Assembly (NCBI GenBank): GCA_023267975.1
Contig: JALNLA010000005.1
Coordinates: forward strand, 36,958-100,957
Reading direction: 5' to 3'
Length of the DNA: 64,000 nt
From: Candidatus Terraquivivens ruidianensis
GTDB lineage: Archaea; Thermoproteota; Nitrososphaeria_A; Caldarchaeales; Wolframiiraptoraceae
The notes under the pieces are model-generated. The model was not told the DNA's origin. It did no database searches and saw only the letters and a program-made list of their open reading frames with translations. The position numbers were made by a program, and so were the translations under genes. Of the stretch, positions 1 through 64,000 are shown piece after piece; positions within the stretch are counted from its first letter, which is position 1; each line of letters starts with the position of its first letter.

Positions 1-1
1 C

Positions 2-616
2 AGACCCACAGCCACGTATGCGGACATAAGGAGACTCTGCGACGATGCTGTCAGGCACGGTTTCTATGCCGTGTGCGTTAGCCCGTGCTTCGTGAAGCTG
101 GCGTCCGAATTGCTCCTTACTACTGGAATTAAAGTTTGCACGGTCGTAGGCTTTCCCCTGGGGACGAACACCATCGAGACAAAATTATTCGAGGCAAGGA
201 GGGCGTTAGAGGATGGTGCGGAAGAGTTGGACGTCGTGATGAACTTAGGCATGATAAAGTCTGGAAACTATGCCTACGTCGAGGAGGAATTGAACAAAAT
301 TCTGGATGTTGCGAAAGGAGTCGTTGTCAAAATAATCATCGAAACAGGATACCTGACGGTCGAGGAGATGGGTAAGGTGTGCGAGGTTGTCGTAAAAGCC
401 GGAGTGGATTATATAAAGACGTGCACGGGCTTCGGACCTAGGGGCGTATCTTTGGACGACGTGAGGTTGATAAAAGGGTTCACAGGCGGCAGAGTGGGTA
501 TAAAAGCCGCAGGGGGCATAAGGACCTACGAGCAGGCTGTTTCGCTGATTGAGGCAGGTGCCACGAGGCTTGGAACGAGCCATTCTTTGAAAATCTTAAA
601 AGGTGCACCACAGTGA
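2..616 (+). CDS. deoC: Deoxyribose-phosphate aldolase, 5' end outside the window
   Basis: Class I aldolase that splits 2-deoxyribose-5-phosphate into glyceraldehyde-3-phosphate and acetaldehyde, in deoxynucleoside breakdown. The frame is open from base 2 and already reads an early DeoC segment (RPTATYADIRRLC, then GFYAVCVSP). It continues with VVGFPLG, the ELDVVMN stretch, VKIIIETGYL carrying the neighbourhood of the Schiff-base lysine, YIKTCTGFGPRG and VGIKAAGGIRT, all typical of the family. It ends with a Gly-Thr-Ser (LGTSHSL) phosphate-binding segment. Only roughly the first 20-25 residues are missing. An ATG at 71 lies inside the conserved domain and is not the true start. The next gene is a tRNA on the other strand. 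Confidence 0.95.
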   Translation, partial: RPTATYADIRRLCDDAVRHGFYAVCVSPCFVKLASELLLTTGIKVCTVVGFPLGTNTIETKLFEARRALEDGAEELDVVMNLGMIKSGNYAYVEEELNKILDVAKGVVVKIIIETGYLTVEEMGKVCEVVVKAGVDYIKTCTGFGPRGVSLDDVRLIKGFTGGRVGIKAAGGIRTYEQAVSLIEAGATRLGTSHSLKILKGAPQ

Positions 617-628
617 GTATCGATTGAC

Positions 629-721
629 TGCGGCGGCCGGGATTCGAACCCGGGATTTCAGGCTTGGAAGGCCTACGCCGAACGCTCGACTGCGTCCTAG
701 TCCAGACTAGACCACCGCCGC
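629..721 (-). tRNA. tRNA-Gly (anticodon TCC) with a ~17-nt insertion before the anticodon stem
   Basis: Read on the minus strand, the acceptor stem GCGGCGG pairs with CCGCCGC, A73 follows, the T arm is CCGGG-TTCGAAT-CCCGG and the anticodon loop is CTTCCAA (TCC, Gly). No CCA is encoded. Between the D arm (ending GGAC) and the anticodon stem (TAGGC/GCCTG) there are about 17 extra bases, CAGTCGAGCGTTCGGCG, which can be shifted by one. Removing them restores an ordinary tRNA, so I read them as an intron at a non-canonical position near 26/27. The insert and its 5' flank can fold (GGACGC with GCGTTC), but I could not fit a strict bulge-helix-bulge. The tRNA call is sure; the exact splice sites are not. 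Confidence 0.9.
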
Positions 722-756
722 GAATTAAACTCAGTCCTATGCTGGTTCGAATGAAC

Positions 757-765
757 ATTTAAGCA
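757..765 (-). promoter_or_regulatory. TATA-like element of tRNA-Gly(TCC)
   Basis: The minus strand reads GCTTAAATG here, about 36-44 bases before the tRNA 5' end at 721. This is slightly far for a leaderless tRNA transcript but fits a short 5' leader trimmed by RNase P. Assigned from position and composition only. Confidence 0.35.
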
Positions 766-854
766 TTTTTTAAACGTCGGCCTAATGCTTTCCACACTCG
801 GACGCTATACACGCTAAGTTTGTATAAACGCTCGATGGGACGCAAAAAATCATG

Positions 855-863
855 TTTAAATTA
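855..863 (+). promoter_or_regulatory. TATA-like element of the hydrogenase operon
   Basis: TTTAAATTA, preceded by an A-rich tract, lies 44 bases before the ATG at 907. Initiation 25-30 bases downstream would leave a leader of about 20 bases that contains GGAG (893-896), a plausible ribosome binding site. The five hyd genes behind it overlap one another, so this is probably the operon promoter. Confidence 0.4.
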
Positions 864-906
864 TGCCCACTCAACAACAATAAAGATAGCCCGGAGTTAA
901 GATTAT

Positions 907-2043
907 ATGAGCGAAAAAGATAGGCCCCTGCTAATAGAAGCACAGGACTTTAACGGGCTACTCTTATCGCTTAAAAGGCTAGGTTATGCAACCTATGCAC
1001 CAACGGTGAGGGATGGAGCTATAGTTTATGACCTAGTCGATTCCGCAGATGACTTGCCAATCGGCATAGGTGACGTACAGGAGCCTGGCTCGTATCGTCT
1101 TAGGAAAAGGGGAGACGGGTCCTTCTTTGGATTCGTGGTTGGTCCACATTCGTGGAAGAAGTTTTTGCACCCGCCTACCGTTAAGTTGTTTACCATAAAC
1201 AGTAATGGGAAAATCGTTGCAAACCTAGAGAATAGCGACCAGAAGTTAGCCTTCATAGGTGTCAGGCCCTGCGAACTCCAGGCCATAAAGATACTCGACA
1301 AAGTCCTGCTAGGAGGAGAATACCTTGACATCGTATATGCTAGCAGGCGAAAAGATGTTTTCTTCGTGGTGGTCAATTGCATAGAGCCCGGTGGAAATTG
1401 TTTTTGCGCATCAGTTGGCACGGGGCCAGAAGCAAAGGACGGGTTTGACCTATGCCTAACGGAGCTGCTCAAACCAGACGGACATTATTTTCTTGTAAGA
1501 ATAGGTAGCGAAAAAGGTAGGGAGTTAATTAGTTCGGTGCATTACAGGCAGGCAACTGACGAGGAGGTCGAGCTTGCCTCCAGGCTTCTTACCCTATCAA
1601 GCGAACACATGGGTAAGAAGCTTGAGATAAAAGGGATGAAGGAGCTTCTTTACAGAAACCTTGACCACCCCCACTGGGATGAAGTTGCCAAACGTTGCCT
1701 TACATGCGGTAACTGCACGATGGTCTGCCCGACGTGCTTTTGCACGACCGTTTACGAAACGACCAACCTCTCCTTAAAGTATGCTGAGAAATGGAGGAGT
1801 TGGGATACGTGCTTCTCCCAAGAATTCTCTTACATACATGGGGGTCCAATACGATATTCTATAAGCGCACGCTACAGGCATTGGTTGATGCATAAGATGG
1901 CTACGTGGATGGACCAATTTGGTACGCTAGGCTGCGTCGGATGCGGCAGATGCATAACTTGGTGTCCCGTGGGAATAGATATTACTGAGGAAGTTAAACA
2001 GATCGATAAAAGAGACGGGGAGGTGAAGGTTAAAGTTGAGTGA
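907..2043 (+). CDS. hydB: Group 3b NiFe-hydrogenase (sulfhydrogenase) beta subunit, iron-sulfur protein
   Basis: Electron-transfer subunit of the cytoplasmic NADP(H)-linked hydrogenase, also similar to anaerobic sulfite reductase subunit A. An N-terminal domain has GVRPCELQAIK and a Cys-rich NCIEPGGNCFCAS segment. Two C-terminal 4Fe-4S motifs follow, CLTCGNCTMVCPTC and CVGCGRCITWCPVG. At 378 residues the length is usual. The ATG at 907 has GGAG at 893-896. The end overlaps the next gene by 8 bases, and the order beta-(cNMP)-gamma-delta-alpha matches Pyrococcus-like hydBGDA apart from the inserted second gene. Its likely role is to pass electrons between the FAD subunit and the NiFe heterodimer. 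The family is sure; whether it has S0-reductase activity cannot be read from sequence. Confidence 0.93.
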   Translation: MSEKDRPLLIEAQDFNGLLLSLKRLGYATYAPTVRDGAIVYDLVDSADDLPIGIGDVQEPGSYRLRKRGDGSFFGFVVGPHSWKKFLHPPTVKLFTINSNGKIVANLENSDQKLAFIGVRPCELQAIKILDKVLLGGEYLDIVYASRRKDVFFVVVNCIEPGGNCFCASVGTGPEAKDGFDLCLTELLKPDGHYFLVRIGSEKGRELISSVHYRQATDEEVELASRLLTLSSEHMGKKLEIKGMKELLYRNLDHPHWDEVAKRCLTCGNCTMVCPTCFCTTVYETTNLSLKYAEKWRSWDTCFSQEFSYIHGGPIRYSISARYRHWLMHKMATWMDQFGTLGCVGCGRCITWCPVGIDITEEVKQIDKRDGEVKVKVE

Positions 2044-2530
2044 AGAAAAGGTTGACATCCTAACTATGCTGCGGGATCATCCGTTCATGCGGGACCTTCC
2101 TGAGAAGTACTTGCAACAGATTGCGGAGTTTTCTTCGCTCGTCCGCTTCAAGAGCGGACAAAAGGTGTTTGAGGAAGGAGAAGTTCACATGAAGTTCTAC
2201 CTCATAGTTTACGGCCTTGTCGCCCTTTATTCCGAGGTTCCTTCGAAGGGTGAGTTAAGGTTCGAGACGGTACGGGGTGGCGAGGTTCTGGGTTGGTCTT
2301 CGCTTGTCAGACCTTTTACTAAGACCGCATCTGCCAAAGTTATTGAGCCAACGTTAGCAATTGCGATAGATAGCAACAAACTTCTCGAGATGATGGACAA
2401 AGACCGTGAGTTAGGCTACAGCATCATTAGCAGGCTGATACAGATCGTTTCAGGCAGGCTTAAGGCAGTACGCTTCCAACTCTTGGACATTTATGCTTCG
2501 TTAAAGCGGGGTAAGAGCGAAAGTGGTTAG
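2036..2530 (+). CDS. Cyclic-nucleotide-binding-fold protein inside the hydrogenase operon, no DNA-binding domain
   Basis: A 164-residue protein that is almost entirely one Crp/cNMP-binding jelly roll (about residues 15-140). Visible features are LPEKYLQQIAEFSSL, FKSGQKVFEEGE, FYLIVYGLVALYS, GGEVLGWSSLV and the ASAKVIEPTLAIAID strand. The phosphate-binding cassette GEVLGWSS keeps Gly-Glu but not the classic Arg-Ser-Ala, so ligand binding is uncertain. After the jelly roll only about 20 residues remain and no helix-turn-helix is seen. It is therefore unlikely to be a transcription factor and is better read as an accessory or regulatory hydrogenase subunit. The start is TTG at 2036; both ends overlap neighbours by 8 bases, implying tight co-expression. 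Similar genes occur in other group 3b operons. Confidence 0.85.
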   Translation: MSEEKVDILTMLRDHPFMRDLPEKYLQQIAEFSSLVRFKSGQKVFEEGEVHMKFYLIVYGLVALYSEVPSKGELRFETVRGGEVLGWSSLVRPFTKTASAKVIEPTLAIAIDSNKLLEMMDKDRELGYSIISRLIQIVSGRLKAVRFQLLDIYASLKRGKSESG

Positions 2531-3377
2531 CTCCGGACAAGCTCAGTTGGTAGTTAAAGAGGAAACGGCTCTCAGATGGATGAGCGTCTCTAAGGTCGTG
2601 AAAGAAACTGTCGACACCTATACCCTATATCTTAAGCCAAGGACAGGGGAGCGGTTCTCGTTCAAGCCAGGCCAGTTCAACATGCTCTATGTCTTCGGCG
2701 TCGGTGAGGTTCCTATATCGATCAGCGGAGACCCCAAGAATTTAAACCATATAGCGCATACGGTTAGGGCAGTAGGCGCGGTTACTAATTCTCTTACAAA
2801 GCTTAGAGAAGGAGCGCGCGTGGGTTTCAGAGGTCCGTTTGGCAACGGCTGGCCTATAGACGAGGCCGTAGGTAATGACGTCCTGATAGTTGCAGGCGGC
2901 ATAGGCTTGGCACCGCTTCGCCCCGTCATATACCACTTAATCAACAATAGACAGGACTACGGCAAAGTTTTCGTTTTGTACGGTGCTAGAACACCAAACG
3001 ACCTACTTTACAAGAAGGAGTTGAAATCTTGGAAGGGTAGGATGGATATGGACGTGCTTGTAACCGTAGACAAGGGCGATGAAACGTGGAAGGGAAACTT
3101 GGGCGTCGTTACCATGCTTTTTGACTACGTTAAGCTCAACCCCGACAACACATACGCGTTCGTATGTGGACCTGAGATTATGATGAGGTTTACCGTAATA
3201 AACCTCAAAAACAAAGGACTGCCGGATGAAAAAATATTCCTTTCGATGGAAAGGAATATGAAGTGTGGTATAGGTGTTTGTGGCCACTGCCAGTTCGGTC
3301 CGTACTTTGTATGCAAAGATGGGCCTGTCTTCAGGCTTAATCAGATTAAGATGTTTTTCGGGAAGCGTGAAGTTTGA
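2523..3377 (+). CDS. hydG: Group 3b NiFe-hydrogenase gamma subunit, FAD/NAD(P)-binding
   Basis: Ferredoxin-NADP reductase-like diaphorase subunit that exchanges electrons with NAD(P)(H). An N-terminal FAD barrel (about residues 15-105) has [20 protein letters not shown]. The nucleotide-binding domain has [14 protein letters not shown] and [11 protein letters not shown]-terminal 2Fe-2S-type cysteine set is [14 protein letters not shown] with a later VCKDG. The 284-residue length is normal. The start is GTG at 2523, within the end of the previous gene; the stop overlaps hydD by 4 bases. This subunit makes the complex a soluble NAD(P)-coupled hydrogenase rather than a membrane one. Confidence 0.93.
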
Positions 3378-4153
3378 TGAAGGATAGCATACCAAAGCTT
3401 GCGGTTTTTAAGTTCAGTTCCTGCGACGGTTGTCAGCTGAGCATCCTCGATCTTGAAGATGAGCTTTTAGAGATAGGTCGACGTGTCAACATAGCGTACT
3501 TCTTGGAGGCCAGCAGGGCAACCGTTAAAGGACCGTACGACGTGGGCCTTGTAGAGGGCAGCATTTCAACACCACATGAAAAGGAGTTGATAAAGGATGT
3601 CAGGCAAAAGTGTAAGACGCTTATAACCATAGGAGCCTGTGCTACCGCAGGAGGCATACAGGCCCTGAGGAACTGGAAAGACGTAAAGGAGTTCGTCAGC
3701 GTCGTATATGCCAAGCCCGAGTACATAGAAACGCTTGAGAAGGCGACGCCGATATCCGAGCACGTAAAGGTCGACTTTGAGCTTAGGGGCTGCCCTGTAA
3801 ACAAATACCAAATTTTAGAGGTACTTACCGCCTTCTTGGCGGGCAGAAAACCGAACATTCCTTCTCACAGCGTCTGCGTAGAGTGCAAGCGCAAAGGTAA
3901 TGTATGCATCATGGTATCCAACGGAGTACCATGTCTCGGGCCAGTCACGCAAGTTGGGTGCGGCGCCATATGCCCGTCTTACGGCAGGGGTTGTTATGGA
4001 TGCTTCGGACCCATGGAAAGCCCGAACGCAGAATCTCTCGGGGAGAGAATCCTCCAGCTCGGTATTAGCAAAAGGGATATCGTGCTCATGTTTAAGGGCT
4101 TTAACGGATGGTCAGAACCCTTCAGGAAGGCTGGTGATGCTTTTGAAGAGTAA
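3374..4153 (+). CDS. hydD: Group 3b NiFe-hydrogenase delta (small) subunit
   Basis: Small subunit of the NiFe core, carrying three iron-sulfur clusters that relay electrons from the active site. The proximal cluster motif is [12 protein letters not shown], with GACAT and RGCPVN further on. The medial and distal cysteines lie in [11 protein letters not shown] and [19 protein letters not shown]. At 259 residues it has the usual length and there is no Tat signal, which fits a cytoplasmic enzyme. Its ATG overlaps the hydG stop by 4 bases and its end overlaps hydA by 17 bases, so the core pair is probably made by coupled translation. Confidence 0.95.
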
Positions 4154-5438
4154 GACGAAAACTATAAGCGTCGACTATCTGGCAAGGGTAGAGGGCGAAG
4201 GCTCTCTTTTCATCAAGGTTAAGGGCGACCAAGTTATAGACACAAAGTTCAAGATATTTGAGCCGCCTAGGTTCTTTGAAGCGTTTCTCCGGGGCAGAAA
4301 GTACCACGAAGTCCCTGACATAACGGCCAGGATATGTGGCATCTGTCCGATTGCCTATCAGATGAGCGCCGTCCATGCCTTGGAGATGGTATTCGACGTA
4401 AACGTTGACGATAGCATCAGAGAGCTCAGGAGGTTGATCTACTGCGGCGAATGGATAGAGAGCCACGCCCTGCATGCTTTTCTGCTCCACGCTCCGGACT
4501 TCTTGGGTTATGACGATGCAATAAGGATGGCTAGAGACCATCCGGAAATAGTGAAGAAGGCGCTATTCGTTAAGAAGCTTGGAAACGAGCTCGTGAGGCT
4601 TTTGGGCGGTAGAGAAGTTCATCCGGTATCCGTATGCGTTGGTGGCTTCTACAAAGTGCCTACGAAGAGACAGTTGGATGCTATAAAGGACGAACTAAAG
4701 CAAGGCATGGAAGTTGCTCGAGAATTACTCGAATGGTCTGCTAAGTTAAAGTTCCCAAGGTTTGAGCAGGATTACGAGTTCATCTCCCTAAGACACCAAA
4801 ACGAGTACCCGATGAACGAAGGCCGCATAGTCTCCAACAAAGGCCTAGACATCGCCGTAAAAGAGTACGATGAATACTTCGTTGAAGAACACATGCCACA
4901 CTCTAACGCTCTGCACTCATACATAAAGGGAAGGGGCGCCTACTTTGTCGGTCCCTTGGCTAGGGTTAACCTGAACTTCGACAAGTTTTATGACCTAACG
5001 AAGGACACGCTCAAGCATGTCGGCTTCGAGATACCGTGTAAAAACCCGTTCATGAGCATAGTGGCTAGGTGTGCAGAGACGCTTTACTCCTTCGAGGAAG
5101 CCATTAGGATAATAGACGAGTACAAAGAACCTTCAAGGCCAAGGGCGGACTACGAGGTCAAGGCGGGAATCGGTTACGGCTGCACAGAAGCCCCGAGGGG
5201 AATGCTTTACCACAGATACGAGGTCGCCCCGGACGGTACGATACTATCGGCCAAGATAGTTCCGCCTACAGCGCAGAACCAAAAGAGGATAGAGGAGGAC
5301 TTAAGGAGCATGGCGCCAGAAGTCCTGAAGCTGCCGTATAAGCAGGCCGTCTGGAGGTTCGAGCAGGCCATCAGGAATTACGACCCGTGCATATCCTGCG
5401 CCACGCACTTCCTGAAGCTAGAGGTCGAGCGCTCTTAG
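4137..5438 (+). CDS. hydA: Group 3b NiFe-hydrogenase alpha (large, catalytic) subunit
   Basis: Carries the NiFe active site for reversible H2 oxidation. Both cysteine pairs that bind the metals are present: ARICGICP near residue 65 and DPCISCATH near the C-terminus. Nine residues follow the last His, which suits cleavage by a maturation endopeptidase. The frame is open further upstream, but ATG 4137 gives a normal 433-residue protein beginning [22 protein letters not shown], the family's usual N-terminus. No hyp maturation genes or specific protease are in this window. The operon ends here; a hairpin and a tRNA gene follow. Confidence 0.95.
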
Positions 5439-5451
5439 CCAAGCCGTACTT

Positions 5452-5474
5452 CTTCTAAAATTTTTATTTAGAAG
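5452..5474 (+). repeat. Perfect 8-bp inverted repeat after hydA, overlapping the tRNA promoter
   Basis: CTTCTAAA (5452-5459) and TTTAGAAG (5467-5474) are exact inverted copies separated by ATTTTTA. The loop and right arm also supply an AT-rich TATA-like stretch (5461-5468) about 26-33 bases before the tRNA-Gly at 5494. It could end the hyd transcript, act as an operator, or simply be a symmetrical TATA region. Confidence 0.5.
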
Positions 5475-5493
5475 CCGAGTTACATAAAACTGG

Positions 5494-5572
<79 letters not shown>

Positions 5573-5721
5573 GAAAACATAGGTCTTACTAAGCCTATAC
5601 AACTTTTGCTCCATTATTGTTGATTCATCGACTGTAAGTTTCTGTCTTATTTTCTCCGCTATTCAAGTATGTTTTTGTAATAATCCGAGTAAGTAAGAAC
5701 AGATAAGGTGCTGTTGAACTC

Positions 5722-6993
5722 TCATTTATAGAAGTTCATCCAGCCCTCCATCTTCTCCCAAGACCAATTGTAACCTGCTGGCACGGCGTATCCGTAGACT
5801 ATGCAGCCACGCCAGACCGAGTACTGCGGCTCCGATGCCATGTTTACCTCCACGTTCTCGATGCCCTTCTCTGTCATCATGCGCTTGACCTTTGTCGTAG
5901 AGTCTACACAGATGCCCTTCAGCTTCTCGGGAACCTTCCAAGAGAAGTTTCCGCCCGATAGAAGTATCTGGCTGTAAAGGAGTGGCTGGAGCTCGACGGG
6001 GCACTTCTCTACGGCCGTTATTATCGCCTCAGCAACGTCCATCGTTCCGTAAAAAACGACATCGCCGAGCTTCGTATCTTTCGGCCTTGGCATGCCCCTT
6101 TTGAAGTAACTCTGAAATATTTCGTGGTTTGGGTTAAAGACGTATTCGCCGACGAGAAACCTTGTCCAAGAGTTCTCCGCAAGTTCTATCTTGAGCCTCG
6201 TTCCAGGAACCGCATAAACGGCCCTGACCGCTTCCGGGTTGCTCTTAGCGAAAGAGATGGCCGGGTCCAAATCAGCAGGCAATAGACCCAAGCTCTCCTT
6301 AACCTTTCTCACCAGCGCCTCCTCGCCAGCTAGGTCGCCGTAGCCAGCATCCTTGAGAATTTCTGCCATGATGGCGTTGGCATCGCTGCCTCCTCGGTTC
6401 AAAGCCACGACCGCGCCCCTGATCGGCGCCCTAGAGATGGGCGCAAGCTGCGTGTTTCCGTGCCCACTCTCCACCACGACGCAGGACGTTTTCTTATGGG
6501 CTATGGCAACGCTCAAGGGTTGCGGAATTATCGTTGCCGAGTGCACGAGACCTACCTCTTTAGCCATGCTATCGAATATCTCGAACAGTCTCTCGTACAT
6601 ATATCTCGGAGCGACCGCCGAAAGGGCTGCTACGACGTAGAAGCCGTTGAAGCCCCAACCCTTTGGCCTGAACTCTTCTAAAGCATAGTGCGTCAGCTCC
6701 TTTACTACCTTCCACGCCCTTGCGTCGTCTTTCATAACGATGCCCTCCCTCATCGGATAGACGAGTCTGGTAGCAAGCTCCGCACCGCTCTCCAGAAAAA
6801 GTGTCACATCCTTGCCGACTACGACCTCATGGTCTGCTCCCATTATCTGAGAGAGAACGGACTTCTCGGGGAAGTAGCCCCTGTTCTCCACTGCGAGAGG
6901 CCTCTCGCCTTGGGTTATCGGCCCGTACTTGAATTCACTGGTTCCATAATCGGCACCAAATACATAACGCCTCTTATAATCTTCGTCATGCAT
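5722..6993 (-). CDS. Crenactin-type archaeal actin
   Basis: Filament-forming actin/Hsp70-fold ATPase of the crenactin family, thought to act in archaeal cell shape. The 423 residues hold the phosphate-1 loop FGADYGTSEFKYGP near the N-terminus, the phosphate-2 loop VVVESGHGNTQLAPI, and an adenosine-type segment around QILLSGGNFSW. The GPITQGERPLAVENRG stretch just after phosphate-1 also looks crenactin-like and is unlike MreB or ParM. The C-terminal MASEPQYSVWRGCIVYG is reminiscent of the actin region around PERKYSVWIGG. It lies 33 bases behind the arcadin-like gene on the same strand, as in the arcade clusters of Pyrobaculum-like archaea. Confidence 0.9.
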   Translation of the reverse strand: MHDEDYKRRYVFGADYGTSEFKYGPITQGERPLAVENRGYFPEKSVLSQIMGADHEVVVGKDVTLFLESGAELATRLVYPMREGIVMKDDARAWKVVKELTHYALEEFRPKGWGFNGFYVVAALSAVAPRYMYERLFEIFDSMAKEVGLVHSATIIPQPLSVAIAHKKTSCVVVESGHGNTQLAPISRAPIRGAVVALNRGGSDANAIMAEILKDAGYGDLAGEEALVRKVKESLGLLPADLDPAISFAKSNPEAVRAVYAVPGTRLKIELAENSWTRFLVGEYVFNPNHEIFQSYFKRGMPRPKDTKLGDVVFYGTMDVAEAIITAVEKCPVELQPLLYSQILLSGGNFSWKVPEKLKGICVDSTTKVKRMMTEKGIENVEVNMASEPQYSVWRGCIVYGYAVPAGYNWSWEKMEGWMNFYK

Positions 6994-7026
6994 CCCCGTT
7001 CATGAGACTTTAATTTGCTTACGGAT

Positions 7027-7686
7027 TTAAGCGTTAAACGGCCCCTTCTCAGCAAGTATATCAAGCCATGGATTATCCTTCATAAAGGATGGGAGCTCCG
7101 TTTTAGTGTCCGCGCTATTATTACTCTTATCTGCTACGGCGGTCTTGACGTGTGAAGGTCGTACATCACCGAAAGCCAATAACCTGTCGGAGAGCTTGCC
7201 GTATAATGCTTCGAGCCTCTCCAATCTTGACACCAACGTATCGATCTCGTTTATTCTCTGGACGAACCTCTCCAACTTCTCTATCCTTTCTATCACATGT
7301 GATGCATTCTCGTACTTTACGGAGGTTTGTGTCTCATCCTTCCCTATGTGCTTGACCATAGGTGGTAGCTCCTCTAGCCCATGCGTCCCGTGCAAGAGAA
7401 GGCCTATGCCATGCAACCTGATAGCCATGAGCTCGTCCATAGATGCTACGTTCCTTGGAACTAAGATGTATGCCCTCTCACCCTTAGCGGCCCAAAATGC
7501 CGACTCCAACGCAGCAGAGATTAACTCTGGCCTACCACCCATCTCATCCAACACCTTAACGACGTACGCGAAACCGTTCCCGACGAACCTTAGCACGCCT
7601 TCCTCCATGCTACCGCCTTCGAACCTCAGACCCTGCTTTGACATATAGTTTGTGAGGGCCCTTTCGAGAACGGTTCTTAGCACCAA
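7027..7686 (-). CDS. Arcadin-like coiled-coil protein upstream of crenactin
   Basis: A 219-residue protein in one operon with crenactin. Residues about 1-105 form a mixed alpha/beta domain (GFAYVVKVLDEMGG, FWAAKGERAYILVPRNV). Residues about 120-170 form a heptad-like coiled coil (HVIERIEKLERFVQRINEIDTL onward). A polar linker then leads to a compact C-terminal peptide with KDNPWLDILAEKG. Arcadin-2 of Pyrobaculum is a coiled-coil protein whose C-terminal helix binds crenactin monomers, and this arrangement is similar. I infer the equivalence from context and architecture, not from recognised similarity along the whole length. The start is TTG 7686 or GTG 7683. Putative promoter elements sit between the arms of an inverted repeat upstream. 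Confidence 0.6.
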   Translation of the reverse strand: MVLRTVLERALTNYMSKQGLRFEGGSMEEGVLRFVGNGFAYVVKVLDEMGGRPELISAALESAFWAAKGERAYILVPRNVASMDELMAIRLHGIGLLLHGTHGLEELPPMVKHIGKDETQTSVKYENASHVIERIEKLERFVQRINEIDTLVSRLERLEALYGKLSDRLLAFGDVRPSHVKTAVADKSNNSADTKTELPSFMKDNPWLDILAEKGPFNA

Positions 7687-7699
7687 AATCTATCGAACT

Positions 7700-7758
7700 T
7701 TTCGACAAGCCTTTCCGTTAAAAAGTTATTTGTGTATAAAACGGAGAGTTTGTCGAAA
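7700..7758 (-). promoter_or_regulatory. Inverted repeat enclosing the promoter of the crenactin operon
   Basis: TTTCGACAA (7700-7708) and TTGTCGAAA (7750-7758) are exact inverted copies 41 bases apart. The interval contains AT-rich, TATA-like stretches (minus-strand TTTTATAC at 7733-7740 and TTTTTAAC near 7716-7724) upstream of the arcadin-like start at 7686. It could be a paired operator for a looping regulator, or a long hairpin. Confidence 0.4.
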
Positions 7759-7772
7759 GTGAAACTATAGCT

Positions 7773-8738
7773 TCAACAGACCTTATCTGAAATTAGCTCC
7801 TCGGCTATACGCCTCGGAGCCTTCGGTCCCCTGAACAGCATGGCGGTCATTATCTGGACAGTATTCGCACCCGCCCTCAGCGCGTCTGATGCATCCTTTC
7901 CTGTCATTATGCCTCCGACGGCGTTTATCTCAACCTCGTCGCCCAGCTCCTTTCTAATCCTATCCACTGTCCTTAGCATGGTCGACCTCAAAGGCCTGCC
8001 ACTTAAACCGCCCTTTCCGAGCGCGAGCTCGGGCGCATCTACCAAGAGCGTGTTGATAGCTGTTACGCCATCCATCCCGCAGTCCATCCATACCTTTAGC
8101 AGCTTGCAGGTCTCATCCATATCCTCAGATGTCGCAGGAGGCGGAATCTTGATGTATATCGGCTTAGACTTAAATTCTCTTAACCTCTCGGCCAGCTCGC
8201 GTATAGTTTCAGGCCTCTTCATGCCCATGCTAGCCTCATGCGTAGGGCATGATATGTTGACCTCTACAGCATCGACAATGTTCTGCACGATGGTGAAGCA
8301 CTCGACAAACTCATCCAACGTATCGCCCGTGATGCTGGCGACAACCTTGCAGCCCTTAACTCCGTTGAAGTTTCTCACGAATTCTACGACGCCGGGGTTT
8401 GGTAGGCCCATGGAGTTCACGACAGCTTGCTCCGCATCCCTGTAAGCTATCCTAGGCTTAGGATGACCCTTCCTCGGCTTTAGCGTGAAGCTACCCACTA
8501 CGATGTAACCGAAACCGAGCTTGGATAGCGCTCCTAAGTACTTCCCGCTCTTGTCATAACCTGCCGCGAGGCCTATCGGGCTTCTTAACCTTCCCATCTT
8601 GGTCTCGACCTCTAGACCTCTCGGAGGCTCGAGCTCTAATGGCAAGTACTTCAGTAGCCTGAGCCATGCTTTGTGCAGGAGTTCCGGCCCTAAGATGTGC
8701 GCCAGGAGCTTTATGGCAGGATTTATCCTAATCGACAA
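7773..8738 (-). CDS. pyrD: Dihydroorotate dehydrogenase with class 2-like framework and a cysteine at the base position
   Basis: Oxidises dihydroorotate to orotate on FMN, the fourth step of UMP synthesis. The N-terminal part (SPIGLAAGYDKSGKYL, then GSFTLKPRKGHPKPRI and NSMGLPN) resembles class 2 enzymes, although the membrane-binding N-terminal helices are weak. The catalytic loop reads NISCPTHEASMG, placing Cys where class 1 enzymes have their base and class 2 enzymes have Ser. FMN contacts such as INAVGGI are present near the end. The likely start is TTG 8738 with GGCGGTGC just before it. It diverges from pyrBIC, so the intergenic region probably serves both. The electron acceptor is unknown. 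Confidence 0.9.
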   Translation of the reverse strand: MSIRINPAIKLLAHILGPELLHKAWLRLLKYLPLELEPPRGLEVETKMGRLRSPIGLAAGYDKSGKYLGALSKLGFGYIVVGSFTLKPRKGHPKPRIAYRDAEQAVVNSMGLPNPGVVEFVRNFNGVKGCKVVASITGDTLDEFVECFTIVQNIVDAVEVNISCPTHEASMGMKRPETIRELAERLREFKSKPIYIKIPPPATSEDMDETCKLLKVWMDCGMDGVTAINTLLVDAPELALGKGGLSGRPLRSTMLRTVDRIRKELGDEVEINAVGGIMTGKDASDALRAGANTVQIMTAMLFRGPKAPRRIAEELISDKVC

Positions 8739-8826
8739 GCACCGCCCCCTTATTTATCCCCAAACCGCCATATTATCCTTTATAGAATTCCATGGGTCTT
8801 ATCGCAGGTTTAAGCACCGTGACTTC

Positions 8827-8836
8827 CTTATATATC
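8827..8836 (+). promoter_or_regulatory. TATA-like element of pyrBIC
   Basis: CTTATATATC-like sequence lies about 30-38 bases before the proposed TTG start of pyrB at 8866, with GAGGG (8854-8858) as a ribosome binding site between them. This spacing supports the TTG start over upstream in-frame ATGs that would reach into pyrD. Confidence 0.45.
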
Positions 8837-8865
8837 GGAATAAGGAATTTTTGCGAGGGTCATTA

Positions 8866-9783
8866 TTGTGGAAGTTTAGGGACGTTATATCGATACTAGA
8901 CTTCAATAGAGAAGACCTTGAGCATCTGTTTTCCATGACCGACAGGATACTCGAGCGCCTATTCGACGTCGGAAGTTTGCTGGATGGAAAGATAGTTGCC
9001 ACTGCCTTCATAGAGCCTAGCACTAGGACGAGGCTGAGCTTCGAGACGGCCGCCAAGAGGCTCGGCGCAGAAGTCATAAACCTCGAGCCACATATATCGT
9101 CCATGGCCAAGGGCGAGAGCTTGACGGACACGCTTAGGATGCTAGACGACTACGCCGACCTCATAGTGATAAGAAGCCCGTACGAGGGCTCGGCGAAGCA
9201 TGCGGCCGACGTCTGCGAGCATCCTGTGATAAACGGCGGCGACGGGACGCAACACCATCCTACGCAGGCGATGATAGACCTATACACCGTAAGAAGGCTG
9301 AAGGGCAGGATAGATGGGTTAGAGTTTGGCGTGGTTGGTGACCTGAAATACGGCAGGGCCGCGGCATCCTTCCTATACGGCCTCACTAGGTTCAACGTCA
9401 AGAGGATATGGTTAATCTCACCAGAGCCCCTCTCACCAAGGCCCGAGCTTATGGATAGGTTAAAGTCCTTGGGCGTGGACATCATGAAGACGGAGAACTT
9501 GGAGGAGGCCGTGGAGGGCGTCGACATACTCTACGTGACGAGGATACAGAAGGAGAGGTTTCCTGACCCTGCTGAGTACGAGAAGGTCAGGGGTAGTTAC
9601 GTGATAACGAGGAAAATCATCTCGAGGGCGCGCGAGGGTCTGAAGGTTTTGCATCCGCTTCCGAGGGTTGACGAGCTATCCCATGACGTAGACGATACAC
9701 CATACCAAGCCTACTTCATTCAGGCCAAGTTTGGTGTCCCTGTGAGGATGGCGCTAATAAGTTTGATTCTCGGAGCATTCTAG
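8866..9783 (+). CDS. pyrB: Aspartate carbamoyltransferase catalytic subunit
   Basis: Joins carbamoyl phosphate and aspartate in pyrimidine synthesis. The carbamoyl-phosphate motif is FIEPSTRTRLSFE, with HPTQAMIDLYT in the middle and HPLPRVDEL near the end. Although the frame is open from 8599, a TTG at 8866 after GAGGG gives the typical 305-residue length and an N-terminus WKFRDVISILDFNREDLE like other family members. An earlier start would overlap the divergent pyrD gene. pyrI follows after 9 bases, so catalytic and regulatory chains are probably made together. Confidence 0.95.
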   Translation: MWKFRDVISILDFNREDLEHLFSMTDRILERLFDVGSLLDGKIVATAFIEPSTRTRLSFETAAKRLGAEVINLEPHISSMAKGESLTDTLRMLDDYADLIVIRSPYEGSAKHAADVCEHPVINGGDGTQHHPTQAMIDLYTVRRLKGRIDGLEFGVVGDLKYGRAAASFLYGLTRFNVKRIWLISPEPLSPRPELMDRLKSLGVDIMKTENLEEAVEGVDILYVTRIQKERFPDPAEYEKVRGSYVITRKIISRAREGLKVLHPLPRVDELSHDVDDTPYQAYFIQAKFGVPVRMALISLILGAF

Positions 9784-9792
9784 GTGTTTCAT

Positions 9793-10269
9793 ATGGACGA
9801 GCAGGAAACTTTGCGGGTAAGCAAGATAAAGAACGGTACGGTCATAGACCACATACCGGCTGGCAGGGCCCTAGCGGTTCTCAGGTTGATGGGCATAACT
9901 GGGAGCGAGGGACACGTTGTAACCGTGGCGATGAACGTGAGGAGTGGAAAGCTCGGTAAGAAGGACCTCGTGAAGGTCGAGAACCTGGAGCTCAAGGCCG
10001 AGCAGGTCAACAAGCTGACACTGATAGCACCTACCGCTACGATAAACATAATACGGGATTACGAAGTTGTGGAGAAGAGAAACGTCAAATTACCCGACAA
10101 GATAGTCGGCATCCTGAGGTGCACAAACCCAGGTTGCATAACGAGGCAGCCTATGGAGCACGTGAGCTCGAGGTTCCTCATAGTCTCGAAGAGCCCGTTG
10201 AGACTCGAGTGCGAGTACTGCGGCAGGTACCTCGAGGAGGAGGAAGTTCTGAAGCAGTTGACGCAATAG
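9793..10269 (+). CDS. pyrI: Aspartate carbamoyltransferase regulatory subunit
   Basis: Nucleotide-binding allosteric subunit of ATCase. The N-terminal domain has the KIKNGTVIDHIPAGRAL signature and the C-terminal zinc domain has CTNPGC and CEYCGRYL, four cysteines in the usual spacing. ATG 9793 begins MDEQETLRVSKI; a GTG at 9784 would add three residues. The end lies 8 bases before pyrC. Its presence suggests ATCase in this archaeon is feedback-controlled by CTP/ATP, as in other archaeal PyrBI complexes. Confidence 0.95.
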   Translation: MDEQETLRVSKIKNGTVIDHIPAGRALAVLRLMGITGSEGHVVTVAMNVRSGKLGKKDLVKVENLELKAEQVNKLTLIAPTATINIIRDYEVVEKRNVKLPDKIVGILRCTNPGCITRQPMEHVSSRFLIVSKSPLRLECEYCGRYLEEEEVLKQLTQ

Positions 10270-10277
10270 TGAAAGCG

Positions 10278-11507
10278 ATGGCTGACCTAAGGATAGTCGG
10301 TAGGGCGTTCGTTGACGGGCGGATTTTGGACGAGATTACCGTCGAGATAGATGGTGAGTTCATATCCTCCGTGAGTGTAGGCGAGAGCGGCTCAGGTCCC
10401 AGACTACTACTAAACAAGGGCCAACTGCTCCTACCGTCCGCCACGGACCTTCACGTTCACCTCAGGGACTGGAAGCAAGCATACAAGGAGGATGTGTTCA
10501 CGGGAACCTCTGCGGCGGCCGCTGGCGGTGTCACAACTGTGGTGGAGATGCCCAATACGCTTCCACCCATAAGGAGCTCCGGCGCCCTAAAGGAAAGGCT
10601 TGAGCTCTTGGCAACGCGCGCCGTCGTAGATTACTCAATCCACATAGGTGCCCTCGAGAGCGTTAAGGATGCCGTCGAGGCTCTGGAGTTGGGAGCATGC
10701 AGCATGAAGCTCTACCCTACGGACTTAGAAAGGCTTGAATCCCATCTCCGAGTATCGAGGATGAGCGGAATGAGGCTCGTAGTTCATGCGGAGCTGAAGG
10801 GAGGTGACGAGCCTGAGACCGTAAAGATGCTGTTGTCGCGTATGAAGGTAGGTGATGACATAAGGTTCGCCCATATCTCAAGGGCCGAGTCGCTAAGGAT
10901 GATAGAGCTGGCGAAGATGGGCCTCGGTGCGAGGATAACGGTTGAGGCGGCGCCCCATCATCTCTTTCTATCCTCCGAGGAGCTCGACGAAAATGTCAGG
11001 AAAATATCAGCAGTAAGACCCCCGCTCGCCTCAAGGGCTGATAGGCATTACGTTTTTTCTGGCCTGGGCGCATGCTCCGTGGACTTCATAGCGTCAGACC
11101 ATGCGCCGCATGCTTTAGAAGAGAAGATGTCCGAGCCATCTGCTCCAGGCTTTCCCGGTCTGGAGATAACGTATCCCTTGATGCTGACCGAGTGGCTCGA
11201 GGGCAGGCTTGAGATAAGCGTACTCGTCAAGAAGCTTTGTAAGGCTCCCGCAGAGTATCTCGGAATACCCAAGGGAGAGATAAGGGAGGGGTTCTATGCT
11301 GACTTGGTAGTCTTCGATACGAGGGCGCGGTGGAACGTTAGCGCTAAGGATTTCCTGAGCAAGGCGAAGTACACACCGTTCGAGGGTAGGCCGCTCCTCG
11401 CGAAGGTCGTTTCGGTCTTCAGGAGGGGCGAGCTGGTATATGACGGCGGACTCATGGTAAAGGGCGGCGGTATGCATGTCCACGAGCTGAAGCAAAGATA
11501 TGGGTAA
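10278..11507 (+). CDS. pyrC: Dihydroorotase
   Basis: Zinc amidohydrolase that cyclises carbamoyl aspartate to dihydroorotate. The metal motif is DLHVHLRDW near residue 55, followed by GGVTTVVEMPNT; later come HAEL, HISRAES and FIASDHAPHA with the catalytic Asp. At 409 residues it belongs to the longer type I-like dihydroorotases. The frame runs back into pyrI, but ATG 10278 (MADLRIVGRAFVDGRI) matches family N-termini and leaves an 8-base gap; GTG 10269 is an alternative. It is the last gene of pyrBIC. Confidence 0.93.
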   Translation: MADLRIVGRAFVDGRILDEITVEIDGEFISSVSVGESGSGPRLLLNKGQLLLPSATDLHVHLRDWKQAYKEDVFTGTSAAAAGGVTTVVEMPNTLPPIRSSGALKERLELLATRAVVDYSIHIGALESVKDAVEALELGACSMKLYPTDLERLESHLRVSRMSGMRLVVHAELKGGDEPETVKMLLSRMKVGDDIRFAHISRAESLRMIELAKMGLGARITVEAAPHHLFLSSEELDENVRKISAVRPPLASRADRHYVFSGLGACSVDFIASDHAPHALEEKMSEPSAPGFPGLEITYPLMLTEWLEGRLEISVLVKKLCKAPAEYLGIPKGEIREGFYADLVVFDTRARWNVSAKDFLSKAKYTPFEGRPLLAKVVSVFRRGELVYDGGLMVKGGGMHVHELKQRYG

Positions 11508-11539
11508 AGCTTATCCGTAGCCTTGCTCGGAATCTTGGT

Positions 11540-11594
11540 GGCTATGATGAAGCCCTAAGAGTTGAGCCGTGATATCCTCTGGGGTATCTGAGCC
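11540..11594 (+). ncRNA. Candidate C/D box guide sRNA 1
   Basis: Box C is ATGATGA (11544-11550) and box D is CTGA (11588-11591). The flanking GGC (11540-11542) and GCC (11592-11594) form a short terminal stem. Inside lie a D'-like TTGA (11562-11565) and a C'-like GTGATAT (11569-11575), leaving guides of 11 and 12 bases. Size and order are those of archaeal C/D sRNAs. No target was identified. Confidence 0.5.
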
Positions 11595-11633
11595 GAAAAG
11601 CTGTCGATAGAAGAGAATCAAAGGCAAGGAAGC

Positions 11634-11641
11634 CTTATAAA
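11634..11641 (+). promoter_or_regulatory. TATA-like element before sRNA candidate 2
   Basis: TTATAAAT, preceded by a purine-rich AAGGAAGC stretch like a BRE, lies about 25-28 bases before the expected 5' end of the C/D sRNA candidate at 11661-11724. Confidence 0.45.
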
Positions 11642-11660
11642 TCATGCAGAGGCTCAGTCA

Positions 11661-11724
11661 TTTTGGCGATGATGAGAAAACGTCGCGACTTATAGGATGC
11701 TCACCAAGAGCGGGGTTTGAGCCT
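11661..11724 (+). ncRNA. Candidate C/D box guide sRNA 2
   Basis: GGC plus box C in GGCGATGATGAG (11665-11676) and a D-like TTGA (11717-11720) followed by GCC (11721-11723) give a terminal GGC/GCC stem around 41 internal bases. The D box deviates from CTGA and internal D'/C' boxes are not clear. The same 12-base leader occurs in the candidate at 24664-24720 on the other strand. A TATA-like box 25 bases upstream supports independent transcription. Confidence 0.42.
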
Positions 11725-11783
11725 CAAAAACCTGAATAAGGTCTTCTTATGCAAAACGATGATTCAAACACCCTCCAAAATTC

Positions 11784-11805
11784 TTGTAACACGAAACCGT
11801 TACAA
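11784..11805. promoter_or_regulatory. Operator-like inverted repeat upstream of the ABC transporter
   Basis: TTGTAAC (11784-11790) and GTTACAA (11799-11805) are exact inverted copies with an 8-base spacer, about 80 bases before the binding-protein gene. AT-rich, TATA-like stretches (GCATATTAAT near 11808, AGTTTAAACATATT near 11851) follow. Spacing of one helical turn between half-site centres suits a dimeric regulator, perhaps the Tfx protein encoded at the other end of the locus. Confidence 0.4.
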
Positions 11806-11877
11806 ATGCATATTAATACCTAAGGTTGCCGGACAAAAAATGGTTACATAAGTTTAAACATATTGAGGTAAATCCCA

Positions 11878-12885
11878 GTGGGCATGAAGAAGGCTATCGT
11901 ACTAGTAGCGATAATATTCATCCTAATAATCTCCCTGTCCTTGACGTTCATGCTTGGAAAGTCCACCGCAAAAGAGTATGAAAACGTGAGCGTTGCTGTA
12001 GAATTCAACAATCATGCGGCAGCAGCATACATTGCAAAACATTTTGACTGGTTTAAAGAAAACGGGTTGAACATAACTACATTTAATTCGTACGTTACAG
12101 GCGTGGCTTTGGCGAATGCTTTGGCTAGAGGTGATGTAGATGCTGCTTATGTTTGCCTCGGCCCCGCACTCATCGCATACTCTAAAGGCGTAGACATAGT
12201 CATAGTGTCTGGAACGCATCTTTACGGATATTCTGTCGTTACGAGACGGGAAATAACGACTCCTGGAGATCTTGATGGTAAAAAAGTAGGCATAGTTGAG
12301 GCTGGCTCTAATACGGACATATTTTTCCAAATGGTTGTTAAAAAGTACGATCTGAAAAACATCGATGTTAGAAGGGGAAACCCACCACTCTTAACAACGC
12401 TACTCTGGACGGGACAAGTGGATGCTATAGTTGTACCAGAACACTGGGCTACTATGGCATCGTCAAAGGAGGGCTTTCATGTCTTGCTGAGAAGTCAAGA
12501 TGTTTGGAGCGGCATGCCGGGCAGCGTGTTAATCGTTAAGCGCGAACTCTTAGAAAAGAGGCCCGAGGTAGTGGAGAAGCTGGTAAAGATTACTGAAAAA
12601 GGTGTTAAGTTCATTGAAGAGAATAAAGAACAGGCTGCTGAGATCATCGTGGATGAGCTGGGTAAAGCCTCTCCAATGGGCGTAGAGCTTAAGCTGGTAG
12701 AGGAAGTGTCAAAAACACTTTCACCAAGCTTGATGCTAGACTCGATGAAAAATCTAAACTACACTTCAGAGTTGGATTCGGGCGCCATCAATCAATATAT
12801 AGAGTTCCTGTACGACCTGGGCTACATAGAGAATAAAATCGACGTTAACAAAATTGTTGGTGCGCATTTCTCCGCGAAGGGATAA
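11878..12885 (+). CDS. NitT/TauT-type ABC transporter substrate-binding protein
   Basis: Extracytoplasmic binding protein of the NMT1/SsuA-like fold. An N-terminal membrane anchor (about residues 5-27, AIVLVAIIFILIISLSLTFML) has no lipobox Cys. Family features follow: EFNNHAAAAYIAKHFDWFKENG, ALARGDVDAAYV, the TTPGDLDGKKVGI linker motif and GQVDAIVVPEHWA. The GTG at 11878 has GAGGT 9 bases before it; ATG 11884 would also work. The first gene of a four-gene run (binding protein, permease, ATPase, DUF364). Members of this fold bind nitrate, sulfonates, pyrimidine precursors and other small organics; the ligand here cannot be read off. Confidence 0.85.
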   Translation: MGMKKAIVLVAIIFILIISLSLTFMLGKSTAKEYENVSVAVEFNNHAAAAYIAKHFDWFKENGLNITTFNSYVTGVALANALARGDVDAAYVCLGPALIAYSKGVDIVIVSGTHLYGYSVVTRREITTPGDLDGKKVGIVEAGSNTDIFFQMVVKKYDLKNIDVRRGNPPLLTTLLWTGQVDAIVVPEHWATMASSKEGFHVLLRSQDVWSGMPGSVLIVKRELLEKRPEVVEKLVKITEKGVKFIEENKEQAAEIIVDELGKASPMGVELKLVEEVSKTLSPSLMLDSMKNLNYTSELDSGAINQYIEFLYDLGYIENKIDVNKIVGAHFSAKG

Positions 12886-12888
12886 CAT

Positions 12889-13644
12889 TTGGGGCTTGTC
12901 CAAAAATGTGAGAGGTTTAGTTGGCTGATACCGATAGCGGTCTTGTTGGTTCTTTGGGAGGTTGTGGCTAGAGCGCATTTATTCCCAGAGTACTTGTTTC
13001 CACCTTTCTCAAAAGTTGTCCTTACGGCTTTCCTCCTGGCTGAAAACGGAATATTATGGGAGCATCTTATGGCCAGCTTGCTAAGGGTCTTGGTAGGATT
13101 ACTAATAGGTTCAATGACCGGCGTAGGTTTAGGGGTATTGATGGGTTATAGAGAGAAAGTTTACAGGGCGCTCCATCCTATCTTTAGCCTTTTGATGCCT
13201 ATACCAGTCCTCGGCTGGCTGCCTCTATTCATACTTTGGGTTGGGATAAACGAGGCGTTGCCCATATTGCTCATATTCATCTGCTCATTCTTCCCACTGC
13301 TCTACAACACAATCTCTGGGATTAGAAGCGTTGATAGAGGCTACGTAGAGATTGCTAGGAGTCTTGGAGCCTCTGAGAGGAGAGCCTTCCTAGACGTAGT
13401 CATGCCATTAGCTCTGCAGAACATCATTACGGGTATGAGACTTGAGGCTGGGATGGCTTGGAGGACGATAGTGGCCGCTGAGATGATAGCGATACCCATG
13501 GGCATAGGCTCTCTCTTAATAAACTCGCAATACCTGCTGCGTATAGATGTGATCATGGTCTGTCTTGGAGTGCTAGCAACGATGTCCCTACTATTCGAGA
13601 AGATACTGCTATGGGTGGAGAGAAAGAGCATGAAATGGAGGTGA
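12889..13644 (+). CDS. NitT/TauT-type ABC transporter permease
   Basis: Integral membrane subunit with about six hydrophobic segments (for example LIPIAVLLVLWEVVARA near the N-terminus and ILLIFICSFFPLLYNT in the middle). The EAA loop that contacts the ATPase reads EIARSLGASERRAFLDVVMPLALQ. The 251-residue length is standard for SsuC/TauC-like permeases. It starts at TTG 12889, 3 bases after the binding-protein stop, and the ATPase follows after 4 bases, so the three form one transporter. Confidence 0.9.
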   Translation: MGLVQKCERFSWLIPIAVLLVLWEVVARAHLFPEYLFPPFSKVVLTAFLLAENGILWEHLMASLLRVLVGLLIGSMTGVGLGVLMGYREKVYRALHPIFSLLMPIPVLGWLPLFILWVGINEALPILLIFICSFFPLLYNTISGIRSVDRGYVEIARSLGASERRAFLDVVMPLALQNIITGMRLEAGMAWRTIVAAEMIAIPMGIGSLLINSQYLLRIDVIMVCLGVLATMSLLFEKILLWVERKSMKWR

Positions 13645-13648
13645 AGTT

Positions 13649-14698
13649 TTGACAAGCATACAGCTACAGAATGTAAGCAATGAATACGTACTAAAAAATG
13701 TGAATTTAACGATAGTGGATAAAACGCTTTTCATGTTAATTGGGCCATCTGGCGCAGGAAAAACAACGCTTCTCAAAGCGATCGCAGGCTTGGTAAAGTA
13801 CGCTGGCAGAATACTATTCGACGGCGAACCTCTGGATGGTGTGCCACCAGAGGGTAGAGGTGTAGGATACGTGCCGCAGGACTTTACACTCTTCCCACAC
13901 ATGACCGTTGAAGAAAACGTTGCATATGGGTTAAAGGTTAAAAATGTCCCGTACGTAGAGGTTGTTCGCAGAATAAAAGAGCTACTCGAAATAATGGGAA
14001 TATACGAACTACGTAAACGTTATCCTAGAGATCTGAGTGGTGGCGAGAAACAACGTGTGGCGATCGCACGCGCATTAGCCATAGACCCCAAAGTGTTGTT
14101 GCTGGATGAACCCTTAAGCAACCTGGACCCAAGGACGAGCAAGTATGTCAGAGAATGGCTCAAGTACATTATCAGGAAACTTTCCATAACAACAATTTGG
14201 GTAACGCACGACGTTAACGATGTTGAAGAATCGAATTGTAAAGTTGGCGTAATGCTTGATGGTGTACTCGAGCAAGTTGGGCATTATCACGAGATACTCT
14301 CCTCTCCAAGTAATGATAAGGTCTCAAAATTCCTAGGCTTAGCTAACGTATTTCCGTGTGATGTAGTTAGCTTTAGAGGACCTTTTGCAGAAGTGGATGT
14401 GAACGGTTTAAGGATCATGGTGCCATATGATGGAGGAAAAGTCAGCAAGATAGTAATCCACCCGCATGATGTAGTGGTCTCTAAAGAGAAATCGTGGGCG
14501 TTCGCTGTGAACAGCTATGAGGGGGTTTTAGAAGAAGTTGTGAATGAAAGATGTTCTGTAAACCTCAAGGTTAGGGTGAACGACGAAGTTGTGTTTAATG
14601 CAGAGCTTCCGGAGGACATATACAAGCTCACGAATTTAAAGACGGGTGAGAAAGTGTACTTAATGGTAAAGCCTAGGTCGATAAAGGTTATCTCTTAA
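13649..14698 (+). CDS. ABC transporter ATPase with a C-terminal TOBE-like domain
   Basis: Nucleotide-binding subunit for the adjacent permease. Walker A is GPSGAGKTT, the signature is LSGGEKQRVAIARAL, Walker B is VLLLDEPLSNLDP and the switch His is in WVTHD. Unlike the usual ~250-residue NitT/TauT ATPases it has about 110 more residues (from about 235). These contain VDVNGLRIMVPYDGGKVSKIVIHPHDVV and a final GEKVYLMVKPRSIKVI, the pattern of TOBE regulatory domains in ModC/WtpC/PotA-type ATPases. The start is TTG 13649. The mixture of a NitT/TauT permease with a TOBE-bearing ATPase is notable. Confidence 0.9.
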   Translation: MTSIQLQNVSNEYVLKNVNLTIVDKTLFMLIGPSGAGKTTLLKAIAGLVKYAGRILFDGEPLDGVPPEGRGVGYVPQDFTLFPHMTVEENVAYGLKVKNVPYVEVVRRIKELLEIMGIYELRKRYPRDLSGGEKQRVAIARALAIDPKVLLLDEPLSNLDPRTSKYVREWLKYIIRKLSITTIWVTHDVNDVEESNCKVGVMLDGVLEQVGHYHEILSSPSNDKVSKFLGLANVFPCDVVSFRGPFAEVDVNGLRIMVPYDGGKVSKIVIHPHDVVVSKEKSWAFAVNSYEGVLEEVVNERCSVNLKVRVNDEVVFNAELPEDIYKLTNLKTGEKVYLMVKPRSIKVIS

Positions 14699-14717
14699 CG
14701 GCGTTTGGAGATGGTGT

Positions 14718-15452
14718 ATGGACTATCTTCTAGAGCTTCGTGAAAGATGGTGGAGTAAAGTCGTCGAAAATCGTTTAGAAAGCAGAGAAATTATTGTGAA
14801 AGCAAGAGTTCTAGCGCCCGAGGAAGCTATTGGCGCCCCTGTCAGAAAAGAGTACCCATTACTGAAAGGAAAGGAAGTTATGATACAGGCAGAGATAGAT
14901 GGGGTTGTCGGTCAAGCATTTACAGACGAGCCAACAAACTTTCAGGGCACGTTGAAAGACCTGTATTGTCTCGATATGACAAGGAATTCTGGTAGAGCAT
15001 TGCTCGTAGCCGGGATAAACACCACCTATAGGCTCCTGGGACTCGTAGACGGGACTAGACATTGTAAAGATGATGGGCCAGAACTATGCGCAACTAAGAT
15101 CTCTGAAGCATTATACAATCTACATGGAGATGTAAAAACGTGTCTTATAGGTTTTCAGCCAGCCATACTACACAGCCTCTCAAGAAAATTTAGCAACGTC
15201 AGGGCAACCGATATGAATGATGAAAATATCGGTAGAAACTATCATGGTATCACCATAGAATCTTATTTGAAAAACCAAGAGGTGATCGAGTGGAGTGACC
15301 TAATCTTAGCCACGGGTTCAACGGTCGTGAACAACACGATACAGGATATATTAAGATGGGCTGGGAATAAGTCAACATACTTTTATGGAGTAACAATCGC
15401 CGCGCTGGCATACGAATTCAACCTTAAAAGACTATGCTTTAATTCTCTCTGA
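14718..15452 (+). CDS. DUF4213/DUF364 (PF04016) family protein
   Basis: Two-domain protein: an enolase-N-like first half (about residues 1-85) and a Rossmann-like second half. The hallmark segment LGLVDGTRHCKDDGPELCA (about residues 107-125) is present, and so is the later GSTVVNNTIQDIL loop that lines the cleft. A structure of a PF04016 member led others to propose heavy-metal chelation, but the function is unproven. At 244 residues it has normal length. It starts 19 bases after the ATPase and shares its strand, so it probably handles whatever the transporter brings in. Metal or metal-ligand handling is my inference. Confidence 0.8.
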   Translation: MDYLLELRERWWSKVVENRLESREIIVKARVLAPEEAIGAPVRKEYPLLKGKEVMIQAEIDGVVGQAFTDEPTNFQGTLKDLYCLDMTRNSGRALLVAGINTTYRLLGLVDGTRHCKDDGPELCATKISEALYNLHGDVKTCLIGFQPAILHSLSRKFSNVRATDMNDENIGRNYHGITIESYLKNQEVIEWSDLILATGSTVVNNTIQDILRWAGNKSTYFYGVTIAALAYEFNLKRLCFNSL

Positions 15453-15493
15453 AAAGGGAGCTTTTGTTATAGGTCTTTGAGAAAAATGGCAAC

Positions 15494-15505
15494 AGTTATA
15501 TAATA
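15494..15505 (+). promoter_or_regulatory. TATA-like element of the Tfx gene
   Basis: GTTATATAATAT lies 27-38 bases before the ATG at 15532, giving a leaderless or very short-leader transcript. A weak AAAAG/CTTTT hairpin at 15452-15465 lies just upstream and may end the ABC-DUF364 transcript. Confidence 0.5.
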
Positions 15506-15531
15506 TCCCAGGCAGCATATTAATCAAGATT

Positions 15532-15945
15532 ATGAAGAAACTCGTTAAACCTTTCTTGACCGAGAAGCAGATAAAAGCTCTGAGGCTAAGGATGAGTGGT
15601 ATGACGCAGGACCAAGTTGCAGAGGTATTAAAAATCAGTAGAGAGGCTGTTGCGAACCTCGAGAAAAGAGCTTACATGAATGTTATGAGGGCAAGGCAAA
15701 CATTGAAGGTGCTTGAGGGTATGGACCTTAGCGATGAGGTTATTATTTTGGCTGGTACGCCTCTAACGGATGTACCACGAAGGGTGCTTGACCAAGCAGA
15801 CATTCTTGGTATAAAGCTCGTGCTTGGGGCTGAAGCAATATATCAGCTGGTCAAGAGGAAAGCTAGAAAGAGAGGAGACCATCTGGCAGCACCGATAAGG
15901 ATAAAAATCTTCAACAATGGAAAGATAAAGTTAACGCCTTCTTAA
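15532..15945 (+). CDS. Tfx family DNA-binding protein
   Basis: Small archaeal regulator. Residues about 8-55 form a sigma-like helix-turn-helix (LTEKQIKALRLRMSGMTQDQ followed by VAEVLKISREAVANLEKRA), followed by the Tfx C-terminal domain (VIILAGTPLTDVPRRVLDQAD). At 137 residues it has family length. In Methanothermobacter, Tfx binds near the promoter of the molybdenum formylmethanofuran dehydrogenase operon, so the family has a molybdenum-linked precedent. Here it follows the ABC-DUF364 genes but has its own TATA element. The repeat at 11784-11805 or the element at 16078-16127 could be its site; neither is proven. Confidence 0.88.
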   Translation: MKKLVKPFLTEKQIKALRLRMSGMTQDQVAEVLKISREAVANLEKRAYMNVMRARQTLKVLEGMDLSDEVIILAGTPLTDVPRRVLDQADILGIKLVLGAEAIYQLVKRKARKRGDHLAAPIRIKIFNNGKIKLTPS

Positions 15946-16122
15946 AATCTCAAATGAACAATCCTTACGTATTCTTTCAATCCTCTTTGGTCCGTCAACA
16001 ATTTTATACTCGACTATGCCGTCAAATACGGATAGCTTTAAGACAAAGTTATGAATCGTATCTGAGCCGACCTTAAGATTAGTTACGATGCGCGGAGGAA
16101 AAAATTTCTTTCCAAAGCGTAA
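15931..16122 (-). pseudogene. 63-codon open frame without a start, possible gene remnant
   Basis: The minus strand is open for 63 codons and reads as plausible protein toward its end (SVFDGIVEYKIVDGPKRIER and a basic tail ending LRRR). The frame has no ATG, GTG or TTG and is closed upstream by a TAG that lies within the right arm of the inverted repeat at 16078-16127. It overlaps the last 15 bases of the Tfx gene. It may be the 3' remnant of a gene cut by the repeat, or chance. I do not recognise it. Confidence 0.25.
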
Positions 16123-16127
16123 CTAAT
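16078..16127. repeat. Inverted-repeat element, copy A
   Basis: ATTAGTTAC (16078-16086) and GTAACTAAT (16119-16127) are exact inverted arms around 32 bases. The left flank CCTTAAG and the start of the interior (GATGC) match copy B at 32383-32431 (CCTTAAGG and GTTGC), and both interiors carry an AAATTT run. It sits between the convergent Tfx and iron alcohol dehydrogenase genes. Confidence 0.6.
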
Positions 16128-16223
16128 TTTCAGTACCGCGAAAAATTTTCTAGGATGACGGCTAGGACGAGCGTACTCTAGGCCGATGGCCCGCAGGTGC
16201 CAGAGGTCGAAGTATGCTACGCA

Positions 16224-17441
16224 TCACGCCATCTTCTCAGCGCCTAGGCTTTCCAGCCTACCTTCCCACATGTTCGCGAATATCCTGTTGGCATCCTCAT
16301 GGGTAACCTCTCGGGGGCTGTTGCCGAGCAGGCGCTGATACTTGGACATAAGTACGCTCGCCAACTCCGGTACCGCATCCTTAGGGATGCCCATCTCCTT
16401 CAGGCTGACGGGAAGCTCGACCCTCCTCATTAGGCCCACCACGGCCCTGACCGCCATCTTGGCCGCCTCCACGTCCTCCATGCCTCCGACGTTTAGGCCG
16501 AAGGAAAGCGCAACATTCCTCAACTCTCCAGCGCGCTCCTGTATGTTGTGATCCATGACATAAGGCAGGGCAACGCCGCAACCGAGACCATGCGGTACGT
16601 GGAAAAGCATGCCGAGCGCATAGGATATCCCATGACCAAGGATGACGCTCGAGTTGGCGAAGGATGCTCCGGCAAGCGTCGCGGCCATGGCCATCCTGTA
16701 CCTCGCGCCCACGTCCCTGCCGTTCTTGTATGCGGCCTCGAGGCCTTCGGATATCAGCCTTATGCTCTCCTTGGCAAGCATCGAGGACATCATGTTCGAC
16801 CTCTTCGATAGGATGCTCTCGACCGCATGGCTTAACGCGTCTATGCCCGTAATCGCCGTGAGCTTGGGAGGCATCGTCAAGGTCATCATAGGGTCCACGA
16901 TCGCTACCTCTGCTATCATCCATCTGCTGAAGATTACCTTCTTTACGTCGCCCGCCGATATAACCGACCCCCTCGTAGCCTCGCTACCCGAGCCAGAAGT
17001 CGTAGGTATCAGTATCAAGGGAAGGCCTGGTCGATTGACGAGCTCATCACCAAAATAGTCCTCGACGTCGCCCTTATTCGTAGCCATGACGGTCGCGACC
17101 TTCGCCATGTCCAGACAGCTGCCACCACCAACGCCGATCACGACTTCGTAATCCCTTTCCCTAGACGCGCTTGCAACCGTCCTTGCGTTCTCCAAGTCGG
17201 GCTCCATCTTCACGCTGTTAAATACGTGGAAATCTATGCCCTCGACGAGCAGGGCGTCAGTTACCTTGTCCACGAGACCTGCCTTCTGGACACCCTCATC
17301 CGTTACGACGAGCGCTCTGTTACCAAGCCGTTTTACCTCCTCGCCGACATACTTGACGGAGTCCGGTCCGAATACCAGCTTTCTTGGCATCGAAACGTAC
17401 TTGTGCACACCCTCAAAGTATGAAGAAGCTCTTCTCTCCAT
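16224..17441 (-). CDS. Iron-dependent alcohol dehydrogenase family protein
   Basis: NAD(P)-linked oxidoreductase of the Fe-ADH fold, usually interconverting alcohols and aldehydes. Residues show the nucleotide loop GVGGGSCLDMAK, PTTSGSGSEAT, the metal-binding GIDALSHAVE, and a His-rich GHGISYALGMLFHVPHG that supplies further metal ligands. The 405-residue length is normal. Minus-strand TTTTATAC lies about 25 bases before the start (forward 17462-17473), pointing to a leaderless message. It lies downstream of the BMP-type transporter on the same strand but has its own promoter. Substrate unknown. Confidence 0.92.
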   Translation of the reverse strand: MERRASSYFEGVHKYVSMPRKLVFGPDSVKYVGEEVKRLGNRALVVTDEGVQKAGLVDKVTDALLVEGIDFHVFNSVKMEPDLENARTVASASRERDYEVVIGVGGGSCLDMAKVATVMATNKGDVEDYFGDELVNRPGLPLILIPTTSGSGSEATRGSVISAGDVKKVIFSRWMIAEVAIVDPMMTLTMPPKLTAITGIDALSHAVESILSKRSNMMSSMLAKESIRLISEGLEAAYKNGRDVGARYRMAMAATLAGASFANSSVILGHGISYALGMLFHVPHGLGCGVALPYVMDHNIQERAGELRNVALSFGLNVGGMEDVEAAKMAVRAVVGLMRRVELPVSLKEMGIPKDAVPELASVLMSKYQRLLGNSPREVTHEDANRIFANMWEGRLESLGAEKMA

Positions 17442-17461
17442 GAAGCCAGAAGCCTCCTATT

Positions 17462-17473
17462 TTTGTATAAAAG
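17462..17473 (-). promoter_or_regulatory. TATA-like element of the iron alcohol dehydrogenase
   Basis: The minus strand reads CTTTTATACAAA, 21-32 bases before the ATG at 17441, the usual spacing for a leaderless archaeal transcript. Confidence 0.5.
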
Positions 17474-17538
17474 CTTGCCGCTCGGCGGTTTATGCGTTTC
17501 GCTGAACATATGGTACAACTATAGTTAAAGGATGGCAG

Positions 17539-18519
17539 TCACTCCTCCCTGTAGTAGGGTTTTGCTAGAGCGGCCGGAGCGCTTATCCTTTTCCTGAAGC
17601 TCTCAAGAGAGAGCAGGCTCAGAGTAATCACGGCTATCGCGTAGGGAAGCATTAAGACGAATTGGGGAGACGTCGCACCCAACCCGAAGAGCTGTAGCCT
17701 ATACTGGAGTACTTCTATTCCTCCAAAAAGCAGGGAGCCGAATATCGCCCTTAAAGGGCTCCAAGTAGATAGGATGATCAAGGACAGCGTTATGAAGCCC
17801 CTGCCGCCTGTCATGCCTTCTATCCAGAACGGCTGAAACCCGAGCATGAGGTACGCGCCGGCCAGTGCTGAGAACACGCCCGATAGCATGCATGTGAAGT
17901 ACCTTATCCTGAAGACGTTTATTCCGAGAGCGTCCGCCATCCCTGGGTTCTCGCCGACGCTCCTGATCTTCAGGCCTATACTCGTCCTAAATAACAAAAA
18001 CCACATCATGGGTGCCAGCATGAGCGCTATATAGACGGCGATGTTATGGTTGAAGAACATCGGGCCGACTATCGGTATTTCTTTAAGGAAAGGCAAAGGA
18101 ACGGACGGTAGCATGGGAGCGCTCTGGATTTCAAGAGCCGTACTCGGAAGCTCTGGATTCAGGAACTGAAGTATCGTCTTCCTGGTGGTCGGGAATGCTA
18201 TGAAACCACTAAGACCTGAACCCAGCATCGTGATGGCAAGACCCACCGCTATCTGGTTCAGCCTAAGCGACACCGTGAAGAAGGCAAGCAGGAACCCCAT
18301 CAGCATACCAAAAACGCTAGCAACCAAGAAGGCCAACGCGTGTCCCCATGCTATCGTAATTATGAAGGAGATGGCAGCACCAATCGCCATAATGCCCTCC
18401 AGACCCAAGTTGAGTACTCCAGACCTCTCCGCGTATATCTCACCAAGCGAGCCGAGTAGGTAGACGACCCCGATGCTCGTCGTACTCGCAAGCACGGGCT
18501 CGATCCATTCGATGCTCAT
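17539..18519 (-). CDS. BMP-type nucleoside ABC transporter permease 2
   Basis: Membrane subunit of the branched-chain/ribose-like permease class (YufQ/NupQ-like), 326 residues and about 8-10 hydrophobic segments. Typical features are YAERSGVLNLGLEGIMAIGA near the N-terminus, SVGENPGMADALGINVFRIR in the cytoplasmic loop, and GGRGFITLSLIILSTWSP. It follows the first permease after 4 bases. With that permease, the double ATPase and the BMP-family binding protein it forms a four-gene importer of the kind used for purine nucleosides. Confidence 0.9.
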   Translation of the reverse strand: MSIEWIEPVLASTTSIGVVYLLGSLGEIYAERSGVLNLGLEGIMAIGAAISFIITIAWGHALAFLVASVFGMLMGFLLAFFTVSLRLNQIAVGLAITMLGSGLSGFIAFPTTRKTILQFLNPELPSTALEIQSAPMLPSVPLPFLKEIPIVGPMFFNHNIAVYIALMLAPMMWFLLFRTSIGLKIRSVGENPGMADALGINVFRIRYFTCMLSGVFSALAGAYLMLGFQPFWIEGMTGGRGFITLSLIILSTWSPLRAIFGSLLFGGIEVLQYRLQLFGLGATSPQFVLMLPYAIAVITLSLLSLESFRKRISAPAALAKPYYREE

Positions 18520-18523
18520 GCTT

Positions 18524-19579
18524 TCACCTCTTCAGAACGACCCTATACCTCCTGAAGAACTCAGCCAGTATTATACAGAGAAAGATTATGGACTGAAAGA
18601 CCGTGATGACTGAGAACGGTAGCCTTAGTGAGGATTGGAGCGCATCACCAGCTGTAAGCAACCCTCCGAAGAATATGCCAGCAGGCAGGATGAGCCAAGG
18701 GTTAAGCTGGGCAAGCATAGCTACTATTATGGCAGTGTAGCCGTAACCGGGCGATATCCTCGGCCTTAGCCTTCCTATCATCCCGGAAACGACGTAAAGA
18801 CCCCCCAAGCCAGCTATGCCGCCGCTAATTAGGGAGCCCAACAACGTAACACGCCCGACCGGTATGCCCGCATACTTGGCAACCTCGCCGCTCTTTCCAA
18901 GAACGCTGAGCATGAAGCCCAGCTTCGTGTACTTGAACAGCACGTACACGAGCGTTGCAACCGCGATCGATATTATGATGCCTGCCATGGAGGGATGCCC
19001 ACCAAACGTGAGCGTTGCGTAATCGGGAAAGGGTATGGAAAGGGCAAAACCCCAACCTTCGGGGTCCCTCCACGGACCATAAACTAGGTAATCTACAAGC
19101 AGCATGGCTATGTAGTTTAGCATCAAGGTCGTTAGAACCTCATTGACGCCTAGCCTTACTTTCAAGGAGGCTGGTACGAGACACCATGCTCCACCAGCCA
19201 AGAACGAGACGGCACCCATAACTACGAGCATTAAAGACGCAGGTATGGCGCCGTAGAAAACGTGCAGGATAACCATACCGGTCGCGGCTATCATTCCCAT
19301 GTAAATCTGCCCTTCAGCACCTATGTTCCAGAAGCCCATCCTGAAGGCAACCACTAAACCCAAGGACGCCAAGATTATTGGTATGCTCCTGAAAACGACT
19401 TGGAGAAGAAGAGCGGGCGTGATGAAGACGTTGCATATAATCAAGTAAAATTGGATGACGTCTACGTTCAAAAGATAGAATATGATACCCGTCACAAAAA
19501 ATGCAAGCAAAAGTGATAAGAAGACGATGAGGCCGGACGTCTTCCGGCTTATGTCCGTATGCCTTTCCAACTTAAACAA
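18524..19579 (-). CDS. BMP-type nucleoside ABC transporter permease 1
   Basis: YufP/NupP-like permease, 351 residues with about ten hydrophobic segments. Family motifs include FWNIGAEGQIYMGMI, VNEVLTTLMLNYIA and the coupling region VLGKSGEVAKYAGIPVGRV. A cytoplasmic N-terminus (about 16 residues, polar) precedes the first membrane segment. It lies 12 bases after the ATPase gene. Nucleosides are the best-supported substrate class for this transporter type; nothing in the permease itself identifies the ligand. Confidence 0.9.
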   Translation of the reverse strand: MFKLERHTDISRKTSGLIVFLSLLLAFFVTGIIFYLLNVDVIQFYLIICNVFITPALLLQVVFRSIPIILASLGLVVAFRMGFWNIGAEGQIYMGMIAATGMVILHVFYGAIPASLMLVVMGAVSFLAGGAWCLVPASLKVRLGVNEVLTTLMLNYIAMLLVDYLVYGPWRDPEGWGFALSIPFPDYATLTFGGHPSMAGIIISIAVATLVYVLFKYTKLGFMLSVLGKSGEVAKYAGIPVGRVTLLGSLISGGIAGLGGLYVVSGMIGRLRPRISPGYGYTAIIVAMLAQLNPWLILPAGIFFGGLLTAGDALQSSLRLPFSVITVFQSIIFLCIILAEFFRRYRVVLKR

Positions 19580-19591
19580 ACTTTCCTACAC

Positions 19592-21136
19592 CTAAGCCAT
19601 GCTGCCTTTTACCATCATCATGCCAACCTCTTCCACAGTCTTTTCCCTTGGTGAAAACTCACCGACTATCCTTCCTCTAGATATAACGGCTATCCTGTCA
19701 CTCAGCATCATTATCTCCTCTAAGTCCTCGGACAGGAAGATTATGGCTGAGCCCATCGACCTGTACTTTAACAACAGGCCTTGTACGAATTCTGTTGCCG
19801 CAACGTCAAGGCCCTTGGTCGGATAGGCTGCAAGTATAAGCTTAGGCACCTTGCCATCCAGCGTCGCCGATAGCTCTCTGGCTAGGACAACCCTCTGCAG
19901 ATTTCCACCCGAAAGCGTGCCGGCTAGCGTCGACGGGCCATGTGCCGCTATCCCGTACTCCTCTACGAGCTTCTTCGAAAACTCGAAGAGTTTGCGCCAA
20001 TTGATCGTGAGCCTACCCGAAAAATTCTTGCTTCTGTATAACTTCAACGCGATGTTTTCCACGAGCCTCATATCGCGAATGAGGGCCCATCTGGTGCTCT
20101 CAGGCGGTATATACGCAACGCCCTTCCCTATCAAGTGTCCTACACCCTTGTTTGTCACATCTTCGCCGTCTATAAACACCTTACCACCATCGGCTCTTCT
20201 TAGACCGGCAAGAACCTCTATTAATTCCTCTTGACCGTTCCCAGCGACTCCTGCAATACCCACGATCTCGCCGGAATGGACTTGGAGGTTGACACCATCT
20301 AAAGCCAGAACGCCCCTATCGCCCATGGCCTTGAGACCTTTCGTCTCCAACACGACGCCTCCTTTTTTCACTTCAGGCCTCTCAAGCTTGAACAGCACGG
20401 GCCTACCTATCATTAAGTTTGCAAGCTCTTCCGCAGTTACCTCGTTTGTAAGCTTTGTTGCGACGACCCTTCCTTTCCTCATAACCGTGACCCTATCGCT
20501 TACCTCAAAGACCTCCTCGAGCTTGTGCGTGATGAAGATTATGCCCTTGCCCTTTTTCGCCATAATCCTAATGGCTTTGAAGAGACTCCTGGTCTCCTGG
20601 GGCGTAAGGACAGAAGTTGGCTCATCCAGTATCAGGACCTCAGCGTTCCTTATTAAGAGCTTTAGAAGCTCAACTTGCTGCCTCTCGCCTACCGAAAGTT
20701 GCCAGACCCTAGCGTTTGGGTCGATGTTCCAACCGTATTCCTCGCAAACCCTCTTTACAATCTCCGTAAGCTTTTTCTTGTTCAGAATAAACCCGGCTTC
20801 TGTGAGGCCTAGCACGACGTTCTCCCAAACCGTGTGGACCGGTATGAGTCTGAAGCTCTGATGGACCATGCCTATTCCTAGCTTTATCGAATCTGCCGGC
20901 GACCTGATTCTCACCCTCTTTCCCTTTACGTATATTTCTCCATCGTCTGGCTGGTAGAGCCCGTACAGTATGTTCATCAACGTTGTTTTTCCAGCAGCAT
21001 TCTCGCCTAAGAGTGCATGAACCTCGCCAGGCATGAGCGAAAAGTTTACGCGGTCGTTGGCAACGACGTTAGGGAACCTTTTCACTATGCCATTTAATTC
21101 GACTAAGGGCGTAACGGACAAATCCTCATCCTCCAA
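19592..21136 (-). CDS. BMP-type nucleoside ABC transporter ATPase (two nucleotide-binding domains)
   Basis: Single 514-residue chain with two ABC domains, as in RbsA/YufO/NupO. Domain 1 has GENAAGKTTLMN, the signature LSVGERQQVELLK and LILDEPTSVLTP. Domain 2 (from about residue 260) has a degenerate Walker A GVAGNGQEEL, signature LSGGNLQRVVLARE and a replaced Walker B (LILAAYPTKGLD). The asymmetric second site is normal for the family. It is preceded by the binding-protein gene and followed closely by both permeases. Confidence 0.92.
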   Translation of the reverse strand: MEDEDLSVTPLVELNGIVKRFPNVVANDRVNFSLMPGEVHALLGENAAGKTTLMNILYGLYQPDDGEIYVKGKRVRIRSPADSIKLGIGMVHQSFRLIPVHTVWENVVLGLTEAGFILNKKKLTEIVKRVCEEYGWNIDPNARVWQLSVGERQQVELLKLLIRNAEVLILDEPTSVLTPQETRSLFKAIRIMAKKGKGIIFITHKLEEVFEVSDRVTVMRKGRVVATKLTNEVTAEELANLMIGRPVLFKLERPEVKKGGVVLETKGLKAMGDRGVLALDGVNLQVHSGEIVGIAGVAGNGQEELIEVLAGLRRADGGKVFIDGEDVTNKGVGHLIGKGVAYIPPESTRWALIRDMRLVENIALKLYRSKNFSGRLTINWRKLFEFSKKLVEEYGIAAHGPSTLAGTLSGGNLQRVVLARELSATLDGKVPKLILAAYPTKGLDVAATEFVQGLLLKYRSMGSAIIFLSEDLEEIMMLSDRIAVISRGRIVGEFSPREKTVEEVGMMMVKGSMA

Positions 21137-21164
21137 CTAAAAAATAAGGGAAGGTTTGCAATAA

Positions 21165-22472
21165 TCACTTGGGCAACGGCTCTTCTATGTACTCTACTAA
21201 CCAATCCATCGACCACAGAGCGTTGCGGTCGGCTCTTTCGCCGAATCCTATTCTGACGTTCCCGTCTTGGTCCCTAATTGGCTCCTTTCCATCGGGGTCG
21301 TGTCCTTCAACGGTAAATGGTTCGAAGAGGTATTCCTTCATCTCCTCATATCTTTTCTTAATCAGGCTAACATAATCATCGGGGATGACTGGATTTATGG
21401 GTGCTAGGTAAACTGTCCCCTCTTCCTTTCCTGCCGTGCTTTTCTCGACAAGTTGTTTCCACCTCCACGGCATGTAGTCACCGACCCTCGCCCAGATGTC
21501 TACGCTCTGCCACGTCTTGGTTGCAACCATCCTGTAAAAGTCTAGATATATCGGTCCCCAGTTGGCTACGGGCCCTGTCAGGTGAGCCGTCGGACCGTAT
21601 TCCCTCATGTCGCTGTAATGGCTGAAGCTCCATACCTTCATGTTCTTCTTCTGGTATTCCTCGGCAACCATTAGCACCGCTGGTGTGTCCTCCGTGTAGT
21701 TGAGTACATCGCAGTTCTTCTCGTCGATTAGGGCAGAGGCCGCAAGCCTTGCTTGCTCCGGCGCAACCCAGCTGAAGAGCCACGTTACATGTGCTTTAAT
21801 GTTCTTCCCAGTCCTCTTCTTGTACGCGTACTGAGCGCCTAGCACATAGGCATTTATGTGTCTGACGACCTCCGGTATCGGATACGCACCAACGTATCCT
21901 ATGACGCCCGTTTGTGTTACCGCACCTGCAGCAAGACCGCATAGGTAGTATAGCTGATAGAATTCTGCGAATGCTGCACTCATGTTTTGTGATGCGTTCC
22001 CCGCAGCGCCGCTTCTGTAGCCTGATATGTGAACGAAGTATTTGTCAGGGTACTTCTCGGCAGCCTCAGCCGTTGCGTCCATGAAGCCAAAGCTAGTTGT
22101 TATTATCAGCTCACAGCCCTTCGCGACTAGGCTTTCTATGGCCGGCGTAACCTCAGGCTCCGGAACACTCTCGATGTAGGAGCTTTCGATGTTCTTGAAC
22201 CTCTCATCAGCCCATTTCCTACCCCTATCGTGTCCGTAACTCCATCCGTAGTCGCCAACCGGCCCGACGTACACGTATCCTACCTTAGTCGGCATTAACT
22301 TCGCTGGTGGCGGTGTAATGGTGACGGTTTTAGTGACCTCCTTGATTTCTGGCATCCTAGCAAGGTAGCCTGCCGCTCCGCCCGCGATGCCTGCGGCGAT
22401 TATGCCGCCGATCGTTGCGGTCTTCGTGACACCAAGAAATTCCCTTCTGGAAATTTTTCTTCCGTTATCCAT
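21165..22472 (-). CDS. BMP-family substrate-binding protein with a Tat signal
   Basis: Binding protein of the PnrA/Med/BMP family for the adjacent importer. The N-terminus has a twin-arginine motif (KISRREFLG) and a Gly/Ala-rich hydrophobic segment without lipobox Cys, so it is probably exported folded and stays anchored. The core has GYVYVGPVGDYGWSYGHDRG, ESLVAKGCELIITTSFGF and GVIGYVGAYPIPEVVRHINA. ATG 22472 (MDNGRK) is chosen because a TATA-like TTAAATA lies about 25 bases upstream (22495-22503); an upstream ATG at 22493 would add seven residues. Related proteins bind purine nucleosides. Confidence 0.88.
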   Translation of the reverse strand: MDNGRKISRREFLGVTKTATIGGIIAAGIAGGAAGYLARMPEIKEVTKTVTITPPPAKLMPTKVGYVYVGPVGDYGWSYGHDRGRKWADERFKNIESSYIESVPEPEVTPAIESLVAKGCELIITTSFGFMDATAEAAEKYPDKYFVHISGYRSGAAGNASQNMSAAFAEFYQLYYLCGLAAGAVTQTGVIGYVGAYPIPEVVRHINAYVLGAQYAYKKRTGKNIKAHVTWLFSWVAPEQARLAASALIDEKNCDVLNYTEDTPAVLMVAEEYQKKNMKVWSFSHYSDMREYGPTAHLTGPVANWGPIYLDFYRMVATKTWQSVDIWARVGDYMPWRWKQLVEKSTAGKEEGTVYLAPINPVIPDDYVSLIKKRYEEMKEYLFEPFTVEGHDPDGKEPIRDQDGNVRIGFGERADRNALWSMDWLVEYIEEPLPK

Positions 22473-22568
22473 GTCTGATGCATATTTAAACATCTATTTA
22501 AGAATGTTTTTACATAAATATGTTAATATAACATCTTCGTGGAACGTTGGTAAAAGTTTATATCGACA

Positions 22569-23813
22569 ATGGCGACCGAAGTCGCAAGGTGGTCGGGGCT
22601 AATCAAGAGGATAAGGCTTGTATGTAGGAATTGCTCCGAGGAATACGAGTCCCGCCTCCTCTACGCATGTCCGAAGTGCTTAGGCGCTCTGGAGGTAAAG
22701 TACGAAGTATCTGGCATGTCGAAGTCGACCTTCGAGTCAAGGAAGAGGTCCATCTGGAGGTACTTTGAACTGCTGCCCATAGAGGACCCGAGTAACGTCG
22801 TTGACATAGGCTCCGGCAACACGCCCCTAGTAAAGGCAGACAGGCTCGGCGAGGAGCTCGGGATAAGAGAGCTGTACATAAAGAACGACACGCTGAACCC
22901 GACGTTCTCTTTCAAGGATAGGCCAGCGTCCGTAGCGGTATCCAAGGCAAAGGAGTTTAGGTTGGTCGCCGTCGGCTGCGCCTCGACCGGGAACCTCGCA
23001 TCGGCGACTGCTGCACACGCGACCAAAGCAGGGCTTCCTTGTTATGTCTTCATGCCGTCTGACGTTGAGCGGAATAAGATACTGCAGGTAACCCAGTACG
23101 GCGCGGAGGTCGTGCTTGTGAATGGTACCTACGACGACGTGAACAGGCTTGCGCATGTATCCTGCGACCTTTACGACGTAGGCATAGTCAACGTAAACCT
23201 CAGGCCTTATTACGTCGAAGGCTCAAAGACGATGATGCTCGAGATAGTTGAGCAGCTAGGTTGGAGGGCTCCAGAACACGTCATCGTTCCCATGGCGAGT
23301 GGTGCACTCCTTTGCGCCCTTCATAAAGGTTTGAAGGAGATTGAGGAGCTTGGTATGGTAAAGGGTTCTACTAGGATGTCCGGCGCTCAGCCAGAAGGTT
23401 GCTCGCCGATAGTCGATGCATTCAAGAAAGGCTTAGATTACGTTATTCCTGTCGAGAGGCCTACGACGCTCGTCAAGAGCCTTGCTATCGGTATGCCAGG
23501 AGACGGTGCCTTTGCGCTCAAGACCGTTAGGCAGAGCGGCGGCGTATGCGAGTCCGTATCCGACGGAGAGGCGTTATATGCCGCTAGTCTTTTAGCAAAG
23601 ACCGAGGGCATCTTTGCAGAGCCAGGTGGAGCGATTACCGTGGCGGTCTTGAAGAAGTTGTTGGAGGATGGCAAGGTTGATAGGTCCGAAGAGGTCGTAT
23701 GCTGCGTAACGGGCGCGGGCTTCAAGGCCACCGAGCACATCTCGCAGCAGGACGTCAGGACAAAGTTGATATCACCTAAGATAGAAATGCTCAACACGAT
23801 CTTCGCTCGGTGA
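22569..23813 (+). CDS. thrC: Threonine synthase-like PLP enzyme with an N-terminal zinc ribbon
   Basis: Fold-type II PLP enzyme of 414 residues. The N-terminal ribbon has CRNCSEEY and YACPKC. The PLP lysine is in SFKDRPASVAVS, the phosphate loop is ASTGNLASATA, and the active-site IGMPGDGAFAL and EPGGA regions resemble archaeal threonine synthases that make threonine from phosphohomoserine. It lies 5 bases before a MoaD/ThiS-like gene. In bacteria such carriers donate sulfur to PLP enzymes of this fold (CysM with CysO), so a side or alternative role in sulfur amino acid synthesis is possible. The threonine synthase call rests on overall similarity. Confidence 0.88.
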   Translation: MATEVARWSGLIKRIRLVCRNCSEEYESRLLYACPKCLGALEVKYEVSGMSKSTFESRKRSIWRYFELLPIEDPSNVVDIGSGNTPLVKADRLGEELGIRELYIKNDTLNPTFSFKDRPASVAVSKAKEFRLVAVGCASTGNLASATAAHATKAGLPCYVFMPSDVERNKILQVTQYGAEVVLVNGTYDDVNRLAHVSCDLYDVGIVNVNLRPYYVEGSKTMMLEIVEQLGWRAPEHVIVPMASGALLCALHKGLKEIEELGMVKGSTRMSGAQPEGCSPIVDAFKKGLDYVIPVERPTTLVKSLAIGMPGDGAFALKTVRQSGGVCESVSDGEALYAASLLAKTEGIFAEPGGAITVAVLKKLLEDGKVDRSEEVVCCVTGAGFKATEHISQQDVRTKLISPKIEMLNTIFAR

Positions 23814-23818
23814 GATGT

Positions 23819-24127
23819 ATGGCAAGGGTTAGGCTCATCATGACCAGCACGCTGGCGATGTACCTCAATAGCGAGCGGGAACTCCATATGGAGGCCTCAA
23901 GCGTGCGGAAGCTGCTCGATCAGCTCTCCGAGAGGTTCGGCGACGCATTCAAGCATAGGGTTTTGGACGAGAACGGAAACCCAAAGAGCTTCGTGGTCAT
24001 ATATATCAACGGAAAGAACATACAATTTGCAGAAGGGCTGGATACGAAGCTCAACGACGGCGATGAGGTACTAATACTTCCGGCGATAGGCGGAGGTACG
24101 TCAAAGATTGCTTTGATTATTGTCTAG
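23819..24127 (+). CDS. MoaD/ThiS-like ubiquitin-fold protein with residues beyond the terminal Gly-Gly
   Basis: A 102-residue beta-grasp protein: MARVRLIMTSTLAMYL at the start, an ASSVRKLLDQLSERFG helix, FVVIYINGKNIQF and the late LNDGDEVLILPAIGGG. Active sulfur carriers end exactly at Gly-Gly, but here TSKIALIIV follows GGG. Either the tail is removed by a protease before thiocarboxylation or AMPylation, or the protein is not a carrier. ATG 23819 follows GGTGAG; a GTG at 23810 overlapping the thrC stop is the alternative. It is co-transcribed with thrC. MoaE, MoaB and MoaC are encoded elsewhere in the window, so a role as molybdopterin synthase small subunit remains possible. Confidence 0.8.
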   Translation: MARVRLIMTSTLAMYLNSERELHMEASSVRKLLDQLSERFGDAFKHRVLDENGNPKSFVVIYINGKNIQFAEGLDTKLNDGDEVLILPAIGGGTSKIALIIV

Positions 24128-24131
24128 AGCC

Positions 24132-24560
24132 TTACCAGTCGAGGAGGCGCTTCTCTCCCTCTATCTTCTTTATGTCGGTTATGTCCTGAGCTACCTCCAA
24201 AGTTCCTAGGTAATTGCCGTCTTTGTTCCTTACTGCGATATACATTACGTACATCAGACGTCCGTTGATGTTCATCCAGAAGTCGGCCATGTCTTTCTCA
24301 CCTTTTTTAAAAGCCTCTAGAATTCTATTCACCATGCTAGCGCTCTTCTCCGAGTGGCATAGCTGAACCTTTCTGCCTAACATGTATTTAGCTCTCTTAA
24401 TCGTTCGCTTTTCGGCCCTATTGAAGTACTTGTAGACATCGTCCTTATCCACGAAATCCATGTCCACTGGAAGAGCGTTCAAGATAGCCTCAACCTCTTC
24501 CTTTGATAAAGAGCCAGTCTCGAACTTTAGGTCTTTAACTTTCATTCCACAAGACCCCAT
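24132..24560 (-). CDS. Stand-alone PAS domain protein (DUF438 C-terminal type)
   Basis: A 142-residue protein consisting of one PAS domain of the type found at the end of DUF438 proteins. The pattern includes LSKEEVEAILNALPVDMDFV, DDVYKYFNRAE, LGRKVQLCHSEKSASMVNRI, DFWMNINGRLMYVMYIAVRN and the final LEVAQDITDIKKIEGEKRLL. The CHSEK segment is the place where related domains may bind a cofactor, but no ligand can be asserted. The start is ATG 24560 or ATG 24545. It converges on the MoaD-like gene 4 bases away. Confidence 0.85.
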   Translation of the reverse strand: MGSCGMKVKDLKFETGSLSKEEVEAILNALPVDMDFVDKDDVYKYFNRAEKRTIKRAKYMLGRKVQLCHSEKSASMVNRILEAFKKGEKDMADFWMNINGRLMYVMYIAVRNKDGNYLGTLEVAQDITDIKKIEGEKRLLDW

Positions 24561-24564
24561 AATG

Positions 24565-24582
24565 TCCTAAGTTACATTAGGA
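24565..24582. promoter_or_regulatory. Small inverted repeat upstream of the PAS gene
   Basis: TCCTAA (24565-24570) and TTAGGA (24577-24582) are exact inverted copies with a 6-base spacer, just before the PAS protein start (24560). It overlaps the expected promoter region and could be an operator; the arms are short enough to occur by chance. Confidence 0.25.
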
Positions 24583-24663
24583 TATCAAGCTCTCCAATAA
24601 TGTTTAGAGCTTTTCTTTAGCCAGTTCAGACAATCAAGCTCATGAAAGGCTTAGCCCGAATAC

Positions 24664-24720
24664 CCGCTCAGAGCTCAAGATCCAGATCATCGTTTCAGCC
24701 TGGTCAGACTCATCATCGCC
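24664..24720 (-). ncRNA. Candidate C/D box guide sRNA 3
   Basis: On the minus strand GGCG (24720-24717) is followed by box C ATGATGA (24716-24710), guide GTCTGACCAGG, D' box CTGA, C'-like ACGATGA, a second guide of about 15 bases, and box D CTGA (24671-24668) then GC. All four boxes are in order, and the leader GGCGATGATGAG equals that of sRNA candidate 2. A TTTATC stretch (forward 24746-24752) is placed as TATA. This is the best of the sRNA candidates; targets not identified. Confidence 0.6.
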
Positions 24721-24821
24721 ATGCAAGTTTAATCCACAATAGTTGATAAACGTTTTGAACAAGCTTACTCTATCCAACATGAGTACAACTTTTATATTGT
24801 CGGCCGTCTAAGTTACGGTGA

Positions 24822-25718
24822 GGTGAGAGCCCCTTCATCGTAAGAGTTAGGTTCCACGGTAGGGGCGGACAGGGCGTCAAGACTGCTGGCCGCATATTCA
24901 GCAAAGCGGCCTTCTTTGAGGGACTTTTTGCCCAAGACTTTGCGATATACGGTGCCGAGAGACGTGGAGCGCCCGTAACTACCTTTGTGAGGTTATCTGA
25001 TTCGCCGATACTGGAGCGTGGATACATCTTCAACCCGAGCCACGTGCTTGTCACTGAACCGTCACTATTATTTGACCCGACCGTCAAACCGCTCGAAGGT
25101 ATGACTGAAGGTTCCGTCCTTTTTGTCAACTCGTCAAAAGATATGCTGCTTGTACCATCAAGGAAGGTATGCCTACTACACAGGGACATTACTGGTCTGG
25201 CTCTAAAGTACATAGGGAGGGATATTTTGAGTGCCGCCATGGGCGCCGTGGCCTGTAAGCTTTCTGGGTTGATAAGCCTTCAATCAATGGTCGACTCCAT
25301 AGAGGAGGAACTCGCGGAGCTAGGCCTCGAGCCCGACGTAATCGAGAAGAATGTTCAGTTGGCCAAAGAGTGCTATTCAAGCGTAGAGTCGGTAGGGTTA
25401 CGCGGGTTAAGCCATAGGCCGTCGCACAAGGTGGTGGAGGTCCAGTATCTGGGTGAGAATGGCATTCCGGACTTACTCTCCATGGGAAACACCGTGCTCA
25501 GGAAAACGGGGAGCTGGAGGGTACTCACACCAATCGTAAGCAAGGACCTTTGTACGGCATGCGGTATCTGCTATACCTACTGCCCTGAAGGATGCATCTC
25601 GGTGGACGAGCAAGGGTACCCGAGCATAAATTATGACAACTGTAAGGGTTGCATGGTATGCACGATAGAGTGTCCAAGAAAGGCTATAAAAATCGAGAGG
25701 GAGGCTCCATGGTCCTAA
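24822..25718 (+). CDS. 2-oxoacid:ferredoxin oxidoreductase, fused gamma and delta subunits
   Basis: The gamma domain opens with FHGRGGQGVKTAGRIFSKAA, then IYGAERRGAP and the HVLVTEP segment. From about residue 240 a ferredoxin-like delta domain has two 4Fe-4S motifs, CTACGICYTYCP and CKGCMVCTIECP. It passes electrons from the catalytic alpha-beta pair to ferredoxin. The start is unclear: the frame opens after a TGA at 24819-24821 and conserved coding begins by 24843, but no ATG, GTG or TTG lies in frame between. The first in-frame ATG, at 24987, would cut off the conserved N-terminus. Either a rare start codon is used or a base has been lost. A TATA-like TTTATATT lies near 24790. Confidence 0.88.
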   Translation, partial: GESPFIVRVRFHGRGGQGVKTAGRIFSKAAFFEGLFAQDFAIYGAERRGAPVTTFVRLSDSPILERGYIFNPSHVLVTEPSLLFDPTVKPLEGMTEGSVLFVNSSKDMLLVPSRKVCLLHRDITGLALKYIGRDILSAAMGAVACKLSGLISLQSMVDSIEEELAELGLEPDVIEKNVQLAKECYSSVESVGLRGLSHRPSHKVVEVQYLGENGIPDLLSMGNTVLRKTGSWRVLTPIVSKDLCTACGICYTYCPEGCISVDEQGYPSINYDNCKGCMVCTIECPRKAIKIEREAPWS

Positions 25719-26932
25719 AGATGCTCACGGGCTCGCAGGCCGTCGCGTGGGCCGCGAGGTTGGCAAGGGTCGATTACATTCCGGCATACCCCATAACACC
25801 CCAAACTGAGATCATTGAGACGCTGAGCGAGTGGATAAGGAAGGGAGAGATGGAAGCGACGTTCGTGCAGATGGAGTCCGAACATTCTCTACTGACAGCG
25901 GCAGGCACGGCCGCAGCGACCGGTGCCAGGGTGTTCACGGCGACGTCGAGTCAGGGCCTCCTATACGGCTTTGAGATGTTATACAGCATAGCTGGCTGGA
26001 GGGCTCCGTTAGTGCTTGTCAACGTTGCAAGGGCGTTGGCGGCTCCGATAACGCTTGAGCCAGACCACAACGATGTACTCGCGGCGAGGGATTCTGGCTT
26101 TCTCCAGTTCCACGCGGAGAACGTACAGGAGGCGTTAGACCTCGTACTCCTTGCATACAGGGTAGCAGAAGACCATAGGGTGCTGCTACCTGCCATCGTT
26201 AACATGGATGGCTTTCACCTCTCCTTTACAAGGGAGCAAGCAGAGCTACCCGAGCAAAATGCAGTAGACCAGTTCCTTCCGGAGTATAGGCCCATAAACC
26301 CAATCAGGGCCTCGGAGCCTGTCGCAAAGGGCATACCTGTCCTCATACCTCCCCTGTACTCGTTTTTCAAGTACCAGATGCACATGGCTTCGCGTATTGC
26401 CCTCAACGTTTTCAGAGAAGCGGCAAAGGAGTTTGAGAGGATGTTTTCCAGAATATATGCGCCCGTTGAGGAATACATGGTGGACGATGCGAACACCGTC
26501 ATCGTTATGTCCAACTCGTTCGCGTCCATCGGGAAGCAGGCTGTAAACGTGTTGAGAGACGAAGGATACAAAGTAGGGCTGCTTAGGATGAGGTTGTTCA
26601 GACCGTTCCCGACGGATGACATAGTCAAGAGCCTTAGGGGTAAGAGGTGCGTCGTGGTCATCGACCAGAACATATCCGTGGGTAAGGGTGGAATAACCCA
26701 TCCAGAAATTGCTGAAGCACTCTACCACTTGGAAGACAGGCCCAACGTTATCTTACCGGTCGTCGCAGGCTTGGGCGGCAAGTCCATAAGCTTGGAAGAG
26801 TTCAGACATGCCGTAAGGGTTGCCGAGAGGCTGGCGTCGCTTAAAGCAGGACCGGATGGACCATTACTGCTATTCCGTGAGGACGAGGCCGCGCTTGTCG
26901 AATCTTTGTTGAAGACAGCTTCCGGAGGTTAG
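25709..26932 (+). CDS. 2-oxoacid:ferredoxin oxidoreductase alpha subunit
   Basis: Catalytic partner with the beta subunit, oxidising a 2-oxoacid and CoA to acyl-CoA, CO2 and reduced ferredoxin. The N-terminal domain has PAYPITPQTEIIETLSEW, MESEHSLLTAAGTAAATGAR and TATSSQGLLYGFEMLY. The middle has RDSGFLQFHAENVQEALD, and a C-terminal transketolase-like domain has GLLRMRLFRPFP and VIDQNISVGKGG. ATG 25709 after GGGAGG begins MVLKMLTGSQAVAWA; the frame upstream overlaps the delta domain and is not used. Pyruvate and branched-chain oxoacids are the likely substrates, but I cannot choose between them. Confidence 0.93.
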   Translation: MVLKMLTGSQAVAWAARLARVDYIPAYPITPQTEIIETLSEWIRKGEMEATFVQMESEHSLLTAAGTAAATGARVFTATSSQGLLYGFEMLYSIAGWRAPLVLVNVARALAAPITLEPDHNDVLAARDSGFLQFHAENVQEALDLVLLAYRVAEDHRVLLPAIVNMDGFHLSFTREQAELPEQNAVDQFLPEYRPINPIRASEPVAKGIPVLIPPLYSFFKYQMHMASRIALNVFREAAKEFERMFSRIYAPVEEYMVDDANTVIVMSNSFASIGKQAVNVLRDEGYKVGLLRMRLFRPFPTDDIVKSLRGKRCVVVIDQNISVGKGGITHPEIAEALYHLEDRPNVILPVVAGLGGKSISLEEFRHAVRVAERLASLKAGPDGPLLLFREDEAALVESLLKTASGG

Positions 26933-26936
26933 CGAG

Positions 26937-27866
26937 ATGAGCATCACAAAATACAGAACGTTGAAGGATGTACCAAGGGAGGAATTTCTCGTACCTGGGG
27001 CGTTCCTTTGCGCTGGATGCGGAGCTTTACTCGTTATGAGGCTTTTCCACAAGGCGTTAGGCGGTAACGTGGTCTGGGTGAACGCGGCTGGTTGCATAAC
27101 TTTGATGGCGACGTTTCCGTACACGCCGCTTAAGTCTTCGTGGTTTTACACGGCGATGGCCTCTGCGCCAGCCGGTGCGCAGGGTATAAGGGACGCGTTG
27201 GACGTACTCATAGGAAAGGGCAAGCTCGACCCCTCAGAGAACCTTAAGGTCGTCGTCGTAACAGGAGATGGTGCCGCCTCAGACATAGGCTTGCAGTCGA
27301 CTTCAGGAGCCATACATAGGGACCTTGACTTCTTCTATTTGTGCGTTGATAACGAGGCATATGGCAACACTGGCTTCCAAGCTTCATCGCTGTCGCCAAT
27401 GGGTAGCGGGACTGCGACCACGAAGCCTACGCATTTATATCCAGCAGGAAACGTCCTTCCCAAGAAGGACCTCTTCGAGATATGGCGGAGCCACAGACCA
27501 CCGTACGTTGCGACGATATCTCCCTCACATGTAGTCGATATGCTCAGGAAGGTCGAGAAGGCGCTTAGCTTTAAAGGACCGAGGCTCTTCTTGGCTCTCT
27601 GTCCATGCCCTACGGGCTGGGGCACGGAGCCTTCGGAGTCTGTAAGGTTAGCTAGGCTTGCCGTTGAAACAGGAATGTGGCCTCTGAAGGAAGCCATCTA
27701 CGGCGAGGTCTTTCACACCCACATACCGTCAAAAAGGAAACCGGTCGAGGAGTACCTGAAAGTCCAAAGAAGGTTTGCCCATTTGTTTAAGCCAGTAAAG
27801 AACGAGAACGTTATCGCCGAGATACAAAGGCAGGTTGACGATTACTGGAACAAAGTGGAACGCTAA
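26937..27866 (+). CDS. 2-oxoacid:ferredoxin oxidoreductase beta subunit (TPP-binding)
   Basis: Binds thiamine diphosphate and a 4Fe-4S cluster. Cysteines CAGCGA and a later conserved Cys in FLALCPCPTGW are cluster ligands. The TPP motif runs from VTGDGAASDIGLQ to FYLCVDNEAYGNTGFQ. At 309 residues it is a standard POR/VOR beta chain. It starts 4 bases after the alpha gene; the gamma-delta, alpha, beta order resembles Thermococcales por/vor loci. Its stop overlaps the convergent valS gene by 4 bases. Confidence 0.93.
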   Translation: MSITKYRTLKDVPREEFLVPGAFLCAGCGALLVMRLFHKALGGNVVWVNAAGCITLMATFPYTPLKSSWFYTAMASAPAGAQGIRDALDVLIGKGKLDPSENLKVVVVTGDGAASDIGLQSTSGAIHRDLDFFYLCVDNEAYGNTGFQASSLSPMGSGTATTKPTHLYPAGNVLPKKDLFEIWRSHRPPYVATISPSHVVDMLRKVEKALSFKGPRLFLALCPCPTGWGTEPSESVRLARLAVETGMWPLKEAIYGEVFHTHIPSKRKPVEEYLKVQRRFAHLFKPVKNENVIAEIQRQVDDYWNKVER

Positions 27867-30193
27867 GTTCGAATGTTGTGCATAGCCTTAAGGTCTTCCT
27901 CGAAAATTTTGAGCTTCTTTGGTATTTCGCACTCTATCGGGTCCTTCAGCGAAAGCCCTAAGTTCTTCTTCTTTGTCCATACATTTGAATTGAACTCGAT
28001 GAGCGACTCGGTAAACTTCCTGTAAGCGGTAGGCCACCTAACCTTCGGGAAACCTTCTAAGTGTATGCTACGGTTGCCGTAAAGTTGCCTCCACAACGTA
28101 TCGGTTATGAAGGGCGTTATCGGAGCCAAGAGCAGGAGGACATTCTTGAGCACCGTGTGCAGCGTAAACCATGCGGCCCTTTGCTCCCTTTTTGTGAAAC
28201 CTACTCCATAAGCCCTAGTCTTGACCATCTCCACATAGTGGTCTGCGAATACGTTCCAGACGAAATCTCTAATCAGCCTAGCGGGATAGAAGAAGTTGAA
28301 GTCTTTGTAATGCTTTAAGGATTCGCGTATTGTGGCCGAAAGCTCTGCAAGTATCCATCTATCTGTCGACATGAGCCTCGCCCCTCTTGGTATTGGAAAG
28401 GAAGATACGAACCTGGATATGTTCCAGAGCTTCGTCAGGAACTTTGTAGCGCTGGCAATCTTTGCCTCGGATATCCTGAAATCGTAACCTAAGCTCGCTT
28501 CTTGTGCGTTCCAGAACCTGAACGCGTCGGCACCGTACTTCTCCAGTATGGGAACGGGGTCTATGACGTTGCCCTTACTCTTGCTCATCTTTTCCCCCTT
28601 CTCATCAAGACCTAAGCCCGATACCCAAACATGCTTGAAGGGTTCCTTTCCAGTGAGCTGGTAGCATCTAAGAACGGTGTAGTAGAGCCATGTTCTGACG
28701 ATGTCCTTGCCTTGTGGTCTGATGCCAACGGGATATGCGACCTTGTAGAACTTCAGGTCCTTGTCGTACTTCACGATGAACAGCGGCGAGATACTCGAAT
28801 CCATCCACGTATCAAAAGTCCTTTCCTCGCCGATGAATTCCGTGCCTCCGCATTTTTTGCACCGTTCGAGGGGAGGGTTTTCACACCACGGCCTGTAGTA
28901 CTTGTTAGGCGGCGGCACGAGGGCTGCACCGCAACTCTTACAGTACCAAATAGGCATCTCGGTTGCATAGTACCTGCGCCTCGATATGGGGTAGTCTATC
29001 TTGAGGGAATTTATCCAGTCCAGTAAGAGTTGCCTATGCATATCTGGATGGAACTTCATCTTCTTTGCTAACCTATTCAGGTCCTTCACGGCATAAAGCT
29101 GCCTGAGATAGTACTCCCTCATCGGTATTATTTCTATCGGCGTCTTACTCCTCTCGCAGATTGGGGTTCTGTGCATTATGTCCTCAATCTTTGTGATAAG
29201 CCCCTCGCTCTCCATGTCCTCGATGATTCTCCGTCTTGCCTCCTCAACTTTGAGGCCAACGTACTTGCCCGCCTTTTCGGTCATCCTACCATTCTCGTCT
29301 ATTGCCACGACCTCCTCCAAGCCAAGCTCCCTGAATAGCTGGACATCCGTGTAGTCACCATAGCTGCAGACCATCATGGCGCCCGTACCGAACTCGGGCT
29401 TTGCTACCGGATGCGGTATTATGGGAACCTCGGTTGAGTAGATGGGGACTATTACGTGCAGTCCATGAATGGAGAGGTATCTTTCGTCGTTAGGATTCAC
29501 GATGACGGCCTTACAGGAACATAGGAGCTCGGGTCTCGTTGAAGCTACGATTAGCTCCTGCCCCGTCTCTTTGACCTTGAACTTCATATAGACGAGCTTT
29601 GCTGGAAGTTCCTCGTACTCAACCTCGGCGTCCGCTATTGTCGTTCCGCATTCCCAACAGTAGTTGTTCGGCCTCGTCGCCTCGTAGATGAGGCCTTCGT
29701 TCCAGAGCTTAATGAAAGTCTTCTGAGTTAAGGCCCTGTACTCTGGAGAGTCTGTCCTATAGTAATTCTTGAAGTCGGCGCTTAGACCCATCCTTTGCAT
29801 TATCAAGAGCATCTCTGCCTCCAGCTCGTCGAGGGCCTTACTGCAAAGCTCGATGAACTTCTCCCTCGGTACAGACCTCATCGAGACCTTATACGTCCTT
29901 TCGACGTATAGCTCGACGGGTATGCCATTCCTATCGATACCTATCGGGAACAGGACCTCATAACCCAGCATCCTTGCGGTCCTTGCTATCATGTCGATCT
30001 GAGAGTACTGGGCTGCAGCTCCTATATGCCACGGTCTTCCTGATGGGTATGGCGGTGGTGTGTCTATGACAAACTTTCTCTTTCTGCTCTTTATGTTAAA
30101 TGTATAAAGGTTCTCCGACTTCCAAATCTCAAGCATCCGCCTCTCGATCGACGGGTCCCATGCCTTTTCCTGTATCTTCGGTGCCGACCCCAT
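27863..30193 (-). CDS. valS: Valyl-tRNA synthetase
   Basis: Class Ia synthetase charging tRNA-Val. The HIGH-type signature is in PPPYPSGRPWHIGAAAQYSQ and the KMSKS motif is in EKMSKSKGNVIDP. The CP1 editing domain has STRPELL, and FDTWMDSSISPLF with two CxxC pairs (YCKSCG, RCKKCGG) matches archaeal ValRS rather than leucyl or isoleucyl enzymes. A C-terminal anticodon-binding domain starts near residue 600. The 776-residue length fits compact archaeal ValRS without the long bacterial coiled-coil arm. ATG 30193. Confidence 0.94.
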   Translation of the reverse strand: MGSAPKIQEKAWDPSIERRMLEIWKSENLYTFNIKSRKRKFVIDTPPPYPSGRPWHIGAAAQYSQIDMIARTARMLGYEVLFPIGIDRNGIPVELYVERTYKVSMRSVPREKFIELCSKALDELEAEMLLIMQRMGLSADFKNYYRTDSPEYRALTQKTFIKLWNEGLIYEATRPNNYCWECGTTIADAEVEYEELPAKLVYMKFKVKETGQELIVASTRPELLCSCKAVIVNPNDERYLSIHGLHVIVPIYSTEVPIIPHPVAKPEFGTGAMMVCSYGDYTDVQLFRELGLEEVVAIDENGRMTEKAGKYVGLKVEEARRRIIEDMESEGLITKIEDIMHRTPICERSKTPIEIIPMREYYLRQLYAVKDLNRLAKKMKFHPDMHRQLLLDWINSLKIDYPISRRRYYATEMPIWYCKSCGAALVPPPNKYYRPWCENPPLERCKKCGGTEFIGEERTFDTWMDSSISPLFIVKYDKDLKFYKVAYPVGIRPQGKDIVRTWLYYTVLRCYQLTGKEPFKHVWVSGLGLDEKGEKMSKSKGNVIDPVPILEKYGADAFRFWNAQEASLGYDFRISEAKIASATKFLTKLWNISRFVSSFPIPRGARLMSTDRWILAELSATIRESLKHYKDFNFFYPARLIRDFVWNVFADHYVEMVKTRAYGVGFTKREQRAAWFTLHTVLKNVLLLLAPITPFITDTLWRQLYGNRSIHLEGFPKVRWPTAYRKFTESLIEFNSNVWTKKKNLGLSLKDPIECEIPKKLKIFEEDLKAMHNIRT

Positions 30194-30304
30194 ATGTCAG
30201 CTAACCCTTTAGGTGTCCGATAAAGCCTTTGCTTAAGCTTTCCTATTGAGTCTAGACGGGCGGGTGCTTACCTCTGTTTGTAGCTTAACGGGGCGGAATA
30301 TATC

Positions 30305-30610
30305 TCACTCGAGACCGAGCATCTTTCTGGCCTCTTTGCTCATCATCCCTGGGTTCCATGGTGGGTCGAATACCAAATCCACATCAACCCTCCGTACGCC
30401 TTTCACACCGTACATTACGGATTCCTTTACCTGCTCCACGAGAAAGCGGGCTATCGGGCACCCTGGAGCCGTAAGGGTCATCTTGATGTACACGCTGGCA
30501 TCATCCCTTACTTGGACGTCATAGATAAGCCCCAAGTCTACCACGTTTACTGGTATCTCTGGGTCGTAGCAGTTCTTGAGTACCTCTATGACCTGCTTCA
30601 CAGTTGGCAT
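30305..30610 (-). CDS. MIP18/DUF59 family iron-sulfur assembly protein (SufT-like)
   Basis: Roughly 100-residue single-domain protein of the PaaD/SufT/MIP18 family, which helps mature Fe-S proteins. Motifs are NCYDPEIPVNVVDLGLIYDV, LTAPGCPIARFLVEQVK with the conserved Cys, and VFDPPWNPGMMSKEAR near the end. ATG 30610 (MPTVKQVIEVLK) matches family starts; the frame could begin at 30640 with ten more residues. The same domain forms the N-terminus of the Mrp ATPase at 60056. Confidence 0.9.
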   Translation of the reverse strand: MPTVKQVIEVLKNCYDPEIPVNVVDLGLIYDVQVRDDASVYIKMTLTAPGCPIARFLVEQVKESVMYGVKGVRRVDVDLVFDPPWNPGMMSKEARKMLGLE

Positions 30611-30712
30611 GCTCTCTTGCAAAATCCTCCCTCGAATCAAGAATCAGCCCCGTTCTATATAAGGGCTTCATGTACCGAGAAATTTTTATACAAATACGCC
30701 CGCTAAAGATTG

Positions 30713-31252
30713 GTGTTCGGCTTGAGCCTGTCGGGTAAGAGTGTTGCTATATTGGCTGGCCCTGATTACGAGGACTTGGAGCTCCACTATCCCCTGCTCA
30801 GGTTTAGGGAGGAAGGTGCCGAAGTAAAGGTCGTTGCACCGACGAAGGAGTTATACAAGGGCAAGCACGGCCTGTCGATAGTTCCAGACCTAAACATAGA
30901 CGAGGCCCTTACCAGGGATTTCGACATACTGATAATACCTGGAGGTTGGGCTCCTGATAGGCTGAGAAGGGACAGCAGAGTCGTAGAATTTGTCAAGAAG
31001 CACGGCCAGAGGAGAGCGATAATAGGGGCCATATGCCATGGGCCACAGCTCCTGATATCCGCTAAGCTCTTAAGCGGTAAGAGGGCAACCTGCGTCAGCG
31101 GAATCAAGGACGACGTGATAAACGCTGGCGCGACGTTCGTGGATACTCCCGTGGTCGTGGATGGCAACATAATAACATCCAGGGTACCTGACGACCTTCC
31201 AAGCTTCTGCAAGGCCATAATAGAAGAGGCCTCTAAGCTCAAGAGGAAGTAA
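30713..31252 (+). CDS. PfpI/DJ-1 family protein
   Basis: Class I glutamine amidotransferase-like fold, 179 residues. The nucleophile elbow AICHGPQLLISA has the Cys followed by His, with the conserved Glu in YEDLELHYP near the start. PfpI-like proteins have been described as proteases and, more recently, as deglycases; the cellular role here is unknown. GTG 30713 is chosen, with TTG 30710 and TTG 30722 as alternatives; the TATA-like TTTTTATAC at 30682-30690 supports leaderless initiation. The methyltransferase gene follows after 3 bases. Confidence 0.9.
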   Translation: MFGLSLSGKSVAILAGPDYEDLELHYPLLRFREEGAEVKVVAPTKELYKGKHGLSIVPDLNIDEALTRDFDILIIPGGWAPDRLRRDSRVVEFVKKHGQRRAIIGAICHGPQLLISAKLLSGKRATCVSGIKDDVINAGATFVDTPVVVDGNIITSRVPDDLPSFCKAIIEEASKLKRK

Positions 31253-31255
31253 CGT

Positions 31256-32381
31256 ATGTTCGTGATCGAGGAAAGGTACGACCTTGGTAAGCTGGTGACA
31301 TTCGTCCCGAACAAGAACGTACCGGTACACAACTGGTTTTTTCTTTAAGGAGGGTTTCTCGAGAGACTTCGTCTGGCTGATGCTCAAGGAGTTTAATTTA
31401 GGCAGAGGAAATTGGGTGCTTGACCCTTTCCTTGGCTCTGGGACCACAGTACTCGCATGCATGGAGGTTGGCGTAAACTCATGCGGTGTCGACTCATCAC
31501 CCTTAGCGGTGTTCGTATCACAAGTCAAGACCGCTAGGTACGATACCGAATCGCTGGAAAGGATAGCTACCTCGTTGTTTTTGACTCCCTTCTCTAAGCC
31601 CTCGCTGGATGCCCTCGATCCGTTGGTGAAGAAGGCCTTCAGCAGACCGGTCTTGGAGGATGTCGTGTTTTTCAGGGATAGGATAGCCGAGATAGAGGAG
31701 GAGAACGCTAAGGGCTTTTTCATGCTTGCTCTGATGAGGGCTGCCATGGAAGTGTCGTACGCTTACAAGGATGGTAGCGTGATCAGAATAGTGAAGAAAC
31801 CGACGCCACCCTTCAGGAAGTTCTTCAGAAGGGTAGTCAAGGGTATGATTAAGGACGTAAAGTCGATAGAACTCGAGGATTGCGAGAGCAAAGTAATGCT
31901 CGGCGATGCGAGGATGCTCCAGTTACCTGATGAGATGTTCGACGCGGTAATAACATCGCCGCCATACCTAAACAAGATAGAGTACACGAAGGTCTACAGG
32001 ATAGAGTACGCGCTCTTCCTACCGGGAGTTAAGGTGGACGCAGTCCGCTCGTACTTGGGCCTGAATCCGAAAAACATCGAAGACCCTTTCCCTGAGTTAA
32101 ACCTTCCCATAGTTGCGAGGGCTTACTTATCGGACATGCGGAAGGCCCTCTTGGAGATGTTCAGGGTCCTAAAGCCCGGTGGTAAGGTGGCACTGGTCGT
32201 CGCGGGCGGAGTCTTTCCTGACAGGGTCGTCGACTCCGACGTCCTGATTGCAAAGCTGGCAGAAGATATAGGCTTCAAGGTCAACAAGTTACTGGCCGTT
32301 AACAGAAGGGTTGCAACGATGAAGAGGGTGATAAAGATAGGCGAGGCAAGGGAGAGCATAGTCTTTATGGAGAAACCTTAA
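31256..32381 (+). CDS. Amino-DNA methyltransferase (N4/N6 type), interrupted by a +1 frameshift
   Basis: SAM-dependent methylase of the SPPY class. The motif I region is LDPFLGSGTTVLAC and the catalytic motif is ITSPPYLNKIEYTKVYRIEY, followed by FRVLKPGGKVALVV. The N-terminus lies in another frame: ATG 31256 reads MFVIEERYDLGKLVTFVPNK, then PVHNWFFL and a stop. The expected continuation KEGFSRDFVWLMLKEF is found one frame over. The break is in a T6 run near 31330-31336; dropping one T restores one frame of about 374 residues. No restriction enzyme gene lies beside it, so if active it is an orphan methylase. Confidence 0.8.
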
Positions 32382-32382
32382 G

Positions 32383-32431
32383 GATTAGTTACGTTGCTCC
32401 CAGAAATTTTTTCGTATCAGGGTAACTAATC
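32383..32431. repeat. Inverted-repeat element, copy B
   Basis: GATTAGTTAC (32383-32392) and GTAACTAATC (32422-32431) are exact 10-base inverted arms around 29 bases. The left flank ACCTTAAG and the bases just inside the arm resemble copy A at 16078. It begins directly after the methyltransferase stop codon. Confidence 0.6.
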
Positions 32432-32521
32432 TATAGTTTAACGCCATACCACGAGGTTTAGTGTGGAAAGTTGTGGCAAGGATAAATACATGTTCTCACA
32501 GTTCAGGTAGGGTGCTTAACG

Positions 32522-33661
32522 ATGGGTAGCTACGACGTCATAGTCGTGGGCGCTGGGCCCGCTGGTGTCTCGGCGGCAAAGGCAGCAGCCTTAGGCGATG
32601 CTAGGACTTTATTGCTGGAGAAGTGCCCGACTATTATGGCAAATAAGCCATGCGGTGAGGCTACGAGTCAAGCAACTTTCAAGACGGCTGGCGTAGAGCC
32701 GAAGCCCAGCATAGTACTCAACAAGGCTTATGCAAGGGTTTATGCACCAAACATGAAGTTCGTGGAGATAAGGGACGTAGGCTTTCTGATAAACAAATCG
32801 CTCTTCATACAGGAGATAGCCGCCCAAGCTGCGGAGGCCGGTGCTGACATACACGTAAGGGAGGAGGCTGTATCGGTCTGGAGGAACGGAGATGCTATGA
32901 GGATTAAGACGAACCGTGACGAATATTCTGCAAAGGTCATAATAGGTGCCGATGGTTACAACTCAACCGTGGCGAGGTCCCTCGGCATAAATGAGCGCTC
33001 GGAGCCCATACCGACTGTTCAGTATGTAATGGTGAACTGTAGGCTCGAATACACGGACGTCGTTAGGTTCTTCCTCGGCAACGAGATAGCTCCAGGCGGC
33101 TATGCGTGGATATTTCCTAAGAGCGAGAAAATCGCAGAGGTTGGCATAGGTGTCAGGGCTGCTCCAGCAAAGCTCTATCTTGACAAGTTCGTCAAGATAT
33201 TCGAGAAGGAATTAGGAAGCGCTAAGATAATCGATTATAGGGGCGCTCCGGTGCCTATTGGCGGAATGATAAAGGAGTGCGTGCTGGACGGTGTCATGCT
33301 TGTAGGCGATGTTGCTGGCACAGTCATACCCTTGACTGGTGCTGGCATACATTCCTCAGTAGCCGCAGGTCTTATGGCTGGCGAGGTTGCTGCAAATGCA
33401 TGTCACGAGGATGACGTATCGAAGGAGAGACTTTCAGAGTTCTACGAGAAGTATGGACCTTGGATAAATAGGATAAACAAGAGCCTGAAGGTTATGCGTG
33501 CTTTAGAGAAGATGACAGACGAGGACCTTAACCTCCTCCAGTCGATACTCGACGCATCTGATATACTCGATTTGGCAAACGGTCTTGATGTCAAAAGGGT
33601 CGCGCTGAAGTTATTGTCTCATCCAATTTTTGCGATGAAATTGGCAAAGGCACTTCTCTGA
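32522..33661 (+). CDS. Geranylgeranyl reductase family flavoprotein
   Basis: FAD-dependent reductase that saturates the isoprenoid chains of archaeal lipids, or a close relative. The N-terminal dinucleotide motif is VVGAGPAGVSAAKAAA, followed by the family's KPCGEATSQATF, IIGADGYNSTVARSLG and the late GDVAGTVIPLTGAGIHSSVAAG. The 379-residue length fits archaeal GGRs. The ATG at 32522 has GGTAGGGTGC upstream. With G1P dehydrogenase at 45712 it supports archaeal membrane lipid synthesis. Confidence 0.9.
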   Translation: MGSYDVIVVGAGPAGVSAAKAAALGDARTLLLEKCPTIMANKPCGEATSQATFKTAGVEPKPSIVLNKAYARVYAPNMKFVEIRDVGFLINKSLFIQEIAAQAAEAGADIHVREEAVSVWRNGDAMRIKTNRDEYSAKVIIGADGYNSTVARSLGINERSEPIPTVQYVMVNCRLEYTDVVRFFLGNEIAPGGYAWIFPKSEKIAEVGIGVRAAPAKLYLDKFVKIFEKELGSAKIIDYRGAPVPIGGMIKECVLDGVMLVGDVAGTVIPLTGAGIHSSVAAGLMAGEVAANACHEDDVSKERLSEFYEKYGPWINRINKSLKVMRALEKMTDEDLNLLQSILDASDILDLANGLDVKRVALKLLSHPIFAMKLAKALL

Positions 33662-33669
33662 ACACTTAG

Positions 33670-34650
33670 GTGCCGCTCATGGACTGGAAGTCCTTCGACT
33701 TTAAACGTACCAAAAGGGCTGCGGTCGTAGGCATAGGCGGTGGTGGCGATGTGTTGGGAACTATACCCACAAGAAACTCTTTGATGAGAGATGGTTTCAG
33801 TACTTTGATAGGCTCTGTCGTATGGGAGAGGTTTGTCGTAGACCCAAAGCCTGGGCCAAGGTCTTTGGATGAGTTGGAGAACTTAGAAGAGGTTTTGAAC
33901 GATACCGTGTGCTTAGCAGGGAGTCAAACAAGGATAAGGGGAGGAGTAGTCCCGCAGGCCTGCAAGCTTTCTGCAAAGCTGGACGAGAAAGTTCTACTGT
34001 TAGACTTAACCAAGGGAGCGAAGGGTCTTGCAAACGGCATCAGTACGATAGCCGAGAGACTTGGTATAAGCTTCATTGTCGGAGTAGATGTCGGTGGTGA
34101 CGTTTTAGCTACTGGAAAAGAGGAAGGGCTCAGGTCTCCCCTCTGCGATTCCTTGATGCTTGCAGCTATGGTTAAGTCGGGTGTCAAGAGCATCGTAGGA
34201 GTGCTGGGGTTGGGATGCGATGGCGAGCTCAAGCCACAGGAGCTAGAAGCTAGGCTGTCAAAGATAGCATCGATGGGCGGCTTGCTCGGCGCTATAGGCA
34301 TGATGCAGGAGGACGTGAAACTTATGGAGGGCTTGTCAGAGGATTTGAATACGGAGGCGAGCAAGCTTGTCATCATGGCAGCCAAGGGCCTGAAGGGAGA
34401 CGTACCTATAAGGGAGGGCACGAGGACGGCATATGTGTCCGTCTTTTCAAGTATAACGTTTTTCCTTGATGCCAAGATACTGTACGAGGCGAGCGAGCTT
34501 GCGAAGGTCGTGGCAAGCTCAGAGTCAATAGACGAGGCGAATGAAGCTATGCATGGTTTAGGAATAGAAACGGAACTGGACTTTGAGAGGACCGTCGAAA
34601 GACTCGGCGTCACGTCTTATAGGGATTATGTTCTAAGGAGGGGAAAGTGA
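33670..34650 (+). CDS. DUF1152 family protein
   Basis: A 326-residue archaeal protein of unknown function (PF06626). Visible features are a glycine-rich AAVVGIGGGGDVLGTIPTRN near the N-terminus, a FIVGVDVGGDVLATGKEEGL stretch, SPLCDSLMLAAM and GVLGLGCDGEL. These suggest a nucleotide- or sugar-binding Rossmann-like core, but no reaction is established. GTG 33670 or ATG 33679 is the start. It follows geranylgeranyl reductase after 8 bases and overlaps the end of the opposite-strand gene by 18 bases. Confidence 0.85.
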   Translation: MPLMDWKSFDFKRTKRAAVVGIGGGGDVLGTIPTRNSLMRDGFSTLIGSVVWERFVVDPKPGPRSLDELENLEEVLNDTVCLAGSQTRIRGGVVPQACKLSAKLDEKVLLLDLTKGAKGLANGISTIAERLGISFIVGVDVGGDVLATGKEEGLRSPLCDSLMLAAMVKSGVKSIVGVLGLGCDGELKPQELEARLSKIASMGGLLGAIGMMQEDVKLMEGLSEDLNTEASKLVIMAAKGLKGDVPIREGTRTAYVSVFSSITFFLDAKILYEASELAKVVASSESIDEANEAMHGLGIETELDFERTVERLGVTSYRDYVLRRGK

Positions 34651-35157
34651 GCGGGCTAACTCTTTGGCCCTGCTCAAAATTTTATACTTTGACGGGCGTA
34701 TCAAGCTAATTATCTTTAACCCGCTCGGTTTATCGAGAAATAGGGCGTAGAAGTCCGGCTCGGAAGCCGTTAAGAGCTCGTCTTTTACATGCCCTTCAGA
34801 AACCTTGATCGTCAGTATACGGCCATGGTCCATTCTGAGTGTTAGCTCGCCGCTTTGGGCATCGAAGCTTAAGACGCTTATCTGCACAGGTTGGATGGAT
34901 GGCTCGCGCTCGTTTATCGATAATTTGTCTACAACGAATTTGACGACATCTCCTTGCCGAACGCTTGAGACCTCTGCCTTTACAGCGGAACCGTACCAGA
35001 GCCAGTCTGGTAATTCATTGACGTTCTGGGTCATCAAAGTTAGGAGCTCAGTCATCATAATCTTAACAGCGTATAGGAATCCGCCCCATTTCGTACTCGG
35101 TACAATGTCTACAACATAGCCTGACATCTCGCCAAGACTCTTGCGCCTTATTTTCAA
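34633..35157 (-). CDS. Unrecognised 174-residue protein downstream of uS11
   Basis: I do not recognise this protein. It is soluble, with no membrane segment or cysteine motif. It begins with a basic stretch (MKIRRKSLGEMSGYVVDIVP), has aromatic residues in the middle (LPDWLWYGSAVKAEVSSV), and strands such as VLSFDAQSGELTLRMDHGRI suggest a beta-rich fold. It lies 22 bases after the uS11 gene on the same strand and is probably co-transcribed, so a role around translation or rRNA is conceivable but unsupported. It overlaps the convergent DUF1152 gene by 18 bases. Confidence 0.65.
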   Translation of the reverse strand: MKIRRKSLGEMSGYVVDIVPSTKWGGFLYAVKIMMTELLTLMTQNVNELPDWLWYGSAVKAEVSSVRQGDVVKFVVDKLSINEREPSIQPVQISVLSFDAQSGELTLRMDHGRILTIKVSEGHVKDELLTASEPDFYALFLDKPSGLKIISLIRPSKYKILSRAKELARSLSPP

Positions 35158-35179
35158 AGCTAAGCCACGTTTTCGGGCT

Positions 35180-35608
35180 TTAGACCCTTCTCCCCCTTCT
35201 CCCGCCCTTCTTTCTTACGCTATCGTGGGGAAGGGGTGTGACGTCCTCTATCCTGCCGATCTGGACGCCCGACCTGGCTATAGCTCTGATTGCTGCCTGC
35301 GCGCCTGGACCTGGCGTCCTCGCCTTCACACCCCCAGGTGCCCTTACCCTGATATGGACGGCAGATATACCCTTCTGCTTAGCAATCTCCATGACATAGT
35401 TTGCAGCCCTCGTGGCCGCGTATGGTGTTGGCTCGAGCCTTCCCGCGTCAACGAACATGCCGCCGGAGGCTCTGGCTATCGTCTCAGCACCGCTTAAGTC
35501 GGTTACGTGAATTAGGATGTTGTTGTAGCTGGAGTATATATGGACGACTCCCCATAGTGACTTCTTTTGACTCTGCCCCTGCTCGACTTGCAGCTTAGCT
35601 TCACTCAT
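35180..35608 (-). CDS. rps11: Ribosomal protein uS11
   Basis: Small-subunit platform protein. The core [55 protein letters not shown] and the basic C-terminus [10 protein letters not shown] are diagnostic; the short charged N-terminal extension is normal in archaea. In most archaea uS11 sits with uS13, uS4 and RNA polymerase subunit D, but here its neighbours are an unknown gene and dCTP deaminase, and uS4 is 23 kb away at 59061. Confidence 0.97.
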
Positions 35609-35664
35609 CGCCGCTTAGTCAGCAACTTGGCGGGAAATATTTAAGGCTTCAAGTCAACGCATCG

Positions 35665-36186
35665 CTACCTGAAAGAAGGTAGCCTTATGCCTTTCTGTCC
35701 CTGATATTTCCCCCTGTAGGGTCTCTCCACTGGCGATGTGAGCTTGGCAAAGACCACGTGTATGAACCTATCGTTCTCGTAAAGCTTTACCGGAAAGTCT
35801 CCACCGACCAGCTCTATCGTTAACTGCCCCTCGAAGTTAGCGTCTACTATCGTAGGAGGAATGCTCAGGCCTACCCTTGCATAGCTGCTCCTAAGGTTGA
35901 CGAAGCCCATTAGGTCAACCGGAAGCCTGATGTACTCCTTCGTGTGAAGGAGTACGTGCTCCTTAGGGTTTACGATGAAGCTGCTGCCGCTCTCAATGGT
36001 GTAAAACTCCTTGACGTCGTCGCCCCTAGTGTCGAGGGGTTTGCCAACGTTCTTCATCCTGGCTATCGTTCCACCAATCCTGAGGTCCACACCATTCTCT
36101 CTGACCGTGCTCTCTTCGAAGGGCTCTATTAACAACCTTCCACTCCTGATATAGTTCAGCAGGTCCAAGTCGCTTAGTATGGCCAA
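35665..36186 (-). CDS. dcd: dCTP deaminase
   Basis: Converts dCTP to dUTP (or dUMP in bifunctional members) for dTTP synthesis. The 173 residues show ENGVDLRIGG near the start, LRSSYARVGLSIPPTIVDA and the nucleotide-binding FEGQLTIELVGG, typical of the dUTPase-fold trimer. The C-terminus GKYQGQKGIRLPSF is the flexible lid. It probably forms a transcript with uS11 56 bases downstream. The upstream region is shared with the divergent PAC2 gene and holds a perfect 14-bp palindrome. Confidence 0.93.
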   Translation of the reverse strand: MAILSDLDLLNYIRSGRLLIEPFEESTVRENGVDLRIGGTIARMKNVGKPLDTRGDDVKEFYTIESGSSFIVNPKEHVLLHTKEYIRLPVDLMGFVNLRSSYARVGLSIPPTIVDANFEGQLTIELVGGDFPVKLYENDRFIHVVFAKLTSPVERPYRGKYQGQKGIRLPSFR

Positions 36187-36256
36187 GTAGCTCCCTCCAG
36201 CCAGAGTTTTTCTAAGCTTTTCTTTTTAAGTGTTTGTTACCTAACTGCTGTTTTGA

Positions 36257-36270
36257 TAACCGATCGGTTA
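36257..36270. promoter_or_regulatory. Perfect 14-bp palindrome in the dcd/PAC2 divergent promoter
   Basis: TAACCGATCGGTTA is self-complementary without a spacer. It lies about 20 bases upstream of the TATA-like TTATAAATG (36291-36299) of the PAC2 gene and 70 bases before the dcd start. An operator acting on one or both genes is a reasonable guess. Confidence 0.4.
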
Positions 36271-36289
36271 GCCAACTTCATAAACAAAT

Positions 36290-36299
36290 CTTATAAATG
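36290..36299 (+). promoter_or_regulatory. TATA-like element of the PAC2 gene
   Basis: CTTATAAATG lies 21-30 bases before the ATG at 36320, consistent with a leaderless transcript. Confidence 0.5.
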
Positions 36300-36319
36300 A
36301 ATAACGCATAAAAGTTCTC

Positions 36320-37045
36320 ATGATAAACGGAGTTACTGACATAAGAATCAAGGAGTATAAAAGACCTGACTTAAGGGGAAGCGTCGTGATAGACGGCTTT
36401 CCATCTTCCAGCCTTGTAACGTCGCTCGTAGCCAGCTATCTTGTCGCACACTTGAATATGGACCAAGTGGCCTTCATAGAATCCGCCCACTTCCCTCCTG
36501 TTGCCTTCGTTTATGGGGGTAAGCCAAGATATCCTGCAAGAGTGTACGTCGAAGAGGGGCTAAAGCTGGTGACATTCGTATCGGAGTTTAACATACCGCT
36601 ATGGCTCTCAAGAGCCGTGGCCAGCGCTCTTATTGATTGGTCTTTGAAGAACGGCTGCGAAATGATAGTATCAACGTTAAGCGTCCCTAAGGAGTCTGGG
36701 GACGTAGCAATCTACGGTGTAGGCAGTACGGAGAGGACGAGGGAGATGATATCGAAGGTAGGCATAGAGCAGATGGGCATAGGTGTCGTTCCAGGCGTGC
36801 CGGGAGTTCTGCTTTGCGAGGGAAGGTGGAACAATTTTGACGTTGTAGTGCTGTTGGCAGAGGCGACTGAGGATACGCCGCTCTTTACCGCGGCCGCGAT
36901 GCTACTGGAGGCTCTGACGAAATTGATACCTAGGATAAAAATTGACTTGGAACCCCTCTATAGGGAGGCAAAAACGATACAAGATAGACTCCACTCCCTA
37001 AGGGAGGTTGCGCAGGCAGCCGAGAGGAAGCCCATGTACGGCTAA
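36320..37045 (+). CDS. PAC2-family protein, proteasome assembly chaperone-like
   Basis: A 241-residue protein of the PAC2/PbaB family (PF09754), which includes archaeal and eukaryotic proteasome assembly factors. Family features are VIDGFPSSSLVTSLVASYL, the AFIESAHFPPVAFV segment, and GIGVVPGVPGVLLCEG late in the fold. The chain ends in KPMYG: Met-Tyr-Gly at the extreme C-terminus fits the hydrophobic-Tyr-X (HbYX) pattern that docks into the 20S proteasome. No proteasome subunit gene lies in the window. The PAC2 call is firm; the proteasome link is inferred from family and tail. Confidence 0.87.
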   Translation: MINGVTDIRIKEYKRPDLRGSVVIDGFPSSSLVTSLVASYLVAHLNMDQVAFIESAHFPPVAFVYGGKPRYPARVYVEEGLKLVTFVSEFNIPLWLSRAVASALIDWSLKNGCEMIVSTLSVPKESGDVAIYGVGSTERTREMISKVGIEQMGIGVVPGVPGVLLCEGRWNNFDVVVLLAEATEDTPLFTAAAMLLEALTKLIPRIKIDLEPLYREAKTIQDRLHSLREVAQAAERKPMYG

Positions 37046-37828
37046 CTAAACTTCATAACTCTCAAAATCTTTGGGTACGATAACCTTTCCACCGAAAGCA
37101 TTAACCAGTATCGTTTTAAGCTCTTCCTCTCTTCCTTCCCATATCGGATAAAGATGAGCGGGTATCAAAATCCTCGGCCTTATCCTCGCTGCTAATTCAG
37201 CCAGACCTTTTTCCGAAGTATGAAGTCCCAAGAGGTATTCATCTGGAAAAGAACACTCGTGTATCAGAATGTCCGCACCTTTTGCAAGCTCTATCAGGTT
37301 CTCGTCTGGAACCGTATCCCCAGAGTAAACTATGCTTTTTCCCTCGGCCTCAATTCTGTATGCCACACCGTCATAATGCTTAACTGGTGTGCAAGTCACG
37401 CGCCACGTATCCGTCTCCTCCACTAGTCCCTCCTCGACTTCTTTCAGCTCAAGGTACTTGAGGCATGAGAGGTTTTTCGAGATGTACCTAAACTGCGGTA
37501 TCTCTTCAAAAAGATATCTCGCCAGCGTGATTAGGCCCGCCGGACCATAGACTTTAAGGCGTAAGGGACTTGGAGAGGGGCCGCCAGAACTATCAAAGAC
37601 CCTCAACTTCACCATGGCTGGAAGGTCTAGGACATGGTCCACATGATAATGCGTCAAGAATACTCTCGATATCGCGTTCGGGTCTACGCTTACCCTCCTG
37701 AGCTTTTCTAAGGTCCCAGGACCGCAATCCAAGAGCAACTTGCCTTTCCCTATTTCTAGCAGTATCGCAGAGGAAAATCTGTCAGGTGTCGGTACTATCG
37801 AGCCTGTACCGAGGAACGTGAGCCTCAT
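37046..37828 (-). CDS. Metallo-beta-lactamase-fold hydrolase, RNase Z-like
   Basis: A 260-residue MBL-fold protein. Motifs are the N-terminal FLGTGSIVPTPDRFSSAILL, the zinc motif LTHYHVDHVLD (HxHxDH with two intervening residues), YSGDTVP and HECSFPDE with a later His in PAHLYP. It resembles RNase Z/ElaC-like proteins, but the lack of a clear exosite arm and the HVDH variant leave room for another phosphodiesterase or hydrolase activity. The convergent PAC2 gene ends directly beside it; moaB lies 6 bases upstream on the same strand. Confidence 0.82.
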   Translation of the reverse strand: MRLTFLGTGSIVPTPDRFSSAILLEIGKGKLLLDCGPGTLEKLRRVSVDPNAISRVFLTHYHVDHVLDLPAMVKLRVFDSSGGPSPSPLRLKVYGPAGLITLARYLFEEIPQFRYISKNLSCLKYLELKEVEEGLVEETDTWRVTCTPVKHYDGVAYRIEAEGKSIVYSGDTVPDENLIELAKGADILIHECSFPDEYLLGLHTSEKGLAELAARIRPRILIPAHLYPIWEGREEELKTILVNAFGGKVIVPKDFESYEV

Positions 37829-37834
37829 GTTTGG

Positions 37835-38356
37835 TTAACTCTTCGCCATGTAAACTATATGCGGTAGCTCATCAACGAGAACATCGACGGCAGTTCTTGC
37901 CGCATCTGGTGAGCCGGGTATGCAAACAACCAATTTCTTCCTTGCGACACCCGCGATAGCCCTTGAAAGCATGGCCGCAGAGCCTACCTTCTGGTAGCTC
38001 AGTATTCGAAAAATTTCAGCAAAACCGTCCAACCTCTTTTCTAAGTATGGTTCCACAGCCTCTATTGTAGTATCTGACTTCGTTATCCCCGTTCCGCCGC
38101 AGAATATTATCACATCCACATCGCTTCTGTTAAGCAGAACGATCAACGCTGACCTTACTTGCTCGATACCATCGCCAATTAGCTCACGACATACGACTTC
38201 ATAGTCCTTAGCAAGCATACCGTTCATCAAGATGTCGCCAGACTCGTCGGTGTAGTCCTCACCTCTCATCTTTCTCTCGTACCTGGACGTGCTCACGGTC
38301 ACTATGGCCACGCTGACCTTCTTAGGCGCACTCATTCTGTGAACTTCATGCGACAT
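37835..38356 (-). CDS. moaB: Molybdenum cofactor biosynthesis protein MoaB
   Basis: MoaB/MogA-type enzyme that adenylylates molybdopterin before metal insertion. Signatures are IVTVSTSRYERKMRGEDYTDESG, FCGGTGITKSDTTIEAVEP, and RILSYQKVGSAAMLSRAIAGV. ATG 38356 overlaps the moaC stop (ATGA), so the two are translationally coupled; an in-frame ATG 21 bases further in is an alternative. About 173 residues, normal length. Confidence 0.94.
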   Translation of the reverse strand: MSHEVHRMSAPKKVSVAIVTVSTSRYERKMRGEDYTDESGDILMNGMLAKDYEVVCRELIGDGIEQVRSALIVLLNRSDVDVIIFCGGTGITKSDTTIEAVEPYLEKRLDGFAEIFRILSYQKVGSAAMLSRAIAGVARKKLVVCIPGSPDAARTAVDVLVDELPHIVYMAKS

Positions 38357-38799
38357 CAAGGCGGTTGCTTCACCTTGCTGAGAACCCTGATATCCGTTAT
38401 CTCCGTGACAGGATATTGACCATACTCATCTTTCTCGTATGCTTTAACCACATCCCAGACGTTAAGGAGCGCAACGGTCAGGGCAGTAAGCGCCTCCATT
38501 TCCACGCCGGTTTTTTCGGTAGCGGTAACCTTTGCCGTTGCCTCTACCGTCGAGTCGGTGAGCCTCAATTCCAGCTCGACATGCTCCAGTTTTAGCTGAT
38601 GACATAGCGGCATGAGTAGGGGCGTGAGCTTAGACGCCTGTATTCCGGCGAGCCTTGCCACTTGGAGCGGGTCGCCTTTTTCTACCTCACCCCTCCTTAT
38701 CCGCTCCACCGTTTCAGGTCTCAGCCTTATGCGACCTGCTGCGACGGCAACCCTTTTCTCAGCAACTTTTCCCGAGATATCGACCTGCTTTATTTCCAT
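38356..38799 (-). CDS. moaC: Cyclic pyranopterin monophosphate synthase MoaC
   Basis: Converts the MoaA product to cyclic pyranopterin monophosphate, the first stable molybdopterin precursor. Motifs are QVDISGKVAEKRVAVAAGRI, the LMPLCHQLKLEHVEL segment with catalytic residues, and VEMEALTALTVALLNVWD. The 147-residue length is normal. AGGTGGT lies 5 bases before ATG 38799. It is followed by moaB; moaE is at 59594 and moaA is not in the window. Confidence 0.95.
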   Translation of the reverse strand: MEIKQVDISGKVAEKRVAVAAGRIRLRPETVERIRRGEVEKGDPLQVARLAGIQASKLTPLLMPLCHQLKLEHVELELRLTDSTVEATAKVTATEKTGVEMEALTALTVALLNVWDVVKAYEKDEYGQYPVTEITDIRVLSKVKQPP

Positions 38800-38845
38800 A
38801 GCCGACCACCTATCTGTTATGCTCGGAGCTAAATAAGTGCATCCT

Positions 38846-38992
38846 CTATGGAACCCTACTAAGCCTATGACCTTCGTGGAGTTTTGGGGGGTCGAACGCG
38901 TTACGCAGTTTATCGGGTACCTTTCCGTTGGGTTCTATCTCCATTACAAAACGTTTACAATCAAGACAATAGTAAACTACCTTTTTCCTCAT
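38846..38992 (-). CDS. Small zinc-binding-like protein, 48 residues
   Basis: A short ORF in an otherwise empty stretch. ATG 38992 opens MRKKVVYYCLDCKRFVMEIE, with one CxxC pair, and ends around PKLHEGHRLSRVP, where two histidines could complete a zinc site. A TATA-like ATAAATC (forward 39022-39029) lies about 30 bases before the start. The composition is protein-like. It is probably a mini zinc protein; no family was recognised. Confidence 0.5.
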   Translation of the reverse strand: MRKKVVYYCLDCKRFVMEIEPNGKVPDKLRNAFDPPKLHEGHRLSRVP

Positions 38993-39153
38993 ACTCTTTC
39001 AGGAATTGTGCAAATGAATGGATTTATCCTTTTCTTCAATTTGTAACATTTCTCAGAAAAACACAATGTTTAATGACTAAGTAAATATTCATACATTAAA
39101 AAGGAGCTTGAAGGCCCTCCTCGGTAGGGAGAATGCTCTAACTCTTAATAAAT

Positions 39154-40356
39154 TCAAAAAGTTTGTCGGGGTCGCAATAATGCGTCCTTTACAATCTTTG
39201 CTACAATCGCTAAGTTTGATAGCAGAAGAACTATGCCGACATAGTAACTCCAATCTATACTATGGATGGCCCATAACCATATAGAGGAGGCGATGCCGAA
39301 TGATGGAAACCCTTTACGTTCTATGGCATCCCATAGAACAACCAAGCCAAGAGGGACAACGTAGTAGTGCGGTGCAACTGTCTTTGATATTATGAGTTGA
39401 AGGTATGCTGAGAGAGCAACGACCCCGAATAAACTTTCTGAAAATAGCCGTACATGTTTACTCCTTAATGCAAGGATGCTTACTATAACAGCGGCCAACA
39501 TGGGAAACGATGCGGTGTAATTCATTAGAAAGCTATGAACCTGTTGGTAGGTATCCGAAGGCAAGATGATGAGGATAGCCGTATCTATCGCCTTCCATAA
39601 ACTCTCATGCCTAAGCCTTAAACGTTCTGCGTGACCAAACAAAGCATCCCAGGTGGCCCCTGGGTTTGTCAGGTAGAAGGGAAGCATGACGAGCACAAAC
39701 GGAATGACCAAAGCAAGTACAAAGGTGAGTGTTGAGCGGACATCCTTTTCCTTGATGAGTTTTTCACGGATTAGTAATGTAAAAAGAGGAATTATAGGAA
39801 GGATCGCGACATGCTTTGATAGGATTGCTAGGCTGAGTGATAGACCGCTAAGCGTTATACGTCCTTTCATTGAAAGGTACACTCCCAACAGAATGAAGAA
39901 CAACGTCATGCTTTCTTGGTGACTCATGTACCCCGATGCATGTAGCATACCTCCACCCACAAGCATGAACACTGCCAATAGAATTTGTTGGTCGCTCCTC
40001 AATTCTATCCTTTCATTAATTGTCTTTACCAGCATATATACGGCAAGAACATCGAACAAAAGCAGAGGAAGCCCTGAAAGTATAAGTGCAGACTGTTTAC
40101 TACCAAGAAGGTTGTCGGAGATAATGACAAACGGAATCATAACGGAAGGAAGGAGTGGCGGAAAGGCCACGTATGGAATTCGCAAGGGTTCTCCGTAATT
40201 TAGGGCATAGATGTTCAGGCTACCATTGACAAGCATCCTTGAGGCTTCGACAGGTCCGAGCGCATCCCAGTAGTGAAACCATCCTCCGAACCTGGCGGCC
40301 ATACCAAGCGAGATGTATGCTATACCGATCGAAAACCATACCAAACCTTTACGCAT
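39154..40356 (-). CDS. Polytopic membrane protein, GT-C glycosyltransferase-like
   Basis: About 400 residues with roughly ten or more hydrophobic segments. The first lumenal loop contains FHYWDALGPVEASRMLVNG and YGEPLRIPYVAFPPLLP, resembling GT-C mannosyl- or polyprenol-linked glycosyltransferases (GT87/DUF2029-like) with acidic residues after the first helix. Later come SLSLAILSKHVAILPIIPL and a C-terminal hydrophobic region. ATG 40356 (MRKGLVWFSIGIAY) is preferred; the frame extends five codons further. It may take part in protein or lipid glycosylation. Substrate unknown. Confidence 0.6.
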   Translation of the reverse strand: MRKGLVWFSIGIAYISLGMAARFGGWFHYWDALGPVEASRMLVNGSLNIYALNYGEPLRIPYVAFPPLLPSVMIPFVIISDNLLGSKQSALILSGLPLLLFDVLAVYMLVKTINERIELRSDQQILLAVFMLVGGGMLHASGYMSHQESMTLFFILLGVYLSMKGRITLSGLSLSLAILSKHVAILPIIPLFTLLIREKLIKEKDVRSTLTFVLALVIPFVLVMLPFYLTNPGATWDALFGHAERLRLRHESLWKAIDTAILIILPSDTYQQVHSFLMNYTASFPMLAAVIVSILALRSKHVRLFSESLFGVVALSAYLQLIISKTVAPHYYVVPLGLVVLWDAIERKGFPSFGIASSIWLWAIHSIDWSYYVGIVLLLSNLAIVAKIVKDALLRPRQTF

Positions 40357-40371
40357 GTATAACACTACCAA

Positions 40372-40637
40372 AATGAAAGTACTGTCATCAAAACAATATA
40401 AAGTTCACTCCAACTATTTAATAAATTTCCTTTTGGGCTCAAAGCATTAGGCTTAAGTTTTTATCTTACTGCTGATCCAACAAGAAAGCAAGAGCACTAG
40501 ACCTATTTGGTTTAGCAGCCTTATTATGGAGATTCAGCAAAACATGCATGAGAGTAGAAACGTTAGGAATTTTTTGCCTGTACATAACGGTTAAAGAGAA
40601 GCACGGTCTATCTGTAAATAAATGGTGGTGATGTTTC
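40372..40637. other. Intergenic stretch without recognised gene
   Basis: AT-rich spacer between the divergent membrane-protein and nicotinamidase genes. A TATA-like TATTTAATAAAT (about 40416-40427) could serve the membrane-protein gene. The ribosome-binding-like GGTGGTGATG (40623-40632) belongs to the nicotinamidase. A short minus-strand frame here ends with low-complexity His codons and is not convincing. Confidence 0.4.
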
Positions 40638-41240
40638 TTGAGGATGGTCGAGGTACCGAGCATACCTGAAACGCAAAAAGTGAGTTTAGACGCAAAGTCT
40701 TCCGCTTTGATAATCGTGGATATGCAGAATGACTTTGTAAGCGAAAGGGGTCAGCTTTACGTCGGCGAGGCAGCGAGACGTACTATTACGAGCATAAAGC
40801 GTCTGCTGGGAAAAGCAAGGAAAAGCGGTGCCATGGTCGTATTCACGCAGGACTGGCACCTAGAAGATGACCCAGAATTTCCGATATGGGGAAAGCATGC
40901 TGTCGCCGGTACTTGGGGCTCCGAGATAATCGAGGAGTTGAAGCCCGTTGAGGGTGAGGTAATCGTAAAGAAGCTAAGGTACGATGCATTCTTCGGGACA
41001 TCGCTAGACCACATGCTCAGGATAAGGGGGATAAAGAACGTGATCATCACAGGAACTGTGTCTAACATCTGCGTCCTCCACACGGCAGGTTCCGCTGCCC
41101 TAAACCTATACAAAGTATACCTTCCGGTTGACTGCGTGTCCGCACTCACGGAGTTCGACCAGTTGGCAACCCTACGACAAATCTCTTTTCTCTACAAGGG
41201 CACGCTGACCAGTTCTGAGCTACTCGAGTTCGTGCCGTGA
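40638..41240 (+). CDS. pncA: Nicotinamidase (isochorismatase family)
   Basis: Hydrolyses nicotinamide to nicotinate for NAD salvage. Catalytic and metal residues appear in ALIIVDMQNDFV (Asp), FTQDWHLEDDP (metal Asp/His), VIVKKLRYDAFFGT (Lys) and the nucleophile region VITGTVSNICVLHTA (Cys). The 200-residue length is normal. TTG 40638 follows GGTGGTGATG; ATG 40644 is an alternative. pncB follows after 12 bases, which supports the nicotinamide-specific assignment within the broader isochorismatase family. Confidence 0.92.
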   Translation: MRMVEVPSIPETQKVSLDAKSSALIIVDMQNDFVSERGQLYVGEAARRTITSIKRLLGKARKSGAMVVFTQDWHLEDDPEFPIWGKHAVAGTWGSEIIEELKPVEGEVIVKKLRYDAFFGTSLDHMLRIRGIKNVIITGTVSNICVLHTAGSAALNLYKVYLPVDCVSALTEFDQLATLRQISFLYKGTLTSSELLEFVP

Positions 41241-41252
41241 AGGTGATGAAAA

Positions 41253-42455
41253 TTGCCCAAGCTTTACGTCGCTTCCGAGCTGGATATAAAGAAAGGAAAG
41301 GTAACGGATGTATACTTCGAAAGGGCTGCCGAGGTCATAAGAAAGTCTAAGCTTTATGATGCTTCAGTAGCCATGGAGGCACACGCGTATTCGTTACCTG
41401 CGGGTTACGAATGGGCAGCCTTAGGTGGCATAGAAGAGATAGCCCACATCCTCGAGGGAAAGCCAGTTGACGTATATGCCATGGAAGAGGGCACAATCTT
41501 CAGGATGATGGAGCCAATCATAAGGTTAGAGGGAAACTATGCGTCCTTCGGCCAAATGGAGTCGGCTGTCCTCGGAATTCTACGCCATAGCACTAGCATC
41601 GTAACCAAGGCCGCTAGATGCAGGCTGGCGGCAGGTGACAAGACGCTATTGTTCTTCGGTATAAGATGCGCCCATCCGGCTATAGCACCCATGGTAGATA
41701 GGTCGGCGTTCATAGGCGGTTGCGATGCCGTCTCGAGTGTGCTGGGTGCGGAGATGATAAATGAAAAGCCCGTGGGAACGATGCCGCACTCGCTCATAGT
41801 CCTTTTCGGCGATCAAGTTAGAGCATGGAGAGCATTCGACGAGGCCATGCCGGCAGAAGTTCCGAGGATTGCGCTTTGCGACACATGGTACGACGAAAGG
41901 GTGGAGGTGATGATGGCGGCCAATGCCCTAGGCAAGAGACTCTACGGGGTAAGGCTCGATACACCAAGTTCAAGGAGAGGAAATATGAGGAAGATAGCGC
42001 TGGAGGTGAGGTGGGCGCTGGATATGGCTGGTTATAAGAATGTGAAGCTGTTCGTCAGCGGGGGTATCGACGAATCTGACATCATGAATCTTAAGGATAT
42101 AGTCGACGGGTTCGGCGTAGGTACATGCATCGCCTTCCCGCCCTCGGTCGATATTGCCCTCGATATAGTTGAATTAGGAGACAAGCCAGTATCAAAGAAG
42201 GGCAAGCTACCTGGTAAAAAACAGGTCTATAGGTGCAACGGGCTTCACGACATAGTCACGTCCCACGATAGAATTGTGGATAGATGTCCGTTATGCGGTG
42301 GGAGCGTAGAACCATTACTGAAACCGTTGATGATCCAAGGAAGGTTGGTTCGTGATATACCTAGCGCTAAGGAGTCGAGGAAGATTGTGCTAGAGCAGCT
42401 CGAAAGGATATCGACGATTAAGGAGTTCCGCTCAGAGCCCTATTTCCTTTACTGA
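41253..42455 (+). CDS. pncB: Nicotinate phosphoribosyltransferase
   Basis: Makes nicotinate mononucleotide from nicotinate and PRPP. The 400 residues show TDVYFERAAEVIR at the N-terminus, FGQMESAVLGILRHSTSIVTKAAR, the phosphate-handling RLDTPSSRRGNMRK and LFVSGGIDESDI segments, and FGVGTCIAFPP near the PRPP site. A zinc-like CNGLHDIV...CPLCGG region follows. TTG 41253 is placed after AGGTGATG. The neighbour pncA supplies its substrate, forming a two-gene NAD salvage operon. Confidence 0.92.
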   Translation: MPKLYVASELDIKKGKVTDVYFERAAEVIRKSKLYDASVAMEAHAYSLPAGYEWAALGGIEEIAHILEGKPVDVYAMEEGTIFRMMEPIIRLEGNYASFGQMESAVLGILRHSTSIVTKAARCRLAAGDKTLLFFGIRCAHPAIAPMVDRSAFIGGCDAVSSVLGAEMINEKPVGTMPHSLIVLFGDQVRAWRAFDEAMPAEVPRIALCDTWYDERVEVMMAANALGKRLYGVRLDTPSSRRGNMRKIALEVRWALDMAGYKNVKLFVSGGIDESDIMNLKDIVDGFGVGTCIAFPPSVDIALDIVELGDKPVSKKGKLPGKKQVYRCNGLHDIVTSHDRIVDRCPLCGGSVEPLLKPLMIQGRLVRDIPSAKESRKIVLEQLERISTIKEFRSEPYFLY

Positions 42456-43867
42456 GCATCGCTTTTCTTGAAGAATCCAGGCCTGGTCATACTCTTAAGG
42501 TCCAAGAGGGCGTTTATCTCGTCCTCTCCCATCCCAAAATCCTCGGCCAGTATCATCCTCACACTCTTCCTCTCCGACAAAACCTTCCTAACAAGCTCAG
42601 CTGTCTTTTCGTAACCGATGATGGGAGCCAAAGCCGTTAAGATCGCTGTGGAGGACTCGGCGTATGCCCTACACCTCTCAGAATCTGCCTTTATGCCTCT
42701 TATACACTTCTCACTTAACGCCGAGCAGGTATTTGCCATTAACTTTACAGACTGTATTAGCACATAAGCTATCAAAGGCATCCCCATATTGAGCTCCAGC
42801 TCTCCGAGCTGGGAAGCCATGGTTACGCACACATCGTTAGCTATAATCTTGACACCAGCTTGGCATGCAGCCTCTAGGATAACTGGATTCACCTTACCCG
42901 GCATCATCGATGATCCTAACTGTAGAGCAGGTATCTCTATCTCACCAAAGCCTGTACCTGGTCCAGAAGAGAGCAACCTCAGGTCGTTACATATCTTTAT
43001 GATTATGCACGCAAGGTTTTTTAAGGCTGAAGATACGGCAACGAACGCATCGGCACTTCCGATGGCCTCAAACCTGTTCTCAGCCTCCCTAAGATTTAGG
43101 CCTGTGATCTCTCTTAAAGACTCGATGACGAGCCCTGGGAATTCTGGGTGCGTATTGAACCCTGTCCCGACCGCCGTTCCGCCGATGGGCAACTCCTCAA
43201 GTACTTGAGCCGTCTTCTCTATCTCCATCCTCGCCTTCTTTATCATCGTAGCGTAGCCGCCGAATTCCTGTCCGAGCGTGACCGGTAGCGCATCCCTTAG
43301 GTGAGTCCTACCAGCCTTCACCACATCCTTAAACTCATCAGATTTCCTGAGTAGCTCCTCGTATAGGGCATCGAGGTTGGGCAATAACCTCTTATTTATT
43401 AACTCAAGGAGAGCGACACGTATAGCCGTAGGGAAGACGTCGTTCGTTGACTGTCCAAAGTTCACATGGTCGTTGGGATGGATGGGTCCGGATGCGCCTC
43501 TCGGACCACCCATAATTTCTGATGCTCTGGCAGCGATGACCTCGTTCACGTTCATATGCGTCGATGTCCCGCTCCCCGTCTGAAACACATCAACAGGGAA
43601 TTCTCCATCGAAAAGACCCTCAGCAACCTCCATGGCTGCTTGCATTATGGGATCTGCAACCTTTTTGTCTAGAATTTTTAATCTTAGGTTTGCGTAGGCT
43701 GCGGCATATTTTATTAGGCCTAGTGCCCTAATGAGCTCCCTTGGGATACGTAGATCGGAAAATTGAAAGTTCTCAAGAGCCCTGTAGGTGAAGGCGCCGT
43801 AGTATTTGAACTTCGGAACCAATACCTCCCCAAACGGGTCCCTTTCTATTCTTTTATCGCCTTCCAT
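42449..43867 (-). CDS. Aspartase/class II fumarase superfamily lyase, aspartate ammonia-lyase-like
   Basis: A 472-residue lyase with the superfamily signature GSSMMPGKVNPVILEA, plus GSGTSTHMNVNEVIA, HPNDHVNFGQSTNDVFPTA and AGRTHLRDALPVTLGQE. After MPGKVNP the sequence continues VI.E, and the C-terminal part reads LSEKCIRGIKADSERC. Both are closer to aspartases than to FumC enzymes, which usually have NPTQ and a KCAVGIEPN-like segment. It would release ammonia from aspartate to give fumarate, used by the class I fumarase encoded divergently nearby. A fumarase role cannot be excluded. Confidence 0.75.
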   Translation of the reverse strand: MEGDKRIERDPFGEVLVPKFKYYGAFTYRALENFQFSDLRIPRELIRALGLIKYAAAYANLRLKILDKKVADPIMQAAMEVAEGLFDGEFPVDVFQTGSGTSTHMNVNEVIAARASEIMGGPRGASGPIHPNDHVNFGQSTNDVFPTAIRVALLELINKRLLPNLDALYEELLRKSDEFKDVVKAGRTHLRDALPVTLGQEFGGYATMIKKARMEIEKTAQVLEELPIGGTAVGTGFNTHPEFPGLVIESLREITGLNLREAENRFEAIGSADAFVAVSSALKNLACIIIKICNDLRLLSSGPGTGFGEIEIPALQLGSSMMPGKVNPVILEAACQAGVKIIANDVCVTMASQLGELELNMGMPLIAYVLIQSVKLMANTCSALSEKCIRGIKADSERCRAYAESSTAILTALAPIIGYEKTAELVRKVLSERKSVRMILAEDFGMGEDEINALLDLKSMTRPGFFKKSDAQ

Positions 43868-44192
43868 GCAAACACCGTTAGATACGAAAGCGTATAAAGC
43901 TTAACATGTAAAAAGCCAGCAAAGGATGAGCTGAAAAACATAATGAAGGAAATCGCCAAGCTACTATTCGTGATGATTGTCAGGGAGAGTCTTGCTCCAA
44001 GTGTCCTTAGGACACTGCTCTATCAGTTTCCATCTAATCCTTCTTGCCCTTAATATCGCCTTGCAACGTCATATGATATTAAGGTTAGCTATCTCATCTA
44101 CGAAGTAGTGTCTCATTTGATGTCTTTATAGTGTAGCTTTTATACACGATAAATATATACACAAGGAATTTTTAACATAACCCTGATAAACC
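43868..44192. other. Divergent intergenic region with a 17-bp palindrome
   Basis: About 325 bases between the aspartase-like lyase and fumarase. AGTGTCC (44000-44006), TTA and GGACACT (44010-44016) form a perfect inverted repeat. TATA-like stretches near 44139-44160 (CTTTTATACACGATAAATATATAC) precede the fumarase operon. A 36-codon frame starting at 43943 is present but has no supporting features. Confidence 0.45.
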
Positions 44193-45113
44193 TTGGTCAA
44201 AGCTGGTATATCTCCTCAGGAATTTGAGGAGAAGATAAAGCGGGCTACGGTTAAGCTCTTGATGGCTGCCGCCGTATACCTTCCGAGAGACGTTAAGGAT
44301 GCGTTAGAGGAGACATATAAAAAAGAGAAGGGTGAACTGCAAAAGAAAATGCTCCGCTCAATCCTTGACAACCTCGAAATCGCCGAGAAGGAGAAGAGGC
44401 CTTTGTGTCAGGACACGGGCGCCATAATCTTCTACGTCAAGGTCGGTGAGAAGTTCCCGTACATGGGTTCTCTTCATAAAATATTGCGTGAGGCTACTGC
44501 AGAAGCCACGGAGCTCATACCTCTTAGGCCAAACGTCGTGGACGTCATCACGGGTAAGAACACCGGGAACAACGTAGGTAATTACTTGCCGTGGATAGAC
44601 TGGGAAGTTGTTCCAAATAGCGACGTGGCGGAGATAACAGTGATGCTTAAGGGCGGGGGTAGTGAGGCCGTGAGCATGATGAAGGTGCTTACGCCCGCCG
44701 AAGGCCTGAAGGGAGCGTTGAAGGCCGTGGTAGACACGGCATTTGAAGCTGGCCCTAGAACCTGTCCACCAAACATCATAGCCCTTGGTATAGGGGCTAC
44801 AGGCGAGATAGCCGCCAAGATGGCCAAGAGAGGTCTACTGAGGCCTGTAGGCGAGAGGCATCCTGACCCCAAAGTTGCAGAGATTGAGGAAAAGCTTTTG
44901 GAAGCTATAAATTCCTTGGGATGGGGTATTCACGGCACTGGCAGCGGACCCACGGTATTGGACGTACATGTAGAGGTAGCCGAGAGACATCCTGCCACGT
45001 ACGCGGTCTCTGTCATGGTTTATTGCTGGGCTGCTAGGAGGGCGACCATGAAGATCACGGCAGACGGAAAAGTTACTTATCCGAGTCACAGTTTTCTCGA
45101 TAAGGAGGGATGA
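44193..45113 (+). CDS. Class I fumarate hydratase, alpha subunit
   Basis: N-terminal half of the oxygen-sensitive 4Fe-4S fumarase, interconverting fumarate and malate. Motifs are RPLCQDTGAIIFYV with a cluster Cys, LRPNVVDVITGKNTGNN, GGSEAVSMMKVLTPAEG and GPRTCPPNIIALGIGATGE with another cluster Cys. The 306-residue length fits the alpha chain of two-subunit enzymes, also like L-tartrate dehydratase TtdA. TTG 44193 is the start. The beta gene follows after 2 bases with a strong GGAGGG ribosome site. Confidence 0.92.
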   Translation: MVKAGISPQEFEEKIKRATVKLLMAAAVYLPRDVKDALEETYKKEKGELQKKMLRSILDNLEIAEKEKRPLCQDTGAIIFYVKVGEKFPYMGSLHKILREATAEATELIPLRPNVVDVITGKNTGNNVGNYLPWIDWEVVPNSDVAEITVMLKGGGSEAVSMMKVLTPAEGLKGALKAVVDTAFEAGPRTCPPNIIALGIGATGEIAAKMAKRGLLRPVGERHPDPKVAEIEEKLLEAINSLGWGIHGTGSGPTVLDVHVEVAERHPATYAVSVMVYCWAARRATMKITADGKVTYPSHSFLDKEG

Positions 45114-45115
45114 GT

Positions 45116-45715
45116 ATGGCGGAATATAGGCTGAGAACACCGGTCAGTGAGGAAGAAGTTAGGAAGCTTTCGATCGGCGATATAGTGTACCTTTCGGGAA
45201 CTGTTTACACGTTGAGAGATGCGGGACACAAGAGGTCGCTGGAGCTTCTAGCGAAAGGAGAGAAGCTCCCGGTAGATTTTAAGGGCATGGCAATATACCA
45301 TATGGGCCCGATAGTCAAAAAGAAAGACGGTGAATGGGAGATAGTCTCCGCGGGACCTACGACGAGCACTAGGATAGAGGCATACGAGTACGACTTTGTA
45401 GAGAAGTCAGGAGTGAGAATAATCATCGGAAAGGGTGGAATGGGAAAGCGTACGGCAGAAGCTTGTAAGAAGTTCGGCGCAGTTTATACGATATTTACCG
45501 GAGGTGCCGGTGCCCTGGGTGCGAAGGCTATCCAAAGGATTGCGGGCGTTCATTGGTTAGACTTGGGCGTTCCCGAGGCCATCTGGGTCATGGAGGTAAA
45601 GGACTTCGGACCGCTGTTCGTCATCATAGATTCTAAGGGTGACAACTACTACGAGCAAGTAAAAGAGAGGATTGGGCAGAACCTGAAGGAAGCTTATGCA
45701 AAGCTGGGGCTTTAG
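45116..45715 (+). CDS. Class I fumarate hydratase, beta subunit
   Basis: C-terminal half of the two-part class I fumarase, 200 residues. It shows RLRTPVSEEEVRKLSIGDIV near the start, the GMAIYHMGPIV and SAGPTTSTRIEAYE segments that bind substrate, IIGKGGMG, and FTGGAGALGAKAIQRI. GGAGGG (45104-45109) sits 6 bases before ATG 45116, making it preferable to the ATG at 45110 that overlaps the alpha stop. It overlaps the convergent G1P dehydrogenase by 4 bases. Confidence 0.93.
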   Translation: MAEYRLRTPVSEEEVRKLSIGDIVYLSGTVYTLRDAGHKRSLELLAKGEKLPVDFKGMAIYHMGPIVKKKDGEWEIVSAGPTTSTRIEAYEYDFVEKSGVRIIIGKGGMGKRTAEACKKFGAVYTIFTGGAGALGAKAIQRIAGVHWLDLGVPEAIWVMEVKDFGPLFVIIDSKGDNYYEQVKERIGQNLKEAYAKLGL

Positions 45716-46743
45716 CCTAGCTCAGCCTCCTTAAGCATACGCCTTACATCAGATTCCGTCGGTCTTAGCTTATGGAGGATTGTGTACCTATCTGGTCTTA
45801 TATCCGGTGCCATGACCACTGCTTTCACGAATGTCTGCTCATCAACGCCTAACTCTGACAAGTCTGAGGGAGCACCTATCGAGGATAGTGCAGACTTAAC
45901 CCTTCTCCATGCCGCTTTATGTAATAACGCCATCAGTACGGTGGAAACCCCACACCTTTCGCCATGCAACGGCGGATCTTCTATAAGACGGCCCAGCGCA
46001 TGGCTTATTAAATGCTCAGAGCCGCTACAGGGTCTGCTGCTCCCGGCTATGCCCATCGCCACGCCAGCGCTTATCAGGGCCTCCACGACTGTCCTTATGC
46101 TATCGTGCCTCCTTTTACCTATTTTTTTAGCGTTCCTGAAGATTATCTCTGCACTCATGTATGCTAGGCTTGCCGAATAGTCGCCAAAGTACTCGCCAGT
46201 AATCTTATGGCTCAGCTTCCAATCTTTAACAGCAGTGTACTTAGCTACGAGGTCCCCGCAGCCGCTCGCCAAGTATCTATGCGGAGCCTTCTCTATAACG
46301 TCTACATCTGCAACTATGGCAAAGGGCATGCTTGCCATCCTAGAGTATGGCTGACCGCTATCTACCATAGAGACCATTGGGCTCGCTATACCATCGTGGG
46401 ATGCAATCGTCGGAACGCTCACGAGTCTTATGCCCGCCTCATGCGCCGATGCCTTAGATACGTCTATCACCTTTCCGCCACCTATGCCTACGATTGCGCC
46501 GAACTTATTCTTAGAAAGAATTTTACGGATAATCTCAAGCTCTTGAGAAATATCAGACTCGACCTGATGTACTTCGATGCTCGTCTTATTTGCTATCGTC
46601 TCGGAAACTGAGCGACCATATATGCTGTAAGAAGTCTTTCCTACGATGATGAGTATGGGCTGACCGCTCGACGCTGTAAGCGCAACCTCAGCAACTTTTC
46701 CTATCAGACTCCTTCCGATGATTATTAAGTTGGGAAGCTCCAT
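45712..46743 (-). CDS. egsA: sn-Glycerol-1-phosphate dehydrogenase
   Basis: Makes the archaeal lipid backbone glycerol-1-phosphate from dihydroxyacetone phosphate using NAD(P)H. The zinc-dependent fold shows IVGIGGGKVIDVSKASAHEA, SVPTIASHDGIASPMVS, ASGCGDLVAKYTAVKDW and a metal His in GSEHLISHALGRL. ATG 46743 (MELPNLIIIGRSL) is preferred; TTG 46755 would add four residues. A clear archaeal marker gene. Confidence 0.95.
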   Translation of the reverse strand: MELPNLIIIGRSLIGKVAEVALTASSGQPILIIVGKTSYSIYGRSVSETIANKTSIEVHQVESDISQELEIIRKILSKNKFGAIVGIGGGKVIDVSKASAHEAGIRLVSVPTIASHDGIASPMVSMVDSGQPYSRMASMPFAIVADVDVIEKAPHRYLASGCGDLVAKYTAVKDWKLSHKITGEYFGDYSASLAYMSAEIIFRNAKKIGKRRHDSIRTVVEALISAGVAMGIAGSSRPCSGSEHLISHALGRLIEDPPLHGERCGVSTVLMALLHKAAWRRVKSALSSIGAPSDLSELGVDEQTFVKAVVMAPDIRPDRYTILHKLRPTESDVRRMLKEAELG

Positions 46744-46827
46744 GATGTGGGCCAAAACGCCTCAGCCTTTGCAGAAATATAAAGAGTAGGTCAAACAAAT
46801 ACGTTTATCATTCTTAGTGTGACGGAA

Positions 46828-46838
46828 AGTTATAAATT
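46828..46838 (+). promoter_or_regulatory. TATA-like element of the ThiN-domain regulator
   Basis: AGTTATAAATT lies 30-40 bases before the ATG at 46868, so the message has a leader of at most a few bases. If the protein autoregulates, its operator should lie around here. Confidence 0.45.
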
Positions 46839-46867
46839 ACCTATCGCCACCATGATGACAGAATACG

Positions 46868-47794
46868 ATGTTTCCTCCTTGCGAGATAATGGTTCGAGAT
46901 TTCCTACCGGACATGAGGGGCTTGGTCGCGCTAGAGCTAAGGAAGAGTGGGCTGAGCCAGTCAAGAATAGCTACCCTCCTTGGTATAACGCAGGCAGCTG
47001 TTAGCCTATATCTCTCGAGGGATGCTGCCCACTATAAGAAGAGGCTTCAGTCCATAGGCGTGCCTTTGGAGGAAGTCGAGAAGCTCGTTAAGCTGGTTTC
47101 AAACGATATACTGGAGAGTATGGGGAAGGCAAATGAGACCTTCTATGCATTTTGGAAAGGAATGCTCTCGAAAGGTCTGCTCTGCGATTATCATAGAAGC
47201 ATGTATCCATCGCTGAGCGACTGCGACGTGTGCCTCAAGGCTCCAGCATATCCTTCCGTTGAACATGCAGAAGTCCTAAGGGATTTAGAACATGCAATCC
47301 ATATGTTGGAGGGTTCAGGCTACTTTGTAAGGTTAATACCCGAAGTAGCCGTTAATATCGCCATGTCGTTAAAGAATGCCGTATCCGAGATAGACGTGGC
47401 AGCCGTACCAGGAAGGATCGTGGCTCTGAGGGACAGACCAAAAACCATGAGCAGGCCCGAGTTCGGCGCCTCGAAGCACATGGCAAGGGTGCTTTTGCGT
47501 GTCAGGACGATTAGGAATGATATTAGGGCGGTCATGAACATGAAGTATGATGAAGATATTGAAGGCGCGGCTAAAAGGCTGGGTATGAACATAGCCTACA
47601 CAGAAAAGGGGAACATAATCGATGAAGAGGCCGTAATAGAGGCAGTTGCCACCGCTTTCAAGAAGTATGGCGAGCTGGATGTTGTATTCGACAAGGGAGG
47701 TATGGGGTTAGAACCCATGACGTACATCTTCGGTAAATCGGCCACCGACGTTGTGAAGAAGGCATTAAGGATAGCGAGAACCTATATTGGTTAG
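46868..47794 (+). CDS. Helix-turn-helix regulator with a ThiN (thiamine-phosphate synthase-like) domain
   Basis: A 308-residue two-domain protein. An HTH covers about residues 20-55 (ALELRKSGLSQSRIATLLGI then TQAAVSLYLSRD), followed by a linker with CDVC. The ThiN domain occupies about residues 135-308 (VRLIPEVAVNIAMSLKNA, VAAVPGRIVALRDRPK, RPEFGASKHMARVLL, DVVFDKGGMGLEPMTYIFG). In archaea such proteins (ThiR) sense thiamine phosphates and repress thiamine genes. No other thiamine gene is in the window. ATG 46868 fits the upstream TATA box; ATG 46889 is possible. Confidence 0.9.
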   Translation: MFPPCEIMVRDFLPDMRGLVALELRKSGLSQSRIATLLGITQAAVSLYLSRDAAHYKKRLQSIGVPLEEVEKLVKLVSNDILESMGKANETFYAFWKGMLSKGLLCDYHRSMYPSLSDCDVCLKAPAYPSVEHAEVLRDLEHAIHMLEGSGYFVRLIPEVAVNIAMSLKNAVSEIDVAAVPGRIVALRDRPKTMSRPEFGASKHMARVLLRVRTIRNDIRAVMNMKYDEDIEGAAKRLGMNIAYTEKGNIIDEEAVIEAVATAFKKYGELDVVFDKGGMGLEPMTYIFGKSATDVVKKALRIARTYIG

Positions 47795-47808
47795 CCTATT
47801 CTGAAAGC

Positions 47809-48330
47809 TCAACTGTGTTTTGAGGCGCTGAATACCTGGTCTGGCTTAATTACGGATATGCCTGTTAAACCACCCAGAACCTCGACGAGGACGACCCAGT
47901 CCGGCCTCTCTAAATTAACCTTCTTATCAATCTTGGCAGCCACTGCCTCTATTATCTCTCTGCTTGAAAGTTGCGTGTGTCTCTTCTCGACGGTGACCCT
48001 GAACGTGTGGTCTGCTGGTATACTTTGGGCAAGCCTATGAGCTACCTCCGCTATCTTCTGGATGTTCGTCTCAACAACCTCTTCGACCGGTATCACTCTT
48101 TGTATGCTTCTGAGCAGCCATGGCTCTTTCTCAACGATATCCTTTAACTTTTCAACCACCTCGACGGGGTTCAAAGAGGTCTTAGCCGTTAGAAGGCCAG
48201 CAATCCTAGTCTGCTCGATCTTAGGAGACGAGTCACCCATGCGGTTTAGGATATCTACCAGCTCGGATGCTGAAAGCGACTCCATGCCCCTTAGCGTTGT
48301 CACAATCAAGTTAAACCTGTCCGGATTCAT
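47809..48330 (-). CDS. THUMP-domain protein, Tan1-like
   Basis: A 173-residue protein made mostly of a THUMP RNA-binding domain: FNLIVTTLRGMESLSASELV at the start, VIPVEEVVETNIQKIAEVA, and ADHTFRVTVEKRHTQLSSREI leading to VNLERPDWVVLVEVLGGLTG. No catalytic methyltransferase or thiouridylase domain follows. This matches Tan1/THUMPD1-type adaptors that assist tRNA acetylation. It overlaps the end of the upstream PhoU/TrkA-C gene by 20 bases. Confidence 0.85.
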   Translation of the reverse strand: MNPDRFNLIVTTLRGMESLSASELVDILNRMGDSSPKIEQTRIAGLLTAKTSLNPVEVVEKLKDIVEKEPWLLRSIQRVIPVEEVVETNIQKIAEVAHRLAQSIPADHTFRVTVEKRHTQLSSREIIEAVAAKIDKKVNLERPDWVVLVEVLGGLTGISVIKPDQVFSASKHS

Positions 48331-49534
48331 TCGGGGTACTCTCCGTCGTGGTTAAACCGATAAGGGAGCTAATCGCCTCCTTGCTACCCTTCATTATAAG
48401 GACGTCGCCTGCTTCTATCCTAGTATCGCCCTTCGGGTGATACTCCCACTTACCCATACGAGCCTTCCTTATCGTCACTATCTGGATACCCATATCGGAC
48501 TGAAGCCCGCACTCCATGACCGTCAGACCGTCTAGCCTGCTATCTGGCTTAACCTCTATCTTGCTTATCACTTCGTCGCTCTCCTCCATCGCCGATATGA
48601 AGACTGGGTGAAGGGCCACGCCGCTCTGAACGACGCTGGCCATCTCGACGCTGGCATCGGTTATGGACTCCAAAGCCCACGCAAGCCTCAGCAGACCCCT
48701 TAGAAGCTTTACGTTATCTGTCACCTTTGCAAAGAGCAGGATTTCATGTTCTACGGCCTCTTGCATATGGTCCATCCTTTCTTCTACCTTCGATACCTCC
48801 CCAGCTATCTCCCGGTTATAGAATATTGCTGAAGAGTATGCAAGGTCTACGGAGAGTTGTGAAAGGTTCATCATCTCGACCAATATCTCCCGTATCTTCC
48901 TTTGGGACTCGGGCTCCATCAGCTCCGAGACGCTTGGAACCATTACGTGTTTGCCCAATATGAAAACCTCGAAATTAGAAAGAGCCTCGAACGGTCCTTT
49001 TGCTATTAGCCTATCGCCTGCCTTTAGAGCTATCTTGCCTTCAGGCTTTATTAACCACTGACCGTCCCTCTTCATCGTAATTATCTGCATGCCCGTCTCC
49101 CTCTCTACGTAATCCAGCTGCTTTCCGATGCCAGCCGAGTTCTCGGGTACGACCAGGGACGTAATCGTTTCCTCGATGAGGTGCATCGTCTTAAAGAACG
49201 CTTTTGGAAGACCGATGTCCCTGAGTTCTATCGTCGCTATGTCGACGGCGGCATTGCTGACCTTTTCGGCAGCCTGAATTATCTGAAGGACGGCCGAGAG
49301 GCTCTCAACCTCTTTTATGCCTCTCGAAGCCAGCATGACGACTTCTCTTGCTTTGAAGCATAGCTCCGTCATCTTTTCCTCCAGCTCGAGGACTTCTTCT
49401 GCAAAGTAGTCCTCCTCGAAGAGAATCGTCGAGAAGGCAAGGTCTAACATTAATTCCGACGTGTCCTTCATATGAGTTATTATGTCCTTCAAATTTAAAG
49501 GCTTCCGCCTTCGCTGTTTGGAGGCCTTAGACAA
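48311..49534 (-). CDS. PhoU-like and TrkA-C domain protein, transporter regulator
   Basis: A 407-residue duplicated protein. Each half has a PhoU-like helical domain (HMKDTSELMLDLAFSTILFE in the first, MMNLSQLSVDLAYSSAIFYN in the second) followed by a TrkA-C/RCK-C domain (GMQIITMKRDGQWLIKPEGK, MGIQIVTIRKARMGKWEYHP, and LKAGDRLIAKGP or EAGDVLIMKGS). TrkA-C domains bind small ligands and control cation transport. It lies 72 bases after the two MgtE-like half-transporter genes and is probably their cytosolic regulatory part. Confidence 0.87.
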   Translation of the reverse strand: MSKASKQRRRKPLNLKDIITHMKDTSELMLDLAFSTILFEEDYFAEEVLELEEKMTELCFKAREVVMLASRGIKEVESLSAVLQIIQAAEKVSNAAVDIATIELRDIGLPKAFFKTMHLIEETITSLVVPENSAGIGKQLDYVERETGMQIITMKRDGQWLIKPEGKIALKAGDRLIAKGPFEALSNFEVFILGKHVMVPSVSELMEPESQRKIREILVEMMNLSQLSVDLAYSSAIFYNREIAGEVSKVEERMDHMQEAVEHEILLFAKVTDNVKLLRGLLRLAWALESITDASVEMASVVQSGVALHPVFISAMEESDEVISKIEVKPDSRLDGLTVMECGLQSDMGIQIVTIRKARMGKWEYHPKGDTRIEAGDVLIMKGSKEAISSLIGLTTTESTPNESGQV

Positions 49535-49606
49535 CTGTACCTCCTAACCTCGCTAACTTTATCATTGCAAGCTCGATATATAATTTAATACCGCCCTTTA
49601 TAAAGG

Positions 49607-50167
49607 CTAAACGAGACCAAGCATTTTGGCAACGAGCAGAACGCTCGCGATGCTCAAAAAATCTCCTATGAGCGTTATCATGGGCATCACCATTATATCA
49701 GGGTCGTACCCTTTCCTGAAGCTTAACACGGATAAGAGTATGCCGGATAATAAGGTGAAGAGCACTCCCATCATACCGGCAATTATGACTATAATCAGCA
49801 CCTTAAGCAACATGCTGCCCGTATTCAACGTTATTGAGTAAATAGGGGTAAGAATGAAGCTTATGTAAAGCACCGTAATAGTGCTAACTAACATGAGTGA
49901 AAATAGATTCATGCGTAACCCCTTATTCCTGCGTAATTTTGGCTCTATTGAGCCAAGGTAGAAGGCCGTTGTAAGCCTTGCCACTATAATCGTGCCTAGG
50001 TCACCAGCCATATCGTTAAGCGGTGGAACTATGGCTAGTAGCACGGGTAAGGAGATGAGGGCCTCTAATCGCATCTCCAGTAGGGCTCCCGAAAGCACCC
50101 CAACCGCGGCGGCTAGGGTTAGAGGTACCCGACTTTCCTTCAAAACTTTCCAGAAAACCCTGGTCAT
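49607..50167 (-). CDS. MgtE/SLC41-type divalent cation transporter, membrane half 2
   Basis: A 186-residue membrane protein of about five hydrophobic segments. The MgtE-type motif LLAIVPPLNDMAGDLGTIIVARLTT corresponds to the pore region, with the acidic pair in NDMAGD. A second acidic site lies in MPMITLIGDFLSIASVLL. The protein is half the size of a complete MgtE membrane domain, lacks N and CBS domains, and overlaps the preceding gene, the other half, by 4 bases. The two probably assemble as a heterodimer for Mg2+ or another divalent cation. Confidence 0.85.
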   Translation of the reverse strand: MTRVFWKVLKESRVPLTLAAAVGVLSGALLEMRLEALISLPVLLAIVPPLNDMAGDLGTIIVARLTTAFYLGSIEPKLRRNKGLRMNLFSLMLVSTITVLYISFILTPIYSITLNTGSMLLKVLIIVIIAGMMGVLFTLLSGILLSVLSFRKGYDPDIMVMPMITLIGDFLSIASVLLVAKMLGLV

Positions 50168-50727
50168 AGACCTAGCACCTTAACCGAGGCTATGACCGTC
50201 AAGAGACCTATCGTATCGCCAATCGTCGTTATGTAAGGTCCGATAACGTTATCTGGGTCTATTCCGTGCCTATAAAGCCATATGTCCGAAAAGAATGTGA
50301 CGTTAATTATGATCACGTTGGAGAGAAGCCCCGCAACCACGAAAATTCCTAACAGGTATAGCAGGGAAGGGCTAGCGCCCATGCATAGGGACACCAAATA
50401 TGCGAGTATGCCGATGAGTATCGATTGGGATATTCCTAAAACAAAGGATGCAAGGGCCTCCTCGAGGGCAAGGCCTCTTAACCTGTACTTAGGCTCCAGC
50501 TCGCCGATGTGGAGCCTCGTGGAAATTCGCGCGCCAAACGAGGAGAAGATGGCCCCCCTCATGTTCAAGAAGGCTGGTATCGCCGCTAGCATGCCAGGAA
50601 CTTTTTCCAGAACGCCCGTCATCGAGGATAGGATAATGCCGGCTACTATCCCACCGCTGACAGAGAGAAGCTCGGCAACCGTGGACTCCTTTACTATTTT
50701 CTTAACTTCGCTCATGTCGACGAGCAC
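50164..50727 (-). CDS. MgtE/SLC41-type divalent cation transporter, membrane half 1
   Basis: A 187-residue homologue of the following gene, about five membrane segments. The pore-like motif is PAFLNMRGAIFSSFGARIST, with the second acidic region GIDPDNVIGPYITTIGDTIG. The short soluble N-terminus (about 20 residues) has no CBS domains. Since the sister gene overlaps it by 4 bases and a PhoU/TrkA-C gene follows, the three look like one transport system with regulation moved from CBS to TrkA-C domains. ATG 50715 is an alternative start. Confidence 0.85.
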   Translation of the reverse strand: MLVDMSEVKKIVKESTVAELLSVSGGIVAGIILSSMTGVLEKVPGMLAAIPAFLNMRGAIFSSFGARISTRLHIGELEPKYRLRGLALEEALASFVLGISQSILIGILAYLVSLCMGASPSLLYLLGIFVVAGLLSNVIIINVTFFSDIWLYRHGIDPDNVIGPYITTIGDTIGLLTVIASVKVLGL

Positions 50728-50785
50728 TTGTCCAGCCCTTACGAGTATGCTATAATAAAAGTTTGCTATACTTTTTTTACAAAAA

Positions 50786-51601
50786 CTACTTTTTCTTTAC
50801 GACCCTCTTTTCTAGCCCCTCCAACATCGACTGAAGTGCTTGCCGGTCAGTAGCAGAAATACCCTTCCAATCTACGACGGCTACTTCAGGCTTTTCGACG
50901 CTCATCTCAAACGCCTGCGATGCCATATTTCTGGTTATTGGAAACGCGTACTTCGGTATCATGTGGCCAAAAGAGTACTCGCCAGAGAGCGTCAGCTTTG
51001 TGAATAGAGGGGCGTAATGCCCACCCCCAAAGCCTACGGCAGGTTCTAAAAGCTTCGGCCTTTCGATTGCGGCTATCGCTGCGGCGGCTACAACCTCAGC
51101 AGCATCTGCGTTGTTTAGCTCACTCTCCGGACCCCCAAATTCCACGAATATCAGGGGCTTTGTACTAAAGGGGCCGTGGTGCGTTACCTCGAGGCCGACG
51201 GACCAGCCGTACAACGAACCTACTCCTTCGTAGAGCGTAATTAGGGATGCCGTGAGCGCAGCGCAGGACGTTTTGGAAACTTTAAAGGCCCTACCGCCCT
51301 GGTTTGCATCCGGACCCCAATTCCCCACGGGGTGCGTGAGCAACGCCCTTATACCCTTCTCTGATACGTGCCTCGATACGGCAACAATAAGGGACACATC
51401 CAACCTATCGTCCACACCTTCGGCATGTATTAGCGGCATGTCAAGAGTCAAAAGGAGTATGTCGTTTTTTACAAATACGGGGTTGCCATCAAAGCGCCAA
51501 TCGGTCTCTTTAAAGCCAAAGTTCTCCAATAAGATGTTCTTTGCTAGTATCGATGCGGTGTCCTTAGTGGACGTCAATATAGCGGCCCTTCCCTTCATCA
51601 C
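50786..51601 (-). CDS. dtdA: D-aminoacyl-tRNA deacylase, archaeal/plant type
   Basis: Removes D-amino acids from mischarged tRNAs. The 271-residue protein shows FVKNDILLLTLDMPLIHAEG, THPVGNWGPDANQGGRAF, SVGLEVTHHGPFSTKPLIFV and VGFGGGHYAP, which are hallmarks of the GEK1/DTD2 family with its conserved His-rich active site. The C-terminus is basic (KRVVKKK). It is separate from the MgtE cluster by 58 bases and diverges from the methyltransferase gene. Confidence 0.93.
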   Translation of the reverse strand: MMKGRAAILTSTKDTASILAKNILLENFGFKETDWRFDGNPVFVKNDILLLTLDMPLIHAEGVDDRLDVSLIVAVSRHVSEKGIRALLTHPVGNWGPDANQGGRAFKVSKTSCAALTASLITLYEGVGSLYGWSVGLEVTHHGPFSTKPLIFVEFGGPESELNNADAAEVVAAAAIAAIERPKLLEPAVGFGGGHYAPLFTKLTLSGEYSFGHMIPKYAFPITRNMASQAFEMSVEKPEVAVVDWKGISATDRQALQSMLEGLEKRVVKKK

Positions 51602-51640
51602 GAATTCTGCTTAAATAGCCTCGGTTTTAACTGTTCTATC

Positions 51641-52501
51641 GTGAGATTCGAGCCCATCAACGAACCCCTACTCGCTGAACCTTTAGCGAAGAAGTTACTC
51701 GATGCGAGGAGACGTGGCCTTTCTGAGACCGCACTCTCCTTCGACCTCGCGCTTTCGAAAGAGCCGTGTAGGCTGACGAAGGAGGGGGTAGAGGTCAGGA
51801 ATAGGTTCGTGGACTGGGCTGTAATTGAGGAATCAGTGAAAAGGCCAAGAGACGTGTACGTTTTGAGGAGGAAGGCCGTGGAGCCGGCGGCAATAGCTGG
51901 TGAGCACTTTTACAAGCTCGTGATGGTAAGATGGGGTAAGCCACCGACGCTTGAGATTGACGGCATACACATGCATAGGATTAAGGACATCACGCCCGAC
52001 GAGGACACGAGGCTTAAGCTTAGTAATGTGAAAAGTTTCCACGGCAAGAGAGTTTTAGATACATGCATGGGTCTAGGCTATACGGCAATAGGTGCTATTT
52101 CAAGGGGCGCAGCCTCGGTCGTCACAGTAGAGGTGGACAAGAACGTACTAGAGTTGGCTAGAATTAACCCTTGGTCAAGAGAGCTGGCTAATGAGGATAT
52201 TGAAGTAATCCTTGGTGACGTATACGGAGTCGTGGATTATTTCGACAGAGAGTTTAACGTCATAATCCACGACCCGCCGCGTTTTTCCTTCGCTGGCCAC
52301 CTCTACAGCACGGAGTTTTACAAGAAGCTCGCCGCAATCTTGAAACCAAATGGCGTTTTGGTTCACTACGTCGGCCAGCCAGGCATAAAAAGGGGAATAA
52401 GATTCCAAGTAGGCGTGATGAGAAGGCTCAGGGAGGCGGGTTTTTCTGTTTACTTTGACGAAAACTCCATGAGCGTGGTTGCTCGACCTCTCTTCTTTTG
52501 A
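51641..52501 (+). CDS. Predicted archaeal SAM-dependent methyltransferase (COG2521-like)
   Basis: A 286-residue protein with an N-terminal accessory region (about residues 1-130) and a Rossmann methyltransferase domain. Motif I is VLDTCMGLGYTAIGA, the acidic ribose-binding residue is in VVTVEVDKNVLELA, and the catalytic-type motif is IHDPPRFSF, similar to RNA methylases of the NPPY/DPPR class. The substrate is unknown; RNA seems more likely than DNA from the motif. GTG 51641 is the start. Confidence 0.82.
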   Translation: MRFEPINEPLLAEPLAKKLLDARRRGLSETALSFDLALSKEPCRLTKEGVEVRNRFVDWAVIEESVKRPRDVYVLRRKAVEPAAIAGEHFYKLVMVRWGKPPTLEIDGIHMHRIKDITPDEDTRLKLSNVKSFHGKRVLDTCMGLGYTAIGAISRGAASVVTVEVDKNVLELARINPWSRELANEDIEVILGDVYGVVDYFDREFNVIIHDPPRFSFAGHLYSTEFYKKLAAILKPNGVLVHYVGQPGIKRGIRFQVGVMRRLREAGFSVYFDENSMSVVARPLFF

Positions 52502-52631
52502 CTCGTTTCTATGCCCGTTAATCTCAGACACTGTAGCGATGGATACTGTGAAAAAAGCCAGAGCTAAAATTAACTCTGTTTTCAAAGAGTTAAAACTTTT
52601 AAGGGTCGCCTCACTACAGGGCTTCTGCCGG

Positions 52632-54224
52632 ATGGAAGAGAACAGGATAATCGGAAAAGGGACATGGCTGGACTCGGTAGCCAGTAGGATAGTCAAGCGT
52701 GAAAGCTCTTTGGGTAGGGATATGAGCATGATTAGGACCGAGAGTGGTCTCGGCGCCTCAGGAATACCGCATGTCGGTAGCTTGGCGGATGCTGTTAGGG
52801 CTTATGGTGTCACGCTTGCTCTCAGGAACATGGGTTACAATTCCGAGACTGTGGCATTTGCGGACGACATGGATGGATTGAGAAGGGTACCTTTTGGCAT
52901 GCCCCCTTGGCTCCAAGAATATCTACTCAAGCCAGTATCCCATGTACCAGATCCGTTTGGCTGTCACAATTCTTACGGCGAGCACATGAGCGGTATGCTA
53001 AGGGATGCTCTTGACACCATCGGCGTAGAGTACAAGTTCTTTTCTGGTAGGAGGGTTTACGAGGAGGGCATGCTAGTCAGCGAGATAGACAGGATTTTGA
53101 GACATTCATCCGCTATAGGTCGAATGATTTACGAAACCGTAGGCCAAGATAAATTCACGAGGACTCTACCGTACTTCCCGATATGTAAAGGATGCGGTAG
53201 GATATACACCGCAAACGCCTACGAATACGATCAAGAAAGGCTCATTGTAAAATACAGGTGCGAGGGTGTCGAGATAAAGGGCAAGAAGTTAGAAGGATGC
53301 GGATACGAGGGCGAAGCGGACATAAGGAAGGGTGACGGAAAGCTGGCATGGAAAGTGGAATTCGCCGCTAGGTGGGCGAGGCTTGACATAAGGTTCGAGG
53401 CTTACGGAAAAGATATAGCGGATTCGGTTAAGGTGAACGACTTAGTAGCCGAACGTATCTTGGGCTTCATACCGCCTTACCACATCAGGTACGAGATGTT
53501 TCTAGATGAGTATGGGAGAAAGATATCCAAGTCCACTGGCAACATCCTTACCCCGCAGGATTGGCTGAAATACGGAACGCCCGAGAGCCTGCTTCTACTC
53601 GTGTACAAAAGGTATGCCGGAACTAGGAGGATCTCGTACAAGACCATACCCAAACTGATGGACGAGGTTGACTACATAGAGGACATTTACTTCGGTAAGC
53701 AAAAAGTAGCCACAAAAACGGCCGAAATGCGCCTAAAAGGCCTGTACGAGTACATCCATCACCTTAAGCCGCCGAGCCAGCCTAAGACGCACGTACCCTA
53801 TAACCTGCTAGTAGAGCTGGCCAGCTTTGCCCCTCAGGGGAAAGTTGAGGAATTTTTAGCCTCTAGGCTTCTCAAGTATGGTTACAAGGTCGATGAGGAA
53901 GTATCGAGGAAGATTAATTTAGCGATAAACTACGCACAGAGGTTTGGCAGGGTAAAAAGGGGCCTAGTGGAGCTAAGCGAGAATGAAAGGACGGCGGTCA
54001 GACAGCTAGCGTCTAAGATACTCGAGGTGAAGAGTCCTGAGGAGCTTCAGCATAGTATCTTCGAACTCGCCCGTTCTAACGGAATAGAGCCTCAGCAATT
54101 CTTCAGGAGGCTTTACGAAATATTCTTGGGTATGTCGAGAGGGCCGAGGTTGGGTCCTTACCTGTTTGACATAGGCAAGGATGAGGTCCTCAGGCTACTC
54201 GAACCTTACCTGCGCTCCACATGA
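52632..54224 (+). CDS. lysS: Lysyl-tRNA synthetase, class I
   Basis: Class I (Rossmann-type) LysRS found in many archaea and few bacteria. The HIGH-equivalent is in ASGIPHVGSLADAVRAYG and the KMSKS-equivalent is GRKISKSTGNIL. A zinc-like domain has CKGCGRIY and EGCGYEG. WKVEFAARWARLDIRFEAYGKD is a family signature and the C-terminal helical domain binds the anticodon. ATG 52632 gives 530 residues; the upstream open frame overlaps the previous gene, and ACTTTTAAG near 52590 is a fitting TATA element. Confidence 0.95.
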   Translation: MEENRIIGKGTWLDSVASRIVKRESSLGRDMSMIRTESGLGASGIPHVGSLADAVRAYGVTLALRNMGYNSETVAFADDMDGLRRVPFGMPPWLQEYLLKPVSHVPDPFGCHNSYGEHMSGMLRDALDTIGVEYKFFSGRRVYEEGMLVSEIDRILRHSSAIGRMIYETVGQDKFTRTLPYFPICKGCGRIYTANAYEYDQERLIVKYRCEGVEIKGKKLEGCGYEGEADIRKGDGKLAWKVEFAARWARLDIRFEAYGKDIADSVKVNDLVAERILGFIPPYHIRYEMFLDEYGRKISKSTGNILTPQDWLKYGTPESLLLLVYKRYAGTRRISYKTIPKLMDEVDYIEDIYFGKQKVATKTAEMRLKGLYEYIHHLKPPSQPKTHVPYNLLVELASFAPQGKVEEFLASRLLKYGYKVDEEVSRKINLAINYAQRFGRVKRGLVELSENERTAVRQLASKILEVKSPEELQHSIFELARSNGIEPQQFFRRLYEIFLGMSRGPRLGPYLFDIGKDEVLRLLEPYLRST

Positions 54225-54307
54225 ATTAAAATGTCTTATGATGAAATCGCAAACACTTAAATACGCCCCGAAGAACTTAGTGACAAAAAAAGCGTGGTAA
54301 AAGAGGT

Positions 54308-54733
54308 TTGAGCGGGTTAGTAAAAATTGGTAACCTGAATCCGTGGTCACGCTCCGTAAACCTTCTTGCGAAGGTTGTAAAGAAGGACGAAGAGAGGCTT
54401 GTGGCCTCAAAGTTTGATCAGAGGGAGCATAGGCTTACTGAGACGCTGATCGCCGATGAGACTGGCGCTATAACGCTGGTACTTTGGGACGAAAACGTAG
54501 ACAAAATAAACGAGGGGGACGTTGTCAAAATCACTAACGCTTTCGTTAAACCGTTCAAGGGCTTTATGCAACTAAACCTTGGAAGGTACGGCTCGATAGA
54601 AATAGTTGACGAGAAAATCCCGAGTGTCAACACGGAAAACAACCTTTCGACGAAGACCGTACCTCGTGAAGAAGGTTACAGCGGGCCACGAGGAAGAAGG
54701 TTCCAAACGGGAAGAAGAAGTAGGCAAAGGTAA
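54308..54733 (+). CDS. ssb: Single OB-fold single-stranded DNA-binding protein, crenarchaeal type
   Basis: A 141-residue protein with one N-terminal OB fold (about residues 5-105) and a flexible basic tail, like Sulfolobus SSB. Motifs are VKIGNLNPWSRSVNLLAKVV, LTETLIADETGAITLVLWDE, INEGDVVKITNAFVKPFKG and LNLGRYGSIEIV. The tail has RGRRFQTGRRSRQR. TTG 54308 begins SGLVKIGNL. It opens a neighbourhood that also contains Hjc, NreA and an uncharacterised coiled-coil protein. Confidence 0.9.
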   Translation: MSGLVKIGNLNPWSRSVNLLAKVVKKDEERLVASKFDQREHRLTETLIADETGAITLVLWDENVDKINEGDVVKITNAFVKPFKGFMQLNLGRYGSIEIVDEKIPSVNTENNLSTKTVPREEGYSGPRGRRFQTGRRSRQR

Positions 54734-54810
54734 ATTAAAGGGCTAAAAGCAATAGATGACGTCTCTTGAGCCAAACACTAATTAGTGACCGTTATGCAAA
54801 GCTACGACGG

Positions 54811-54873
54811 ATGATGATAGCGGGTATTTCAGAGTTACTATGTAACGATGAAGAGTCCGTGCAGGAACTGATA
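54811..54873 (+). ncRNA. Candidate C/D box guide sRNA 4
   Basis: Box C is ATGATGA (54811-54817). A C'-like ACGATGA (54845-54851) and box D CTGA (54868-54871) follow in order, but the D' position reads CAGA and no good terminal stem is visible. Length suits an archaeal C/D sRNA. The surrounding spacer 54734-54958 has no protein-coding signal. Weaker than the candidates at 11540 and 24664. Confidence 0.28.
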
Positions 54874-54958
54874 CCAAGGTATTAAGACGAACATCCGGTT
54901 TAACCCTACAAACAATATTTTTATATTCATTATTTAAATAAATTCGATAGAAAAGCCC

Positions 54959-56428
54959 TTGACAGAGGAAGGAGTTTTTAAAGAAGGTGAATCGAGCCAG
55001 AAGATAGAAGAGTTAATACGTAGGCTGAATAGAGCCGGAGTTCCACTACAGAAGCTCGAAGATTTCCTTGACGTTGTAGAGAACGTTGCAAAAGAGCCCT
55101 CAAAAATCAGATACTATGCGACAGCTATGACTAGGTTAAGAAGGCTGGAAAAGGAGGCTGGAAAGAGCATAGGTGCCCTGCTGAAGGAGTACGAGAAGAA
55201 GGCAAGGGAGCTCGTAACGATAGAATATGCGATAGAGGATCTGAGGAAGAAGAGAGCAAGGCTTGAAGAGGATTTAGAGATTTACATGCAGCAAAGGAAG
55301 CTTACTCTAGAAACCGTGAACAAAGTTAACTCTCTGCTCTCAGTTCTGGAACAATCCAAGCTAGGCCTAGAGGACGTTGAGAGGCTTGTCGCTGTGTTGA
55401 ACTCCATAAAAAGCACACGAGGTGACCCTAAGGACGTGATCGAGCAGATAATTAAAGCTGGTGACTTAAGTAAGCGAATCGCGGAGCTGGAGCAGAAACT
55501 GAAAGAGGCTGAGATGCTGGTAAAAGATGCCAGCATGAAACGGGACTCGCTCATCCAAGAGTGTGCCGAGCTCCTTAACACCGTGTCGGACTCTACTGCG
55601 ATAAAATCTGCTCTAGAGGATTTAAGAACTCAGCGCGATGGTCTAAAACAGGAAGTTGAAGAGCTGAAGAGGCTACACGATACTCTCCATGCCGAGTATT
55701 CATCGCTACTTGAAATGAGGGGTACTGTAAAGGAGTTGCTTTCGGCGCTGGAATATAAGAGAGAAGAGCTTAAGAGGCTGGATGAGGAAGTGTCAAAGAA
55801 GCAGACAACCCTCAAAGAGCTGGAGGATGAGCTGAATGCTGCTAGGTCTCTGCTTACGCTGCTCTCTGAGCCCCAAGCTACCCAACCCGAGGACATAGAA
55901 GCCATCATCCAACAACTGAATAACATATTAAAGATAAAGCGCGGCGAGCTTCCGATGCTGAAGCCACTGGAAGGGCATCTTTTAGAGAAGGCGAGAAGGA
56001 GGTTGGTGGAGTTGGTCATGCCGGCCCTATCTGGCGAGTTTGTTCCCAAGTGGGTCTTCGAGAGGCTTGAGAAGCAGTTTGAGAGCCTAGTGGAGAAAAG
56101 GGCGAAATTGGAAGAGGAATTGCAATCCCTAAAGAGCTCCCTCAAATCTATGCATGTTGAAGTGTCCGCTGAGACATCAAAGGATGTTGAACAAGTAACT
56201 TTTCTGACAAAAACCACTACAGGAGAAAGAGTGCCTAAAGCGCCGAGCGGTAAGAAGGTCAAGATAATATGCAGGTACTGTAGGGCTGGAACCCTAGTCT
56301 GGCTGCCTAGTGTTGAGGAGCTGGTGGAGCTGAAGAGCAAGGGCGAATCCATGAAGATGACGTGCTCTTCCTGTAATAAGGCCAACGCCATAGACCCAGA
56401 CATTATCCTTAAACTCTACCAGAGGTAA
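54959..56428 (+). CDS. Long coiled-coil protein with a C-terminal zinc-ribbon-like domain
   Basis: A 489-residue protein I cannot place in a named family. Residues about 10-60 are a short helical domain. About 60-300 form an extended heptad coiled coil (for example ELEQKLKEAEMLVKDASMKR and LKQEVEELKRLHDTLHAEYS). A helical interruption at about 330-370 (RARRLVELVMPALSG-like) precedes more coiled coil, and the last 60 residues have ICRYCRAG and TCSSCNKAN, a four-cysteine zinc site. No Walker motif is present, so it is not an SMC/Rad50 ATPase. TTG 54959 is the start. It lies between SSB and a small protein next to Hjc and NreA, suggesting a structural role in DNA processing; that role is inference. 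Confidence 0.75.
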   Translation: MTEEGVFKEGESSQKIEELIRRLNRAGVPLQKLEDFLDVVENVAKEPSKIRYYATAMTRLRRLEKEAGKSIGALLKEYEKKARELVTIEYAIEDLRKKRARLEEDLEIYMQQRKLTLETVNKVNSLLSVLEQSKLGLEDVERLVAVLNSIKSTRGDPKDVIEQIIKAGDLSKRIAELEQKLKEAEMLVKDASMKRDSLIQECAELLNTVSDSTAIKSALEDLRTQRDGLKQEVEELKRLHDTLHAEYSSLLEMRGTVKELLSALEYKREELKRLDEEVSKKQTTLKELEDELNAARSLLTLLSEPQATQPEDIEAIIQQLNNILKIKRGELPMLKPLEGHLLEKARRRLVELVMPALSGEFVPKWVFERLEKQFESLVEKRAKLEEELQSLKSSLKSMHVEVSAETSKDVEQVTFLTKTTTGERVPKAPSGKKVKIICRYCRAGTLVWLPSVEELVELKSKGESMKMTCSSCNKANAIDPDIILKLYQR

Positions 56429-56436
56429 GATAATGT

Positions 56437-56853
56437 ATGCGTAGCCCCCACCCAGTAGTATTGATGCTTAGCTGGAAAACAAGGTTACTGAGCCCCGAGG
56501 ACATAGAGATGATCTTGGCAGCCATAGCGAATATACACGTCCAACCCTTCACTTTAACACAGATAGCCGAATTACTGCCGCCAGAGATTACCGCGGATAA
56601 GAAAAAGAGGAGGAGCGTATCAAATTTACTTCAAGCACTCGTCCAAATAGGATATTTGTCAAAACCTTCTGAGAGGAAATGGCTCAAGAATTCACGGTCG
56701 CTTAGCCACTTTCTCAGCCCCTTATTAATAGAGCTTGGTGAGGTGGAAAAGAGGGTCGCTGCACAGCCACATGAGGAGAGGGTGATAAGGCTCAATCAGG
56801 CATCAGAAAAGGGGCAAGGTGAGAAAAGATACGCTAAGAGCTTAGGTCTTTAG
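56437..56853 (+). CDS. Small protein with a winged-helix-like region
   Basis: A 138-residue protein following the coiled-coil gene after 8 bases. Residues about 15-75 (SPEDIEMILAAIANIHVQPF, then TLTQIAELLPPEITADKKKR, LLQALVQIGYLSKPSERKW) look like a winged helix with a basic third helix. The tail is charged. No family is recognised. A start at ATG 56464 (MLSWKTRLL) is possible. It converges with Hjc, overlapping it by 20 bases. Confidence 0.55.
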   Translation: MRSPHPVVLMLSWKTRLLSPEDIEMILAAIANIHVQPFTLTQIAELLPPEITADKKKRRSVSNLLQALVQIGYLSKPSERKWLKNSRSLSHFLSPLLIELGEVEKRVAAQPHEERVIRLNQASEKGQGEKRYAKSLGL

Positions 56854-57265
56854 GTTTTCTCTTTATTATAATAGGGCGGTCAGTTTCTTCTGGAACCTGG
56901 ATGAATTCCCATCCATAACCCATGAACCTAACCGCCACAACTGGTTTTGCTGTAAACTCTTCTCCGCAGTGTGGACACCTTAAACGGAACATTCTGCAAA
57001 ACTCGAGGAGTCTCTTAACCTGCTCCCTGTTAAGCATGACGTAAGATTTCCTACTCGATTTAACCTCTATCGCATAAAGCTCTCCGTTCTCGACAGCTAT
57101 GACATCGGGCTTCGCCATCTTTCCGCTTCCGCTCCCAGGAGTCCTTATCGCATACCATCCGGGCCAGCCCCTGCTGACTAGCTTTTTGACCAATGTATAT
57201 TCGCTCTCGTAGCCGATCCTTGCCTTATACCTAGGAGAAAGCACATCCTTAGGTTTCTTGGGCAT
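56834..57265 (-). CDS. hjc: Holliday junction resolvase Hjc, with a cysteine-rich insertion
   Basis: Archaeal resolvase of the PD-(D/E)XK fold that cuts four-way junctions. The catalytic set is RIGYESEYTLVKKLVSRG (Glu), KPDVIAVENGELYAIEVKSS (Asp...ExK) and a following Arg/Lys region. An unusual CRMFRLRCPHCGEEF segment near residue 100 offers three cysteines and may bind zinc. ATG 57265 (MPKKPKDVLSPRYK) is chosen because a TATA-like TTATATG lies about 30 bases upstream; the frame could begin at 57307. NreA lies upstream on the same strand. Confidence 0.88.
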   Translation of the reverse strand: MPKKPKDVLSPRYKARIGYESEYTLVKKLVSRGWPGWYAIRTPGSGSGKMAKPDVIAVENGELYAIEVKSSRKSYVMLNREQVKRLLEFCRMFRLRCPHCGEEFTAKPVVAVRFMGYGWEFIQVPEETDRPIIIKRKPKDLSS

Positions 57266-57369
57266 CCTATACACCGTTATTACATTATCCTTATACATAT
57301 AAGCCACTTCCGCCTCCTTTACTGTCAGACATTCTCGGGGTAAAACGACGGCCCCGGTAAACTTGGGGC

Positions 57370-58608
57370 CTATTCCAGCCTAGCCTGAGTTTTTAAAAAG
57401 TCCAGCAACCAGCTTGCCTTTGTCCACTTTCCGATGGAAAGTCTTAACCTTGATGATAGAAGCGAGAGAGCCTCCTCCAGCGTACTTGCCTTAAAGCATC
57501 GTATACTGAGGGCCTTCCTGCTTATCTCCCTGAGCCTCCAGACGCCCAGCGGTAACCATCCAGGGAAGACCTCAATAAAGACAATGGCAGCCGCCTGCCT
57601 ATTCCTAGCTGATAGGTGCTCCAATACTGGAAGCCTTACTGCATGATAAGCACCGCCGATATTCTCGGGATACTTCTCCGGGAATGCTGGGAACTCATGG
57701 TCTGCATAAGGAAGGTCGCTGGGCATGCTGTACCAGTACTCGAGTACCTCGAACGCCCACCTGAACGGAAGCAGGAGGATATGAATCCTGTTGTGTAATG
57801 CCTCAAACCCATAAACCTCGTAACAACCTATCAACGGGTACCTCATAACTTCCTTCCTGAGTGCTTTCCCGATTATGTCGTCAACGGCCGTTATGCTCCA
57901 TTCCGTAGGCACAATCTTTCTTTCATTCTTCACACCAAGGAGACCGACCGAGAAGAGTCTGGTCACATGCTCCTGTCTCGTACCCGAGCGGTACATGCTT
58001 AGAATAGCATCCGTAGACTTCAGGTCGGTGTCCGATACCGCCTTTTCAACAGGCTTTGGGACGCTTGGATTCTCCGTAAGCCTTACTCTCAGGAGCGGTG
58101 CTGAAGGACCTATGGGCGGCTCCCTTATGTGGAAGGAGGGCTTTAGCGTGGGCCTACTCTCCAGCTCCATCTCGGCATCTACTGGCGTCGAGGACATTGC
58201 TAACTCTTGGAAGGACTCGATAAGCCTACTCGGCATCCTTGCCGCAACAACGCCTGTCCTTCTCTTGCCGTGGAGTAGGCTGAGCCTCATGAAGAGGAGC
58301 TCGTCTATGGAGAAGTTTAACCATCTTTCATGCGTATCCAGCAGTCCTACAATGTTTTTTTCCATTGTAGAGATGGCAGGACCGACGTTTACCCTTGGGT
58401 ATCCCCACTCACCTACAAACACAGTTGGTGGGCTTACACCGAACACCATCCTATCCTGAAACTTTTCTATATGTATCCATGCGGACAGCCTCTTAACGAA
58501 TGGACACACGGCTGGCCTACATGCCGAGAGCTTGCCCCTGCAAACTGGACAGAAATCCCTCCTCTCGCCTTTTGCCTCAAACCCGCCAAACCTGTACTCG
58601 TGTTGCAA
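57370..58608 (-). CDS. nreA: DNA repair protein NreA
   Basis: Archaeal protein linked to DNA-damage tolerance and PCNA. The N-terminal zinc site reads CPVCRGKLSACRPAVCPFVK. The core has VFVGEWGYPRVNVGPAI, and a later EVYGFEALHNRIHILLLPFRW is characteristic of the Nre family. The last residues ASWLLDFLKTQ weakly resemble a PCNA-interacting peptide. At 412 residues the length is normal. TTG 58608 is the start. It is followed on the same strand by Hjc. Confidence 0.9.
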   Translation of the reverse strand: MQHEYRFGGFEAKGERRDFCPVCRGKLSACRPAVCPFVKRLSAWIHIEKFQDRMVFGVSPPTVFVGEWGYPRVNVGPAISTMEKNIVGLLDTHERWLNFSIDELLFMRLSLLHGKRRTGVVAARMPSRLIESFQELAMSSTPVDAEMELESRPTLKPSFHIREPPIGPSAPLLRVRLTENPSVPKPVEKAVSDTDLKSTDAILSMYRSGTRQEHVTRLFSVGLLGVKNERKIVPTEWSITAVDDIIGKALRKEVMRYPLIGCYEVYGFEALHNRIHILLLPFRWAFEVLEYWYSMPSDLPYADHEFPAFPEKYPENIGGAYHAVRLPVLEHLSARNRQAAAIVFIEVFPGWLPLGVWRLREISRKALSIRCFKASTLEEALSLLSSRLRLSIGKWTKASWLLDFLKTQARLE

Positions 58609-58662
58609 TCCGCAGATTTTTGTTCAAGAGTTATATAAAATTGTAAAAGGTCTTTAGAGCCT

Positions 58663-58971
58663 TTATCTAATAGGGCATTTGCATGGCGACGAGAAACATC
58701 TAGGGCACCCGTTGCCGTACTTTTGTATGACAGCCTCTTCAAGGTCTATGCCGACTAGATTGCAGAAACTACAAAGCCATGCGAATACGTCGGCAGCCTC
58801 TTCTTTCATAGAGCTTAACTCTTGCTTCAGGTAGGCATCAGTCAACTCACCTAACTCCGACACCAACCAAAGCAGGGTCTTGTCAGCACCCCTGTTCAAG
58901 TCTCTGGTGATATAAACCTCCCTGAATAATTTCTGAAGAGCTGCGAGAGAACTTGAGGAGCTGCGGCTCAT
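58663..58971 (-). CDS. MazG-like nucleotide pyrophosphohydrolase with a C-terminal cysteine knuckle
   Basis: All-alpha NTP pyrophosphatase domain, 102 residues. Metal-binding acidic motifs are LWLVSELGELTDAY and MKEEAADVFAWLCSFCN (ExxE...ExxD). The C-terminus adds CPRCFSSPCKC, a possible small zinc site. Such enzymes clean non-canonical or excess NTPs, which suits a neighbourhood of repair genes. An N-terminal poly-Ser stretch follows the initiator Met-Ser-Arg. Confidence 0.85.
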   Translation of the reverse strand: MSRSSSSSLAALQKLFREVYITRDLNRGADKTLLWLVSELGELTDAYLKQELSSMKEEAADVFAWLCSFCNLVGIDLEEAVIQKYGNGCPRCFSSPCKCPIR

Positions 58972-59060
58972 GGCACGTATCTTAGTTTAAGGTCGTATAA
59001 ACCTCTTCCCTTGTAGCATCCGAAAGCTAAAAATAGGACGGCAGAGTGCAGCCTGTAGGT

Positions 59061-59561
59061 ATGGGAGACCCTAAAAGGCATCATAAGAAGTACGAAACGC
59101 CGAGGCATCCTTGGAGAGCGGACGTCCTAGCGGAGGAGCTTAGGCTCCTAGGTGAGTACGGGCTGAGGAACAAGAGGGAGCTTTGGAGAGCAGCAGCAAA
59201 CCTCAGGAAATACAGAACGATAGCAAGGTCCCTCTTCATCCTTAGCGGCGAAGAAAGGAAGGATAAGGAGGGGAACTTGATAGGAAAGTTAGCAAGGCTT
59301 GGAGTCTTATCTCCGACGGCAACGCTCGACGACGTGCTGAGGCTTACAGTTAAGGACTTTTTAGAAAGGAGGCTCCAGACTGTTGTGTATAAGCTTGGGA
59401 TGGCCGCATCGATATACCATGCCAGGCAGCTGATAGTTCACGGTCATGTATTCGTGGGCGATAGGAAAGTCAAGTCACCGAGCTATCACGTAATGGTAGG
59501 CGAGGAGAGGCTCATCAGGGTCTTGTTGCCGCAGCTCACTAAGCAAGAGGGCTCGTCCTAA
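59061..59561 (+). CDS. rps4: Ribosomal protein uS4
   Basis: Primary 16S rRNA-binding protein of the small subunit. The archaeal N-terminus MGDPKRHHKKYETPRHPWRA is followed by the S4 RNA-binding domain (RRLQTVVYKLGMAASIYHAR then QLIVHGHVFVGDRKVKSPSY). ATG 59061 is the family start, although the frame extends five codons further. It stands apart from uS11 (35180) and uS13, which normally accompany it. Confidence 0.97.
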   Translation: MGDPKRHHKKYETPRHPWRADVLAEELRLLGEYGLRNKRELWRAAANLRKYRTIARSLFILSGEERKDKEGNLIGKLARLGVLSPTATLDDVLRLTVKDFLERRLQTVVYKLGMAASIYHARQLIVHGHVFVGDRKVKSPSYHVMVGEERLIRVLLPQLTKQEGSS

Positions 59562-59593
59562 AAAGGCCGAGTTCATTCGCTGATACCTGTCCG

Positions 59594-60052
59594 TTAATGC
59601 TCTGTACTAAGCCATGCATACGTTCCATCCTCGTAAGCCTCTTTTTTGAAGAGCGCAGGCTCAGTCTTATACCTAACGACAGCCTCCTCTAAAGCTGGAA
59701 AGACTTCCTTCCTACTCTTACCTATCACGACCACTAGAACGAGAGGCTCGCCAACCTTAAACCTGCCTTTTAGGTGCCATATCCCCACGAACTCTAGGCC
59801 GAACTTCTCCCTCGTCTCTTCGCATATCCTCTGTATTATGGGGTTCGCATGCCTCTCGTAGGCATCTATCTCCAGATGGTCGACCCTTTTGCCGTTGCTA
59901 CCGACGGACTTGACGATGCCCAAGAAGCTGACAACGGCTCCGGAGCCTCCGACAGAGAGCGCGTCCTGCATCCTTGATAGTAGCCCCCATAAGTCGAGCT
60001 CTTCCTTTCCATAAACTCCAGGCGGAGGTAGGCCTTTTTGCTCCGATACCAT
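59594..60052 (-). CDS. moaE: Molybdopterin synthase catalytic subunit MoaE
   Basis: Large subunit that inserts sulfur from MoaD into precursor Z. Motifs are GAVVSFLGIVKSVG, DHLEIDAYERHANPIIQRI, WHLKGRFKVGEPLVLVVVIGKSRKEVFPA and the catalytic lysines in YKTEPALFKKEAYEDG. The 152-residue length is typical. It follows the Mrp ATPase gene after 3 bases. The only MoaD-like protein in this window is at 23819 and has a tail beyond Gly-Gly. Confidence 0.94.
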   Translation of the reverse strand: MVSEQKGLPPPGVYGKEELDLWGLLSRMQDALSVGGSGAVVSFLGIVKSVGSNGKRVDHLEIDAYERHANPIIQRICEETREKFGLEFVGIWHLKGRFKVGEPLVLVVVIGKSRKEVFPALEEAVVRYKTEPALFKKEAYEDGTYAWLSTEH

Positions 60053-60055
60053 CCA

Positions 60056-61117
60056 TCAACCCCTACCGTTCTTTCCCCTCTTGTAGGCTATAACCGAAAC
60101 GCTGCCGGCTATTGCGTAAGCCACCTTTCTGAATGCTCCTGCCGACTCGGATTCTGGTGCCGCAATCACGACCGGCTTTCCGAGCTCGCCGTTAACCCTT
60201 ATATCCGGGCTTAGCGGTATCTCGCCCAAAAACCTCGTTCCCAATTTTTCGCAAGCAACCTTGACGCCACCCCTTCCGAATATCTCGGATACATGGCCGC
60301 AGTTAGGACAAACGAAGTAGCTCATGTTCTCTATTATGCCTATTATATCAACGTTCAGCTTCCTGAACATATTCAGGGCCTTCGTGGCTATCTTGAGGGC
60401 GGCGTCTTGGGGCGTACTGACTATGACGACGCCCGTAAGGGGAATACTCTGCGCCAGCGTTAATGAGGCGTCACCAGTCCCTGGCGGAAGGTCCACTATA
60501 AGGTAGTCCAACTCACCCCACTCCACCTCCGTTAAGAATTGCTTGATGGCGTTTGCCACGAGCGGCCCCCGCCATATTACGGGCTCATCCTCCTGAAGGA
60601 GAAACCCTATGGACATTACCTTTACGCCGTTGTAGCTTATTGCTGGCGCTATCTTATCATCAGCACCGACAAGCCCTACCTTGACGTTTAAGATTCTGGG
60701 TATCGTGGGCCCGTATATATCGGCATCTAGTATGCCTACGCTCGCACCAAGCTCGGTTAAGGCCAGGCCCACGTTCACGGTAACGGTAGATTTGCCGACG
60801 CCACCCTTGCCGCTAGCAATAGCGATTATGTTCTTTACGCCCGGAAGAATCTTCTCCCTAACCCTTGAGGGCATGACACGAGCAACCACGTTCACTTTGA
60901 CCGCAGACACTCCTGGTAAGGTCTTTAAAGCCTTCTCGACATGTTCCTTCAGCTGGGCACGAAACGGGCAAGCTGGTGTTGTTAACTCTAGGGTTACTTC
61001 AACCGCATCGCCTTCCACGCTGACCCCTTTCACCATACCCAAAGAGACTACGTCTATGCCAAGCTCCGGGTCAACGACGTTCTTAAGAGTCTGAACGACC
61101 TCCTCTTTTGTCGGCAA
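60056..61117 (-). CDS. Mrp/NBP35 family ATPase with an N-terminal MIP18 domain
   Basis: Iron-sulfur cluster carrier or scaffold. Residues 1-80 are a DUF59 domain (VVDPELGIDVVSLGMV, LTTPACPFRAQLKEHVEKAL). The P-loop is ASGKGGVGKST at about residues 101-111, with IYGPTIPRI and DYLIVDLPPGTGD as switch motifs. The bridging cluster pair is FVCPNCGH. The 353-residue length is normal. moaE follows closely, so Fe-S and molybdopterin assembly may be co-expressed. Confidence 0.93.
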   Translation of the reverse strand: MPTKEEVVQTLKNVVDPELGIDVVSLGMVKGVSVEGDAVEVTLELTTPACPFRAQLKEHVEKALKTLPGVSAVKVNVVARVMPSRVREKILPGVKNIIAIASGKGGVGKSTVTVNVGLALTELGASVGILDADIYGPTIPRILNVKVGLVGADDKIAPAISYNGVKVMSIGFLLQEDEPVIWRGPLVANAIKQFLTEVEWGELDYLIVDLPPGTGDASLTLAQSIPLTGVVIVSTPQDAALKIATKALNMFRKLNVDIIGIIENMSYFVCPNCGHVSEIFGRGGVKVACEKLGTRFLGEIPLSPDIRVNGELGKPVVIAAPESESAGAFRKVAYAIAGSVSVIAYKRGKNGRG

Positions 61118-61452
61118 TCCAGAACGACCTGCTTTAGCTACACACCTGTCCGTTTAAAAAACTTTAACTGCTTAGCCGCTGACACGATGACCAACATGCT
61201 GTTCGTTCATGGCCAAGCCCTATAGGTCGACAAGCATGCACACGTGGCTGTCTCTTCTCTCGATGCTTAGGCTATGTGCAAAATTTATTTTGTTTGAAAA
61301 CAAAATCACCGAGCAAATCAGCAATTTATGATAACATACAGTCGCTCGCTCTGAAGGTCAACAAGCATGAATGAAAATGTCTGAAGATGCGTCGAGGTTG
61401 TATTGCGTGAGCGAATATTTATAATTTGGTTTGTAGAGCAAATAGACAAAAA
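61118..61452. other. Intergenic region with direct and inverted repeats
   Basis: Between the Mrp and pyruvoyl decarboxylase genes. AGGTCGACAAGCATG (61224-61238) recurs with one change at 61355-61369. ATTTTGTTT (61287-61295) and AAACAAAAT (61298-61306) form a 9-bp inverted repeat with a 2-base gap between them. ATATTTATAAT (61413-61423) is the TATA-like element of the downstream gene. No protein-coding signal found. Confidence 0.5.
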
Positions 61453-61881
61453 ATGTTGAGTAGCTACAAGTTGACCACATTCAAGATGGATGATGAAGTC
61501 ATCGTGGGTAAGCATGTTTACGGAAATCTCTATGGGTGCGATGCTCGCCTGATTGCGGACGAGAAGTATGTCAGAAAGTTGGTGAAAGAGGCCGTCGACA
61601 TAGCCAACATGCACTTGGTCGAGCTTAAGTCGTGGAGGTTCTTCAGCAAAAAGGGCGGAATCTCGGTTATAGCTCTAATCACTGAGAGCCACGTCGCGGT
61701 CCACACATGGCCCAGCTACAAGTATGCGGCAGTTGACGTCTATACCTGTGGTCACGAAAGCCAGCCTGACAAGGCCTTTGAGTACATAGTCAAGGGTTTG
61801 GCTCCGAGGGAGTACACAAAGCACTTCGCCGATAGGTCATCCGTCACCGTTAGGACCGTAACGGTCCGAGAAAACATCTAA
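61453..61881 (+). CDS. Pyruvoyl-dependent S-adenosylmethionine/arginine decarboxylase proenzyme
   Basis: Polyamine enzyme that cleaves itself to make a pyruvoyl group. The cleavage site is before Ser79 in ITESHVAVHTWPSYKY, with His84 and Cys99 (VDVYTCG) as processing and catalytic residues. ATG 61453 gives 142 residues, the prokaryotic class 1B length. In crenarchaea one paralogue of this family decarboxylates SAM and another arginine; the residue after Pro is Ser rather than the Glu of typical SAM decarboxylases, so arginine as substrate should be considered. TATA box at 61413-61423. Confidence 0.87.
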   Translation: MLSSYKLTTFKMDDEVIVGKHVYGNLYGCDARLIADEKYVRKLVKEAVDIANMHLVELKSWRFFSKKGGISVIALITESHVAVHTWPSYKYAAVDVYTCGHESQPDKAFEYIVKGLAPREYTKHFADRSSVTVRTVTVRENI

Positions 61882-61920
61882 ACCTTTATCTTTTAATTTA
61901 AACCATAGGACTCTGTCAGG

Positions 61921-63027
61921 GTGCTAGGTTTGATTGATAGGCCTCGGATATTGGAGCTTATAGAGGAATACGACAGGAGAGCGCTGTCCGTTAGTTGCAT
62001 AGGTAGCCACTCGGCCTTAGAGGTTTTTGATGGTGCAAAGGACGAGGGGCTCTCGACGATAGCCGTCTGTCAAAGGGATAGGATGAGGGCTTACGCCCAC
62101 TTTAAGAGGATAGTAGACAGGATAATCGTAGTTGACAGGTTCAGCGAGGTCTTGAGGCAGGACGTGATGGAGAGGTTAAGGGCCTCGAGCTCCATCTTCG
62201 TTCCCAACAGGTCCTTCACAACTTATGTGCCCTATGAGGGTATAGAGAACGAGTTCTTGGTGCCCATATTCGGCAATAGGGCTCTGCTAAAGGCGGAGGA
62301 GAGGTGGGCAGAAAGAAACCAGTATTACCTTCTCTCTAAGGCTGGCATAAGGACGCCCATGAGGTTCAGCTCGCCAGATGAAATAGACAGGCCTGTGATA
62401 GTGAAGGTGCAGGAAGCTAAGAGGAAAGCGGAGAGGGCTTTTTTCGTGGTATCTTCGCCCTCAGAGTATAGGCGTAAGGTCCGGGAAAGGGTAGAGGCAG
62501 GACTGATATCCGAGAAGGAGCTATCCGGGGCCGTGATAGAGGAATTCGTAGTAGGCACGCTTTTCAACTTCAACTACTTCTACTCATCTGTTGATGGTAG
62601 CCTCGAGTTCCTCGGTGCCGACAGGAGACTCCAGACGAACCTCTACGACTTCGTCAACCTCCCTGCTAAGGAGCAGCTGGAGATAGGCATCCTGCTACAG
62701 AACATAGAAGTGGGTCATCAGCCTGCATCCGTGAGGGAGTCGTTGCTAGAGAAGGTCTTAGAGGCCGGTGAGAGATTCGTAGAAGCCGTGAAAGAGGAGT
62801 ACCCCCCAGGCGTAATAGGGCCCTTCGCCCTTCAAGGGGCAATAAACAAGGATTTAGAGTTCGTAGTCTTCGACGTCTCACTAAGGGTTCCAGGGAGCCC
62901 TATGCTGACCACGACCAGCCCCTACTCAAAATACTACCATGGCTTCATAGTAGGCGTCGGTAGAAGAATAGCGATGGAGATCAAGAGGGCAGCGGAGCAG
63001 GATAGGCTAAAAGAGGTGGTTACGTGA
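61921..63027 (+). CDS. PurP-family ATP-grasp protein, copy 1
   Basis: Family of formate-dependent FAICAR synthetases of archaeal purine synthesis. The N-terminal domain has VSCIGSHSALEVFDGAK and the ATP-grasp part has RPVIVKVQEAKRKAERAFFV, VGTLFNFNYFYSSVDGSLEF and GPFALQGAINKDLEFVVFDV. Several catalytic-region residues differ from copy 2 (for example GADRRLQTN where copy 2 has GVDRRYETN, and no GAEGGRGYF loop). This copy may have a changed or regulatory role. GTG 61921 is the start. Copy 2 overlaps by 4 bases. Confidence 0.85.
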   Translation: MLGLIDRPRILELIEEYDRRALSVSCIGSHSALEVFDGAKDEGLSTIAVCQRDRMRAYAHFKRIVDRIIVVDRFSEVLRQDVMERLRASSSIFVPNRSFTTYVPYEGIENEFLVPIFGNRALLKAEERWAERNQYYLLSKAGIRTPMRFSSPDEIDRPVIVKVQEAKRKAERAFFVVSSPSEYRRKVRERVEAGLISEKELSGAVIEEFVVGTLFNFNYFYSSVDGSLEFLGADRRLQTNLYDFVNLPAKEQLEIGILLQNIEVGHQPASVRESLLEKVLEAGERFVEAVKEEYPPGVIGPFALQGAINKDLEFVVFDVSLRVPGSPMLTTTSPYSKYYHGFIVGVGRRIAMEIKRAAEQDRLKEVVT

Positions 63028-64000
63028 ACATCTCCGTCGCAACCTATGGCTCCCACTCTGCCCTTCAGATATTGAGGGGCGCTAGAGACGAAAAGCTTAA
63101 GGCGGTACTCATATGTCCCAGAGGCCACCGTAGACTATATGATAGGTTCAGGCTGGCGGATGAAACCCTCTTAGTTGACGGTGTGAAAGACCTGCTAAGG
63201 GATGATATGCAAAAGAGCCTAATTGACATGAAGAGCGTACTCGTACCGCATGGAACGATAATCTCGGACGTTGATATTGAAAAGTTCGTTGAGGACTTTA
63301 AGGCCCCGGTCTTTGGGAATAGGAGGCTTCTTGTTTGGGAGGCAGACAGGGAACTTAAAGAGAAACTCCTGAGGGAAGCTGGTATAAGGGTTCCAAGAAC
63401 TTTCAGCTCGCCGGATGAAGTAGACTGTCCTGTCATAGTTAAGCTACCTGGAGCAGAGGGCGGGAGGGGCTACTTCCTAGCGAGCGGAAGGGAGGACCTG
63501 TTAAAGAAGCTGGCGAACTTGGATGTCCGGAAGAAAGGGGAGCTTTACATACAGGAGTACGTGCTCGGCGTGACGGTGTACCCCCACTTTTTCTACTCGC
63601 CCCTCAAAGGAGAGGTGGAGCTGCTCGGTGTTGATAGGAGGTATGAGACTAATGTTGACTCATTAGGAAGGATTCCAGCGCCGGACCAGCTGAATCTCGG
63701 CGTGCAGCCGACGTATGAGGTCGTAGGTAATATACCCCTCGTCCTGAGGGAATCCATGCTAGAGAGTTTCTTCGAAATGGCTGAGGGATTCGTTGAGGCT
63801 ACGAAGAGACTCGTACCGCCAGGTGTGATAGGGCCCTTCTGCATAGAAGCTATCTGCAGAGCGCCTGACGATATAGTTGTCTTCGAATTCTCAGCTCGGA
63901 TAGTAGCTGGCACAAACCTCTTTGTTAACGGCTCGCCCTATTCCTACCTACTACACAGTGAGGGAATGGGTATGGGTAGGAGGATAGCCAGGGAGATAAG
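63024..64000 (+). CDS. purP: PurP, formate-dependent FAICAR synthetase, copy 2 (3' end outside the window)
   Basis: Forms FAICAR from AICAR, formate and ATP. GTG 63024 begins NISVATYGSHSALQILRGARD, and the frame stays open to the window end (about 325 residues seen). The glycine-rich ATP loop GAEGGRGYFLAS, the FFYSPLKGEVELLGVDRRYE segment, IGPFCIEA and VVFEFSARIVAGTNLF match canonical PurP, so this is the more likely catalytic copy. It overlaps copy 1 by 4 bases. Only the C-terminal 20-40 residues should be missing. Confidence 0.9.
   Translation, partial: MNISVATYGSHSALQILRGARDEKLKAVLICPRGHRRLYDRFRLADETLLVDGVKDLLRDDMQKSLIDMKSVLVPHGTIISDVDIEKFVEDFKAPVFGNRRLLVWEADRELKEKLLREAGIRVPRTFSSPDEVDCPVIVKLPGAEGGRGYFLASGREDLLKKLANLDVRKKGELYIQEYVLGVTVYPHFFYSPLKGEVELLGVDRRYETNVDSLGRIPAPDQLNLGVQPTYEVVGNIPLVLRESMLESFFEMAEGFVEATKRLVPPGVIGPFCIEAICRAPDDIVVFEFSARIVAGTNLFVNGSPYSYLLHSEGMGMGRRIAREI

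Follow-up and report, generated by a model that had tools for sequence, protein, structure and literature searches.

Known Importers and the Five-Gene Unit

Among organisms that use molybdenum (Mo), no known transporter for Mo or tungsten (W) is found in 13 of 249 archaea and 278 of 3683 bacteria, and further uptake systems have been proposed (PMC6147048). Geocrenenecus, in the paper on the Wolframiiraptoraceae, was reported to lack any known Mo/W transporter, a "consensus lack" (PMC9246946). The described importers closest to the unit considered here include ModABC and WtpABC, with which it shares a ModC/WtpC-like ATPase, DUF364-clade and Tfx partners, and a Moco/molybdoenzyme neighbourhood, but from which it differs in its substrate-binding protein (SBP), which is NMT1 (NitT/TauT) and not SBP_bac_11/ModA/WtpA, and in its SsuC/TauC-like permease. 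SsuABC, TauABC, and NrtABCD, by contrast, have the fold and family of its SBP and permease, whereas its ATPase lies in the Mod/Wtp branch, its genomic setting is one of Mo/W genes, and its SBP carries the residues E42, C93, and S216. The tungstate importer TupABC probably handles the same class of solute with an SBP and a permease from different families; TupA-like genes go with a ModE-like regulator and CGTTAT sites, whereas the present unit goes with Tfx and GTTAC elements.

The unit lies in a stretch of 64,000 nucleotides (the window) from the hot-spring archaeon Candidatus Terraquivivens ruidianensis, and its five ORFs, all real and on one strand, are separated by 3, 4, 19, and 79 bp (Table 1). 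A preliminary description had proposed that they encode a NitT/TauT-type SBP and permease, an ATPase, a DUF364 protein, and Tfx, and both the ORFs and the family matches bear this out. It had also proposed the import of a cofactor precursor or of a metal, free or complexed; this is supported, and the neighbours of the relatives narrow the solute to Mo/W without distinguishing its chemical form (molybdate, tungstate, thiolated, or chelate). We infer, with a probability of roughly three in four, that the unit is a Mo/W acquisition system, here most likely for molybdate, with a NitT-type SBP, a Mod-like ATPase, handling by the DUF364 protein, and control by Tfx; there are no binding or transport data. 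Such a system may explain the Mo/W supply of some metal-dependent archaea without a known transporter, and the unit offers a testable candidate that occurs in three Geocrenenecus genomes, other archaea, and some bacteria.

Table 1. Features of the five-gene unit (positions in the window).
Feature	Position	Strand	Remarks
SBP, NitT/TauT (NMT1) type	11878..12885	+	N-terminal membrane anchor/signal
SBP, alternative start	ATG at 11884	+	
ABC permease, NitT/TauT type (BPD_transp_1)	12889..13644	+	
ATP-binding subunit, nearest ModC/WtpC	13649..14698	+	
ATPase C-terminal regulatory-type extension	14345..14695	+	TOBE-like, sub-threshold in Pfam
DUF364-family protein	14718..15452	+	distinct clade; invariant H115, C116, C124, C240
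Tfx-family DNA-binding regulator	15532..15945	+	TIGR00721 and TFX_C over cut-off
Inverted repeat TTGTAAC-N8-GTTACAA (core GTAAC-N8-GTTAC)	11784..11805	.	candidate dimer operator
Promoter element, copy 1, GTTACRWANNNWTAW	11799..11813	+	GTTAC immediately 5' of TATA-like sequence
Promoter element, copy 2, GTTACRWANNNWTAW type	11843..11857	+	44 bp downstream of copy 1
TATA-like sequence TTATATAATA, 5' of tfx	15497..15506	+	read from sequence

The Transporter and Its Possible Solutes

The ATPase (ABC_tran) is matched best, among the NCBIfam models listed, by tungstate_WtpC (residues 7–348, 302.6 bits, below the equivalog cut-off of 440), as against 137.9 bits with TauB, and its best PDB relative is the ModC of Methanosarcina (3d31; residues 11–348, with the C-terminus inside the alignment). 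The TOBE-like domain attributed to this ATPase in the preliminary description is less well supported than stated there: the C-terminal extension exists and 3d31 aligns through it, but the TOBE match itself (residues 288–346, 13.9 bits, E 0.066) falls below the cut-off of 22.3. A profile of the C-terminal region alone matched no structure, ModC included. The extension is kept in three relatives; counting against the reading, the type-2 ATPase of T. tikiterensis (246 aa) is without the C-terminal domain. In the present lineage, the domain may, by inference, sense the oxyanion inside the cell and close down transport (trans-inhibition).

The NitT/TauT-like character claimed for the other two subunits holds, since the SBP matches NMT1_2 (PF13379; E 4.5e-24, 86.1 bits) and NMT1/THI5-like (PF09084; E 5.1e-20, 72.7 bits) and the permease matches BPD_transp_1 (PF00528; E 4.3e-25, 88.9 bits), all over their cut-offs. 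The SBP gave no match to the ModA/WtpA family (PF13531, TIGR01256, and TIGR03730) at E<0.1 (Pfam) or E<0.01 (NCBIfam). In a tree, the SBPs of the cassettes form one clade (support 93/98), of which E42, C93, and S216 are specific residues, as, mostly, is H114. The permease is 66–80% identical to those of three Geocrenenecus genomes and 51% identical to that of T. tikiterensis. An anchored SBP of this type would capture a tetrahedral metal oxyanion outside the cell, and the permease and ATPase would import it.

Among solved structures, the SBPs closest to this one have taurine, sulfonates, and thiamin-type compounds as their ligands, which counts against a Mo/W solute. One alternative is that the unit imports a common nutrient, such as taurine or another organic sulfonate, and owes its place near Moco genes to chance or to a molybdoenzyme that uses the nutrient: the SBP scores best with the SsuA/TauA families, its AlphaFold2 model (pLDDT 90.4) finds TauA and SsuA as its top structural matches, and the closest NCBIfam models to the permease are SaoP, TauC, and SsuC. 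We nevertheless consider this improbable, as every equivalog cut-off of those families is missed (SsuA model TIGR01728, 151.3 bits against 163.5), the ATPase is Mod/Wtp-like, unlike those of sulfonate importers, the varied companions of the cassette (TorD/DMSOR, CoxLMS, and XdhC) have no common substrate, and genuine Mod/Wtp operons, too, have the DUF364 clade and Tfx as partners. Import of a thiamine or pterin precursor for cofactor synthesis, in the manner of ThiXYZ, would agree with the match to PF09084, with a distant one to the HMP-precursor binder 3ix1, and with the published speculation that DUF364 proteins act on flavins or pterins (PMC2954201). It is given little credence here: no TPP riboswitch was found in the window at gathering thresholds, no thiamine genes were recognised beside the cassettes that were read, and such an importer would not account for ModABC and WtpABC having DUF364 and Tfx as neighbours.

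Molybdenum and Tungsten Neighbourhoods

It had been proposed that molybdopterin genes occur elsewhere in the window; with Mo/W proteins from related loci as queries, only one such gene was recovered, a MoaB-like one (37859-38311). The relatives are more informative about the setting. In three Geocrenenecus loci, the cassette lies in a cluster with TorD, MobA, MobB, and MoeA, and in T. tikiterensis the order is MoeA-MobA-cmk-[cassette]-PIN-TorD-ferredoxin-MobB. Locus L248, from a distant archaeal family, reads Tfx-SBP-PERM-ATP-DUF364-(TrmO-like)-MoeA, with XdhC, CoxLMS, MocA, and YqeB (a Mo-hydroxylase maturation cluster), while in locus L158, XdhC-YqeB-DUF364-MocA-MoeA-ModD-Tfx adjoins the transporter. 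In a Desulfobacterium, the cassette is found beside a Mo-hydroxylase subunit. Since the enzymes vary among clusters that hold one SBP clade, the common factor would be the metal or the cofactor.

The partners also occur with the classical importers. The same DUF364 clade is present within ModA/ModB/ModC operons at four clostridial loci (with ModA over the TIGR01256 cut-off) and adjoins AOR and MoeA, FmdB, or CoxL at three others; it is thus one partner of two unrelated types of transporter. Tfx, for its part, heads a WtpABC operon in one locus and in others adjoins ModA/ModB/MoeA-like/XdhC, MoeA/MoaC/MoaA, or CoxLMS. Counting against the reading, only 19 of 34 DUF364-clade loci have a Mo/W gene nearby (control stretches: 2 of 20); short loci are among them, and the queries came partly from these loci.

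Uptake of some other oxyanion or metal, such as vanadate, or of nitrate for a respiratory reductase, has some points in its favour, in that some members of the NitT family bind nitrate or bicarbonate, that the context of DUF364 proteins includes vanadium and iron transport genes (PMC2954201), and that TorD-like chaperones also serve nitrate reductases. Against it, the genes conserved around the cassettes serve Moco assembly or belong to several families of molybdo- and tungstoenzymes, and nitrogenase genes were not recognised in the neighbourhoods that were read, and we would hold it a very slim prospect. Mo/W remains the solute that we favour.

The unit cannot be taken as the sole Mo/W importer of its genome, an idea that was dropped because a TupA-like operon with a ModE-like regulator is present there; the unit is therefore not the only candidate route. 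Of the five Geocrenenecus genomes searched, three carry the cassette, and in these three, no Mod/Wtp/Tup binding protein was detectable by PF13531, a family too broad for counting Mo/W transporters unless the loci are read; this agrees with the published lack. Counting against the reading, another Geocrenenecus genome has Moco and molybdo-/tungstoenzyme genes, yet neither the cassette nor a known transporter. In the part of the literature that was searched, no description of a NitT-type importer for Mo/W came to light.

The DUF364 Protein

Published genomic context ties the DUF364 proteins PH1506 and Dhaf4260 to metal transporters (PMC2954201). The fourth gene had been described as DUF4213/DUF364, of which the second half stands (PF04016, 48.2 bits; cut-off 23) and the first does not, the N-terminal DUF4213 model (PF13938) being unmatched; the canonical protein of L158 matches both domains. 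The structural model (pLDDT 94.2) has PH1506 (3npg) and Dhaf4260 (3l5o) as its best PDB matches in a structure search and shares with them a two-domain fold, but the identity is only about 12–17%, and the window clade has in addition an HC-x7-C motif and C240. This His-Cys...Cys...Cys set is present in 46 of 46 members of the clade and missing in six canonical DUF364 proteins. We infer that the protein would handle the metal after its import into the cytoplasm, probably via this cluster. Such a reading would give the DUF364 clade and Tfx, both poorly understood, a common role in Mo/W metabolism.

A bolder proposal, which we regard as doubtful, is that the unit represents a fourth class of Mo/W ABC importer, for sulfidic hot springs, in which a roomier NitT pocket would take thiomolybdate, thiotungstate, or a chelate, and not the bare oxyanion; the DUF364 clade would then be a new Mo/W-processing protein (for dethiolation, storage, or delivery to MoeA) and Tfx a general archaeal Mo/W regulator.

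Tfx and the Promoter Elements

The Tfx of Methanothermobacter binds at the operon of the Mo formylmethanofuran dehydrogenase, and tungstate represses tfx (PMC3087415). That the fifth gene of the unit encodes such a protein is secure (TIGR00721, 81.1 bits, cut-off 60.25; TFX_C, 46.2 bits, cut-off 27). It belongs to the same family (TIGR00721) as Tfx (MTH0916), which regulates a Mo-enzyme operon, and EnfR (TON_1525), but its score with the EnfR equivalog model is 67 bits, below the cut-off of 260, and its predicted target is the transporter operon, whereas those of MTH0916 and EnfR are codh or fmd.

The palindrome to which the preliminary description pointed as a site for Tfx is present, and its 5-N8-5 spacing equals that of the 18-bp minimal EnfR site (PMC10570040), but by itself it does not go beyond chance, a repeat with 7-bp arms being expected, by our estimate, in about this length of DNA. 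Its left half is not kept in every relative, and the evidence rests on its GTTAC element, which relatives conserve. This element also precedes the SBP gene in the three Geocrenenecus loci and in L017, making five genomes with the window's own, and the distance between its two copies is 42–44 bp in four genomes and 35 bp in the decayed copy of L017. The 1.3-Mb genome contains five such elements, two of them at this promoter; as the remaining three sit within ORFs, GTTAC as the mark of a wider regulon was dropped. Nor can GTTAC be assigned to Tfx with certainty, since T. tikiterensis, where no Tfx was detected, has one copy 24 bp before the type-2 SBP gene, and since the distant Tfx-linked units L158 and L248 are without GTTAC in the stretches read. 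It is thus by inference that Tfx would bind the tandem elements, which overlap the promoters of the operon, and control it from them. The TATA-like sequence before tfx suggests that this gene may have its own transcript; L017 has the same CAACAGTTATATAA before tfx.

Recurrence, Co-Occurrence, and Co-Decay

Cassettes of SBP, permease, ATPase, and DUF364 are found again in Desulfobacteria as well as in several lineages of archaea. A failure of Tfx and DUF364 to co-occur with the transporter in other genomes would have refuted the proposal, which survived this check: among 61 related genomes, Tfx is present in 6 of 6 with the transporter and in 0 of 55 without it (p 1.8e-8; one of the six copies is diverged and another decayed), and the five genes are found together again in L248. 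Counted by genus, the figures are 3/3 versus 0/26 (p 2.7e-4), and in 398 genomes of the phylum Tfx occurs in 8 of 17 with the DUF364 clade and in 32 of the 381 without it (p 6.5e-5).

Loss follows the same lines. In a congener, each of the five genes is disrupted, whereas those on either side are intact. In the Moco clusters read, to which the search for TorD was confined, TorD and ferredoxin accompany the intact cassette and are lacking wherever the cassette has decayed or does not occur. A similar tracking of MobB was dropped, MobB being nearly universal among the relatives. The window's own genome contains a type-2 DUF364 relic (78% identity) at the place where T. tikiterensis carries the whole cassette, from which it seems that one cassette replaced the other in this genome.

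The Five-Gene Unit

The unit is read, as a strong genomic inference, as a molybdenum/tungsten (Mo/W) ABC importer whose binding protein and permease are both of NitT/TauT type, whose partner would be a DUF364 protein and whose regulator would be Tfx; by the tests run, it belongs to neither ModABC, WtpABC nor TupABC. Its five genes are consecutive on one strand of the window, in a genome (1.3 Mb, 97% complete) that shares its genus with Ca. Terraquivivens tikiterensis, in the family Ca. Wolframiiraptoraceae.

Genes of the unit, with window coordinates
Gene	Position	Strand	Basis
Substrate-binding protein (SBP), NitT/TauT type	11878-12885	+	family scans
Permease, NitT/TauT type	12889-13644	+	family scans
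ATPase, WtpC/ModC-like	13649-14698	+	NCBIfam models, best solved relative
DUF364 protein	14718-15452	+	family scans
Tfx	15532-15945	+	family scans

Family scans confirmed the NitT/TauT-type SBP and permease, DUF364 and Tfx of the preliminary description. The TOBE domain that it placed on the ATPase gave a match, but one below threshold, and its DUF4213/DUF364 assignment held for DUF364, while no DUF4213 domain was detected by these scans. Judged by sequence, the ATPase is unlike the usual NitT kind, since its top NCBIfam model is WtpC (302.6 bits, the taurine ATPase model reaching only 137.9) and, among solved structures, its best relative is ModC of Methanosarcina (3d31), with which residues 11-348 align.

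The SBP model is TauA/SsuA-like (pLDDT 90.4). E42, C93 and S216 are invariant across eleven cassette SBPs and different in four other NitT SBPs, three of which also differ at H114. Because the ligands of TauA and SsuA are sulfonates, likewise tetrahedral, oxyanion binding is plausible by analogy, the ligand itself not having been shown.

Recurrence and Neighbourhoods

A search of 61 related genomes with DUF364 and the SBP showed that three Geocrenenecus genomes share this cassette (L013, L014 and L015, with the DUF364 gene of L013 one gene away on the opposite strand). A congener retains it in decayed form (L017), T. tikiterensis carries a distant version (L016), and another version, with transporter and Tfx, lies at L158. 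A wider scan of named genomes and 398 genomes of the phylum found SBP-permease-ATPase-DUF364 cassettes at L037, L046, L248, L254 and L255 and truncated ones at L024, L030, L034 and L050. The nine cassette SBPs tested form a single group, separate from four other NitT SBPs (support 93/98).

The cassettes sit in molybdenum clusters whose make-up differs between lineages. Those of Geocrenenecus lie with TorD/MobB/MobA/MoeA/ferredoxin, and the order in T. tikiterensis is MoeA-MobA-cmk-[cassette]-PIN-TorD-ferredoxin-MobB. At L158, the transporter adjoins XdhC-YqeB-canonical DUF364-MocA-MoeA-ModD-Tfx; at L248, which belongs to a different archaeal family, Tfx-SBP-permease-ATPase-DUF364 is complete, a TrmO-like gene and MoeA come next, and XdhC, CoxLMS, MocA and YqeB surround the set. 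In Clostridia, the cassette's DUF364 clade occurs within ModA/ModB/ModC operons (ModA above the cut-off in L027, L031, L032 and L033). At other loci, the clade adjoins AOR plus MoeA, FmdB or CoxL. Neighbours matching Mo/W queries were found at 19 of 34 DUF364-clade loci versus 2 of 20 control stretches, a count that is indicative only, since some of the queries came from these very loci.

The DUF364 Clade

The predicted DUF364 fold (pLDDT 94.2) matches 3npg and 3l5o. H115, C116, C124 and C240 are kept in all 46 clade members examined, which were found through other residues, and as a set are missing in six canonical DUF364 proteins. A metal-handling role would suit this invariant His/Cys set, though it has not been shown. 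At three loci (L048 and L049 of Methanolliviera and L030 of Dehalococcoidia), the clade gene and a further DUF364 gene, of canonical type, are immediate neighbours within one operon, which suggests that the family has two different roles.

Tfx and the Promoter Element

Among the 61 relatives, Tfx occurs in exactly the six transporter-bearing genomes (p = 1.8e-8; by genus, 3/3 versus 0/26, p = 2.7e-4). These six include G009, with Tfx on another contig, G001, with Tfx and transporter both broken, and G008, where the SBP is a diverged version; T. tikiterensis, which has the distant cassette and no detectable Tfx, was counted among the other 55. Across the 398 phylum genomes, Tfx is present in 8 of 17 with the DUF364 clade versus 32 of 381 others (p = 6.5e-5, uncorrected for relatedness). 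Outside the cassette loci, Tfx stands at the head of a WtpABC operon (L267) and elsewhere adjoins ModA/ModB-like, MoeA-like and XdhC genes (L264), MoeA/MoaC/MoaA (L262) or CoxLMS (L263); the four other contexts read (L260, L261, L265 and L266) are unrelated. Taken together, these observations make Tfx a probable Mo/W regulator.

In the window as well as in L013, L014, L015 and L017, two copies of GTTACRWANNNWTAW precede the SBP gene at a spacing of 35-44 bp. A first-order Markov null puts a single copy per region at p <=0.001 and never produced two; because the regions are homologous, the repetition is conservation and not five independent events. Only five copies exist in the window's own genome, the three outside the cassette promoter all being within ORFs. 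The minimal 18 bp site of EnfR, a Tfx-family protein, has a 5-N8-5 layout (PMC10570040), matched by GTAAC-N8-GTTAC upstream of the SBP gene in the window. That Tfx binds the element is an inference.

Decay and Possible Replacement

Frameshifts, stops or deletions have broken every one of the five cassette genes of G001, while the genes on either side are intact. TorD and an adjacent ferredoxin gene are present in the molybdenum cofactor clusters of four genomes with intact cassettes (the window's own, T. tikiterensis, G009 and G012) and absent from those of G001, G002, G005 and G018, which lack an intact one; the cluster of G014, whose cassette is intact, has TorD. This comparison is limited to the clusters read. 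On contig C6 of the window's own genome, a DUF364 relic that is 78% identical to the type found in T. tikiterensis lies at the syntenic spot.

Molybdate or Tungstate

The association of the cassette with TorD/MobA/MobB and Mo-hydroxylase genes points to molybdate as its solute; tungstate is not excluded. AOR-type tungstoenzymes occur in every family member searched, and the genus has a TupA-like operon plus a ModE-like regulator. Geocrenenecus species have been described as mostly without any known Mo/W transporter (PMC9246946). The cassette is present in three of the five Geocrenenecus genomes searched; in the other two (G016 and G018), many AOR genes were found and no Mod, Wtp, Tup or NitT-cassette binding protein.

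On contig C3 of the window's own genome (L083, 1-1380), a regulator of 360 aa is divergent from the TupA-like operon, with CGTTAT repeats in between; it combines a DNA-binding domain like that of ModE with a C-terminal domain resembling periplasmic binding proteins. The ModA-like gene of T. tikiterensis (L074, contig C15, 55480-56099) is split across two reading frames and is apparently decayed or misassembled. An unusual cluster on contig C3 of the window's own genome (L167/L168, 1-30000) has two DMSO-reductase-family genes with Fe-S subunits, lipoprotein-like genes and, interleaved with the former, three genes that resemble one another (293-576 aa, HPPAIYDFRK...) and look like B12-type radical SAM proteins; it may hold enzymes needing the cassette's metal.

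Follow-up and report, generated by a model that had tools for sequence, protein, structure and literature searches.

Hasebe et al. reportedly found in 2024 that the substrates of MetM are O-phosphohomoserine and thiocarboxylated MetO, and this pathway is said to occur in archaea. In Wolinella HcyS/HcyD and in QbsE/QbsD, a carrier with one or more extra C-terminal residues is trimmed by a JAMM protease. According to the available part of a study on MetM (PMC12172450), the enzyme is a homocysteine synthase in Streptomyces, and cyanobacteria have homologues with a metO-like neighbour. The same part reports threonine synthase and deaminase activity for the Microcystis homologue and doubts its full MetM role in the cell. 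These activities argue against a simple transfer of function from Streptomyces MetM. A SAM riboswitch lies upstream of S. albulus metM and is absent in Microcystis, so it is not essential to MetM (PMC12172450, same part). In Caldiarchaeum, Csub_C0703 (CsJAMM) cleaved SAMP precursors and not pro-ubiquitin, and CsRpn11 cut pro-ubiquitin and not SAMP precursors (accessible text of PMC6043591). Terraquivivens is included in the Caldarchaeales (accessible text of PMC9246946). In the text available for Makarova and Koonin 2010 (PMC2948915), archaeal E1 genes were linked to cysteine synthase, a Ubl-E1 fusion was described, Jab was rarely found with Ubl genes, and the term "threonine synthase" is absent. 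A MoaD-MoeB fusion was reported in Thaumarchaeota (PMC11237513, in excerpt). In these partial sources, MetM/MetO, CysO/CysM/Mec (PMC3227635), and JAMM cleavage of carrier precursors in Caldarchaeales are already known; a report joining MetM, a tailed carrier, CysM, and JAMM in archaea was not found in the accessible portions of open-licence PMC papers.

In this study, we analysed a window of 64,000 nucleotides from Candidatus Terraquivivens ruidianensis, a hot-spring archaeon (source genome of 1.30 Mb, 97% complete), in which a gene for a PLP enzyme is followed by a carrier gene. The first open reading frame (22569-23813, + strand) encodes 414 amino acids and matched PF00291 (250.6 bits) and TIGR00260 (279.6 bits) in a Pfam/NCBIfam profile search. 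Lys116 of this protein (codon 22914-22916, + strand) lies in the motif NPTFSFKDRP, and we take it to be the PLP-binding lysine. The second open reading frame (23819-24127, + strand) encodes a ubiquitin-fold sulfur carrier precursor of 102 residues, which is MetO/CysO-like. It matched PF02597 (55.8 bits) and TIGR01687 (56.7 bits), in each case as far as residue 93, and its nearest PDB entries were 2g1e, 4n6e, and 3dwg (CysO). The initial annotation had placed a MoaD/ThiS-like gene 5 bases downstream of a thrC-like gene, and this gap can be read directly: the TGA of the enzyme is followed by GATGT and then by the carrier ATG at 23819, on the same strand. An in-frame GTG is present at 23810, upstream of this ATG, and the carriers of relatives begin at ATG. 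Among named organisms, Candidatus Terraquivivens tikiterensis (88%) and T. tengchongensis (74%) have the most similar carriers. A convergent gene with a PAS domain (PF13596, 24132-24560) ends 4 bases past the carrier gene.

The PLP enzyme had been annotated as a threonine synthase. In a 37-row tree that contains long rows, Nonomuraea included, 26 MetM-like rows (the window protein and 25 others) were separated from 11 canonical ThrC rows with support of 100/100. Among the canonical rows are a Lysinibacillus ThrC linked to thrB and, from Nonomuraea, its second ThrC. The MetM-like clade holds a gene of Nonomuraea gerenzanensis with a SAM riboswitch upstream (RF00162, 68.7 bits) and a carrier ending VAGG downstream; this gene, chosen for these two features, served as the MetM reference, S. 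albulus MetM not being among the rows. The riboswitch was detected only at this Nonomuraea locus (L120) and not in the approximately 250-300 bases upstream of each of L001, L003, and L004. The motifs N(V/I)NxRP(Y/F)YxEGSK, xSG(A/S), and SLAIGxP(G/A)DG were present in 26/26 rows of the clade. The source genome encodes three ThrC-like proteins, namely ThrC1 (on C2), the window protein (ThrC2), and ThrC3. ThrC1 matched 2zsj with 344 bits, and the window protein with 225 bits. The expected PLP lysine is kept in all ThrC2 and ThrC1 rows and is Leu in ThrC3. ThrC3 (L067 10516-12117, corresponding to 132516-134117 of C1) reads SFLDR, with Leu for Lys, in the five genus copies aligned, and one copy that was scanned has a PadR-like C-terminal domain. 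ThrC3 probably acts in regulation and not in catalysis. In G004, the MetM gene is split across two contigs.

An ordinary or bifunctional threonine synthase/deaminase would be consistent with the annotation and with the activities of the cyanobacterial MetM homologue (PMC12172450, in the part available). The carrier would then serve only a tungsten cofactor or tRNA thiolation, as carriers of the same fold do in cofactor and tRNA pathways, and the adjacency of the two genes would be incidental. However, a canonical ThrC lies elsewhere in the genome, and the canonical stretches NPxRLEGQKT and PVGNxGNI are replaced in the window protein and throughout the clade (26/26 rows). The linkage to a carrier also recurs. 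Of the 28 genomes with the enzyme (own genome included, 41 searched), 20 have the enzyme and carrier genes adjacent on the same strand (G040 by coordinates only). The thrC-moaD neighbourhood that the initial annotation proposed to look for in archaeal genomes is indeed a repeated arrangement, and the linkage was also found in Nonomuraea, Nitrososphaeraceae, and Dadabacteria. In addition, the two other carriers of the genome adjoin aldehyde:ferredoxin-oxidoreductase-like and MoeA-like open reading frames (names by ORF reading). We consider a threonine synthase/deaminase with an incidental neighbour improbable. On the basis of its sequence, "threonine synthase" is a misnomer, and the window enzyme is a MetM-type relative set apart from canonical ThrC. 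Its likely product would be homocysteine, formed from O-phosphohomoserine, rather than cysteine, and it is a probable carrier-dependent homocysteine synthase.

The carrier has the ThiS/MoaD fold with Gly-Gly, and Gly92-Gly93 (codons 24092-24097, + strand), the expected site of cleavage and thiocarboxylation, is invariant in alignment A1. In the primary product, this Gly-Gly is followed by further residues. Related proteins of solved structure (2g1e, 4n6e, and 3dwg) terminate at the residue aligned to Gly93, which leaves TSKIALIIV (residues 94-102; codons 24098-24124, + strand) as a nine-residue tail and probable propeptide. The profile matches end at the same residue, and the extension claimed at the outset is thereby confirmed. 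In the AlphaFold model, residues 91-102 had pLDDT below 50, and the preceding blocks averaged 86-95; in this model, residues 91-102 are predicted to be outside the confidently folded body. The five genus genomes with the gene have the tails TSKIALIIV, ILKSQ, TILHTL, TANINTGLQAA, and NPSIF (9, 5, 6, 11, and 5 residues). A carrier orthologue was not found in our search of the sixth, G002. Between genus pairs, 67-82 of 92 residues of the carrier body were identical, and the tail had no more than 2 matches in any pair. We dropped selection on the tail as an explanation since tail identity is near chance. A sequencing error was ruled out by the occurrence of tails in five separate assemblies; the genus homologues are all tailed, by 5-11 residues, and do not end at Gly-Gly as the initial annotation had considered. 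Its suggestion that the tail protects the protein as a propeptide gained no support, as the tail sequence is unconserved. In the simplest reading, a protease cuts after Gly-Gly, and the stop codon is therefore free to drift.

Carriers elsewhere in the order and beyond it also varied at this end. Other Caldarchaeales carriers have extensions of none to nine residues. In G024, G027, and G039 of family f4, the carrier of a CysM-JAMM-carrier cluster is fused in frame to about 90 extra residues (L021, L023, and L024), and the one such domain scanned (L021) had a MraZ-like match. Carrier-E1 fusions were found in G007 and Nitrososphaeraceae, and two actinobacterial CysO-like rows end in GGSD. Among the 19 MetM-linked carriers whose ends were read, 12 are extended or fused. 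A Mec-like JAMM (above 57 bits) was present in 11/12 genomes with an extended or fused carrier and in 6/7 without extension; a strict link between tail and protease was dropped since this comparison does not discriminate. Of the two other MoaD-like carriers of the source genome (L070 3629-3919 and 5992-6282), one ends in VGGKH and the other exactly at GG.

Absence of a JAMM/Mec-like protease from the genome had been named as evidence that would count against trimming. Such a gene was found (L067 2270-2731), beside a CysM-like gene (968-1957) and with TusA on the other strand, all within 1.8 kb. The JAMM motif of Glu, His-x-His, and Ser-x-x-Asp is kept in this protein and in 15/15 aligned rows. 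The CysM, which would use O-phosphoserine and thiocarboxylated carrier, has a CysM-like short loop with Lys in place of the Arg of actinobacterial CysM. An E1 of the genome (on C4) is orthologous to the E1 that, in relatives, adjoins the carrier or is fused with it. In G001, cysM (L071 13956-14932) matched in three pieces, as if frameshifted, and the neighbouring JAMM gene in one piece. In L033, labelled Bathyarchaeota SKYB89, MetM (733-1986), a carrier-linker-CysM fusion (1991-3610), E1 (3549-4673), a class V aminotransferase that is SufS-like by reading (4648-5934), and JAMM (approximately 6110-6508) stand in a row. As judged from these genes, the row would unite all the roles needed by the mechanism proposed below, homoserine kinase excepted.

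The CysM and JAMM genes were neighbours in 6/6 genus genomes and in 7/8 genomes of family f4, and in four of the latter (G024, G027, G031, and G039) the carrier comes next after them. MetM was not beside the carrier in any of the eight f4 genomes, which counts against the MetM/MetO reading. These clusters and the constant adjacency in the genus would fit a carrier that works mostly as CysO, together with CysM and Mec, and stands beside metM by historical accident; so would G005, which retains the carrier, CysM, and JAMM without a MetM match. Yet in distant bacteria, as in families f1, f2, and f3, it is MetM rather than CysM that adjoins the carrier, and many relatives have the MetM-carrier pair without cysM beside JAMM. 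We judge such a main role as CysO to be less probable again.

The carrier could also be a SAMP-like protein modifier, made ready for conjugation when JAMM trims its precursor. Its Caldiarchaeum homologues are termed SAMP precursors and were cleaved by CsJAMM (accessible text of PMC6043591), and the carrier matched the NCBIfam SAMP1 profile below the cut-off. However, the partner genes encode PLP enzymes of sulfur amino acid metabolism, reports of conjugates of these carriers were not found in the literature, as far as its accessible portions go, and the genome has a separate ubiquitin/E1/E2/RING/Rpn11-like set. This set (L066 1447-5332, on C1) has a ubiquitin-like protein with 17-18 residues past Gly-Gly, near E1, E2, RING, and an Rpn11-like JAMM, and it resembles the Caldiarchaeum ubiquitin system. 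Conjugation as the function of the carrier is the least probable of the readings weighed here, and these points may be compatible with a second, modifier role.

We surveyed 41 genomes of Caldarchaeales for MetM and for enzymes of the cystathionine-gamma-synthase (CGS) family, defined as full-length PF01053. MetM was found in 28/41 and a CGS-family enzyme in 13/41 (MetM only 24, CGS only 9, both 4, neither 4). In the 29 genomes at least 90% complete, the counts were 19, 7, 3, and 0 (Fisher p 7.7e-5, kinship ignored); the genomes are not phylogenetically independent, and in four genera (g1, g2, g5, and g7) the members differ from one another in MetM/CGS content. A complementary distribution is expected if the two enzymes replace each other. 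Strict mutual exclusion was dropped because four genomes have both. Within the genus, G000 (the source genome), G001, G003, and G004 have MetM without CGS, and G002 and G005 have CGS without MetM. The four genomes with neither are all less than 90% complete, and two of them (G008 and G011) also had no homoserine kinase match. A class-level search covered 29 genomes, all within the same set, and adds nothing beyond the order survey.

HcyBio was absent in 41/41 genomes. MetE-family matches were found in 38/41, and homoserine-kinase matches in 39/41 at E 1e-10, 15 of them above the curated cut-off. SepCysS was rejected as a cysteine source, with 0/41 genomes above its cut-off. MetY was also considered as a name for the PF01053 partner; a CGS-family enzyme fits better. 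The CGS-family gene adjoins homoserine kinase in f3 and SufS/IscU-like open reading frames (read by eye) in G009, G012, and G014. Given these different neighbours, the function of the CGS-family enzyme may differ between genera. A 453-residue open reading frame without a Pfam/NCBIfam match (L164 3751-5112) directly follows the CGS-family gene of G005, and similar-looking frames trail this gene in G006, G010, and G015.

Clade, linkage, and MetM/CGS pattern make a carrier-dependent sulfur amino acid pathway, as the initial annotation had suggested, the best-supported reading; the CysM/Mec arm is present but lies elsewhere in the genome. We propose, with a probability of about 0.75 and from sequence comparison, that the window pair is an archaeal MetM/MetO whose carrier precursor has its tail trimmed by JAMM. 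The carrier would be translated as a precursor, and the Mec-like JAMM encoded beside cysM would remove the tail after Gly93, for which there is in vitro precedent in Caldiarchaeum relatives. E1 would then adenylate Gly93, and sulfur from TusA and/or cysteine desulfurase would yield the thiocarboxylate. The PLP enzyme would convert O-phosphohomoserine and the carrier sulfur to homocysteine, as described for Streptomyces in the literature, and MetE would form methionine from homocysteine. The same carrier probably also supplies CysM for cysteine, and JAMM may have two tasks, maturation of the carrier and release of the product. We infer trimming in vivo, thiocarboxylation, the homocysteine product, and the sharing with CysM.

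A broader scheme, to which we give slightly less than an even chance, is that one carrier with a freely drifting tail serves two PLP enzymes of fold type II across Caldarchaeales, MetM in making homocysteine and CysM in making cysteine, with a single JAMM responsible both for carrier maturation and for setting the amino acid free, and that the SAMP/JAMM pair is a sulfur amino acid pathway. If so, the tail could have any length from 0 to about 90 residues, since the protease would trim every one. In archaea with methionine synthase and without a CGS-family or HcyBio route, the step that makes homocysteine is missing, and the window pair is a candidate for it. Its identification corrects the label "threonine synthase", which is probably misapplied in many genomes, and carriers hitherto regarded as SAMP modifiers would gain a role in metabolism. 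The pair also has a bearing on the origins of JAMM deubiquitinases, as trimming of a metabolic carrier and of pro-ubiquitin would coexist in one genome.

HcyS/HcyD and QbsE/QbsD differ from the window pair in their short extensions and other partners. As in Streptomyces MetM/MetO, a threonine-synthase-like PLP enzyme gene is followed by a carrier gene, and the window enzyme shares clade and motifs with the riboswitch-linked Nonomuraea pair, the arrangement reported for Streptomyces. In contrast to Streptomyces, the window pair is archaeal, its carrier is tailed, a SAM riboswitch was not found upstream, and a companion CysM-JAMM pair is present. The CysO-CysM-Mec system of Mycobacterium (accessible text of PMC3227635) is similar in the carrier fold, the CysO-like sequence, and the presence of CysM-like and JAMM genes in the genome. 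Here, however, the carrier gene sits with MetM and cysM-JAMM lies elsewhere, and Mycobacterium CysO ends at Gly-Gly (aligned end of 3dwg) whereas the window carrier extends nine residues. In Caldiarchaeum pro-ubiquitin/Rpn11, a JAMM enzyme likewise removes a nine-residue tail past Gly-Gly, but from ubiquitin and not from a sulfur carrier, and CsRpn11 spares SAMP precursors (PMC5654768 and PMC6043591, accessible text). CsSAMP/CsJAMM of Caldiarchaeum subterraneum belongs to the same order, and a dedicated JAMM cuts its carrier precursors; it was studied as a modifier system, with no sulfur amino acid role given in the accessible text (PMC6043591). G024 probably represents this species, as its gene numbering is consistent with Csub_C0702, Csub_C0703, Csub_C1473, and Csub_C1603. 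The presumed Csub_C0702 (in G024) has a 183-residue open frame and is extended by an entire domain, compared with nine residues in the window carrier. By analogy, and within the accessible text of that source, the cleavage of SAMP precursors by CsJAMM would be the best experimental support for removal of the tail in the window carrier.
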